Source: Ktedonobacteraceae bacterium
Lineage (GTDB): Bacteria; Chloroflexota; Ktedonobacteria; Ktedonobacterales; Ktedonobacteraceae
Reading direction: 5' to 3'
Assembly: GCA_019240835.1 (NCBI GenBank)
Contig: JAFAXQ010000060.1
Coordinates: 1-46,141, forward strand
Length of the DNA stretch: 46,141 nucleotides
Shown: piece by piece, positions 1 to 46,141 of the stretch
How positions within the stretch are numbered: the first letter of the stretch is position 1
Layout of the letters: the number at the start of each line of letters is the position of its first letter
The notes under the pieces: model-generated
The model's input: only the letters and a program-made list of their open reading frames with translations
The model's database searches: none
Told to the model about the DNA's origin: nothing
Program-made: the position numbers and the translations under genes

Positions 1-1511
1 GAGTCAGAGTGGTGTCGTGTCTTCTGCTCTCCCGACTGCTCGTGCATCAGCAGCCCACCGACGATAGCTGCCACCTGGGTGGCAGCAAGTTCGGTTTGCA
101 CGACAACGGGTTCACCGCTATCCTTCTGACGTGTATCCCATTCCTCGGCAATGAAGTCAGTGGAGATGTCACCGGCAATGAAGCGCGGGTGCTCTGTCAG
201 CCAGCGAGCAAAAGGAAGCGTCGTACGCACACCGATGACCTGATACTCAGCTAACGCACGGCGCAGACGAGCAATGGCTTGGGTGCGATCATGGCCCCAG
301 ACAATGAGTTTGGACAGAAGTGGATCATAGAAAAGTGGCACTTGTAGACCTGGGAAGAGGCTGCTGTCGACCCGTACCCCTGGACCTGCTGGCTCTTGCA
401 AGATCCGCACCGTTCCTGTTGCAGGCAAGAAGCGGTTCTCTGGGTCTTCTGCTGAGATACGACATTCGATAGCAACGCCACGTAGCTCGACCTGCTCTTG
501 CGTGAAGGAGAGTGGCAGACCGGCGGCAACGCGAAATTGCTCCTGCACAAGATCGATACCCGTCACCCATTCGGTCACCGCATGCTCAACCTGGATGCGT
601 GCGTTTACTTCCAGAAAATAGTAATTGTAGTCTGGTCCGACCAGAAATTCGGCGGTGCCAGCATTGACATAGCCAATAGAGCGTATCAGGTTCACCGTTA
701 CCCCAGTCATGCGTGCTCGCAGTTGCTCGGTCATAATGGGAGAAGGCGACTCTTCGATCAACTTCTGGTGGCGGCGCTGGATACTGCACTCGCGTTCGCC
801 CAGGTGTACCACATTGCCGTGCGTGTCAGCAATGAACTGTACCTCAATGTGGCGAGCAGGCGAGATGGCCTTTTCCAGGTAAATGCGTCCATCTCCGAAG
901 GCACTGCGCGCCTCACTACGAGCCATACGCAACGATGACAAAAGGTCGTGGGGAGCGCGCACAAAGCGAATACCCTTGCCACCCCCACCAGCAGCAGCCT
1001 TGAGCAAGACTGGATAGCCAAGCTGCTCAGCGCTCTCTATGGCCAAGGAATCGTCCTGTATGTCTGCCAGCGCCCCAGGTACGATAGGAACGCCTGCCGC
1101 TTGGGCGATACGGCGAGCAGTAGTCTTCTCACCCATTGCCTCTTGTGCCTGCTGTTGCGGGCCAACAAAAATGAGTCCGGCCTGCTGACAAGCCTTCACG
1201 AACATTGCATTCTCAGACAGGAAGCCATAGCCCGGGTGAACTGCCTCTGCGCCCGAACGTCGCGCTATATCTATGATTGTAGGAATGTGTAAATAGCTTT
1301 TCGCCGCTGTTGCCGGACCAATGTGATAGGCCTCATCGGCCATACGCACGTGTAACGCGTTGCGATCAACATCACTGTAGATGGCAATGCTCTTCAATCC
1401 TAGGTCGCGACAAGCGCGAATAACGCGCAGTGCAATCTCACCCCTATTAGCAATCAATACTTTCCGAAATGGTAGGTTGCTTTCCGAGGATCTATCGCTC
1501 GCACCCATCAT
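1..1511 (-). CDS. accC: Biotin carboxylase (acetyl/propionyl-CoA carboxylase subunit), 3' end cut off by window edge
   Basis: Reverse-strand translation from ATG at 1511: MMGASDRSSESNLPFRKVLIANRGEIALRVIRACRDLG...HPGYGFLSENA...AAAGGGGKGIRFV...HLGERECSIQRRHQKLIEESPSP. ORF stays open to the window start. Confidence 0.93.
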   Translation of the reverse strand, partial: MMGASDRSSESNLPFRKVLIANRGEIALRVIRACRDLGLKSIAIYSDVDRNALHVRMADEAYHIGPATAAKSYLHIPTIIDIARRSGAEAVHPGYGFLSENAMFVKACQQAGLIFVGPQQQAQEAMGEKTTARRIAQAAGVPIVPGALADIQDDSLAIESAEQLGYPVLLKAAAGGGGKGIRFVRAPHDLLSSLRMARSEARSAFGDGRIYLEKAISPARHIEVQFIADTHGNVVHLGERECSIQRRHQKLIEESPSPIMTEQLRARMTGVTVNLIRSIGYVNAGTAEFLVGPDYNYYFLEVNARIQVEHAVTEWVTGIDLVQEQFRVAAGLPLSFTQEQVELRGVAIECRISAEDPENRFLPATGTVRILQEPAGPGVRVDSSLFPGLQVPLFYDPLLSKLIVWGHDRTQAIARLRRALAEYQVIGVRTTLPFARWLTEHPRFIAGDISTDFIAEEWDTRQKDSGEPVVVQTELAATQVAAIVGGLLMHEQSGEQKTRHHSD

Positions 1512-1702
1512 GAGCACTCCTTTTTTAAAACACCTTTATATAGTACTGCACATAGCAGTATGACTAGGAAAATTGGGCTAGTCCCTCGCTTGCTTTTTCC
1601 ATTCTATAGCAAAATTAAGATACAATCTACAAGGATTGTTCAGCTACGCTGACGTGAGGATCCGAATATGACCTACCTTATTGAGGAGGGACCAAAGCAA
1701 CC

Positions 1703-3775
1703 ATGCTCACATTTATTAGTAAAATTCCTATATTTCGTCGTCTCTTCCTCGCGTTTACGTTGGCGGCTGTGATTCCTAGCATTGTTATTACTCTCTTAGG
1801 TACCTCACTTATTAACACTCTAGCCATGAGAAGTCAGGCAGTACAGAACAACATCGAAGCTATTCGCGCAGTAACCTCTGACGATTCTAGCTTGGATGCG
1901 ATGCATCACTCTATTATTGCTCTGTTTACTCCTATGCCAATTAATCTGCTTACTCCTGGACTAACTAATTTGAAGCAGTTTATTTCTACGCCGCCTCCAT
2001 TCAACAAAGCACTCTACAGTAATGTGAGAAACCTAGAGGGACAATTTGACACCTCTTCTAGACTGTTTCAAGGTAAATACCAGGTAGCTACTGCCGACTA
2101 TATGAGCAACGTGAAGGCTATTCTTAGCGCCGACGACCCTAGTGGCCAGATAGCCAAACATCAGCAGGATACCGTGAACGCAGTACTTACTCACTTCTGG
2201 CCTGATTATAAACAGGCGATGGATGTAGTATTGAGCGAGGTCAAGGCCGTACAAACCGTTTCAGACGCACAGCAGAAGACGCTTAACGACCGTTACATTC
2301 CCTTGCGACAGGCATGGACGGCAGTCTTATCTGCAACCGAAAAGATCAGTTCAACTGTTGTGCAGGTAGGTCCCTCAGAGACAAATCCCATCATCTTGGA
2401 TACGGTTATTGCTTTTCTGAGCACCATTGTAGTGATTATCGCCATCGGTTATATTATTAACCTCACTATCACGCGTCCACTGCACCAGCTTGCGATGCTC
2501 ACGGTACGTATTGCTAGAGGTGAAACCGAGGCACGTGCTCAGGTTGTCGGACGCGACGAAATCTACATGGTGGCGAACTCAATGAACAATATGCTGGACA
2601 ACACCGTGCGTCTCATCCGGCAGACACAAGGCCAGCGCGATAATTTGCAATCTCAGGTGGAGAAGCTGGTGAGCGAAGTAAGCGGCGCTGGCGAAGGTGA
2701 TCTACGCGTGCAAGCAGAGGTGACAACCGATGCGTTGGGTGTTCTCGCCGACTCTTTCAACTATATGGTAGAGGAACTGAATAGCCTCGTCGTGCGTGTA
2801 AAGATAGTCGCCGATGAGGTGGGAAGCACCACAACGGCTATTCTCGACTGTATGACACAGTTGGTGGAGAGTGGCGATATCCAGCGTGATCAGATCAGCG
2901 AAGCTGCAGGAGAGCTAGAGCTTACAGCGCAGTCGAGTCGCCAGGTAGCCGAGCGCTCACAAATACTCTATGAAGTGGCACGCGAGACAAGCCTGAATGC
3001 GCAAGATGGACGTGCATCGGTACAGCAAACTATCCAGGCAATGGGACGTATTAGTGACAATGTACAGACAACCTCAACTAAAGTACAAACACTCGGTGAC
3101 CGCTCTCGCGAGATTAACGATGTCGTTGATCTCATTTCTAACATCGCTCACCAGACTAATCGTCTCGCGCTCGACGCAGCTATCCAGGCTGCTATGGCTG
3201 GTGAAAATGGCAAGGGCTTTGGCGCTGTCGCTGCTGATATTCGCCGCTTGGCTGAAAGAGCCAAGGAGCAAGCAAGCACTATTACGCGTATCGTACGCAG
3301 TGTGCGTGAAGATATCGGAGCTGTGGCGCTCGCTATGCAGGACACCGAACATGAAACGCGCATCGGAACGAAACTCACCCAGGAGACCGGTATTGTGCTC
3401 GAATCTATCTTCGCTGTTGTCGAACATCAGGCCACCGAGATTGAACACATCAACCAGATGGCAATACAACAATTACAGTCTTCAAGTGCTGTTGTACAAA
3501 TCGTGCAGACCGTTTCAGAGTCGACGCGGCAAAATGTCCTCAGCACCCGCGATGCATCACAAAACGTAGAGCGTCTTGCCCTCCTTGTTAAGCAATTACG
3601 TGCCTCAGTAGAAGCCTTCAAACTACGCGGAGGTCAGAGCGTACCCAACGTAAATACCATGCAAGAGGATGGCGAGAATGTGACACTTAATGCCATGTTC
3701 TGTAGAGTGAACGCGGCAGCAAGCTCTGATCCAAGCATGATGGTTGAAGCCGGCAACGGCAATATCGAGAAATAG
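1703..3775 (+). CDS. Methyl-accepting chemotaxis protein, PilJ-like (N-terminal TM, HAMP, MCP signalling domain)
   Basis: 690 aa; two hydrophobic segments, HAMP-like region after TM2, signalling tip ISNIAHQTNRLALDAAIQAAMAGENGKGFGAVAADIRRLAERAKEQ. Confidence 0.9.
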   Translation: MLTFISKIPIFRRLFLAFTLAAVIPSIVITLLGTSLINTLAMRSQAVQNNIEAIRAVTSDDSSLDAMHHSIIALFTPMPINLLTPGLTNLKQFISTPPPFNKALYSNVRNLEGQFDTSSRLFQGKYQVATADYMSNVKAILSADDPSGQIAKHQQDTVNAVLTHFWPDYKQAMDVVLSEVKAVQTVSDAQQKTLNDRYIPLRQAWTAVLSATEKISSTVVQVGPSETNPIILDTVIAFLSTIVVIIAIGYIINLTITRPLHQLAMLTVRIARGETEARAQVVGRDEIYMVANSMNNMLDNTVRLIRQTQGQRDNLQSQVEKLVSEVSGAGEGDLRVQAEVTTDALGVLADSFNYMVEELNSLVVRVKIVADEVGSTTTAILDCMTQLVESGDIQRDQISEAAGELELTAQSSRQVAERSQILYEVARETSLNAQDGRASVQQTIQAMGRISDNVQTTSTKVQTLGDRSREINDVVDLISNIAHQTNRLALDAAIQAAMAGENGKGFGAVAADIRRLAERAKEQASTITRIVRSVREDIGAVALAMQDTEHETRIGTKLTQETGIVLESIFAVVEHQATEIEHINQMAIQQLQSSSAVVQIVQTVSESTRQNVLSTRDASQNVERLALLVKQLRASVEAFKLRGGQSVPNVNTMQEDGENVTLNAMFCRVNAAASSDPSMMVEAGNGNIEK

Positions 3776-3958
3776 AAACTGTCTCGCATGAATGTATAAG
3801 TTCCTACTTATCTATAGCATTCGGAAGGTCTATCTAAGAACATGGACTTTTCGCAGCTATGCCTGTTAGACTTAACATATATCCCAGATATGATGTTCAC
3901 TGGGCTTCGTTACCGTCTAATATCAGGTAGCTGCATACATTACACGCGGGAGATGCGT

Positions 3959-4171
3959 ATGATTTCTCAAAGCAATATGATGCCGGGACACTCTGCTGTT
4001 CTTGACGATGTTCTCAAGATACTTCGTCAATATCATTCAATAATGCGTTGGTCCTGCGAAGTATGTGGTATGATTCACAGTGCTAGCATGCCCAACACCT
4101 GTGATAGCTGTGGCTCTGATTTACTCGAACCATACACAGAACAGCATATGGAAATAGGAAATCGCTGGTAG
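3959..4171 (+). CDS. Small rubredoxin-like/zinc-ribbon protein
   Basis: Two CxxC motifs: WSCEVCGMIHSASMPNTCDSCGSDLLEP. ATG at 3959 preferred over 3842 because of GGGAG just upstream; start uncertain. Confidence 0.55.
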   Translation: MISQSNMMPGHSAVLDDVLKILRQYHSIMRWSCEVCGMIHSASMPNTCDSCGSDLLEPYTEQHMEIGNRW

Positions 4172-4192
4172 CCGGCCTCTATGACTCATACC

Positions 4193-5029
4193 TCAGATAT
4201 TCTGAGAGAGCTTCATGTGTGTCTGCCGTACCGCTTCGTATAGGATAATACCAGCAGCCATAGCAGCATTAAGTGACTCTACGTTATTCGAGAGAGGTAT
4301 CCTAATCGTCTGTGTGGCGAGTGCATGCGCTTGCAGCGAGAGGCCATGAGCTTCGTTGCCGATGATCAATGCAAAGGGCTGCGTAAGATCTTGTTCATAG
4401 TACATATGGACACTTCCGGCTTCAGCCACCAATACGCGACAACACGGCTCTATCTTCTCAGCTATTGCAGGCCACGTTAAATCAGTTTCTATGGGTAGCG
4501 CTACATGTGCGCCTGCTGCAGAACGCACCACCTTCGGACTGTAACAATCGACGCAATGCACAGTAAGTAGAACAGCATCGACATCCGCAGCTAGAGCAAC
4601 ACGTAACATTGTTCCCATATTACCTGGGTCTGCAATATCATCGAGAATGAGTAGGATCTGGCGCTTTCTTTTGGGCCTACGTGCGCGTATCCGTGGAGCA
4701 GTAAAGGCGTCGAGGGAAAGCACACTTACTACTCCTTGTGACGTTTGTACATCCCCCAGGGCCTCTATTACACGTTCGTTGACTGCAATTAATTGCTCCT
4801 GCCCCAACATAGATGTTAGGCGGTCCAGTAGCAGTTTTCCTCTGCTCGTGCGCTGCAGTAGTTCAGGTTGATAGTAGACCTCGCGTGGTAGCAATTGGGC
4901 ATCAAGCAGTGCCTCTAGTAGGTGAGGACCCTCCATCAAAAAAAGACTACTTTTCTCGCGGCCTCGTCTGGTATGCAGGTCTCGTAACTTACTGATGCGT
5001 GGATTGGATAAACTCGTTATGAATGTCAT
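4193..5029 (-). CDS. SpoU/TrmH family RNA 2'-O-ribose methyltransferase
   Basis: SNPRISKLRDLHTRRGREKSSLFLMEGPHLLEALL... ILDDIADPGNMGTMLRVALAADVDAVLL... LIIGNEAHGLS...IPLSNNVESLNAAMAAGIILYE. Confidence 0.92.
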   Translation of the reverse strand: MTFITSLSNPRISKLRDLHTRRGREKSSLFLMEGPHLLEALLDAQLLPREVYYQPELLQRTSRGKLLLDRLTSMLGQEQLIAVNERVIEALGDVQTSQGVVSVLSLDAFTAPRIRARRPKRKRQILLILDDIADPGNMGTMLRVALAADVDAVLLTVHCVDCYSPKVVRSAAGAHVALPIETDLTWPAIAEKIEPCCRVLVAEAGSVHMYYEQDLTQPFALIIGNEAHGLSLQAHALATQTIRIPLSNNVESLNAAMAAGIILYEAVRQTHMKLSQNI

Positions 5030-5099
5030 CAGACTAGGAAGCTGCGTTACTCTAATGCTGCATTAGAGCACAACACTGCATCAGAGTAGTACGACGTTT

Positions 5100-5459
5100 C
5101 TACTTGGCGACAGCACCCATTGCCTGCCTCACGACCTCGCCGAACGCAGCCTCATCATGAACGGCCATTTCAGCAAGCATCTTACGATCAATCTGGATAT
5201 CAGCGTTGCGCAGAGCATTCATCAGTTTACTGTAGGTTATGTCGTACATACGTGCAGCAGCATTGATGCGGATAATCCATAGCCGACGCATATCACGCTT
5301 GCGGTTGCGCCGATCACGATACATGTACGCCATAGAGCGCATAACCGCTTCATGCGCCTTACGAAACAAGCGTTTGCGTGTTCCGCGATGGCCTTCGGCT
5401 AGTTGAAGTATTTTCTTATGCTTCTTGTGAGCGGTAACTCCACGTTTTACCCTTGGCAT
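5100..5459 (-). CDS. rplT: 50S ribosomal protein L20
   Basis: [70 protein letters not shown]. Confidence 0.98.
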
Positions 5460-5561
5460 AGTTCTTGTTTCTTCCTCGTTTCAACCCTCGGCGGTTCGTA
5501 GGGAACCGCCGCAAAACTGTCTAAAAATGTATTGGCTGGTATAAAGTTGTGCAAATATGCA

Positions 5562-5765
5562 TTAGAAGGCATATGGCAACAATCGTTTCAAACGACGTTT
5601 ATCAGCAGTTGCCAGTGGGAACATTTTGTCCATCGAACGAACAGAATGGGGTGATTTATTACGTCGCAGGTGGCTCAATGCCACTTTGCGGCGCAAGAAC
5701 TTGCCGGACCCAGTCACCTTGACCCTTTTAGCCATCGCTTTGTGTGTTTTTAATTTCTGCTTCAT
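5562..5765 (-). CDS. rpmI: 50S ribosomal protein L35
   Basis: MKQKLKTHKAMAKRVKVTGSGKFLRRKVALSHLRRNKS; start at 5765 preferred over 5792. Confidence 0.95.
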   Translation of the reverse strand: MKQKLKTHKAMAKRVKVTGSGKFLRRKVALSHLRRNKSPHSVRSMDKMFPLATADKRRLKRLLPYAF

Positions 5766-6029
5766 GCTTCTTTCTCTCTTCAGGCATTGCAACCCTTCAA
5801 TCTCATACTTGCCCTATCAAAGGCGCAGAGTAGCCTTTTTCACGAGCTGACCCCGTTCGCGTCACAAGTATAGCATACTAGTGTTAGAAAGTATAGCGTT
5901 TTCTAGCGTTTGGGTGAGCGTCACATGTTTGCGCACACGGGGAGTCAAAAAAGAACCGTCATGACTTTTGTAACCTCCATACGTAGTAGTACTTGCTAGC
6001 CTAGAGCCAGCCATAATAGGGAGAGCGTT

Positions 6030-6638
6030 GTGAATACGCCGCATAGATTACCCAGTACACAGATGAATACACGTCTTGCCGCGACTCAACAGCCATCAGC
6101 TTCGTCAATACAATCGAAAGAAGTGCAGCCACAACGGAGCCAAGATGTGCAAGAGATACAAACTTTTTACGAAGAGAACCTTGCTTTGATCTATCGCTAT
6201 ATTTATAGTAAAGTAGGTAATAGGCAAGAGGCAGAAGATCTGACCTCACAAACGTTTATCAAAGCGCTACGGGGGGTTGACTACACGCGTGGCTCACAGA
6301 GCATACAGAAATGGCTATTTCAGGTTGCCCGCACAACTGTTGCTGACTACTGGCGGCAATATTATCGTGTCTCCATAAGTTCGCTAGAGGAATTACTGGA
6401 TGCTGGCTGGGAGGGGCCAGTAGAGCAGGAAGCAGTACCTATGAGTGTAATGCCAGCAGAAAAGGCACAACGTATCTTGCAAGCCTTACCTGAGCGTGAT
6501 AAAGAAGTACTAACATGTCGCTTTCTGCTCAATCTCTCAGTTAAAGAGACTGCAGTCAGAATGGGCTTGACGGAGGCGAATGTGAAAGTATTGCAACATC
6601 GCGCACTCAAACATGCTGCCGACATCGCGCAGGTGTGA
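6030..6638 (+). CDS. ECF-type RNA polymerase sigma factor (sigma-70 family)
   Basis: FYEENLALIYRYIYSKVGNRQEAEDLTSQTFIKALRGVDYTRGSQSIQKWLFQVARTTVADYWR (region 2) ... LPERDKEVLTCRFLLNLSVKETAVRMGLTEANVKVLQHRALK (region 4). Confidence 0.93.
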   Translation: MNTPHRLPSTQMNTRLAATQQPSASSIQSKEVQPQRSQDVQEIQTFYEENLALIYRYIYSKVGNRQEAEDLTSQTFIKALRGVDYTRGSQSIQKWLFQVARTTVADYWRQYYRVSISSLEELLDAGWEGPVEQEAVPMSVMPAEKAQRILQALPERDKEVLTCRFLLNLSVKETAVRMGLTEANVKVLQHRALKHAADIAQV

Positions 6639-6665
6639 GGCATTATTCTGTCGGGGAAGGAAACT

Positions 6666-7520
6666 ATGACAGGCGAAGATCAGGAACGATTTGAAGATTA
6701 CTTGGAGCTAGAGCGCTATATAGAGGAACTTCGGGCGGGACGTGTTGCTCATCCCCCAACCCATCTTACTCCTGACCAAGCACGCATCTACCGAATGGTT
6801 GCTCTTTTCCGCTCTGCGGCACCCGGAGTTGCTGAACCTCGTCCTGAATTCGCCGAGGCACTACGTACGCGCCTTCTTAATCAGAACGACCAGTCTCTAG
6901 AAGAAGCTGATACACTAAAGCTGCCACCTTTGGAAGGTGCAGATACACTAGAAGTACCACAAGCTGAGACACACATAACAAGCGAGAAGCGACCAGAGGT
7001 ATCGCCAGCTTCAACACCCCCTAAACAGCCAAAACCCAGGCGCGTCACGTTCTTCTCGCGTCGCGCTCTACTTACGGGCGGGGCAATTACCGCCGCGTCG
7101 ATAGTAGCCGGGACCACTGCTGCCGCAGTTGACCTAGCAGTTAGGCCGGATAAGTTGCCAGACTACCCTACCCGTCTCGCTATAGGCAGTAATGTCGCCA
7201 CAACCTGGCTTTCAGTCACTACTGTGGCAGAGCTAGGCAAGAATGCTGTTCCCTTTGGCAACGATAAGCTGAAAGGCTATGTTATTTACGACGATGACAA
7301 CAATGAGATCATTGCCATGTCTGCCGCCTGTACGCATATGGGCTGCATTGTGCAGTGGCAGGAGAAGGAGCGGCAATTTCATTGCCCCTGCCACAACGGT
7401 GTGTTCACTGAATATGGCAAGCCTGCTCCCACAGCGAGCAGTGTACGCTATCTCACTCCCCTACCACGTCTGGAAACTAAAGTTGAGGATGGTAAAATCT
7501 CTGTGAAGGTGCCGAGCTAA
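6666..7520 (+). CDS. Rieske [2Fe-2S] protein with anti-sigma-like N-terminal region and Tat-like/TM segment
   Basis: C-terminal Rieske motifs CTHMGCIV and CPCHNGVF; central SRRALLTGGAITAASIVAGTTAAAV; N-terminal region ends PRPEFAEALRTRLLNQ, as in anti-sigma-like proteins. Starts 27 nt after the ECF stop. Confidence 0.88.
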   Translation: MTGEDQERFEDYLELERYIEELRAGRVAHPPTHLTPDQARIYRMVALFRSAAPGVAEPRPEFAEALRTRLLNQNDQSLEEADTLKLPPLEGADTLEVPQAETHITSEKRPEVSPASTPPKQPKPRRVTFFSRRALLTGGAITAASIVAGTTAAAVDLAVRPDKLPDYPTRLAIGSNVATTWLSVTTVAELGKNAVPFGNDKLKGYVIYDDDNNEIIAMSAACTHMGCIVQWQEKERQFHCPCHNGVFTEYGKPAPTASSVRYLTPLPRLETKVEDGKISVKVPS

Positions 7521-7525
7521 CAATT

Positions 7526-7570
7526 GACGGTAGGAAAGAAGAAAGCGCAGCTTTTTCCTTTCCTACCGTC
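7526..7570. terminator. Bidirectional hairpin terminator between the convergent Rieske and hemH genes
   Basis: Inverted repeat gacggtaggaaag (7526-7538) / ctttcctaccgtc (7558-7570). Confidence 0.8.
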
Positions 7571-7571
7571 T

Positions 7572-8525
7572 TTAGCATCCCATTGTTTCTTTGACGACGG
7601 CAGCTAGAGCTTTGATGAACAATGGCGAGGTGTTGAGTGACTCGGTGCGAGCGAATTGGAGACCGTACTCTTCAGCCTGCTGGCGAGCAGCGATCTCGAT
7701 GTCGTACAGAATTTCAAGATGGTCGGCTAGGAATTGGACAGGCGCAATCAAAACATGGGTCTGTCCCGCCTTCTGTAGTTCTGGCATAATGTCGGCAAAG
7801 TCGGGTTTGAGCCACTCTTCGGGTGTGTGACCAGCGCTTTGATAGCAGAACATCCAGCGCTCATTAGGAAGCCCAACCAGACGAGCAATAACGATGGCTG
7901 TGTCCTTGAGATTATTGATGTAATCAGGCTCTTGCTCCACGACGCGCTTGGGCATGCTATGTGCTGTGAGCAGCACAGGAACATGCTCACGCACGTCGGC
8001 GGGAAAACGTTCCAGTGCCTGTTGCACGCGCTCAGCCACGGCATGCAGGAAGTAGGGCTGCATATGCCAATCCTGAGAGATCGACAGCTTCAGGTCATCG
8101 CGATGTAGGTCGGTAATAGCATCTTCGAGCGTACGCACATAGCCTTTCATAATAATCGGCGAGTACTGCGGCGACATGATGATGCCAACAACATGCTGAG
8201 TATCAGCAGCGACTTCAGGCACCACATCGGCAATAAACGGAGGAGCAAAGCGCATGCCCACTAAGACATGGTAGGTCATGCCATCCCTGCTCTGACTGTT
8301 CAATTCCTCTTGCAGAGCCGCTGCCTGCTCACGCGTGATGCGTAGCAAAGGCGAACCGCCAATCAGCCCGTAGCGTCGCTGGAACTCGGCTACCACTTCT
8401 GGGCTAGGAGTGCGTCCACCATAGACATGCTTGAGATAGACCGGAATATCATCGAGTGTGGCTGGCGATCCATAGGTCATCAGCATCACACCCACGTGTT
8501 GGTTTGCCATGCTCTTTTTCCTCAC
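7572..8525 (-). CDS. hemH: Ferrochelatase (protoporphyrin or coproporphyrin)
   Basis: VGVMLMTYGSPATLDDIPVYLKHVYGGR...RRYGLIGGSPLLRITREQA...LLTAHSMPKRVV...QSAGHTPEEWLKPD. Confidence 0.93.
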   Translation of the reverse strand: MRKKSMANQHVGVMLMTYGSPATLDDIPVYLKHVYGGRTPSPEVVAEFQRRYGLIGGSPLLRITREQAAALQEELNSQSRDGMTYHVLVGMRFAPPFIADVVPEVAADTQHVVGIIMSPQYSPIIMKGYVRTLEDAITDLHRDDLKLSISQDWHMQPYFLHAVAERVQQALERFPADVREHVPVLLTAHSMPKRVVEQEPDYINNLKDTAIVIARLVGLPNERWMFCYQSAGHTPEEWLKPDFADIMPELQKAGQTHVLIAPVQFLADHLEILYDIEIAARQQAEEYGLQFARTESLNTSPLFIKALAAVVKETMGC

Positions 8526-9589
8526 CTCTTTGTCACTTCATGTACAGCATCTACCAGCCGACGTAGCAAGTCCGTGTCGGTGGAAGCAGGAACGCCGTGT
8601 CCAAGATTAAAGATGTGACCGACACGCCCGCCAGCGCGATGCAAGACATCATGCATGCCAGCCTCGACAACAGGCCACGAAGTCAGCAGTAGTGTGGGAT
8701 CAAGGTTGCCCTGTATGCCATGATTGTAGCCAATACGTGCCCAGGCTTCATCAAGATCGACACGCCAGTCCACGCTGATAACGTCGCCGCCCGCTTCAGT
8801 CATCACCTCTAACAAGGCGGCCGTACCTGTACCAAAATGGATAGAGGGCGCACCCGCCTCTTTCAGCGCTGCAAAAATACGCTGCATGTAGGGCTGGACG
8901 AAGCGCCTGTACACACTGGGACTCACCGCCCCCACCCAGCTATCGAAGACCTGCACTACGTCGGCTCCCGCTTTGAGCTGTGCTTGCAGATACTGGGTGA
9001 CGACAACTGTCAGCTTGTTCATCAGAGCATCCCATAGCTTTGGCTGTCCGTACATCAGAGACTTAGCGAGCGCGTAATCACGCGATGGTCTCCCTTCAAT
9101 CATGTAGCATGCCAGAGTAAACGGCGCGCCTGAAAAGCCAATTACAGCCTGCTTTCCGGCCAGTTCACGGCGTACCATGCGCACCGTCTCTATCACAAAT
9201 GGAACTGTCTCTTCTGCATCAAGGACGCGCAACGCCTCGATATCCTGGGCCGTACGGATAGGATTGTGAATGATGGGTCCGATCTCAGGCTCGATCTCTA
9301 ACGAGACGCCCATACCTTCGATAGGCAGCATAATATCGGCAAAGAGGACGGCACCGTCAACTCCGAAAGCTTGCACAGGCATCAGTGATACCCTTGTGCT
9401 AAGCTCAGGATTTTTTGTCATCTCTAGGATGTTATACTTTTTGCGCAACTCCCGGTACTCAGCGAAACTGCGGCCTGCCTGACGCATAAACCACACGGGC
9501 GTCGCATCTGGCTGTCTACGATAACAGGCATCCAGAAAGCGTGTTCGCCCCGTGTGCGGGACGACAGGCAAGACAATGTCTTGTGACAT
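8522..9589 (-). CDS. hemE: Uroporphyrinogen decarboxylase
   Basis: TPVWFMRQAGRSFAEYRELRKKYNILEMTKNPELSTRVSLMPVQAFGVDGAVLFADIMLP...GFSGAPFTLACYMIEG; overlaps hemH by 4 nt. Confidence 0.97.
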   Translation of the reverse strand: MSQDIVLPVVPHTGRTRFLDACYRRQPDATPVWFMRQAGRSFAEYRELRKKYNILEMTKNPELSTRVSLMPVQAFGVDGAVLFADIMLPIEGMGVSLEIEPEIGPIIHNPIRTAQDIEALRVLDAEETVPFVIETVRMVRRELAGKQAVIGFSGAPFTLACYMIEGRPSRDYALAKSLMYGQPKLWDALMNKLTVVVTQYLQAQLKAGADVVQVFDSWVGAVSPSVYRRFVQPYMQRIFAALKEAGAPSIHFGTGTAALLEVMTEAGGDVISVDWRVDLDEAWARIGYNHGIQGNLDPTLLLTSWPVVEAGMHDVLHRAGGRVGHIFNLGHGVPASTDTDLLRRLVDAVHEVTKR

Positions 9590-9605
9590 AGTTTATATTC
9601 CTTAG

Positions 9606-10352
9606 TTATATATTCTTCCTTCTCAGTTGCCCTCCCGCGAGGAGTACAACATGCTCAGCGATGAGTTGTGCTGCATCCACAAACGGTATTGAACTAGTTG
9701 GTAAGTAATGAGCAAACAAGACCGATAGTTCGGTGCAGGCTAACAGGAGGGCCTCTGCGCCAGCATTGTGTAATACTCCGCCGCCAAGCTCAATTTGTCG
9801 GGAAGTTGCCTGTAAATCAGTTCCACCGGCCTTTATCCCACTAGGCCCATAGATGGTAAGCATTACTTGCTCCTGTAGCGTGGGATCAGGGACAAGTACA
9901 CCCACATCATAGGCTCGAAAAGCCCGTTGATACATACCATACTGTACTGTTCCCGTCGTAGCCAGCAGACCTATGCGCTTTAGGCGAGGCAGGCGCGACA
10001 GCACTGCTGTCACGCACTCCTGGACCTACGGCAATAGCGGAATATGAACAGTTGCAGCCACTTCGGCGCGAAATGCATCTGCTGTGTTACAGGACATGGC
10101 AAGCATCTCTACACCTATTTTTTCCAGATTACGGGCCATGGCAATGAGGGTCGGTGTAGGGTCTGCACCAGCACCTAACAAAAATGCCGTTCGATCAGGA
10201 ACTTGCGGGCAACAGTCGATGAAAACATGCAGATGGTCTTGGTCACATCGCACGTCTGTAGCTTCGCTAATGCGCCTATGAAAATCGGCAGTGGCGGCTG
10301 GTCCCATTCCCCCCAGGATACCTATGGTCTTCTTGCTGTGTACTGGCTGCAC
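9606..10352 (-). pseudogene. Aspartate/glutamate racemase family gene interrupted by an in-frame TAG
   Basis: ORF 10026..10352 (TIGILGGMGPAATADFHRRI...LAMSCNTADAF...VHIPLLP*) and ORF 9606..10013 (RLKRIGLLATTGTVQYGMYQRAF...LLACTELSVLF) lie in the same frame, separated by TAG (10028-10026) followed by VQEC. Confidence 0.8.
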
Positions 10353-10459
10353 ATTCGTCCTCCGAATAGGTCATAAAATTGTCCTACATATCATAGCGTG
10401 GATGGGACTTTATGGCAACCGTTTATCACCCACATGCCTTATAAAGATAAGGCATGTAA

Positions 10460-11146
10460 CTATTCGTGCTGTATCTTTCTAACTGCTTCCACAATCAGCC
10501 AATGCTCTACCTGCTTGATACGTTCGTGCAGCGTCTCCTCTGTATCCCCTTCTTCAACCCTCACTTCTGCGCGGCAGATGGCGGGGCCAGCGTCTACCTC
10601 CGCTGTTACATAATGCACGGTACTGCCTGTCAGCTTTACGTCGGCATCGAGGGCTTGCTTGACAGCGTGCAGACCTCTAAATACGGGAATGGATGTGCTA
10701 TCGCTGGTTAGGTAGACGTTGCCAGTACCGGCGTCTGGCAGCAGGGCGGGATGCAGGTTAATGATGCGCCGAGAGAACTGGGCGATGAACTGTGTGCTGA
10801 AAATGCGCATCCAACCAGCGAGGATGATGAGGTCTACCGCAAACAACTGCAAAATCGCTGTAAGCTTCGCTTCTGCTTCGACGCGCTCACGCCACGGCAG
10901 GTGGAGCGCGGGTAGGTTGTGCCTGAGTGCGCGTTGCAAGCCTTGCGCGTTAGCTTTGTTGCTCACCACCAGAGCAATCTCAGTGTTGGACAGTTGTCCA
11001 GCTTCAATGGCGTCGATGAGCGCCTGGAGGTTACTACCACTACCAGAAACGAGCACCGCTATGCGCAGTGGTTTTTCATGATGTTGAGGTGATGCTGTCT
11101 GTTGCTCGGGTACTATGTTTCGGGTGAAGCTGTGGTTGTCACTCAT
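10460..11146 (-). CDS. purN: Phosphoribosylglycinamide formyltransferase
   Basis: LRIAVLVSGSGSNLQALIDAIEAGQL...VDLIILAGWMRIFSTQFIAQFSRRIINLHPALLPDAG...GSTVHYVTAEVDAGPAICRAEV. Confidence 0.95.
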   Translation of the reverse strand: MSDNHSFTRNIVPEQQTASPQHHEKPLRIAVLVSGSGSNLQALIDAIEAGQLSNTEIALVVSNKANAQGLQRALRHNLPALHLPWRERVEAEAKLTAILQLFAVDLIILAGWMRIFSTQFIAQFSRRIINLHPALLPDAGTGNVYLTSDSTSIPVFRGLHAVKQALDADVKLTGSTVHYVTAEVDAGPAICRAEVRVEEGDTEETLHERIKQVEHWLIVEAVRKIQHE

Positions 11147-11625
11147 CCAGAGTGTACCTCATCATCGGCTTGGGTAAGCTCCACAACCAGATGTTGCTTG
11201 TACTGCTCGACACGCCCTCTGAGTTGCTGATCGGAGAGCGCCAGTATCTTGGCTGCCAGCAATGCCGCTCCCTCCGGCTCTAGGATAGTGGGAGAAGCGA
11301 TGCCCGATGGCAGGCGCAAAGAAGAAAGCACGTCCATACCACCAAAACGGTCGCTATAGGGCGGGCAGGCGATGACCGGATAGCATGAGTTGGCGTCGAT
11401 GACAGCGGAGAGCGCGTTTGAGCGTCCTGCAATAGTCACGTAGACGAGTGGGCCTGCTTGCTGTTCGTATTCTGCCAGTATTTGCAAAAGCCGCGCAGTG
11501 GCCTTGTGCGCTGAGCAGACGCGCATGTGATAACTGATCTCTAGTATTTTGAGCGTCTTAGCGACTCCCTGTGCATGTGGGAGGTCGGCTTTGCTGCCCA
11601 TGATGATGACGACCTGTGCTGCCAT
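11143..11625 (-). CDS. purE: AIR carboxylase / N5-CAIR mutase family, PurE (class II-like)
   Basis: VVIIMGSKADLPHAQGVAKTLKILEISYHMRVCSAHKATARLL...YVTIAGRSNALSAVIDANSCYPVIACPPYSDRFGGMDVLSSLRLPSGIASPTILEPEGAALLAAKIL. Confidence 0.93.
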   Translation of the reverse strand: MAAQVVIIMGSKADLPHAQGVAKTLKILEISYHMRVCSAHKATARLLQILAEYEQQAGPLVYVTIAGRSNALSAVIDANSCYPVIACPPYSDRFGGMDVLSSLRLPSGIASPTILEPEGAALLAAKILALSDQQLRGRVEQYKQHLVVELTQADDEVHSG

Positions 11626-11731
11626 AATTTTTTCTGCTCTCCTTCTTTGGCGCTGTACTTAGTCTTTGGCTTCTCTACTACACAACTATAGTATAATCGA
11701 GCAGGCAAGTTTTCAGAAATTTGTCTGGCCA

Positions 11732-12316
11732 TTAGATCGGTGTCAGTTTCTGCAACGTCAGGTTGAGGCCCATCCGTAACGTTTCGATGACGCCTTTGCC
11801 TGCCACCGCCACGCTCTCGACACTTGGAAACCTATAGGGATTCAAATACGTTTGCAGCGCTGAGAGCGAGAGGATATCCGCAAGGTCGCGCTTATTCCAT
11901 TGCATCACCAGCGGGAAGACCGACACCTCTTTATGCATGCGTCGGAGTTGTTCGTGCAGTTCGTTCCAACTCTCGATATTCTCTTGCAGTTTGCTTCTCT
12001 GAGAGTCTGCGACAAAGATCACGCAGTCAGCCCCTTTTAGGACAGACAGACGGGTGTGTTGATACAGGATGTGCCCAGGAACCGTGTAGAGGTGAAAACG
12101 GATGGTGAATCCATGCACGTTGCCCAGTTCGAGTGGCAGCAGGTCAAAGTACAACGTCCGCTCGACCCGGGTGTCCAGACAGAGCATCTCCCCGACCTCT
12201 TGTCGTCTGACAGTGCGGTGAATGTAATGCAAATTGGTCGTTTTGCCGCAGAGACCACTACCGTAGTAGACGATCTTACAAGTGATCTCGCGTTTGGCCA
12301 GGTTGATCAGTGACAC
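11732..12316 (-). CDS. MglA-like small Ras-family GTPase
   Basis: VSLINLAKREITCKIVYYGSGLCGKTTNLHYIH (P-loop), FHLYTVPGH, MQWNKRDL. GTG start 12316 has AAAGGAGAG upstream; a longer ORF extends to 12421. Confidence 0.87.
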   Translation of the reverse strand: MSLINLAKREITCKIVYYGSGLCGKTTNLHYIHRTVRRQEVGEMLCLDTRVERTLYFDLLPLELGNVHGFTIRFHLYTVPGHILYQHTRLSVLKGADCVIFVADSQRSKLQENIESWNELHEQLRRMHKEVSVFPLVMQWNKRDLADILSLSALQTYLNPYRFPSVESVAVAGKGVIETLRMGLNLTLQKLTPI

Positions 12317-12420
12317 AGTTGAGACTCTCCTTTGCCAGCAAAGAGGTGAGGCTCTCCAGAAGAAGGAGGTGTGGGGCTGGAGGCAGTCCAGTGCTGCAGT
12401 CGGCCCCACGTGTTCCTCCA

Positions 12421-12885
12421 TCAGAAGCGACCTGCTGCTGTGCTGGGACTGGCGCTATAGACATCAAAGATCGCGTAGGCCTGATCTGTCTGAAGATCAG
12501 GGGTTCGCTCCACGATATAGGTTCCCTCCCCATGACCCACGGTCGTGAGCGGGTAGACGGTCAGTACTCGGTAGCTATATGTTGCTCCATGTGAGTAGCT
12601 GACGGTTCTCTGGAAGGTGAACAGAAAGGCCTGACCGGGCTCTTGCTGCTGCAAGAGCTTGGAGAGAGCGTCATAGACCTGCCGCGAGAGGGTGGTACTG
12701 CTGGTGATGTCCACAAACAGATGGCGCACGGTGCTCTCAACCTCTGTGTGTGTATCATGGGAGACCACCGCATACTGGGGTCCCTCTAGGGGGACCCCGT
12801 TATAGTGAGAGAGTTGCTTCATGCTCAGCTCGACCAGAAAGCGGTGGGACTCCACCGCGCCAATGGAGAGAGATGACCAGGGCAT
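12421..12885 (-). CDS. Conserved-looking hypothetical protein upstream of MglA-like GTPase
   Basis: 154 aa ORF co-directional with the GTPase; no family recognised. Confidence 0.6.
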   Translation of the reverse strand: MPWSSLSIGAVESHRFLVELSMKQLSHYNGVPLEGPQYAVVSHDTHTEVESTVRHLFVDITSSTTLSRQVYDALSKLLQQQEPGQAFLFTFQRTVSYSHGATYSYRVLTVYPLTTVGHGEGTYIVERTPDLQTDQAYAIFDVYSASPSTAAGRF

Positions 12886-13245
12886 TGCTACCTGTCTTTC
12901 TACTTGTATACATGTACTTTAAGAAGATGGCTTCATCAGCGTTGATGGAGGCTGCACGCGAGGCCCATCGTCGTAGCGCAAGCGACCATCATCCTAGCAG
13001 GTCCCAAGCACACAAAGCGTCTAGGAACACACGACCACAAAACAGCAATGGCATGAGAGTGCTCAGAGAAGAGGAGAACAAGTTCCTTAAAACAAGCACG
13101 GCGTTGACGGACGTGAGAAACCCTGCTATTCTTACAAGAGAAGAGTATGAAACGAATACGAGCACAAGACACCACTGAGGCGGCTATGCTATACTCTATA
13201 TAGGCGCTGCCTAGCCACTCGATGGTGTGAGAGAGGAAACAACAC

Positions 13246-15390
13246 ATGAGCGCACAGAGCGTGACAGCGGCCCTGGTGCATGCGGCTTTTCGCATCTTCG
13301 TGCTTGGCTCCTTCCGTCTCGAACGGCGCATCTGCTTGGCGGGAGAGCCTGTGCAGTTTACCGAAATTGAGGGCAAAGCCCTGGGCGATCGGCCAGGAGT
13401 CATGCTGGCCTTACTCAAACTGCTGCTTGGCAGTCAAAATCGCTATGCCACCAAAGCCTTGCTTGCCGAGACACTCTGGCCCGAGGCAGAGGAAGAGAGC
13501 TCGCAGCGCAGTCTGCGCATGGCCAAGCATGAACTGAGCAAGCTGTTGCGCACAGCAGAGGGCCGCAGTTTGCTGCGTGAGACGCCTGACGGCTTGGGTC
13601 TCTACCTCGTCTCGCAAGACGAACTCGAGGTGGACGCCGACGTATTTGAAGCTGCGGTGCAAGAGGCTTCGCGGGCTGAGCACACCAGTCCACCCGAGCA
13701 GGTGCTCTGCTTGTGGCAACGTGCCTACGACGTGTGGACGGGCGTCTACTTGCCAGGGGATGTCGGGGTGGACTGGACCGAGCCGCGACGGCTAGAATTG
13801 GAGACGATCTATGGCTTGTGCGTGCAGCGCTTAGCGCTGCTGTCTCGTATGAGTGGGCGAGTGCTTGAGGCAGAGCGCATTCTGCGTAGCTATTGGGCCA
13901 CGCACCTGACGGACGAAGAGGTGCTCTTGCAGTTGATGGAACTGGTAGCAGCGCAAGGCAAGCCCTTGACGGCGCTCCGTTTCTACCACGTCAGTCTCCA
14001 AGCGTTGCGCCAAGAGTTGGATGTCGCGCCTTGCGAGCAACTCAAACTGCTAGCTGGGCAGCTTCGCAAACAGCGCATTGCCGCCAGCTTTGCGCTAGCA
14101 GGTACACAGCAGAACCTGGATGCCTCCTCTGAGCTTTCGTCGGAAGCACTGCTTCCTGCCAGCACCTTCATGTTGTCTGAGATGGCACTGGAAGGGGCGC
14201 AGAGCGCGACGGTGTTAGGCGAGCGGACAATGCTGCTTATACAAGCGATCACAGGCTGGTATGGACGGGCGATCTTCTGCGATCATCTACAGAGCCTGCT
14301 CCGCCAGGAATTGGAAAGATGGACTACGATGAGCACGTCGAACCCCGCATTACTGATCTCGCGCCGGATGGCGCTTGCCACCCTAGTTGCCATGCCGCTC
14401 GGGCTGGTTCCTGCTATCCTCGCAGGTCAGTGCTCTTCCTTGACGCTCGAGGAATTCCTGCCAGAATGCACTGCCAGCTTGACAGCCTGCTGGCAGCTCT
14501 TTCGGGAGGTGATGCTAAAGGAAGACTTCACTACCATTGCCACCCAGCTCCCGAAATATCTGCTAGCGCTTGAGATGCTGGCGCAGCAGCCTTCCCGCTA
14601 CCAGAAGACCGCGGCAAAACTGGCCGCACAGGGATGTGCCTTGATGGGCTTGATAGCGATGCATAACCTCAACTTGCCTCTGCGAGAGGCGTATTGCCGA
14701 CGTGCCGCACGTTATGGTCGTGAGTCTGGCGATGAAGCCCTCTATGTGACCGCTCTGACGTATCTGGCTTGCACTCTCTATCTCGAGCAGAAGCCGAGCG
14801 AGGCACTGCGCGTCTACGAGCAAGCGACCAAGCTCATCTCTGCGCCTGAGAAGCGGATCTCGCCCCTCCTCAAGAACAAGGTGTTCATCCAGACCGCGGC
14901 AGCCTATGCTCAAAACGGGCAGGTGCAGGAGGCCCTCCGGTACTTAAGCAAGGCACGAGAATTCCTCCCAGAGCAAGCTCCCCAAGGGCTAAATGACCTT
15001 TCAGCCGATTGGGGCATTTTCTCAGCATTCTTACACGAGGGAACAACCTATGAGCATTTGGGGAAACTGACAGTGCAACAAGGGCTGTCGAAGCGACCAC
15101 GTGTGCTTTATACAGCAGCACACACGACGCTGGCACAGTTCGAGCAGCTTGACACTACTATTGTGGTGCCGGAGCGTTGGCGCGTGGAAGTTCTCAATCA
15201 TCAGGCGGCAACAGCCATTGCTTTGGGTGATAGGGAGATGTTTCAGACGTACTTCCAAGTAGCAGTCCAAGGAGCCAAAGAACTAGGCAGTGAGAAGCGC
15301 AAGCAAGAGGCGATTGACAACTGGAAGGCGGCGCGGTTGCGTTGGCCTGATGAAATGGTCATCAAGGATCTGGCTGATCTGCTGTTGTAG
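13246..15390 (+). CDS. BTAD (SARP-like) transcriptional regulator with TPR-like C-terminal region
   Basis: RIFVLGSFRLERR...ALLAETLWPEAEEESSQRSLRMAKHELSKLL... DVFEAAVQEAS...LCLWQRAYDVWTGVYLPGD...EVLLQLMELVAAQGKPLTALRFYHVSLQALRQELDVAP. Confidence 0.85.
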   Translation: MSAQSVTAALVHAAFRIFVLGSFRLERRICLAGEPVQFTEIEGKALGDRPGVMLALLKLLLGSQNRYATKALLAETLWPEAEEESSQRSLRMAKHELSKLLRTAEGRSLLRETPDGLGLYLVSQDELEVDADVFEAAVQEASRAEHTSPPEQVLCLWQRAYDVWTGVYLPGDVGVDWTEPRRLELETIYGLCVQRLALLSRMSGRVLEAERILRSYWATHLTDEEVLLQLMELVAAQGKPLTALRFYHVSLQALRQELDVAPCEQLKLLAGQLRKQRIAASFALAGTQQNLDASSELSSEALLPASTFMLSEMALEGAQSATVLGERTMLLIQAITGWYGRAIFCDHLQSLLRQELERWTTMSTSNPALLISRRMALATLVAMPLGLVPAILAGQCSSLTLEEFLPECTASLTACWQLFREVMLKEDFTTIATQLPKYLLALEMLAQQPSRYQKTAAKLAAQGCALMGLIAMHNLNLPLREAYCRRAARYGRESGDEALYVTALTYLACTLYLEQKPSEALRVYEQATKLISAPEKRISPLLKNKVFIQTAAAYAQNGQVQEALRYLSKAREFLPEQAPQGLNDLSADWGIFSAFLHEGTTYEHLGKLTVQQGLSKRPRVLYTAAHTTLAQFEQLDTTIVVPERWRVEVLNHQAATAIALGDREMFQTYFQVAVQGAKELGSEKRKQEAIDNWKAARLRWPDEMVIKDLADLLL

Positions 15391-15462
15391 GGGACCTATG
15401 GCTAGCGGTTCGCCTTTGCTATCTCCTCCTTCTTTCCTTTAGAAAATGCGAAGGGGTCGCCT

Positions 15463-16530
15463 TTAGTTGGGGTGAGAGAAAACCAAAGGACGCTCTGCTT
15501 GCTCTGGCGGCCACACCACGCGGCGTTGTCCTTGCTGCCATTGCACAATGACGATCTGATGGCCCGTTTGCAGACCACTGAGCGGATCGAGTTGGAACTT
15601 GCCAAACAGGGTTTGACACACCAGCTTTTGGGCAGCAGCTTGGATCATGTCCTCACGAGGATCTCCAGTCTCTCGGAGGCAGCATGCATACAGCAGGCCA
15701 GCGGCAAACGCTTGAGCTGCGGCATACGGTGGATCGCTTCCTTCTTCTTGTCGATAGTGTGTCACAAACCACTCAGCATTAGGCCCCTCCTCAGGCCTGA
15801 GTGAGGTCTGTGCCACCCATTGCGCAGGTCCAAGCAGTCCTTCCCTCAGCTCACCCAGGCCAGCTAACACCTCCTCCACCCCTGCTCCGACAAATGCGAT
15901 AAATCGCCACTTCCCAGATACGACTACAGGAGCGACTGCACCTTCATCGGCAAAGTTGCCAGCGACGAGCAAAATATCTCCATCTGGAACCTCATCCACT
16001 GTTGTAAGAGCCTGAGCGGGTGCAAAGGGAACTGTTTGCATCGTCATCTGCAGGCGAGAGGCTTCGGACTGAGCGCCTGTTGCCACATCCCAACCAAAGC
16101 TGGTTGTGCTATGAAACAGTGACACCGTTCTGGCCGTTGGGTCAGCGGAATGGATGGCTTGGAGGACGCCTGCGAAATAGGTCGCAGCCGGAGAGAGCAC
16201 ATTGATCACGTGGGCAAAGGTGGGTCGAGCCAATCGAGAAGAAGCCCCACCATGGTTCCAGAGCAGCCGGGTGCAAGAACGGGCAACGGTGAGCATCGGA
16301 CCACTTCCGTAGGGGCCAAACACCACATCTGGTCGCTTTTGCAGGGTGGTTTGTAGAGTTTCGTGAAGATGATCTGCGCTGTCTTGCGCATCAAGCTCTA
16401 CCTTATGGAAGTCGGCAGGGAGATGGGCAGCCTTCTTCGCCCATAAGGTGAGTGCCGTTGCACAGGTCTTGCCATACAGTCCGAGTGGGCCTGTCAATGG
16501 TGTCACGAGTGCCGCATGCAGTATCGTCAT
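15463..16530 (-). CDS. Periplasmic-binding-protein (branched-chain amino acid/amide type) family protein without evident signal peptide
   Basis: MTILHAALVTPLTGPLGLYGKTCATALTLWAKKA...VELDAQDSADHLHETLQTTLQKRPDVVFGPYGSGPMLTVARSC. ATG at 16530 with AAAGGAA upstream. Confidence 0.75.
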   Translation of the reverse strand: MTILHAALVTPLTGPLGLYGKTCATALTLWAKKAAHLPADFHKVELDAQDSADHLHETLQTTLQKRPDVVFGPYGSGPMLTVARSCTRLLWNHGGASSRLARPTFAHVINVLSPAATYFAGVLQAIHSADPTARTVSLFHSTTSFGWDVATGAQSEASRLQMTMQTVPFAPAQALTTVDEVPDGDILLVAGNFADEGAVAPVVVSGKWRFIAFVGAGVEEVLAGLGELREGLLGPAQWVAQTSLRPEEGPNAEWFVTHYRQEEGSDPPYAAAQAFAAGLLYACCLRETGDPREDMIQAAAQKLVCQTLFGKFQLDPLSGLQTGHQIVIVQWQQGQRRVVWPPEQAERPLVFSHPN

Positions 16531-16640
16531 CTGATTGTTCCTTTCTTCGCTTCCTGTGACTTCTCTCACTTGGGATTGGTCTCTGTTCCCCTCGTGCCGG
16601 AAGGAACAGAAGATGGTCCCTATATGGTATATTTTTAGGT

Positions 16641-16949
16641 ATGAAGCACAATATTACCCCTCCAGAAGGAATATTATTTGATATGGATGGTGTGCTGCTG
16701 ATTCCCACTCACCGCTCTGATCAGAGTTGGCAACAGGTCTGCCAGCAATTTGCCCCACGACTTGGTCTGTCTGCACACCTCCTCGAAAAGGCCCTTCGCC
16801 AGAGCCATTGTGCCTATAGAAAGGCTATTGAGCATGACGCTCAAAAGCAGCGACGGGATCGCCTCGAACCATTTGAGACCAGACGAGAGACCGTTGAACG
16901 AGGACTGCAACACCTTGGCAGAGGCGAGAGCATGCTTGAGTGGTGGTGA
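16641..16949 (+). pseudogene. Truncated HAD-family hydrolase N-terminus
   Basis: PPEGILFDMDGVLLIPTHRSDQSWQQVC... HAD motif I, but ends at 102 aa with no later HAD motifs. Confidence 0.55.
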
Positions 16950-17047
16950 TCAATCCCAACTTGTACCCCGATTTGCATGAGCAGGGTGTGAGGTCGTGGG
17001 GCAGGGAGCGTTCTATCCGTTAGTGTGAAGGGAAGTTACTATGTGGG

Positions 17048-18313
17048 TTATCCCAACCCGCGCTTCGCAATATCGCGGCGGTAATGAATGCCCTCAAAGT
17101 CTATTCGTGCTGCCGCCTCGTATGCCCTGTCCACCGCCTCACGCAGCGTAGTGCCGTGAGCGGCGACGCTCAAGACGCGCCCACCCGCTGTAACTAATTG
17201 CCCGTCGCGTAGTGCCGTGCCAGCGTGGAACACTTGGACGCCCTCGACTTTGTTGGCCTCTGCTACCCCTGTGATGGGAAGGCCAGTATGGTAGGAGCCA
17301 GGGTAGCCCCCAGAGACGAGGGATAGACTCACAGCAGAGCCAGGTTGCCACAGCGTGTCGAGCTTGACAGGCATCGTCTCAGCAAAGTCCAGTACGTTCA
17401 TTACGTCTTCGCGTAGCAACAGCATGAGCGCCTGCGTCTCTGGATCGCCGAAGCGAGTGTTGTGCTCCAGTACTATTGGACCCTTTGAAGTGAGCATAAT
17501 GTTTGAGTAGAGGACGCCGTAAAAGGGGATGTTGTGCGCCTTGAGAGCCTGGAGAGTGGCGGCGATGATGTTTCTATAGATAAACATCTCGGTCGCCCTC
17601 TCAACAAAGGGTAATGGTGTGAAGACTCCCATACCGCCAGTGTTCAAACCCTGGTCGCCATCAAATGCACGCTTGTGATCCTGGGTCAGCATCAGGGGAA
17701 GATAGTGTATGCCGTTACAGATTGCTGTTGAGCCAATTTCGTCGCCTTGTAGATAGTCCTCGATCACGATGGCATCGCCCGCACTGCCGAAGACGCGCTC
17801 AGTCATTATCTGCCCTACGGCATTACGTGCGGTCCCCATATCCAGAGCGACAATAGCACCTTTGCCCGCGGCGTTACCATCGGCTTTAACGACTATGGGT
17901 GCGCCGTGTTGTTCTAGATAGGCAAGCGCTGCATGAGCGTCGGTGAAGGTTCGGTATTGCGCTGTAGGAATACCTGCTGCTGTCATGAGTTCCTTGGCAA
18001 AAGCTTTGCTCCCTTCCAGTGCTGCTCCAGCCGCACCTGGGCCAAAGATACGTAGTCCACGTTCTCTGAATACATCGGAGATACCCCCTACCAATGGATC
18101 TTCTGGCCCAACAATGGTGAGGTCAATATGACTATGCTCGGCAAATGTTGCCAGTGCGCTGAATTGGCGAGCAGCAAGGGGGAGGCATTCTGCGTAGGGT
18201 AGCATACCGGGGTTGCCTGGGGCTGCGTATATGTGCGAGACACGTTGGCTCTGTGCCAGTTTCCATACAAGCGCGTGCTCCCGCGCCCCCGAACCGATGA
18301 CTAGTACGCGCAT
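17048..18313 (-). CDS. purD: Phosphoribosylamine-glycine ligase
   Basis: MRVLVIGSGAREHALVWKLAQS...YAAPGNPGM...GPEDPLVGGI...VVKADGNAAGKGAIVA...NTRFGDPETQALM. Confidence 0.98.
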   Translation of the reverse strand: MRVLVIGSGAREHALVWKLAQSQRVSHIYAAPGNPGMLPYAECLPLAARQFSALATFAEHSHIDLTIVGPEDPLVGGISDVFRERGLRIFGPGAAGAALEGSKAFAKELMTAAGIPTAQYRTFTDAHAALAYLEQHGAPIVVKADGNAAGKGAIVALDMGTARNAVGQIMTERVFGSAGDAIVIEDYLQGDEIGSTAICNGIHYLPLMLTQDHKRAFDGDQGLNTGGMGVFTPLPFVERATEMFIYRNIIAATLQALKAHNIPFYGVLYSNIMLTSKGPIVLEHNTRFGDPETQALMLLLREDVMNVLDFAETMPVKLDTLWQPGSAVSLSLVSGGYPGSYHTGLPITGVAEANKVEGVQVFHAGTALRDGQLVTAGGRVLSVAAHGTTLREAVDRAYEAAARIDFEGIHYRRDIAKRGLG

Positions 18314-18334
18314 ACACTCATCTCCTTGGTAGGT

Positions 18335-18357
18335 GCGTGATCAATCATGCCCCTACA
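18335..18357 (-). repeat. Diverged palindromic element copy E at the purF-purD junction
   Basis: Minus strand TGTAGGGGCATGATTGATCACGC compared with TAGGGGCCCGATTGATCGTGCCC. Confidence 0.6.
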
Positions 18358-19823
18358 GACAAATTATCGCACTGCACAGGCAGGGTACGCTGCGCCTCTG
18401 TAGACGGGTCGAAGGGCCAGCCCTGCCTGTTCATGCAGCCATAACAGAACTCACAGTGTAGCAGCTTGAGGGCTGCCTCGTCATCACCCACCGTTTCACC
18501 TGAATCAGTAGCATTGATGGCACGGCCCAGTCCTGGCAGGCTCAAGTAGCCCAGGCTATCGACATCGATGTAGTCGGCGATTTCCTGTACGGTACGACCG
18601 AAAGCGATCAGCTCGGACTCTTGCGGAATGTCAATGCCGAAGTAGCAGGGGTGACGCAGTGGAGGAGAGCTTGAGCGCAGGTGAATCTCTCTGGCCCCCT
18701 GACGACGCATTGCCGCTACGAGGCGCTTCATAGTGTTGCCGCGCACTATCGAGTCATCCACGATCACCAGACGTTTTCCCTCTATCTTCGGTTTGACGAG
18801 ATTGAACTTCAGATCAATCTCTAACTGGCGTAATCTCTGATCGGGCTTGATAAAGGAGCGGTCACTATAGCGATTTTTGATAATGGCCATACTATAGGGA
18901 ATACCCGACATCTCTGCGTAGCCAAGGGCGGCGGGGATGGAAGAGTCAGGCACAGGGAACACAACGTCGGCTGTAGCGGGATGCTCTTTTGCTAGCTCGC
19001 GCCCCAGGGCCTCACGCACCGCATATGTGTATCTGCCATTTAACTGACTCGTGGCATCTGAGAAGTAAATGCACTCGAACACACAGAGCGAACGTCGTGG
19101 TACCTGTACCAGTATCTCCGCGTGTATTCCCTGTTCGTCGATGCTGACCAGTTCGCCGGGTTCAACCTCGCGCACAAAGGTAGCTCCCAGCCGCTCTATA
19201 GCACACGACTCAGAGGCAACGATCCAGTTATTGCCGATGCGGCCTATACACAATGGGCGCATACCCCAAGGGTCGCGCATGGCATAGAGCTTGCCTTCGG
19301 CTAGAACGACAAGGCTATAAGCACCGCGCAACAGAGGAAACGTTGCAATCATACGTTCGCGCAGTGTTCGGCCTTCTGCTTTTAAGAGAAGAAGAGCAAT
19401 GACTTCACTATCGGTAGTAGAGTACAAAGCGTCTTGCGGCAACTGTTCACGTAAAGCAGGTCCATTCACCAGATTCCCATTGTGTGCCACAGCGATAGCA
19501 TCATACGCTCTCTCGCCGACCACGAATGGTCCCGCGTTCTCAACGCAGCTTGAGCCAGTTGTTGAGTAGCGTACATGGCCGATACCACAATGAGTAAAGG
19601 GCAGCCTCATGCCTGAATCGCTGAACACGTCACGCACTTTACCCATGTCTGCATGATGCACGATTCTTCCCTCATCGTCGTACACCGCCATGCCCGCGCT
19701 CTCTTGTCCGCGATGTTGCAGCGCAGTTAGTGCAAGCGTAATATACCTGCGCACGTCGATACGTTCCTCGCCTTGCTGCGTATAGATACCAACTATTCCG
19801 CAAGCATCGCGTAGTCGCTCCAT
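18345..19823 (-). CDS. purF: Amidophosphoribosyltransferase
   Basis: MERLRDACGIVGIYTQQ...LTALQHRGQESAGMAVYD...GHVRYSTTGSS...VVFPVPDSSIPAALGYAEMSGIPY...LVIVDDSIVRGNTMKRLV. Confidence 0.98.
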   Translation of the reverse strand: MERLRDACGIVGIYTQQGEERIDVRRYITLALTALQHRGQESAGMAVYDDEGRIVHHADMGKVRDVFSDSGMRLPFTHCGIGHVRYSTTGSSCVENAGPFVVGERAYDAIAVAHNGNLVNGPALREQLPQDALYSTTDSEVIALLLLKAEGRTLRERMIATFPLLRGAYSLVVLAEGKLYAMRDPWGMRPLCIGRIGNNWIVASESCAIERLGATFVREVEPGELVSIDEQGIHAEILVQVPRRSLCVFECIYFSDATSQLNGRYTYAVREALGRELAKEHPATADVVFPVPDSSIPAALGYAEMSGIPYSMAIIKNRYSDRSFIKPDQRLRQLEIDLKFNLVKPKIEGKRLVIVDDSIVRGNTMKRLVAAMRRQGAREIHLRSSSPPLRHPCYFGIDIPQESELIAFGRTVQEIADYIDVDSLGYLSLPGLGRAINATDSGETVGDDEAALKLLHCEFCYGCMNRQGWPFDPSTEAQRTLPVQCDNLSVGA

Positions 19824-19866
19824 GCTCTTTTCTCCTCCCTATATGTGAGATCCATCAATGTATCTA

Positions 19867-20622
19867 TTATATTCGTAATTTACCGCTCAGATCAGCTACC
19901 AAGGCGTAAAGATCAGCTATACCCTGCAAATCCTCAGGCGTGATGTTCTTCAGGTTGCGATAGACCTGTTTGTCCAGCATGCGTGTCTTGTCACCGTCGG
20001 GCCAAAGCCGCCAGCTATCATTATCTATTACGTCGGCGACTAGTAGGCTGCTCCTGCTGTCACGCCCGAATTCGATCTTGAGATCGACGAGTGTCACATC
20101 CACTGTTGCCCAGGCACGTTCCAGAGTTGTAAAGACGCGGCGTCCTTGCTCAGCCATCCACACTATCTCCTGCGGAGAGGCAAGGTCCATTTTAATGATG
20201 TCCTCTTGCCAGATCTGCGGGTCGTGCCGTGCGTCATCCTTGAGAAACGTTTCGACTAGCACTGGCTCAAAGCGTGTTCCCTCGCTTACCTCTGGATGGC
20301 GCTTTAGGTAGGAACCGGTGGCGATGCGGCGCTGCACCTGCTCGATAGCCAGCATCTTGCAGCGCTTGATCAGCAGCGTCGCATCGTTGATCTGCTCGAC
20401 GAAATGCGTAGGAATGTTTGCCTCGTTCAACAGGCGAAAGATAGAGGCGGTGGTGATGGTACTCCAGTGCGATTTGCCCAGCAACTCATCGCGGCGAGTG
20501 CCATCACCCGCGGTGATCTGATCTTTATTCACCATGTAGGCCAGCGTGTCATCGCCGGGATAAGAATAGATAAGTTTCGTTTTGCCCTCAGCGAGGAGTG
20601 GCCCAAATGGGGGATGAATCAT
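19867..20622 (-). CDS. purC: Phosphoribosylaminoimidazole-succinocarboxamide synthase (SAICAR synthetase)
   Basis: LLAEGKTKLIYSYPGDDTLAYMVNKDQITAGDGTRRDELLGKSHWSTITTASIFRLLNEANIPTHFVEQI...LVDLKIEFGRDSRSSLLVADVIDNDSWRLWPDGDK. Confidence 0.97.
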   Translation of the reverse strand: MIHPPFGPLLAEGKTKLIYSYPGDDTLAYMVNKDQITAGDGTRRDELLGKSHWSTITTASIFRLLNEANIPTHFVEQINDATLLIKRCKMLAIEQVQRRIATGSYLKRHPEVSEGTRFEPVLVETFLKDDARHDPQIWQEDIIKMDLASPQEIVWMAEQGRRVFTTLERAWATVDVTLVDLKIEFGRDSRSSLLVADVIDNDSWRLWPDGDKTRMLDKQVYRNLKNITPEDLQGIADLYALVADLSGKLRI

Positions 20623-22571
20623 GATATACCCTTTCCTGAATTTTTCGACGCAAAGACAACACCTTCACCCTGTGTGATATAACCTACGGTGAGCAGCTCT
20701 GGCAGCACACCGCACGCTGCTAATGCCTCTCTGGGTGAGAGGACGATCACCATGCCTACTCCCATGTTGAAGGTGCGATATAACTCTTCGTGTGTGAGAT
20801 GACCCAGGCGCGCAAGTAATGTGAAGAGTGGTGGCACGCTCCACCCGTCGGTCTGGATCACAGCTTGCATGTTTGCGGGAAGGATGCGCGAGAGGTTGCC
20901 CTCGAAGCCTCCTCCCGTGATATGGGCGATACCCTTGATACCTTTTCCACGCTCTACTAGGCGCTCGCGTAGCAGGTTGATTTCGCCTAGATAACAGCGA
21001 TGTGGCCGCAATAGCGCATCTACCAGCGGCTCGCCCAACTCAGGAAACACACTATTGAGTCTGGACTGATCGCTCTCGTGCAGACCGAAGAGGTGTCGGA
21101 CCAGCGAATAGCCATTCGTATGTAGGCCACTCGACGGCAGACCGAGCAGTATATCGCCAATACGGATGGTGGAACCGTTAATGATCTCGTCTTGCTCCAC
21201 CACACCGACGATAGTTCCTGCCAGATCAAATGCACCAGGCAGGTACACACTAGGCATTTCCGCTGTTTCTCCTCCCAGCAAAGCACAACCAACTTGCTGG
21301 CATGCACCTGCTATGCTACGGACAACCGCTGCAGCTTGCTGCGGGACTAGCTCGCCCATAGCGAGATAATCCATGAAGAAGAGCGGTCGTGCGCCCTGTG
21401 TCAACAGATCATTCACACAGTGGTTGACAAGATCATAGCCAATGGTGTCGAAGCGTCTAGCCTGGGCTGCGATAAGCGTCTTAGTGCCTACTCCATCGGT
21501 TGATGAGACGAGAGCGGGGCAGCGCATTTTCTGCAGGGTAGTAGCGTTAAAGACACCAGCGAATGCACCCATTCCCGCCAGCACCTCAGGTCCGTGCGTC
21601 GCTCGTACAGCATCGTGCATTAGGCGTTTTGCGCGATCCGCCGAGGCAATATTGACGCCGCTATCGGCATACGATATCTGCATTGGAGACGGCGTGATGC
21701 CTTGCACGCCCTCAATAGGGGCCCGATTGATCGTGCCCTTGGGGTGGGGGGAATGGGGAAAACCCCGCAGGCTCTGAGCATAGGCATAAGCATTTTTGAA
21801 AATGAGTAACCCCTCCCCTTGGGCACGATCAATCGGGCCCCTACCGATGCCGCGCCGCTGTGGATGTTGAAGTGCAGAGACATAGCGTTCGGGATGCGGC
21901 ATGAGGCCGAGGACGTTACCACGTGCGTTGCACACCCCCGCCACGTTACCAACAGAGCCATTAGGATTGTCGGGGTAGGCAACGGTTTTCTGTCCAGACC
22001 CGCCACTGTAGAGCAGCGGAATCTGGCCCAGTGCTTGCAATTGTGTGATATCGCCGCACAAGACGAATTGTCCCTCACCGTGAGCGACGGGAAGTTCGAT
22101 AGACCGTTCAATGCTCTGCGTGAAAATGCATGTGCTCGGTTGGACTGCCAGAGTGATCCAGCGACACTCGAATTGCGCCGATGCATTATCGGTTAATGTG
22201 GCAACATGCTGCTCAACGTTGCCCGGTAGCAATCCTGCGCGTACCAGCACTTGAAAGCCGTTGCAGATGCCCAGCAGGGGGCGACCTTCGTCGACGAACT
22301 GGCGCAGTTGTGCGCCGAGATGAATGGTCAGATTCTTGGCTAAGAGCGTACCCGCACCAAGGTCGTCGCCATAAGAGAAGCCCCCTGGAATGACTAAAAA
22401 GTCGTAATCGAGCAGCTTTGTAGGTGCTTGCAGCAGTTGATTGATATGTACAAGGTCGCTAACAAAGCCGACGAGACGGCATGCCCTGACCGTTTCGCGA
22501 TCACAGTTGATGCCCGGAGCACGTAGCACAAGAGCGCGTATGCTCTCCATTATGCCTATCCTCCCTTCCAT
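20619..22571 (-). CDS. Fused FGAM synthase glutaminase subunit (PurQ) + AIR synthetase (PurM)
   Basis: 650 aa single ORF. N-terminal PurQ: ALVLRAPGINCDRETVRAC...VIPGGFSYGDDLGAGTLLAKN...PLLGICNGFQVLVRAGLLPG...GLMPHPERYV. C-terminal PurM: SADRAKRLMHDAVRATHGPEVLAGMGAFAGVF...STDGVGTKTLIA...GYDLVNHCVNDLLTQGARPLFFMDYLA...ALLGGETAEMPSVY. Confidence 0.93.
   Translation of the reverse strand: MEGRIGIMESIRALVLRAPGINCDRETVRACRLVGFVSDLVHINQLLQAPTKLLDYDFLVIPGGFSYGDDLGAGTLLAKNLTIHLGAQLRQFVDEGRPLLGICNGFQVLVRAGLLPGNVEQHVATLTDNASAQFECRWITLAVQPSTCIFTQSIERSIELPVAHGEGQFVLCGDITQLQALGQIPLLYSGGSGQKTVAYPDNPNGSVGNVAGVCNARGNVLGLMPHPERYVSALQHPQRRGIGRGPIDRAQGEGLLIFKNAYAYAQSLRGFPHSPHPKGTINRAPIEGVQGITPSPMQISYADSGVNIASADRAKRLMHDAVRATHGPEVLAGMGAFAGVFNATTLQKMRCPALVSSTDGVGTKTLIAAQARRFDTIGYDLVNHCVNDLLTQGARPLFFMDYLAMGELVPQQAAAVVRSIAGACQQVGCALLGGETAEMPSVYLPGAFDLAGTIVGVVEQDEIINGSTIRIGDILLGLPSSGLHTNGYSLVRHLFGLHESDQSRLNSVFPELGEPLVDALLRPHRCYLGEINLLRERLVERGKGIKGIAHITGGGFEGNLSRILPANMQAVIQTDGWSVPPLFTLLARLGHLTHEELYRTFNMGVGMVIVLSPREALAACGVLPELLTVGYITQGEGVVFASKNSGKGIS
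21716..21768 (+). repeat. Palindromic element copy B at the purQ-purM junction
   Basis: TAGGGGCCCGATTGATCGTGCCCttGGGGtGGGGggaatggggaaaaCCCCGC; 23-nt core is the exact reverse complement of copy A. Confidence 0.85.
21810..21843 (-). repeat. Palindromic element copy A inside the purQ part of the fusion
   Basis: Plus strand ccccTccccttGGGCACGATCAATCGGGCCCCTA; 23 nt perfect inverted repeat of copy B. Confidence 0.85.
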
Positions 22572-25564
22572 GCCTCTTGTAGTGTAGCAACACTTACGTG
22601 AATCAGTTCGGTTTCACCATCGCGCACAATAAAGTTTGGTGTGGCAGAGACAGTACCAACGTAGGTGAGCGCTTCGACGCCAGCGGTGCGCATGTGTGTC
22701 TCAAACGCGTCACTTTGCTGCGGGGCGATCTCTACGAGAAAACGCGAGGCCGACTCACTGAAGAGGCGAGCAATGTTTATTGCGGGGAAAGCCTTACCCC
22801 ACCCTTGGGGCGCGATAAATCGGGCCCCTATGGCGATGTTGCCTACATCGAGAGTCATACCCAGCATGCTTGCCAACGACATCTCGGCGGCAGCAACGGC
22901 CAGTCCTCCTTCCGAAAGATCGTGACAGGAGTACACTAGTCCCTCGCGTATGGCCGTACACAGCGCCTTCATCGTGGCCGCCGCGCAAGTAATATCAACA
23001 CGTGGCACAATGGGGGGAATGAAGCGTTCAAGTGTAGCACGATCCACCACCTCGGCGTAATGCGATCCACCCAGTTCACAGTGTGTCTCCCCTACGAGAT
23101 AGAGCAGATTGCCTGGCGTCTTGAGCGCCATGTCGATGGTCTGTGCGGCATCCTCAATCACACCGACGGCAGAGATCACTAGCGTGGGCAGAACTGGGAT
23201 GCGACGTTTTGCGGTGCGATACTCGTTGTTGAGGCTATCCTTACCAGAGATAAAAGGTGTACCAAAGCCAACGGCGGCATCGTGGCAGCCCTTGACAGCT
23301 CGCACAAGCATGCCAAGTTGCAGTGGGTCGTTGGGATTGCCCCAGCAGAAATTATCTAGCAGGGCCGCGTGCGTAATGTCACCACCCACCGCTGTTAGAT
23401 TGCGAAGTGCCTCGTCGACGACGTTGAGCGCCATTGCATACGGATCAATCGTGCCATAGAGTGGATTGACGCCGTTGGAGATTACAATACCTGCCCGCTG
23501 CCCCTCTCCTGTCCCAAGCAGAGGTTGCAGTACCGCCGCATCGCCCGGTCCATTGCCCGCTCGTCCTACTAGTGGCTTGAGCACCGTCGCGCCCTGGACT
23601 TCGTGGTCATAGCGGCGCACCACATCTTCCTTTGAGGCGATGGTGGGATGACGTAACAATGCTAACAATGCGGGACCGCATCCATCTATAGTAGGGGCGA
23701 CTGGCTCTGCCCCCGTCCTGTTTGGCTCTGCTCCTACCATATACACCGCTTCTAATGTTGGCCTTGGCCTGCCGTGGTGCAGAAACTCCATATCCATATC
23801 GGCAACAACCCGTTCCTGGTAGGTAACTGTCAAGCGACGGTTGTCGCTAAAGGTTCCGATGACGCTGATTTCAACCTCTTCAATAGAGCAGATTTCCTGT
23901 AGCTCCTCTAGCTTTGCGGGCGGAACGGCCAGTACCATGCGCTCCTGCGCCTCCGAAACCCATATCTCCCACGCAGCTAAGCCCTGGTACTTGAGCGGAG
24001 CCTTCGTTAGTTCAACGCGTACGCCGCTAGCAGCTCCCATCTCGCCGATAGCAGAGGAAAAACCGCCTGCACCGCAATCGGTAATCGCGTTATATAATCG
24101 GTGCTCTCTTGCCTGGATCACAACATCGGCGACCTTCTTCTCCGTAATGGGGGCACCAATCTGTACCGCTGCACCCGCTTGCGCATTCGTCTCACTGCTC
24201 ATCTCGCCCGAAGAGAACGTGGCACCATGCACACCATCGCGTCCCGTGCGCCCACCCAGCACGACGACCAGATCGCCTGACTGCACGGCGCTGGGATGGC
24301 TGCCGTGGGGAAGAATACCGAGGCAGCCACAGAAGACGAGCGGATTGTAGATATATCCCTCGTGATAGAGAATGGCCCCGTTTATCGTAGGAATGCCCAT
24401 CTTATTGCCATAGTCGCGTACGCCATCCACTACACCGCTGGCGATACGGCGCGGCGAGAGTATATCGGCTGGAAGCTGCTCGCTTGAAGTAGCAGGTGGT
24501 CCGAAGCAGAGAATATCGGTACAGGCAATAGGCCAAGCCGAGACGCCCAGCACATCACGAATGACGCCGCCCACGCCCGTATTCGCCCCGCCAAATGGCT
24601 CAATAGCCGAGGGATGATTGTGTGTCTCGACCTTGAAGGCCACATCATGTGTCTCGGTAAAACGCATGACGCCTGCGTTATCGCTAAACGCCGAGACCAG
24701 CCACTTGGGCCTGACCTGCTCGGTGGCACGCATAATATAGTGCCTGAGCAGCCCAGGGATCGTCTCCATCTCAAGCACATTGCCGTTGCCGTCCACCTCT
24801 CGGTATTCAATAGTAGCTTTGAAGGTCTTATGCGAACAATGCTCCGACCAGGTTTGCGCTAGCGTCTCCATCTCGACATCGCTCGGTTCGCGTCCTTGCT
24901 CTTGATAATGCCGCTGAATAGCGCGCATCTCATCAAGGTTGAGTGCCAGTAGCCCTGTTCTGCTCAGCTCAAGCAATTGCTCATCATTCATGCGTGTAAT
25001 GGGAACAGAGACAACAGCATTGCTGTCGGGGACAATGGCCTTGCTTGGTGCAGTCTCCACATCGGGGGGAGAAAACCTGGGCTGGAGCACGTAGTGCTGA
25101 ATAACCGGGTTATATAATAGTGCCTGTACAATGGTGTGTACCTCTGCCTCACTCAAACGTTCATCAAGCACATAGCGTCGCCCCGTCTCAACCCGCTGCA
25201 AGGTTGCAATACCCAATATCTGAGCGCCTGCCAACACACTCTCGGCCAGCGTATCGGTAACACCCGCGTGAAAGAATACATCGACTACGTGGTCCGATGT
25301 GGGCAGCCAGAGTGTGTGTGCCTCTTGCACGACAGGATCAACGAGTAATTCTCGCGTCAATTGAGCGATAGCAGCGGAGGTAAGGTTTCCTGAGAGGCGA
25401 TAGAGTTGAGCCGTACGAATGCTGAGAGGGATGTCATTGGCGGAGAGGGTTGCGAGTGTAGGGACATGGCTAGTCGGTAAGTGGAGTATCTCGCGAGCAA
25501 GGCGATAAGCCTGAGCATCGTTCCGCCTCTCCCTTGCTCGTACCTCTATCTGTTGTAATATCAC
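22556..25564 (-). CDS. purL: Phosphoribosylformylglycinamidine synthase PurL with N-terminal PurS-like domains
   Basis: 1002 aa. N-terminal PurS-like VVDVFFHAGVTDTLAESVLAGAQILGI...VETGRRYVL; PurL core LAQTWSEHCSHKTFKATIEY...VETHNHPSAIEPFGGANTGVGGVIRDVLG...GGRTGRDGVHGATFSS. Confidence 0.96.
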   Translation of the reverse strand: MILQQIEVRARERRNDAQAYRLAREILHLPTSHVPTLATLSANDIPLSIRTAQLYRLSGNLTSAAIAQLTRELLVDPVVQEAHTLWLPTSDHVVDVFFHAGVTDTLAESVLAGAQILGIATLQRVETGRRYVLDERLSEAEVHTIVQALLYNPVIQHYVLQPRFSPPDVETAPSKAIVPDSNAVVSVPITRMNDEQLLELSRTGLLALNLDEMRAIQRHYQEQGREPSDVEMETLAQTWSEHCSHKTFKATIEYREVDGNGNVLEMETIPGLLRHYIMRATEQVRPKWLVSAFSDNAGVMRFTETHDVAFKVETHNHPSAIEPFGGANTGVGGVIRDVLGVSAWPIACTDILCFGPPATSSEQLPADILSPRRIASGVVDGVRDYGNKMGIPTINGAILYHEGYIYNPLVFCGCLGILPHGSHPSAVQSGDLVVVLGGRTGRDGVHGATFSSGEMSSETNAQAGAAVQIGAPITEKKVADVVIQAREHRLYNAITDCGAGGFSSAIGEMGAASGVRVELTKAPLKYQGLAAWEIWVSEAQERMVLAVPPAKLEELQEICSIEEVEISVIGTFSDNRRLTVTYQERVVADMDMEFLHHGRPRPTLEAVYMVGAEPNRTGAEPVAPTIDGCGPALLALLRHPTIASKEDVVRRYDHEVQGATVLKPLVGRAGNGPGDAAVLQPLLGTGEGQRAGIVISNGVNPLYGTIDPYAMALNVVDEALRNLTAVGGDITHAALLDNFCWGNPNDPLQLGMLVRAVKGCHDAAVGFGTPFISGKDSLNNEYRTAKRRIPVLPTLVISAVGVIEDAAQTIDMALKTPGNLLYLVGETHCELGGSHYAEVVDRATLERFIPPIVPRVDITCAAATMKALCTAIREGLVYSCHDLSEGGLAVAAAEMSLASMLGMTLDVGNIAIGARFIAPQGWGKAFPAINIARLFSESASRFLVEIAPQQSDAFETHMRTAGVEALTYVGTVSATPNFIVRDGETELIHVSVATLQEAWKGG
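22783..22832 (-). repeat. Palindromic element copy C inside purL
   Basis: Minus strand ATAGGGGCCCGATTTATCGCGCCCCAAGGGTGGGGTAAGGCTTTCCCCGC, translated IGARFIAPQGWGKAFP. Confidence 0.8.
23691..23737 (+). repeat. Related GTAGGGGC...GCTCCTAC element copy F inside purL
   Basis: GTAGGGGCgactGGCTCTGCCCCCgtcctgttTGGCTCTGCTCCTAC; translated on the minus strand as VGAEPNRTGAEPVAPT. Confidence 0.5.
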
Positions 25565-25610
25565 TTTTCCTGGTCCTGGTTCGGCTATAGCAAATCTTGC
25601 TGGGATTGGT

Positions 25611-25658
25611 GTTTTGGGGTGTTTCCCAAAACTCCACCATAGGGACGATCGCCCCTAT
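25611..25658 (-). repeat. Diverged palindromic element copy D in the purL 5' leader
   Basis: Minus strand ATAGGGGCGATCGTCCCTAT followed by GTTTTGGGaaacaCCCCAAAAC hairpin. Confidence 0.65.
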
Positions 25659-25769
25659 GAACCCTGTTCGCGGAGATAAACGCACACATCGTGGGAGCAT
25701 ATTTATTGTAGCACTTTGCGGCTAGGGGGGCAAATTACGGAGCGTGGTGTTTTAGCGTGTGGGTGACAC

Positions 25770-26291
25770 TTAGTTATGACGCTTAGATTCTTTGCGAAGA
25801 AATTCTGTGATATCAGGATTATCTAATACCTTGACATTTCCTTTGGCGAAGCCGCATTTCTCTAACCGTTCTACACACCTATCGGCATCCTTCTTTGGCG
25901 CTGCACCTGAGCGGTAGATATATGCTCGCCAATTAATTTGCTGGAGATAATCTTTGCAGAATGTGCATTCTTTTTTCAACATTTCACGTAGATGGGTATA
26001 TGTCTCTTTGATCTGCTCCTCTGCTTCCCCTAGGTTAGCACTCTTCATCTCCACTAGGCAAATCACTTTTTGCGTACCATGAGCGTAAAAAATAATCCCA
26101 TCACAGCATTTCTTTCCCACACCTAAGCTTTGGCGCACTATATCACCATCTATCTTGTCAAAGAAAAGAGCAACCTCACCAGCTCTGGGAGTTTGCATAC
26201 TCACTCTATCCCCACCATAACCCGAAATATGTCTTTCAGAACTTACTGCAGTCAGAAGTAATACGCTAAAGGGCATAAAATCTCCACTCAC
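25770..26291 (-). CDS. Uncharacterised protein with a possible PD-(D/E)XK nuclease-like core
   Basis: CDGIIFYAHGTQKVICLVEMKSANLGEAEEQIKETYTHL (D...ExK spacing). Overlaps the ATPase stop by 4 nt. Confidence 0.7.
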   Translation of the reverse strand: MSGDFMPFSVLLLTAVSSERHISGYGGDRVSMQTPRAGEVALFFDKIDGDIVRQSLGVGKKCCDGIIFYAHGTQKVICLVEMKSANLGEAEEQIKETYTHLREMLKKECTFCKDYLQQINWRAYIYRSGAAPKKDADRCVERLEKCGFAKGNVKVLDNPDITEFLRKESKRHN

Positions 26292-27787
26292 AGATCATAA
26301 TGAATGTTTGCCACTCGATCGCTAACACCACCAAACGTGCCCCAGTTTATTTTTCCTTCTTTTAGAATGTTTTCCGCTTCTCCATGATCAACAAGGTAGA
26401 TTGCTACATTTTCTTGAGAGATAAAGGCATCTGGACGTTTCAGGAAGAATTGACTGGCAAGCGATACCTGCTCCTCTTTCTCGTATTTTCCTGCTTTTAT
26501 TAAATTTGAGAGGTGGTCCAACATATAGGGACTATGTGTCGTAATCAGAACTTTCAATCCTGCATTGACGAGCATGGCAAGGAACTCAATGATCTTTACT
26601 TGCGCTTCAGGGTGCAAATTCATCTCTGGTTCGTCGATGATAAGTAGTTCATCTGGCTCCGCCAAGTAACGCAGGTAGAGGACAAGTGGCGCAAGCTCTT
26701 TGACCATTGAAGATGCGATGGGAATCTCCAACATAACCTCTTGTGCAGGTTGAAAGAGAATCTCTCGCCTCGGATCTGGCTCCGGTGTGGAAAAATCTAC
26801 ATCACCTGCTAAGATCTGCTTTTCCAGAACTTGAGCTAGCTGAATATACTTCTGAATATTTGCATTGTTCTTTGCTTCTTGCTGTCTTTTTTCTTTTTCC
26901 TTGAGGCCAATGCGGAAAGTAGAAGCCATCATAGTCAAAAAGGAACCTACTGGTTCGATGGCAGTTCTTGCATTCTGTTCAAGCATTGTGCTGATGCTTG
27001 GTCCAGATAGTTCTTCTAGTTGTCGCAAGGCTTTCCCAATTGCTTCAAACGTCTTCTCATCGAATGTAAGTGACTCTTTCTCTCTCGTTCTGTCACTGAA
27101 ACGAAATGTGACCAGTGCTGTCCTTTCAGTAGGAAATACACGTATCTGGGGATAGAGTGATTGATGGAGTATACGAGCAACACTTCGGACTAAACGCTCT
27201 TTGATTCCTTCAATAGGTAGCCTCTCGGTTATTAGTTCTTCACCTTCAGTTGATGTATAAATATAGAGTATTTTGTCACCCTGTTTTTTGCGGATAGTAA
27301 GTAGCCCGCCAGCAATATTGCTCTGTAAAGAACACTTCTCGACACGTGCCAAAAAGTCTGCTTTTGTCTCGGTCAGGCTTACCGACATATCCATATTGTC
27401 AAAAATGGCAAGTTGCGTACTCATGAACGCACCCATCCAGTGCTGGGCAAAATTTGCGACATTCTTGAAGTATGTTTCCCCGTATTCCTCTGCAAACTTG
27501 CATAGATCAATGGTGGCATTCCCCTTTGCTAAAACATCCTCAATTGCTTTATCCAGGGGAGGATATACTCTAGCAATCTGACCTTCAGCATATGCTTGTG
27601 CATACTCATTCCAGCCACGACTCCCAAAAATGCCTGAAAGAGTATAAGCTAACCACGTCTTGCCCGAATTATTTTCGCCAATAAATATGGTAAGAGGCTT
27701 AAGGTCAATTTCAGCCTTTTGAATAACACCCAGATTTTGGATAGTTACTTTCATGGTGAGACCTCCCAATGTACCCTGATTACTCAT
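26288..27787 (-). CDS. AAA family ATPase (AAA_15/OLD-like, ABC-type head)
   Basis: MKVTIQNLGVIQKAEIDLKPLTIFIGENNSGKTWLAYTLSGIFGS (Walker A); ELLIIDEPEMNLHPEAQVKIIEFLAMLVNAGLKVLITTHSPYMLDHLSNLI (Walker B, H-loop). Internal MKVTIQ start is likely the real one. Confidence 0.88.
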   Translation of the reverse strand: MSNQGTLGGLTMKVTIQNLGVIQKAEIDLKPLTIFIGENNSGKTWLAYTLSGIFGSRGWNEYAQAYAEGQIARVYPPLDKAIEDVLAKGNATIDLCKFAEEYGETYFKNVANFAQHWMGAFMSTQLAIFDNMDMSVSLTETKADFLARVEKCSLQSNIAGGLLTIRKKQGDKILYIYTSTEGEELITERLPIEGIKERLVRSVARILHQSLYPQIRVFPTERTALVTFRFSDRTREKESLTFDEKTFEAIGKALRQLEELSGPSISTMLEQNARTAIEPVGSFLTMMASTFRIGLKEKEKRQQEAKNNANIQKYIQLAQVLEKQILAGDVDFSTPEPDPRREILFQPAQEVMLEIPIASSMVKELAPLVLYLRYLAEPDELLIIDEPEMNLHPEAQVKIIEFLAMLVNAGLKVLITTHSPYMLDHLSNLIKAGKYEKEEQVSLASQFFLKRPDAFISQENVAIYLVDHGEAENILKEGKINWGTFGGVSDRVANIHYDL

Positions 27788-27832
27788 TTTTATCTTTGCT
27801 GTAGTATATCAGATACGATAGAGGCATGAATA
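27783..27832 (-). promoter_or_regulatory. Promoter-like 50-bp repeat, copy 1 (upstream of AAA ATPase)
   Basis: Minus strand TATTCATGCCTCTATCGTATCTGATATACTACAGCAAAGATAAAAATGAG with extended -10 TGaTATACT; 45/50 identical to copy 2. Confidence 0.65.
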
Positions 27833-27873
27833 TTTTAAAGAAAAGCACGCACCAAACCTTCCATCCTTGCTAA

Positions 27874-28380
27874 TTAACTCACCCGTTGGCACACGCTATC
27901 ATCGATTGCCCAGCCACCATCCTGCTCTGACAGATAGTATGTGCAGTTAAAGCTAACTCCGTTAGGATAAAGAATGGAGAGACCTGTCTGCTCACCGCCG
28001 TTCTGACTTTGTGTAAAGCCCTTGGTATTTCCACAAAGTGCCTTATAGTAGTTACTAGCAAAAGTTTGCTCAGTTTCACGCGCTTGGAACTGCGGCGAAA
28101 AAAGGTTATATGCACTTTGATAGTATCCTCCGTACAAATCTGTACAGAATGCGTTCATTGTCTGAGTTGCAGTTGCACCATAGGGACTCTGTGTTGGAGT
28201 TATAGGCGCACTAGTGGCCGTAGGTACAACGCTGGTTACAACCGGAATAGGACCCGAAGTAGGGGTTGGAGCTACTGTTGTTGGAGCTTTGGTAATTACA
28301 GGTCCCAATATTACTGTAATGATAGCAACGATTATGCCCCCGATGGTGGTAATGATAGCAGCTTTAACCTCTTTACTCAT
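27874..28380 (-). CDS. Small N-terminally membrane-anchored protein with Pro/Thr-rich linker and C-terminal extracytoplasmic domain
   Basis: MSKEVKAAIITTIGGIIVAIITVILGPVITKAPTTVAPTPTSGPIPVV...TQTMNAFCTDLYGGYYQSAYNLFSPQFQ. Confidence 0.75.
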   Translation of the reverse strand: MSKEVKAAIITTIGGIIVAIITVILGPVITKAPTTVAPTPTSGPIPVVTSVVPTATSAPITPTQSPYGATATQTMNAFCTDLYGGYYQSAYNLFSPQFQARETEQTFASNYYKALCGNTKGFTQSQNGGEQTGLSILYPNGVSFNCTYYLSEQDGGWAIDDSVCQRVS

Positions 28381-28480
28381 AGCTATCTTCCTTCAATGCA
28401 TAATGCGGGGCTGCCCACTCGCAACGCATATTATAATCACATCCACTATTTTTAGCAAGGGATAAAGACTGGCCTAATTG

Positions 28481-28530
28481 CTCATTTTTATCTGTGCTGT
28501 AGTATACCAGATGTGATAGAGGCTTGAATA
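28481..28530 (-). promoter_or_regulatory. Promoter-like 50-bp repeat, copy 2 (upstream of 27874..28380 CDS)
   Basis: Minus strand TATTCAAGCCTCTATCACATCTGGTATACTACAGCACAGATAAAAATGAG with extended -10 TGgTATACT. Confidence 0.65.
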
Positions 28531-28552
28531 GCTCAACAACTCATAGAGACGA

Positions 28553-28607
28553 TTAGCTAACCTCTTAGCTGAGTTGAGCATGATTGCTCAGCTAGGTGGT
28601 TAGCCAA
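28553..28607. terminator. Long imperfect hairpin just downstream of the beta-propeller gene
   Basis: ttagctaacctcttagctgag (28553-28573) / ctcagctaggtggttagccaa (28587-28607), 3 mismatches in 21. Confidence 0.5.
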
Positions 28608-28612
28608 CAGTC

Positions 28613-30340
28613 TTACATAGTCTGGTCGGGAGTGTGCAAGAGACCATACACTGCTAAGTGGTATGATGGTGGGTTCGTGCCAACGGGGCCGCGTCCGAAG
28701 GTAGCCATGTACACCTTTCCGTTGGCAATTGTGGGTGGACAGAACTTCGCAAAGTTGCCGATGTCGTCGCGAGCAGCGTTCTGCTTACTGTTCCATAGCT
28801 CCTTGGTCAAATCGGCAGCATCGTAAGCACGCACAATCCCCTCCACAGCAGCATGCAGAGCACTACTAGCACTGTAGGGGTGCGAAGCCCACACGATGCC
28901 GCTGCCAGGTGTATTCCCATTGGCAGAAATGGACAACATGCCTCCTGGCATACCTGGCGACCCGCCAGCCACACCGACTGGCTCGGTCGTGGTACTCTGT
29001 GACACAGGCGTCGTTTGGAACTGCCCGTTGACCAGCCGATAGGCCCGCAGATAGTCATTTTCGGGCCAGACGTAGACCCAGGGACCATTCGGGCCATGCC
29101 AGTAGACAGGTCCGCCATGAATATGGTGATCCTTGGAGACATAGAAGCTCTGCACAATCTGACTATCGCTGTTAGCATTGAAATGGCCTAGGTGCTCTTT
29201 GTCCAGCAGGTAAAATTTTCCTTCTTTCCCACCTCCGAGCAGCAAGTTTGTGTCGGGGATCAGCAGTACTCCGGAGGAGCCAAGGTCGGCATCAGCGTCA
29301 CTGAGCACCTGACTGTTAAAGGGGGCGAACCAATCGGCAACTTTGAGGTCAGAACTGAACTTCACTATAGTATTACCTAATGCCGATGCATCAGCCTCAA
29401 AAGTTCCATTACCCACCATCACATAAGTGTAATTGTTGTCAGCAGATGGTCCCTGCCCGGCCATCCAGATGCCTCCTTCTCCGCCGTTCGGTGTAGTATT
29501 GTACACCGCCACTTGCTGGAGGGTCGTAGCATGGTAAGCAAAGACCCAGCCGTGATAGGGATCGGCATCCCCATAGGATGCAAAGGCAATATAGATGATG
29601 TCGTTGCAGTGCAACAAGGCTACACGCTGCAGTTGCTGATGACTGACGAAGGGAAGCGTTCCCTTCACGCTGCCATCGCCAGTTCCCGGGACGCTGGCCT
29701 CTAGCCGTACTGGCCCGCCAAACTTGTCGGCCCCAGTCGTCAGGTCCAGAGCGTGCAGATGATGAGCGTACTCGTTCCCAACTTTGGTGGCGGTAACAGC
29801 ATAGAGAGCGTTGTGCTCAAGTGAGATGACCGGCGTACCGACGATACCGACCTCGATGACGATATCTTTATAGCCGCTAAGAAGAGCTAATACTGATGAT
29901 AAATCCGCTCCTGGCGCTTCTCCCCGCAGAATTCCCAAAAGAGTTGAGATGTGTAAGGGATGCTTCGCTACGAAGTCTAGCACCAGTTTCAGTCCTTCGA
30001 ATGGGCCAGTATGACCAATATTGGGATCAGGTAGAGGGACCGAAGGTTCCAGTGAGGTTTTCCAGAGTGGAGAGGCGGCCTGCGGATCGTCGGCATCGAA
30101 AGCATAGACGGAGTTGTGCATCGTCGCCACATACACCACGTTGTGGGTGCCTTGATTGGGGATAGCGAGGTTGCTCACGTATAACGGTTGTGCATAGATC
30201 TGACCATCTACCTGCCGTTCAAACAGCTTGCCGAACTGCTGCTGGTTCACGTTGGAGGTCGTAAGCACAACCTCTTCAAGATTGGCTCCAGTACGGCTGA
30301 TGTCATTGTGCTGGGTGAGCACATGGATTGGATTGCCCAT
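28613..30340 (-). CDS. PQQ-like beta-propeller repeat protein
   Basis: 575 aa; NDISRTGANLEEVVLTTSNVN...FGKLFERQVDGQIYAQPLYV...HNVVYVATMHNSVYAFDADDP...LWKTSL...GTPVISLEHNALYAVTATK. Confidence 0.82.
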   Translation of the reverse strand: MGNPIHVLTQHNDISRTGANLEEVVLTTSNVNQQQFGKLFERQVDGQIYAQPLYVSNLAIPNQGTHNVVYVATMHNSVYAFDADDPQAASPLWKTSLEPSVPLPDPNIGHTGPFEGLKLVLDFVAKHPLHISTLLGILRGEAPGADLSSVLALLSGYKDIVIEVGIVGTPVISLEHNALYAVTATKVGNEYAHHLHALDLTTGADKFGGPVRLEASVPGTGDGSVKGTLPFVSHQQLQRVALLHCNDIIYIAFASYGDADPYHGWVFAYHATTLQQVAVYNTTPNGGEGGIWMAGQGPSADNNYTYVMVGNGTFEADASALGNTIVKFSSDLKVADWFAPFNSQVLSDADADLGSSGVLLIPDTNLLLGGGKEGKFYLLDKEHLGHFNANSDSQIVQSFYVSKDHHIHGGPVYWHGPNGPWVYVWPENDYLRAYRLVNGQFQTTPVSQSTTTEPVGVAGGSPGMPGGMLSISANGNTPGSGIVWASHPYSASSALHAAVEGIVRAYDAADLTKELWNSKQNAARDDIGNFAKFCPPTIANGKVYMATFGRGPVGTNPPSYHLAVYGLLHTPDQTM

Positions 30341-30599
30341 AGTTCACGCTGCCTTTCTTGCTAGCCATAGGTGTGTGATGAAGAGCATTGAGTATATAGC
30401 AAGGATATCACGGTAGCGAGTGCAATGCTAGACGGCGTTTTCCGTTTTGATGCTTCCCCCACTAGCTTCTGCAAACACAGGCAGATATACAGGCAAGTAC
30501 ATGCGCATTTTTTTCTTGTGATATAATTTCCCCACAACATCCTGTATAAAGGCTTGGTGAGAGGAGCAATGGTGGGGCGTTAGCGCCTCATCTGTAACA

Positions 30600-31949
30600 A
30601 TGTTTCGTAAGATTTTGGTTGCTAATCGCGGCGAGATCGCCTTGCGTGTTATTCGTGCTTGTCGTGAGATGGGAATATGCAGCGTGATAGCCCACTCGGA
30701 GGCAGACCGCGATTCATTGCCTGTGCGTATGGCTGATGAGCGTATCTGTATTGGCCCGGGGGCAAGTAGTAAGAGCTATTTAAACATTCCGAATATTATT
30801 AGCGCCGCTCTTATTTCTAACGCAGAGGCTATTCATCCTGGCTACGGCTTTCTCTCCGAGAATACCAGTTTCGCGGAAATTTGCGCGGATGTCAATGTTG
30901 CCTTTATCGGGCCTTCCGCAGCAGTGATGTCGAGGATGGGAGACAAAGTATCGGCACGTGAGGCAATGGCTCAAGCTGGTTTGCCAACATTACCAGGCAC
31001 CTCGGTATTACATACACTGGCAGAGGCGCGAGAAATGGCCAAGGAGGTCGATTTCCCCCTGATGCTCAAGGCCGTGGCAGGCGGTGGGGGACGTGGTATT
31101 CGTTTGATGCGGCACCCTGATGAGCTTGAACGCGTCTTTGTCGTAGCACAGAACGAGGTGCGGGCAGCTTTTCACGATGACGGTATCTATTTTGAACGTT
31201 ACCTCGAACGCGCTCGGCATATTGAAATACAGGTAATAGTTGATCACTATGGTCATGGTGTTCATCTTGGTGAGCGCAATTGTTCATGTCAAAGACGTAA
31301 TCAGAAGGTGCTAGAGGAGTCACCTAGTCCCCGTACACCATTAGCACTGCGCCGCGAGATGGGCACCAAGGCGATAGAGGCGGTGAAGCAAATTGGTTAT
31401 CGCAATGCTGGTACGCTCGAATTTTTAGTCGATGAGCAGGAGCGCTACTATTTCATGGAGATGAATACACGTCTCCAAGTTGAGCATCCAGTAACGGAGA
31501 TGGTGGCGAGCGTTGATCTGGTCAAAGAACAGATCCGGATCGCGGCTGGGTTGCCATTGCGACTGCGGCAAGAGGATGTTGTGTTCCACGGCCACGCTAT
31601 CGAGTGCCGCATCAATGCCGAAGACGCCGAGGCAGATTTCCGACCACAGACAGGTAGAATAGAGCTGTATTTGCCACCCGGCGGGCCGGGTGTGCGAGTC
31701 GATAGTCATCTCTTCACAGGCTACGAGGTGCCTCCGCACTACGACTCGCTGCTGGCAAAGCTGATTGTCTGGGCTCCTACGCGTGATGAGGCTATCGTAC
31801 GTGCATTACGAGCACTCGACGAATTCATCATCGAAGGAGTAACTACAACCATTCCATTTCTGCAACGCTTGCTTGCGCACGAGGGATTTATTCGTGGTGA
31901 TACCTATACTCGTTTTCTACAAGAAGAAGCCGTTACATTAGGGATATAG
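30600..31949 (+). CDS. accC: Acetyl-CoA carboxylase biotin carboxylase subunit
   Basis: MFRKILVANRGEIALRVIRACREMGICSV...HPGYGFLSENTSFAEIC...KAVAGGGGRGIRLM...HLGERNCSCQRRNQKVLEESPSP...FMEMNTRLQVEHPVTEMV. Confidence 0.97.
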   Translation: MFRKILVANRGEIALRVIRACREMGICSVIAHSEADRDSLPVRMADERICIGPGASSKSYLNIPNIISAALISNAEAIHPGYGFLSENTSFAEICADVNVAFIGPSAAVMSRMGDKVSAREAMAQAGLPTLPGTSVLHTLAEAREMAKEVDFPLMLKAVAGGGGRGIRLMRHPDELERVFVVAQNEVRAAFHDDGIYFERYLERARHIEIQVIVDHYGHGVHLGERNCSCQRRNQKVLEESPSPRTPLALRREMGTKAIEAVKQIGYRNAGTLEFLVDEQERYYFMEMNTRLQVEHPVTEMVASVDLVKEQIRIAAGLPLRLRQEDVVFHGHAIECRINAEDAEADFRPQTGRIELYLPPGGPGVRVDSHLFTGYEVPPHYDSLLAKLIVWAPTRDEAIVRALRALDEFIIEGVTTTIPFLQRLLAHEGFIRGDTYTRFLQEEAVTLGI

Positions 31950-31960
31950 GGGGTAAGGTT

Positions 31961-33199
31961 ATGTCTCGCGTAGTTGTTACTGGATTAGGCCTGATTACCT
32001 CGCTCGGTAATGACCTGGCTTCCTGCTGGGATGCGCTCTGCCAGGGAAAATCTGGCGTGAAAGAGATTACAGGCTATGATACCAGCCAGCATCGTATTCA
32101 TTTTGCTGCCCAGATCAAAGATTTTGACCCAGCGCGTTACATGGATCGCAAGGAAATACGCCGTACCGATCCCTATGAGCAACTTGCGATTGCAACAGCT
32201 AAAGATGCACTCGCCCAGGCGCAGTTACAAATTAGCAAAGATTTCGCCGATGATGTAGGCGTCTATATTGGCAGCGGCATTGGCGGAATTATAACACTAC
32301 ACGAACAGTTCAAAGTACTCTTTGAGAGGGGGCCAGACCGTATCAGTCCTTTCTTCATTAATATGATGATTGTCGATGGTGCTCCCGGGATCGTCTCTAT
32401 CATGACTGGAGCAAAGGGGCCTAACTGGGCTGCTGTCTCCGCCTGTGCCACCAGCGGTAACACTGTTGGTGAGGCCTGGGAAACGATCCGCCGTGGAGAT
32501 GCTAAGGTCATGATTGCTGGTGGGACAGACAAGGCTGTGACCCCTATTTCTATGGCCGCGTTTGACAACATGCATGCCCTCTCACGACGTAACGACGACC
32601 CACAGGGAGCCAGCCGTCCGTTCGATCTCACTCGCGATGGCTTTGTCATGGGCGAGGGCGCAGGCATGCTCATCTTGGAGGACCTGGAGTTCGCAAAGGA
32701 GCGCGGTGCTCCCATTCTTGCCGAGCTGGTTGGCTATGGCTGCACAAACGATGCCTATCATGTGACCGACCCGTCTCCTGGTGGAGAAGGGCTGGTGCGA
32801 GCCATAAGGCGTGCATTACAAAAAGCAGATCTGCGCCCCGATCAGGTTGACTATATTAATGCTCATGGTACTTCAACTCTGCCTAATGATCGTACCGAAA
32901 CCCAGGCTATCAAGACCTGCTTCGGCGAACACGCCTACAGGTTAGCTATCAGTTCAACCAAGTCGATGATTGGGCATACACTAGGGGCCGCTGGTGCAGT
33001 TGAAGCGGTTATCTGCACTCAAGCTCTGCTCGCAGGAGTCATCCCGCCGACCATCAACTTGCACCATCCCGACCCTAATTGCGACCTTGACTACGTGCCC
33101 AACGAGTCGCGATACGCCAGCCTCAACGTCGTCATGTCCAACTCTATGGGCTTCGGTGGCCACAATACGTGTTTAGTGCTCAAACGTTATGCGGGGTAG
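31961..33199 (+). CDS. fabF: Beta-ketoacyl-ACP synthase II
   Basis: MSRVVVTGLGLITSLGNDLASCWDALCQGKSGV...AVSACATSGNTVGEAWETIRRGDAKVMIAGGTD...INAHGTSTLPND...STKSMIGHTLGAAGAVEAV. Confidence 0.97.
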   Translation: MSRVVVTGLGLITSLGNDLASCWDALCQGKSGVKEITGYDTSQHRIHFAAQIKDFDPARYMDRKEIRRTDPYEQLAIATAKDALAQAQLQISKDFADDVGVYIGSGIGGIITLHEQFKVLFERGPDRISPFFINMMIVDGAPGIVSIMTGAKGPNWAAVSACATSGNTVGEAWETIRRGDAKVMIAGGTDKAVTPISMAAFDNMHALSRRNDDPQGASRPFDLTRDGFVMGEGAGMLILEDLEFAKERGAPILAELVGYGCTNDAYHVTDPSPGGEGLVRAIRRALQKADLRPDQVDYINAHGTSTLPNDRTETQAIKTCFGEHAYRLAISSTKSMIGHTLGAAGAVEAVICTQALLAGVIPPTINLHHPDPNCDLDYVPNESRYASLNVVMSNSMGFGGHNTCLVLKRYAG

Positions 33200-33201
33200 G
33201 G

Positions 33202-33681
33202 ATGGAATACAGCATGGATAAGCAGAAAATGGCGTTGTGGCTAGAGCGCGTCGAAGAGATTATCAACATCCTTGAAGGCAGCACCATCGGTGAATTAGAG
33301 CTAACTGAGGCCGGTACCGAGATCATCATCCGCCGCAAACCCGGCGTAGTCACGGTCTCGACTCCTACACAGCATGAAAGTACTAGCCATGCAGGGAGTC
33401 TACGACCCCTTGATACAGAGAGGCTTCATAGCAGTGAGGAAGGTGTAGCAATCGTTGCCCCTTTAACGGGCGTCTACTATGCCGCTCCCTCACCTTCTGA
33501 ACCGCCCTTCGTCTCTGTCAATGATATCGTCCATGCTGGGCAAGCAGTCGCCCTGATTGAAGCCATGAAAGTGTTTAACGAAGTTCATAGCGAGTTTTCG
33601 GGACGCGTCATTGCTATCACTGCCACTAGCGGAAATGTCGTGCAAAAAGGGGATGCATTGCTGCGCCTTCAACCGCTTTAA
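33202..33681 (+). CDS. accB: Biotin carboxyl carrier protein of acetyl-CoA carboxylase
   Basis: Biotinylation motif ALIEAMKVFNEVHSEFSG; start MEYSMDKQKM at 33202, directly after the fabF stop. Confidence 0.92.
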   Translation: MEYSMDKQKMALWLERVEEIINILEGSTIGELELTEAGTEIIIRRKPGVVTVSTPTQHESTSHAGSLRPLDTERLHSSEEGVAIVAPLTGVYYAAPSPSEPPFVSVNDIVHAGQAVALIEAMKVFNEVHSEFSGRVIAITATSGNVVQKGDALLRLQPL

Positions 33682-33698
33682 AGCGGTTGAAGGCGCAG
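33661..33698. terminator. Perfect 38-bp palindrome spanning the accB stop, likely bidirectional terminator
   Basis: ctgcgccttcaaccgcttt|aaagcggttgaaggcgcag, between convergent accB and ilvA. Confidence 0.7.
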
Positions 33699-33701
33699 AT
33701 G

Positions 33702-34985
33702 TTACTCTAGCGTCTGGGCTTCTTCTACCATGTAGCCATCTGCGCGCAGACGGCGCAACAGTTCTTCGCATTGTGCTCGGTCACGCGTCTCCAAGGTAAT
33801 CGTCTCTTCACGTTGCATGATGGGCAAGCGGTTGGAAATGCGCTGATGGCGCACATCAATGACATTGATGCGCATTTCAGCAATAATAGCAAGCATGCGC
33901 ATCAGTTCGCCAGGGCGGTCGGTGAGGCGAGTATGAAAGACAAAGTAACGTCCGGCAGCCGCTAGACCATGTTCAATAAAGCGGCTCACCAAGTTGATGT
34001 CGATGTTGCCACCCGTCAAGGGCACAAGGATCTTCTTGCTTGGCAACTTAACGGCCTTGCTCAATAGGGCTGCAAGCCCTGCTGCACCTGCGCCCTCCAC
34101 CATCATCTTACAGCGCTCCATCAACAGTAAGACTGCATTGATAATAGCTTCATCGCTGACAGTCACCACATCGTCAACCAAATGCACAATGATGGGGAAG
34201 GTGAGTGCGCCCGGGCTCTTGGTGGCAATACCATCAGCTACGGTAGTGATGGCTGGCAAGGTCTGGGGCGAGCCTGCATCCAGGGAGGCGCGACAGCTCG
34301 CCGCGCCTTCGGCCTCCACGCCGATGATAGTAATATCAGGTTTGAGTGCCCGAGCGGCGATAGCGATGCCGGAAATGAGGCCACCTCCACCAACGGGCAC
34401 CACAATAGCGTCAGCATCAGGCAGGTCATTCAGCATCTCTAGGCCCAGTGTCCCTTGTCCCGCAATCACCTGGGGGTCATCGAATGCATGGATGTGTGCC
34501 GCTCCCGATTTTTGCTGCAGTTCGAGGCAGTGCTGATAGGCATCGTCATACGTTAGGCCGTAGAGAACTACCTTGGCTCCGTAGCTCTGGGTAGCTGTGA
34601 CCTTTGCCAGGGGAGCATTTTGCGGCATGACAATTGTGCAAGAAATATTATACTGAGCTGCAGCAAGGGCAACACCCTGAGCATGATTGCCAGCGGAGGC
34701 AGCGATAACACCAGCACGTCGCTGCTCCTCCGAGAGACTCGCAACCTTATAACCTGCACCGCGTGCTTTGAAAGAGCCACCGCGCTGCATATGCTCGCAT
34801 TTTAAATAGATATCAGCCTCGGTCATCGCACGCAGTGTCCGTGAGGGTGTAAGTGCTGTATGGTGAAGAAGTGGCTTCAGAAATTTGTAAGCCTGCCAAA
34901 TATCAGCAATGGTAACGGGAACGAACTGTCCCTCCTGCACATCCTGGATGGTTCTGGTGGTGACACTATTCTCTAGTAGACGCAT
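33702..34985 (-). CDS. ilvA: Threonine ammonia-lyase with C-terminal ACT-like domain
   Basis: LKCEHMQRGGSFKARGAGYKVASLSEEQRRAGVIAASAGNHAQGVALAAAQYNISCTIVMPQNAPLAKV...VPVGGGGLISGIAIAAR...LTDRPGELMRMLAIIAEMRINVIDVRH. Confidence 0.93.
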   Translation of the reverse strand: MRLLENSVTTRTIQDVQEGQFVPVTIADIWQAYKFLKPLLHHTALTPSRTLRAMTEADIYLKCEHMQRGGSFKARGAGYKVASLSEEQRRAGVIAASAGNHAQGVALAAAQYNISCTIVMPQNAPLAKVTATQSYGAKVVLYGLTYDDAYQHCLELQQKSGAAHIHAFDDPQVIAGQGTLGLEMLNDLPDADAIVVPVGGGGLISGIAIAARALKPDITIIGVEAEGAASCRASLDAGSPQTLPAITTVADGIATKSPGALTFPIIVHLVDDVVTVSDEAIINAVLLLMERCKMMVEGAGAAGLAALLSKAVKLPSKKILVPLTGGNIDINLVSRFIEHGLAAAGRYFVFHTRLTDRPGELMRMLAIIAEMRINVIDVRHQRISNRLPIMQREETITLETRDRAQCEELLRRLRADGYMVEEAQTLE

Positions 34986-35193
34986 AACGATTTCCTTTCC
35001 TTCCCTCCATGGAAAAGACCACAACCATCGTGGTTGCATCTCCATGCTCCACTGCCTAGTTGCTATGCAACGATTATATATCATGTGTCGAGGGGGGGGA
35101 AGATTGCGTATGCTGTTGACTTTGACGAAATGCTTCTGCTCCCATAGGATATAGCTAGAAACGCTGCTTCCTAATAGAAGGATCAACTCTCAC

Positions 35194-35925
35194 ATGGAAA
35201 CATATGGAAAGCATAAGTATCCAGGACGACTATTTATCGTAGAAGGGGTTGACGGCTCAGGCAAGAGTACACAGATTGCCTTGCTGCGCCAGTGGTTAAT
35301 TAGTGAGGGCTATACAGTTTTCTTCAGCGAGTGGAACTCGTCTCCCCTGGTTAAGAAAACGACGAGCAAGGGAAAGCAAAAGCAGCTCCTCACTCCCACA
35401 ACCTTTAGCCTCATTCATGCTACCGATTTTGCCGACCGCACTGAGCGTGATATTATTCCCCCGCTCAAAGCAGGCGCGATTGTGCTGGCCGACCGCTACA
35501 TCTTTACTGCTTTCGCACGAGATGTGGCACGTGGGGTGGATCGGCAATGGGTGCGCGAACTGTACCAGTTTGCTGTGCAGCCAACGCTGGCCTTTTATTT
35601 TCGTGTGCCCTTAGACATTTCTTTGAGCCGCATTCTGACGGGACGAACTGAGCTTAAATACTACGAAGCTGGTATGGACCTCGGACTGAGCAGTGATCGC
35701 TATGAGAGCTTCAAGCTCTTCCAACAGCGTATTGTCAGTGAGTACGAAGCAATGGTCGCAGAGTGCAACTTGACGGTCATGGATGCAACGCGATCTATTC
35801 CAGAGCAGCAGCGGCGTATGCGCCGTCTGGTAAAACCATATTTACATGGAGTGCGTTGCCTGCACGCCCCTATTCAGGAGACTGCCGTAGTTGATGGTGC
35901 GCAGTGGCTGGAGAGTGGTGGCTGA
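35194..35925 (+). CDS. Thymidylate kinase-like protein (copy 1)
   Basis: GRLFIVEGVDGSGKSTQIALLRQWL...YATDFADRTERDIIPPLKAGAIVLADRYIFTAFARDVARGVD; written as HATDFADR in the track translation. Confidence 0.85.
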   Translation: METYGKHKYPGRLFIVEGVDGSGKSTQIALLRQWLISEGYTVFFSEWNSSPLVKKTTSKGKQKQLLTPTTFSLIHATDFADRTERDIIPPLKAGAIVLADRYIFTAFARDVARGVDRQWVRELYQFAVQPTLAFYFRVPLDISLSRILTGRTELKYYEAGMDLGLSSDRYESFKLFQQRIVSEYEAMVAECNLTVMDATRSIPEQQRRMRRLVKPYLHGVRCLHAPIQETAVVDGAQWLESGG

Positions 35926-35957
35926 CGAGGCAGTTTGTGTTAAGGGAGGTAGCTAGC

Positions 35958-36653
35958 ATGACTAAACTTGAATTTTACGGCATTGACGCGATGCACCTGA
36001 TGAAGCGTGACGAGTTGTTGCCAGGACGCCTGATCGTAATTGAAGGAACCGATGGGGTAGGCCGTTCAACACAGTTGAACCTCCTGCGTCCTTGGCTCGA
36101 AGGCATTGGCTACGCGGTGGTCAACACAGAGATGACGCGTTCCGTGCTGGTGGGCAGTGGACTCAAGCAGGCCAAAGAGGGACACACCCTCGGCTCCATC
36201 ACACTCAGCCTGTTTTACGCTACCGACTTTGCAGACCGCTTCGAGAGCCAAATTCTGCCCGCTCTACGTGCTGGCTTCATCGTGCTCACGGACCGCTACA
36301 TCTATTCGCTCATAGCACGTGCCTTTGTACGCGGGGCTGACCTGCACTGGTTGCGATCCATCTACGGGTTGGCGCTCAAGCCCGACGCCATCCTCTATCT
36401 CAACATCAGCCTGGAGGAGCTCATCCCGCGTGTCCTCCAGCGCGGCGGATTTGACTACTGGGAGTCCGGCATGGATATGCGCCTGGGCAGTGACCTCTAC
36501 GAGAGCTTTATCAACTACCAGGCGCGTCTGCTCATCGAGTACGACCGCATGATGGAAACATATGGTTTTCAGTCTATTGATGCTACTCTGCCAGTTGAAC
36601 GAGTGTTTGAGCAGCTCAAACAATGTATTATCCCGCTATTGCCTCATGGCTAA
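35958..36653 (+). CDS. Thymidylate kinase-like protein (copy 2, altered P-loop)
   Basis: GRLIVIEGTDGVGRSTQLNLLRPWL...FYATDFADRFESQILPALRAGFIVLTDRYIYSLIARAFVRGAD; ATG 35958 preceded by GGGAGGT. Confidence 0.85.
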   Translation: MTKLEFYGIDAMHLMKRDELLPGRLIVIEGTDGVGRSTQLNLLRPWLEGIGYAVVNTEMTRSVLVGSGLKQAKEGHTLGSITLSLFYATDFADRFESQILPALRAGFIVLTDRYIYSLIARAFVRGADLHWLRSIYGLALKPDAILYLNISLEELIPRVLQRGGFDYWESGMDMRLGSDLYESFINYQARLLIEYDRMMETYGFQSIDATLPVERVFEQLKQCIIPLLPHG

Positions 36654-36660
36654 AAACCTA

Positions 36661-36689
36661 TTGACAAGCCTTTACTAATCAGTTATACT
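36661..36689 (+). promoter_or_regulatory. Consensus sigma-70-type promoter for tRNA-Asn
   Basis: TTGACA (36661-36666) - 17 nt - TATACT (36684-36689). Confidence 0.8.
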
Positions 36690-36713
36690 GCTCATGTCGG
36701 CAAGAGCAAATGA

Positions 36714-36785
36714 TCCCCGATAGCTCAACGGTAGAGCGGCCGGCTGTTAACCGGTAGGTTACAGGTTCGAATCCTGTTCGGGGAG
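36714..36785 (+). tRNA. tRNA-Asn (anticodon GTT)
   Basis: TCCCCGA...CGGCTGTTAACCG...GGTTCGAATCC...TCGGGGA; acceptor, anticodon and T arms visible. Confidence 0.96.
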
Positions 36786-36861
36786 TCTTCTTCAGTAATG
36801 GTAGAAGAGGCCACTACCAATGGTGGCCTCCCCGCCAATGGAGTGAGGAAGGCAAGCACGT

Positions 36862-37938
36862 TTGGACAACACTTCCGTGAGCTATCAGGCTCTCTTCACT
36901 AGTCTATTAGCAGCAATACCGCTCCCCGTGTTCGTGGTTGACCACGCTCTTTCTGTTCACTACTATAACCAACTCGCCTGCCGTCTCAATGAAAGCGTTT
37001 CGCAAGGTATGAAGCTGGATCAGGTCTTGCAGGATCCGGCTATTCTACAGCTTGTGTACGAGAGCATACAAAGCGGCAAACCTCTTAAAGGTCGCTCTGG
37101 TAAAGGGAAAGCCGACGAGAGGTGGAAAGTATATGTGACTCCTCTCGCACATCAGGCCCAGAACGAGTCAGCAAGGAGTTACTCGTACTTTGCCGTTGCA
37201 ATTGAAGATATGGCGGAGCTAGTACGCTTAGAGAGTGCGCAGAGAGACTTTCTCGCCAACATCTCACATGAGTTACGTACCCCGTTGACCTCAGTTCGCC
37301 TGCTAGCTGAGACGCTGGAGGATGCTATTGACACTGATCACGAGAAGGCGCAGACGTTTGTGGAGAAGATAGAGATCGAGGTGCAGTATCTCTCAGGCCT
37401 CGTTTCAGAAATCCTCGAACTCTCGCGCATTGAGTCCGGTCAGATGCCGATGGTGATTGAGCCAGTGGGAGCCGAACAACTGGTGCTTGAGGTTATGGCG
37501 CGTATGCTGCCCTTGGCGCAGCGTCACCGTGTGATACTACGCACTAGCATTCAGCAAGGCAAAAACCTAGTTGCCGCTGACAGTAAACAGATTGCTCGCG
37601 TACTCATCAATCTCGTCCACAATGCTATCAAATTTACCCCCTCTGGTGGTATGGTGGTCATCGGAACATCTCTGCAAATGCAAAAGCGTATGCAGAACTT
37701 CTTTGTCCGCGACACTGGCGTCGGAATACGAGAGGAAGAGTTACCGCGTATCTTTGAGCGTTTCTATAAGATAGATCGTGCCCGCTCAAAAGCAGATTTT
37801 ATTGGGCCAGGTGGTGGTGGTACAGGTCTGGGCTTAGCAATTGCTCGGCAGGTGGTAAAGGCTCATGGTGGGCATATTGTGGCAGAGAGCAAAGTTGGAC
37901 AGGGCAGCACGTTTACCTTCACCCTGCCTCTGTCATGA
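36862..37938 (+). CDS. PAS-domain sensor histidine kinase (PhoR-like, no evident TM)
   Basis: RDFLANISHELRTPLTSVRLLAETLEDAID... LVHNAIKFTPSGG... VRDTGVGIREEELPRIFERFYKIDRARS...GGTGLGLAIARQVVKAHGG; TTG start. Confidence 0.93.
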   Translation: MDNTSVSYQALFTSLLAAIPLPVFVVDHALSVHYYNQLACRLNESVSQGMKLDQVLQDPAILQLVYESIQSGKPLKGRSGKGKADERWKVYVTPLAHQAQNESARSYSYFAVAIEDMAELVRLESAQRDFLANISHELRTPLTSVRLLAETLEDAIDTDHEKAQTFVEKIEIEVQYLSGLVSEILELSRIESGQMPMVIEPVGAEQLVLEVMARMLPLAQRHRVILRTSIQQGKNLVAADSKQIARVLINLVHNAIKFTPSGGMVVIGTSLQMQKRMQNFFVRDTGVGIREEELPRIFERFYKIDRARSKADFIGPGGGGTGLGLAIARQVVKAHGGHIVAESKVGQGSTFTFTLPLS

Positions 37939-38157
37939 AATGACAGGGATGAATGACAAAAGAGCATGAGCTACGAAAAGCTTCATCTAGTCCTCTATGT
38001 CTCCTCAAAAATTAAGACAATCTTAATGCCGTAGCGGTTGCTATCTAGTGAATTTATATGGTAACATCATTTGCGGAATGCAGTTTCCCCCCGTGGTGTT
38101 GGGTACGTGTTGGATAAAATTGGTATACAGTGAGGATGAGAGAAAGAGGACACTCGT

Positions 38158-38547
38158 ATGAGCAAATTCATCATGGTTATCGATGATTCAGCCACCGTAC
38201 GCAAAATCATTGAAACGAGTTTGGGGCGGGAAGGTTTTGAAGTGAAAGGCTTCGTAGATGGTGTTGAGGCCATGCAGTGGTTTACGTCTCCGGAAGCGCG
38301 CCGGCCAGATGTTGTCTTGCTTGATATTGGCCTGCCCAAGATGGATGGCTACGAGGTTGCTCGTCATCTGAAGGCTAGACCACAGCTCAGTAACACGGTA
38401 ATCGTAATGCTCTCACGGCGCGATGGTGTGATAGAGCGTCTCAAAGGCCGCTTAGTGGGGGCAAAGGACTATATCGTCAAGCCCTTCAAGACGCAGGACA
38501 TTCTCTCTGTTATCCAAACGCATGCAGGTATTTCGTCCTCAAACTGA
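38158..38547 (+). CDS. Single-domain response regulator, PilG-like
   Basis: FIMVIDDSATVRKIIETSLGREGFEV...PDVVLLDIGLPKMDGYEVARHLK...VIVMLSRRDGVIERLKGRLVGAKDYIVKPFKTQDIL. Confidence 0.92.
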   Translation: MSKFIMVIDDSATVRKIIETSLGREGFEVKGFVDGVEAMQWFTSPEARRPDVVLLDIGLPKMDGYEVARHLKARPQLSNTVIVMLSRRDGVIERLKGRLVGAKDYIVKPFKTQDILSVIQTHAGISSSN

Positions 38548-38563
38548 GCAAAAAGATAGCATT

Positions 38564-38620
38564 CTTAAAAAAGGGAAAGTGGTGTGGAATTCTAGCCCAC
38601 ACCACTTTCCCTTTTTTAAG
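38564..38620. terminator. Bidirectional terminator between response regulator and ftsH
   Basis: Perfect 24-bp stem cttaaaaaagggaaagtggtgtgg / ccacaccactttcccttttttaag with A/T tracts on both sides. Confidence 0.93.
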
Positions 38621-40625
38621 CTAGGCCGGGTGTGCGATACGAAGCAGGGGCAAATGCAATGGCTCCCGTCTCAACCATAATCTCACGGAGTCGACGAGCA
38701 TCGAGAGTTTCGTGTAGTCGCAACTCCTTGGCAATGCGATCCAGCGTCGCACGTTGCTCTGCCAGCAGCGAGAGAGCACGTGTGTGAGCACGCTTGACAA
38801 TACTGCTGACCTCCTCATCGATAACCGAGGCTGTGCGATCACTATATTCACGGGAACCTGTTGCCAATGCTGTACCTGCAAAAGGGTCTTCCCGTTCGCT
38901 GTATGAGATGTTGCCAAGGCGCTCACTCATACCCCAGCGTATAACCATCTGGCGGGCAATGGAGGTGACGCGCTGCAAGTCGTTCTCTGCGCCTGTGGTG
39001 ACACGTCCAATAGCAACTTCTTCAGCAGCGCGACCGCCCAGTGCAGTAACCAGTTGCGACTCCAGGAATTCCTTTGAGTAGTTGTAGCGGTCATCCAGTG
39101 GCGTATACTGTGTCACGCCAAGGGCCTGACCGCGAGGAATGATTGTGACCTTTGTGACTGGATCGACGTTCTCCTGTAAGAGTCCCGTCAAGGCATGCCC
39201 GCCTTCGTGGTAGGCAACGACATTGAGGTCTTCCTCACCTAGGATGAGAGGACGTTCAGCGCCGAGAAGAACTTTGTCCAAGGCATCCTCGAAACAGTTT
39301 TGCGTTACCTGGTCTAGATTGCGTCGTGCGGCAAGCAGGGCAGCCTCATTGACAAGGTTAGCTAGGTCTGCTCCCACCATGCCAGGTGTGGAGCGAGCTA
39401 TGCTTATTAGGTCAACATCCTTTGCCAGGGGTACGTTGCGGCTGTGAATCTTCAGAATCGCAAGACGGCCGTTCCAGTCTGGGCGGTCCACGGTCACACG
39501 GCGATCAAAGCGTCCGGGCCGCAGCAGGGCTTTATCGAGTCCATCAGGCCGATTGGTAGCGGCAATCACCACAACAGCCTGGCGTGCGTCGAAGCCATCC
39601 ATTTCAACAAGCAACTGATTGAGCGTCTGCTCACGCTCATCGTTGCTATTGATGCTTGAGCCACGTTGACGGCCTACAGCGTCGATTTCATCAATGAAGA
39701 TGATGCTGGGCGATGCCTTCTTGGCCTGATCAAACAGGTCACGTACACGGCTGGCACCAACACCAACAAGCACTTCGACAAACTCGGAGCCGCTCATCGA
39801 GAAGAAAGGGACTCCAGCCTCGCCAGCAACGGCTCGTGCCAGTAGCGTTTTGCCAGTTCCTGGCGGGCCTACTAGCAACACACCGCGTGGAATCTTACCG
39901 CCTAGGCGCTGGAACTTCTGTGGTGTCTTGAGGAACTCAACAATCTCAACGAGGTCGTTCTTGGCTTCATCGACGCCAGCGACATCGGCAAACGTCGTAC
40001 TCGGCCTGTCTTCTAATACCAACTTGGCACGGCTCTTGCCAAAGCTAAAAATATTTTGTTGACTTTGCGTGGCACGGCGGGCGATAAAGAGAAAGAGGCC
40101 AACTACCAGCAACAACGGCAAGAGGTTACTGAGCAAGCTCAATAAGATATTGTTATCATTAGCGGGCTTAGCCTCAAATTTCACACCATGCTGAATTAAC
40201 AAGGCAGTGAGCGTGGGGTCGGCGTTGGGTAATGCTGTAAAGTGATACGCAGTGGCAGGACCCCTTTTCACCCCACTTGCGTCGATCACTGTAACGGGCT
40301 GCTTAAAGGTACCCGTTACATCTTGACCTTGAAAAACTGCTTTTTCGACGTTGTTATTTTCTACCTCCTGGTAAAACTGGCTGTAGGGTATTTCTACAAC
40401 AGTGGAGCCCGAGTTAGCACTCATGTTGCTTTGCATAAAAAAGATTTGGAAAAGATACCAACCCAGCAGTATAACAACGACGATGAGCACAGAGCGAATA
40501 AGCCAGGATGAGCCATTATCCTTGGGTGCCCTCCCATTTCCGTTGTTGCCTGCGTTGTTAGGACGCTGTGTACCGCGCTGATCATTTGGCGTGTTCTGGT
40601 ACATGTATAGAGCCTGAGCATCCAT
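38616..40625 (-). CDS. ftsH: ATP-dependent zinc metalloprotease FtsH
   Basis: [65 protein letters not shown]...[15 protein letters not shown]...[12 protein letters not shown]. Confidence 0.98.
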
Positions 40626-40664
40626 TCAGTTCAGACCTACTTTCTTCATACACTCCTGCAATTT

Positions 40665-40707
40665 TTGTTGTGGTAAGTGTGGCCATAGCCCACACTTACC
40701 ACAACAA
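40665..40707. other. 18-bp stem hairpin in the ftsH / tetR divergent intergenic region
   Basis: ttgttgtggtaagtgtgg (40665-40682) / ccacacttaccacaacaa (40690-40707). Confidence 0.75.
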
Positions 40708-40861
40708 AGATAGTTAAGAACCCTTTTGAATAGATACGCTTCAGATCACTAATGGGTTGCGCTATTGTTTTGTCCCCCTTGACAACTCCCTCCTTTCATC
40801 ATTATACTTATGACCATATCGGGTTAAGTAGTCATGAAGTCATTGAAGGAGTACAAAGGTT

Positions 40862-41569
40862 TTGGTACAGCAGAAGAATGAGGAGCGTACAAAGCAGCAG
40901 GAGCGGGCGGAGCGAATCCTCGACGCTGCCGCGGAGTTAGTGCAACGCTGGGGGTATAAGAAAACGACGATTGACGATATCGCACGGCAGGCAAGAGTGG
41001 CGAAGGGGACGATCTATTTACATTGGAAGACCCGTGAGGATTTGTTCTTGGCCGTTTTGATGCGTGAGCAGATGAGGGAGGCACGGGAAGTGGAGCAGTG
41101 GATGGCTAATGATCCAGAGGGGAGGACGCTGCGCGGGGTGATTAAATACAGTATGCTTGCAGGGTGGCATAATCCGCTCATTCGGGCAGTGACGTTGCGC
41201 GATACGGAGATGCTGGGTGAACTGGCGCATAGTGAGTTTGGGCAGCGTGATATCGAAAGACGTCAACAGGCCACACGCACGTTTCTGGATGTCATGCGTG
41301 CTAAAAGGTTAATACGCACGGACATTGACTTGGATGCGCAACTATATATGCTTTCGGCGATTACTACGGGCTTTATGCTCGTTGATCAATTTCTCCCTGA
41401 AAAATCCCAGATTCCGATAGAGCAGGCAGCGGAGCTGGTGGCAGAGACGATACGCTGCACCTTCGAGCTACGCAACCCAACCTCTGGTGAGCAACAGGAA
41501 ATTGCGACGACTCTCAACAAGGTCCTGCAGACTATCCAGGAGCAGCGGCAGAAGGAGATGGAGTCCTAA
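40862..41569 (+). CDS. TetR/AcrR family transcriptional regulator
   Basis: QERAERILDAAAELVQRWGYKKTTIDDIARQARVAKGTIYLHWKTREDLFLAVLMRE; TTG start. Confidence 0.92.
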   Translation: MVQQKNEERTKQQERAERILDAAAELVQRWGYKKTTIDDIARQARVAKGTIYLHWKTREDLFLAVLMREQMREAREVEQWMANDPEGRTLRGVIKYSMLAGWHNPLIRAVTLRDTEMLGELAHSEFGQRDIERRQQATRTFLDVMRAKRLIRTDIDLDAQLYMLSAITTGFMLVDQFLPEKSQIPIEQAAELVAETIRCTFELRNPTSGEQQEIATTLNKVLQTIQEQRQKEMES

Positions 41570-41587
41570 GCAACAGGCATCACAGAG

Positions 41588-41923
41588 CTACACTTCATCG
41601 ACAAGGATCTCATCGTCGTCGTCATCTTGCTCACTATCGGGAAACCAGGAACGTCGTATCTGGGCCGACGCCTCTTGGGCGGATGGAGAAGGTTTTGCCT
41701 CCCCTGCCGCTGCATTTGCACCTTCCTCGGCAGGACAGTGCTGAAGTTCTGCCGTGATTCTTTGTAATGACCCTTGAAGGCTCTTGATAGTTGTGAGCGT
41801 CTCGATAGCAGCAACTCCCTCGCGTTCCGCTGCTTGTGCGCTCTCACGCAAGAGCTGTAATTCAGAGGTCAACTGTGCATGAAGTTTGCGTAACTGACTG
41901 CACCGATCAGGGTTAGTACTCAT
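41588..41923 (-). CDS. Hypothetical coiled-coil protein with acidic C-terminus
   Basis: MSTNPDRCSQLRKLHAQLTSELQLLRESAQAAEREG...SEQDDDDDEILVDEV. Confidence 0.5.
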   Translation of the reverse strand: MSTNPDRCSQLRKLHAQLTSELQLLRESAQAAEREGVAAIETLTTIKSLQGSLQRITAELQHCPAEEGANAAAGEAKPSPSAQEASAQIRRSWFPDSEQDDDDDEILVDEV

Positions 41924-42176
41924 ACTATGTCCTCTCTCGTAGCTAACACGGCTATACTTCTCTAATAATACACCACGGGACCAAGCAGTGCAGGGAGGCA
42001 ATACAATTTTGGGTGGTGCGTGTGAACCGCGCTTACACACTACCACAAAAATGTATTAAAATACCGAACTGTGTAGCTATTCCTTCCTATGACGAAATGA
42101 GTTCCTTGTAAGAAGATACATATTGACGTTTTATGCTTGCTCTTGTAAGGTACATACAGAAGAGAGGGAAGAATAC

Positions 42177-42851
42177 ATGTATATAGAGCAGGATTTTGAG
42201 AAGCGCTATCGCTTGCTACGAGAGATTCTTGAGACGATTGTGCTGACGGTGCTCATGTTCCTGATTATTCGCCTAGCAGTGCAGAACTTTAACGTAGACG
42301 GCATGAGCATGGAGAAGAGTCTACATGACCAGCAATTGATCCTGGTGGATAAGTGGTCATATCACTTTCACGTGCCTGCACGAGGAGATGTGGTGGTCTT
42401 TGTTGCTCCTCCACAGCCAGACCAGGACTACATAAAGCGCATCATTGGACTACCGGGAGACATCATTACGATTAACGATGGTGTGCCAACTGTTAACGGC
42501 ATAACCTTGAGAGAGTTCTATGTCGATCCCAAGTTAATGGGAGTCGCTCCGGGCGATCAAACCGTGGTAAATGTGGTAGTACCTCCCGACTACTATTTTG
42601 TGATGGGCGACAACCGACAACATAGCTCCGATTCGCGTTATTGGGGCTGCTTGCCACGCAGGAATATCATTGGTCGTGCTGCCCTTATCTATTGGCCCTT
42701 TGGACGAGAAAATTATGGTTTGCTCCCCAACGTCGCCTCCGTTTATGAGAAAGTTCCTCCCCCGCCTACGAGCACAGGAAATCCCTGCTACATCTGGCAT
42801 AACGCTAATCGCGTGATCAATAGAAATGTATCGCGTGATAATTCGTCGTAA
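42177..42851 (+). CDS. lepB: Signal peptidase I
   Basis: ILETIVLTVLMFLIIRLAVQNFNVDGMSMEKSLHDQQLILVDKWSYHF...RGDVVVFVAPPQPDQDYIKRIIGLPGD...YYFVMGDNRQHSSDSRYWG. Confidence 0.96.
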   Translation: MYIEQDFEKRYRLLREILETIVLTVLMFLIIRLAVQNFNVDGMSMEKSLHDQQLILVDKWSYHFHVPARGDVVVFVAPPQPDQDYIKRIIGLPGDIITINDGVPTVNGITLREFYVDPKLMGVAPGDQTVVNVVVPPDYYFVMGDNRQHSSDSRYWGCLPRRNIIGRAALIYWPFGRENYGLLPNVASVYEKVPPPPTSTGNPCYIWHNANRVINRNVSRDNSS

Positions 42852-42964
42852 GGGCAATACTCCCTGACGTTTCTTTACCTTCATTGCCTCTACTCTCAAG
42901 ATATGATATCTTACAAGCGTTACATTTTATGCAATAGACACAATGAGGACATATCCCTACGATC

Positions 42965-45412
42965 ATGCACGATAAAAGTTTACTAACACTAGAGTATCCT
43001 AAAATTCTGATGCGGGTGGCCCAGGAGGCTGCCTTTTCTATAAGTAAAGAACTGGTGCTCGCATTAGAACCGACGGCGGATATAGATGAAGTCCGTCTGC
43101 GCTTGGCCTATACCGCTGAGGCAGTACAGTTACTCGATTTGTATGCTGATGTGAGCGTACGTGGGGCGCATGATATTCGCCCGTTACTAGCCCGTGCCGC
43201 TCGTGATGGTGTCTTGAGTACAACTGATCTACTCGAAGTACTGGAGACAACACGCGCTAGTATCTATGTGGCACGACTGCTAGAGCGGCTAGATACTGAG
43301 GTTTTTCCGCTGCTTCACCGACTAGGTGTCGATATTGCTCAACGCCCACGTATTGTGCAACGCATTGAGGAAACGGTAGGCGAAGATAGCGAGGTATTGG
43401 ATAGCGCAAGTCCCACGCTACGCAAGTTGCGCCTCGACATTCGAGGGGCAAATCAGCGCTTACAGGATCGCTTACGCACACTTGTCAATGATTTCGGTAA
43501 CGCACTACAGGAACCAATTATTACTATGCGCAATGATCGCTATGTTGTTCCCGTCAAAGCAGAGCATCGTAACCAGGTGCGTGGTATCATACATGACCAA
43601 TCCTCCAGCGGTGCCACCATCTTCGTCGAGCCACTCGTGGTAGTCGAGTTGAATAACAGAGTGCGCCAGTTACAGATTGAGGAACAGCAGGAGATAGAGC
43701 GTATTCTGCGTGTGCTTTCCGCTGAGATCGGCCAAGAAGCTGAGGCGCTCAAGATCGCAGTCGAACTGCTGGCCGAGTTTGACCTGCAACTAGCGAAGGC
43801 ACATTATGCACGCTTGATAGACGCCAGTGAACCACGGCTGAATGAAGAAGGTCACATTGACCTACGAAACGCACGCCATCCCCTGCTCACCGGTAAGGTA
43901 GTGCCGATCAACTTCCAGTTGGGAGGTGACTTTTTTATGGTCGTCATCACCGGACCCAATACTGGTGGTAAGACTGTCGCGCTCAAGACTGTCGGTCTCT
44001 TAACGCTGATGGCCCAAGCCGGTATGCACATTCCTGTTGAGGAAGGATCAGAGGTCGCCGTCTTCGCGGAGATCTTCGCCGACATTGGCGACGAGCAGAG
44101 CATTGAGCAGAGCCTAAGCACATTCTCGTCTCACCTGAGTCGTATCATCGAGATTCTCCGCTCTATCGAGACTGAGCAACAGCGTGCTATACCTGCTATA
44201 CGTGGCAGGCTGGCAGAGAGGCTGATGAAGAAAGACGAGAGGCTAGGCTCACGGGTCATGGTGCTGCTCGATGAATTGGGCGCGGGCACCGATCCAAGCG
44301 AGGGGTCAGCGCTGGCGCGTGCCATTCTTACCTTCCTGCTTGGGAGGCAGGTTACCACCGTTGCCACGACGCACTACTCCGAACTGAAAGCTTTTGCCCA
44401 TGAGCAGCCCCATGTTGTCAATGCCTCAGTTGAGTTCGATATTGAAACACTTTCACCGACTTATAAGCTCCGTATCGGTCTCCCAGGACGCAGTAATGCG
44501 TTGGCGATTGCCAGTCGTCTTGGTCTTGATGAGCGCATTATCCAACAGGCACGCGAGTTGCTGGGTAGTGCTGGGGTGCGCATGGAGGATCTGCTAGAGG
44601 ACTTGCAAACCGAGCGTAAGACTGCGGAAGACGAGCGCTTCCATCTGAGCATGGAGCGAGCTGAGGCGGAATACCAGCGTAGACAACTCGAAGACGAGCG
44701 CCATAAACTAGAGGAACAGCGTGTGAGCATTCTCAACGAGGCTCGAGCGCAGGCACGCCGTGAACTGGAAGAGGTGCAGTCGGCTTTGGCGAAGCTGAAG
44801 GTCGATGTGAGTCGTGCCAATCTAACACGTGAACGATTGGGTGAGGCGCGTCAACAAGCGCGCCGTCTCGAAGAGAAAGTTATCGCCCTACCGCAGCCAG
44901 TGCGCTCGAAGAAGCAGGTGGAAGTGCAAGAAGAGCGTCTGGAAGGACCCCTACAGATCGGAGATACGGTACACGTACACAGCCTTGGGCAGAACGCCGA
45001 ACTGCTCGCTCTCTCCGCCGACCACAACGAGGCTGAGGTACAGATAGGCTCTATGAAGTTCCGCGTCAACGTTGACAATCTTGAGCGTATCAGCAAGCGT
45101 AAGGCAGCCTCCGACGAACGCGCTGCACCAAATGTGATTCTTCCGCGCTACGAGGACCGCCCAGCGGTAGCGCTGCAACTCAACATACGTGGCTGGCGCG
45201 TCGAAGAGGTCCGTGAGGAACTGGAGACCTACCTGAACGACGCTGCACTAGCTGGTATGGGCACTGTGCGTATCCTACATGGCAAGGGCACAGGGGCATT
45301 GCGGGCAGCCGTACGCGAACAACTTGCTCATCATCCGCTCGTCAAATCCTACGCCTCCGCTCCTGCACAAGAGGGCGGTGATGGAGTAACGGTTGTGAAG
45401 TTGAGTGCATAA
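42965..45412 (+). CDS. mutS2: Endonuclease MutS2
   Basis: VVITGPNTGGKTVALKTVGLLTLMAQAGMHIPVEEGS...FADIGDEQSIEQSLSTFSSHL...LLDELGAGTDPSEGSALARAIL...VATTHYSELKAFA; C-terminal Smr LNIRGWRVEEV...ILHGKGTGALRAAV. Confidence 0.97.
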   Translation: MHDKSLLTLEYPKILMRVAQEAAFSISKELVLALEPTADIDEVRLRLAYTAEAVQLLDLYADVSVRGAHDIRPLLARAARDGVLSTTDLLEVLETTRASIYVARLLERLDTEVFPLLHRLGVDIAQRPRIVQRIEETVGEDSEVLDSASPTLRKLRLDIRGANQRLQDRLRTLVNDFGNALQEPIITMRNDRYVVPVKAEHRNQVRGIIHDQSSSGATIFVEPLVVVELNNRVRQLQIEEQQEIERILRVLSAEIGQEAEALKIAVELLAEFDLQLAKAHYARLIDASEPRLNEEGHIDLRNARHPLLTGKVVPINFQLGGDFFMVVITGPNTGGKTVALKTVGLLTLMAQAGMHIPVEEGSEVAVFAEIFADIGDEQSIEQSLSTFSSHLSRIIEILRSIETEQQRAIPAIRGRLAERLMKKDERLGSRVMVLLDELGAGTDPSEGSALARAILTFLLGRQVTTVATTHYSELKAFAHEQPHVVNASVEFDIETLSPTYKLRIGLPGRSNALAIASRLGLDERIIQQARELLGSAGVRMEDLLEDLQTERKTAEDERFHLSMERAEAEYQRRQLEDERHKLEEQRVSILNEARAQARRELEEVQSALAKLKVDVSRANLTRERLGEARQQARRLEEKVIALPQPVRSKKQVEVQEERLEGPLQIGDTVHVHSLGQNAELLALSADHNEAEVQIGSMKFRVNVDNLERISKRKAASDERAAPNVILPRYEDRPAVALQLNIRGWRVEEVREELETYLNDAALAGMGTVRILHGKGTGALRAAVREQLAHHPLVKSYASAPAQEGGDGVTVVKLSA

Positions 45413-45497
45413 AAAACGAGATGCAAAGGACTTGTGCCAACGCCAAAAAATTGGTATCATTACAGTCAAGGACGTCCGGTGAGTTCAAGGGAGCGAA

Positions 45498-45947
45498 GTG
45501 GTTATGTCAAATAAATACGAACGCGAAATTGAAGAGATTCTCCGCAATATGGAGAGCTCAGGGTCTAAGACGACAACAGGGCGGAGATTTGGGCCATACC
45601 GAAGGCCAAGTCCGAAGAAACCACGTCCACGCAGTTTCCCTTCTTTCAATTTCAGCACGTCAGAGTGGTTGCTCATTGTAGCTGTAGGTGCGGCTCTTTT
45701 GGCAGGTGGTTATGCTTTTGCCGCCGGCAGCCACCCAACGGTCTATACTGGACTTATTGCTGTCATCTCCATGATCTGCCTGATCGTGCTCGCAATTTCG
45801 CAGTTTACCTCCCCTACACGTCGCCCGATTCGTTATGGCAATATTACCAGCATGACCCCCATTTCGCGTAATCCTTTCAACTGGATAAGGACGCAATGGA
45901 ATCTGTTTCGGCTCAAGATGCGCTACCAACGTAAACGTCATGACTGA
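45498..45947 (+). CDS. Hypothetical membrane protein
   Basis: 149 aa, basic N-terminus then two hydrophobic segments WLLIVAVGAALLAGGYAFAAG and TGLIAVISMICLIVLAISQF. Confidence 0.65.
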   Translation: MVMSNKYEREIEEILRNMESSGSKTTTGRRFGPYRRPSPKKPRPRSFPSFNFSTSEWLLIVAVGAALLAGGYAFAAGSHPTVYTGLIAVISMICLIVLAISQFTSPTRRPIRYGNITSMTPISRNPFNWIRTQWNLFRLKMRYQRKRHD

Positions 45948-45997
45948 AGAGTGATTGACAGAACGGCGAAAGCATGCTATAGTCAGAGCACGCCAAA

Positions 45998-46070
45998 CGG
46001 GGTGTGGCGCAGTTGGTAGCGCGCCTGGTTTGGGACCAGGAGGTCCGCGGTTCAAGTCCGCGCACCCCGA
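45998..46070 (+). tRNA. tRNA-Pro (anticodon TGG)
   Basis: CGGGGTG...GCCTGGTTTGGGACCAGG...GGTTCAAGTCC...CACCCCG. Confidence 0.96.
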
Positions 46071-46075
46071 CTGTT

Positions 46076-46141
46076 GCGGGAGTAACTCAGTGGTAGAGTT
46101 CCTGCCTTCCAAGCAGGCTGTCGCGGGTTCGAGCCCCGTCT
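46076..46141 (+). tRNA. tRNA-Gly (anticodon TCC), truncated by window end
   Basis: GCGGGAGTAACTCAGTGGTAGAGTTCCTGCCTTCCAAGCAGG...GGTTCGAGCCCCG, cut before the 3' acceptor strand. Confidence 0.9.

Follow-up and report, generated by a model that had tools for sequence, protein, structure and literature searches.

What are the short palindromes that recur in the purine gene cluster of this Ktedonobacteraceae bacterium, some of which are translated as part of the enzymes that carry them? The window considered here is a stretch of 46,141 nucleotides, contig 18 of a 4.34-Mb genome assembled in 313 contigs. A sequence-only reading of it grouped six palindromic stretches (A to F) into one family, and offered as explanations either mobile repeats tolerated in surface linkers or a cluster-specific RNA or DNA regulatory element. 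When a covariance model was applied, A, B, C and E proved to be copies of a single 24-nt element, GTAG-GGGC-C-CRAT-TN-ATYG-T-GCCC (42.1, 38.2, 37.3 and 32.0 bits, respectively), while D gave no match and F reached just 14.1 bits (E=0.023). The proposed family of six is thus reduced to four. The first of the two explanations is the better one: with a probability of roughly 0.85, A, B, C and E belong to an old, largely immobile family of GTAG-tagged REPs tolerated in linkers.

The element is composed of an unpaired terminal GTAG, the first G of which is conserved in 92–97% of copies, and an imperfect hairpin with a 9-bp stem and a 2-nt loop; the one mismatch, at the fifth stem pair, is a conserved C.T. 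In the strong-copy consensus the tag is preceded by (tcg), and high conservation stops at the final GCCC. Comparison of distinct paralogues revealed covariation in the stem, with 21 double-changed cells where 7.2 were expected and a covariation score of 0.216 against 0.136, each of which was reached by 0 of 500 shuffles, and sub-families with compensatory stem variants are present among them. Neighbouring copies within 150 bp of each other are mostly arranged head to head (HH), with 18 HH, 10 HT and 2 TT pairs in the stretches of the own genome and 10 HH, 7 HT and 1 TT in the sister species, with spacers that are often ~7 or ~16 nt long. An extra core-like unit follows 13 copies in each species, and the two species differ by tandem units of ~15–24 nt each.

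Within the 46-kb window, no further 24-nt element was found beyond A, B, C and E, in agreement with the original impression, and the pattern matched eight times, both strands of each palindrome being counted, against a mean of 0.01 in shuffles of the window. The claim that the repeats are confined to the pur cluster did not survive a search of the whole genome. The core pattern, with three or fewer mismatches allowed, gave 148 matches in the own genome against one for the reversed pattern, a count in which one palindrome may score on both strands. The covariance model, which was built from 39 copies and yields lower bounds, found at least 131 copies in the own genome and at least 124 in the sister species, as well as at least 142 and at least 144 in two other genera, at least 22–74 in some, and none in several other genomes of the same family or order. 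This patchiness recurs with a relaxed pattern, which was present in 28 of 178 genera among 301 Chloroflexota genomes. A weight matrix located 111 copies in 873 kb of the own genome and 74 in 386 kb of the sister species, stretches mostly picked for holding matches, so that densities drawn from them are biased, and none in reversed sequences; ten unselected contigs (93 kb) held one weak match. Counts from the two species are not independent, as most sites are common to both. Two observations stand apart from this distribution. An AT-rich scaffold of Prevotella pallens (L290:5568-5591) contains the exact core, GTAGGGGCCCGATTTATCGTGCCC, an unexpected location for a Ktedonobacteraceae repeat, and the starts of two adjacent genes in the window carry a 58-nt direct repeat (27775-27832 and 28473-28530, 88%) that is probably a duplicated leader.

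Three of the four copies in the cluster lie within coding sequence and are translated without loss of frame. Copy A (GTAGGGGCCCGATTGATCGTGCCC, 21821..21844, minus strand) is located in the PurQ part of a fused purQ-purM ORF (20619..22571, minus strand) and encodes (G)RGPIDRA. Copy B (ATAGGGGCCCGATTGATCGTGCCC, 21715..21738, plus strand) lies in the PurQ-PurM linker of the same ORF, where its antisense reading is GTINRAPI, and copy C (ATAGGGGCCCGATTTATCGCGCCC, 22808..22831, minus strand) encodes IGARFIAP in purL (22556..25564, minus strand). Copy E (GTAGGGGCATGATTGATCACGCAC, 18333..18356, minus strand) occupies the purF/purD spacer immediately 5' of the ribosome-binding site and start of purD. 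These 24-mers are slightly offset from the spans first assigned to them. Read-through had been described for four copies; it holds for A, B and C, the fourth, F, being no member of the family.

Alignment with homologues indicates that the peptides at A and C are insertions, absent from the PurQ and PurL of other genera. PurQ reads HPQRR-GIGRGPIDRA-QGEGLLIF here and HPQRR-TLANG-QGDGLLIF in L033, a net gain of 5 aa that holds against most other genera compared, and PurL at C has a net gain of 6 aa relative to L092, with GARFIAP in a stretch whose length varies between genera. The borders of both insertions are blurred, the net gains being +15 and ~+18 nt rather than 24. The linker that holds B is likewise variable between genera. 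In an AlphaFold model (mean pLDDT 73.9, 18 sequences), pLDDT stays below 50 in the segments that contain the peptides of A and B (226-243 and 264-299). The predicted structure of PurL is poor, with a mean pLDDT of 50. The purQ-purM fusion predates the elements; it is found in most family members, which are fused without the element, and a causal role for the element in the fusion was therefore rejected. A and B together can fold as one long hairpin (z -8.6), and a single 130-bp MITE spanning both was also considered and rejected. Between the two arms the sequence codes for LLIFKNAY, a C-terminal stretch of PurQ that other genera also have, and A and B are therefore separate insertions in opposite orientation.

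Copies A, B and C are found at the same places in the sister species, A having decayed to GTATGGGTACGATAAATCGTGCTC, and E has an orthologous copy there. The sister PurQ-PurM linker contains three additional tandem units of ~48 nt each. A copy is also present in the sister purC-purF spacer, where the TAG of the element serves as the purC stop; here that site is empty and purC stops with TAA.

The two stretches excluded from the family are of different kinds. D (around 25639-25660) is a near-perfect, single-copy palindrome in the purL leader, whose core occurs only once in the 873 kb of the own genome and 386 kb of the sister species, and the regions preceding purL in eleven other genomes showed no such palindrome. 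The surrounding leader sequence (25611-25660) holds two adjoining, unrelated palindromes, CATAGGGGCGATCGTCCCTATG and TGGAGTTTTGGGAAACACCCCAAAACACCA, which were not seen in other genera. F (23691..23737, minus strand) is a GTAG-tagged stretch in a variable linker of PurL that reads as VGAEPNRTGAEPVAPT. Its start, TAT-GTAGGGGCGAC, is that of copies of a second GTAG family, GTAGGGGCGACCCTYGCGGTCGCCC, and by this resemblance F is probably a degenerate relative of that family. The same PurL linker in the sister species carries GTAGGGGCGGGGCTTGCCCCCGCCC. Matches to the second family number 33 in the own genome and 226 in G025, which belongs to a different family within the order; many of the latter are identical, which suggests recent activity, and no RAYT match was found in G025. 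Another linker shows a comparable exchange. CcmA and CcmB form one fused ORF in both species (L124:5302-6732 and L212:2119-3615), and the linker between them holds an apparent repeat of the second family here and three A/B/C/E-family copies in the sister.

Copies of the A/B/C/E family also lie at the ends of genes. Where an intergenic copy has its GTAG end towards the 3' end of an upstream gene, its own TAG can serve as the stop codon of that gene, as it does in 24 of 56 such cases in the own genome and 20 of 32 in the sister species, as judged with a simple home-made gene finder on which all gene calls and stop counts rely. In co-directional spacers, sense copies are commoner than antisense ones (40 against 18 in the own genome, 22 against 10 in the sister), a bias that may reflect either insertion preference or selection. 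One can go further and propose that in this lineage REP insertion repeatedly supplies proteins with linker sequence and genes with new ends, with different GTAG families independently entering the same linkers in sister species (PurL, CcmA-CcmB), expanding in tandem (PurQ-PurM) and replacing stop codons, so that protein architecture is reshaped and the repeats are more than tolerated. We regard this extension as possible but doubtful.

The intragenic copies raise the question of whether the encoded peptides are themselves of use. They make up 25 of the 111 copies mapped in the own genome (~22%) and 24 of the 74 in the sister species, occur only in stop-free frames, and add roughly 5–8 residues in loops or linkers. 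Of 44 such copies scoring 20 or more, 19 are read in the antisense frame GTINRAPT, 15 in the sense frame VGARFIVP, 8 in the sense frame RGPIDRAP, and the remaining 2 use a fourth frame. Selection at the protein level would hold that VGARFIVP, RGPIDRAP and GTINRAPT are useful, for example as standard linkers. The almost exclusive use of three frames is in its favor, as is the occurrence of different repeat families in the same linkers (PurL, CcmA-CcmB) of the two species and the near absence of an open antisense frame, GHDKSGPY, both of whose two examples are low-scoring. Two of the six frames are closed by stops anyway, however: the third sense frame by TAG, and one antisense frame by TAA in copies with TTTATC. 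Moreover, the hosts are unrelated (PriA, a Dna2-like helicase, QueA, CcmH, the CcmA-CcmB fusion, PEP carboxylase, PKS and others), A and B lie in disordered-like segments predicted with low confidence, and about four fifths of all copies are untranslated. Selection for the peptides is therefore very unlikely as the explanation.

Regulation of the purine genes by an operator or RNA switch common to the cluster draws on the position of E, which adjoins the ribosome-binding site in the purD leader, and on several intergenic copies elsewhere in the genome that lie 11–45 nt before start codons in the sense orientation. Opposed to this are the many copies beside and inside unrelated genes, the location of A, B and C within coding sequence, the absence here of the purC-purF copy present in the sister, and the fact that the Rfam matches in the window above the gathering score are tRNAs only. 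The divergence of orthologous copies is also unfavorable. Across 38 orthologous pairs, stems differ by 10.5%, loops by 16% and tags by 14%, between flanks that are mostly 83–95% identical, and just three stem changes go from Watson-Crick to Watson-Crick on both sides. Because the stem diverges at about the rate of its flanks, no protection of the hairpin is visible. Such a regulatory element, the second of the explanations first offered, has become highly improbable. The third alternative, that the likeness is due to chance or low complexity and there is no true family, might appeal to lone palindromes such as D, a reminder that G-rich palindromes readily resemble one another, but for A, B, C and E it is already refuted by the match counts against reversed stretches and window shuffles and has a negligible chance of being right.

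The same comparisons support the age and immobility of the GTAG-tagged REP family. Sites with both flanks alignable are shared in 37 of 40 cases from the own genome and 37 of 45 from the sister, fractions biased by the choice of both samples for carrying copies, and several of the remainder are not true empty sites. Clean empty sites are few; one clean filled and empty pair (L207:7070 and L135) has a net difference of 21 nt. In the mechanism that we propose, copies would owe their dispersal to the action of a RAYT-type, single-strand Y1 transposase on the hairpin, and would now be mostly inert, inherited vertically and decaying at the background rate, with present change arising mainly through local tandem duplication. 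No function of the element in the pur genes would be required.

The search for a mobiliser gave results that weigh against this mechanism. No intact Y1 transposase was found in either species and neither contains a match to the RAYT model NF047646, the own genome having just a 68-aa PF01797 fragment in an assembly of 313 contigs, from which a repeat-flanked gene can be lost; a search of the own genome for a DDE transposase family gave no matches and was uninformative. The NCBIfam RAYT model did identify RAYTs in related genera of the same bacterial family, and the idea that these relatives possess IS200-type Y1 genes only was rejected on that basis. Repeats tagged with GTAGGGGC lie alongside the RAYT loci of G019, G015 and G014. 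The G019 gene (L295) is located between inverted repeats that start with CCGTAGGGGCGGG and run to GACCCTTGTGGTCGCCC, similar repeats flank the G015 gene (L299), and GTAG repeats of the second family lie to either side of the G014 gene (L304). Among these loci no RAYT with termini of the A/B/C/E family was found; the termini seen belong either to the second GTAG family or to a longer relative. One A/B/C/E-family copy (29.9 bits, L295:1461-1484) lies ~70 bp outside a RAYT terminus. From these arrangements of sequence, mobilization of the A/B/C/E family by a RAYT may reasonably be inferred.

These findings extend the in-frame decoration of genes by REPs to core enzymes of the Ktedonobacteraceae, among them PurQ, PurL, PriA, QueA and PEP carboxylase. 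The sister genomes are near enough for filled and empty sites to be compared, and the insertions provide a natural series for asking how far conserved enzymes tolerate random peptide. They also call for caution with such genomes, where repeats account for part of the linkers and gene ends.

A literature search with the core sequence returned unrelated papers only. The GTAG-tagged REP super-family comprises dispersed, high-copy palindromes of 20–40 bp with an unpaired GTAG at one end, a stem of 5–13 bp, a short loop, compensatory sub-families and a predominance of HH dimers; TAG stop codons of flanking genes and in-frame intragenic copies are described there, and a Chloroflexi example, GTAG-23 of T. 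roseum, is already reported (Di Nocera et al., 2013; PMC3733652). The present family shares the tag, hairpin, dispersal, HH pairing, compensatory stems, TAG stops and in-frame copies. It differs in its host lineage, the C.T mismatch, an intragenic share of about a fifth of mapped copies and the lack of a detected RAYT, and probably also in sequence from the 24 GTAG families of that paper. REPINs with RAYTs (Nunvar et al., 2010, PMC2817692; Bertels and Rainey, 2011, PMC3116915) are similar in their two inverted REPs, short spacer and vertical inheritance, and find a counterpart in the GTAG-repeat-flanked RAYTs of related genera, but no cognate RAYT was found in the own genome; E. coli genomes without a RAYT still keep REPINs (PMC8049555). 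The Rickettsia elements RPE-4 and RPE-6, to which the sequence-only reading likened the repeats, are an apt analogy as short palindromes in frame within many unrelated proteins, and are distinct in their tag, which is CGTC in those elements (PMC3733652) and GTAG in this family. The repeats of the pur cluster represent a known class of element that is new to this lineage, where core enzymes carry a clear set of its in-frame insertions.
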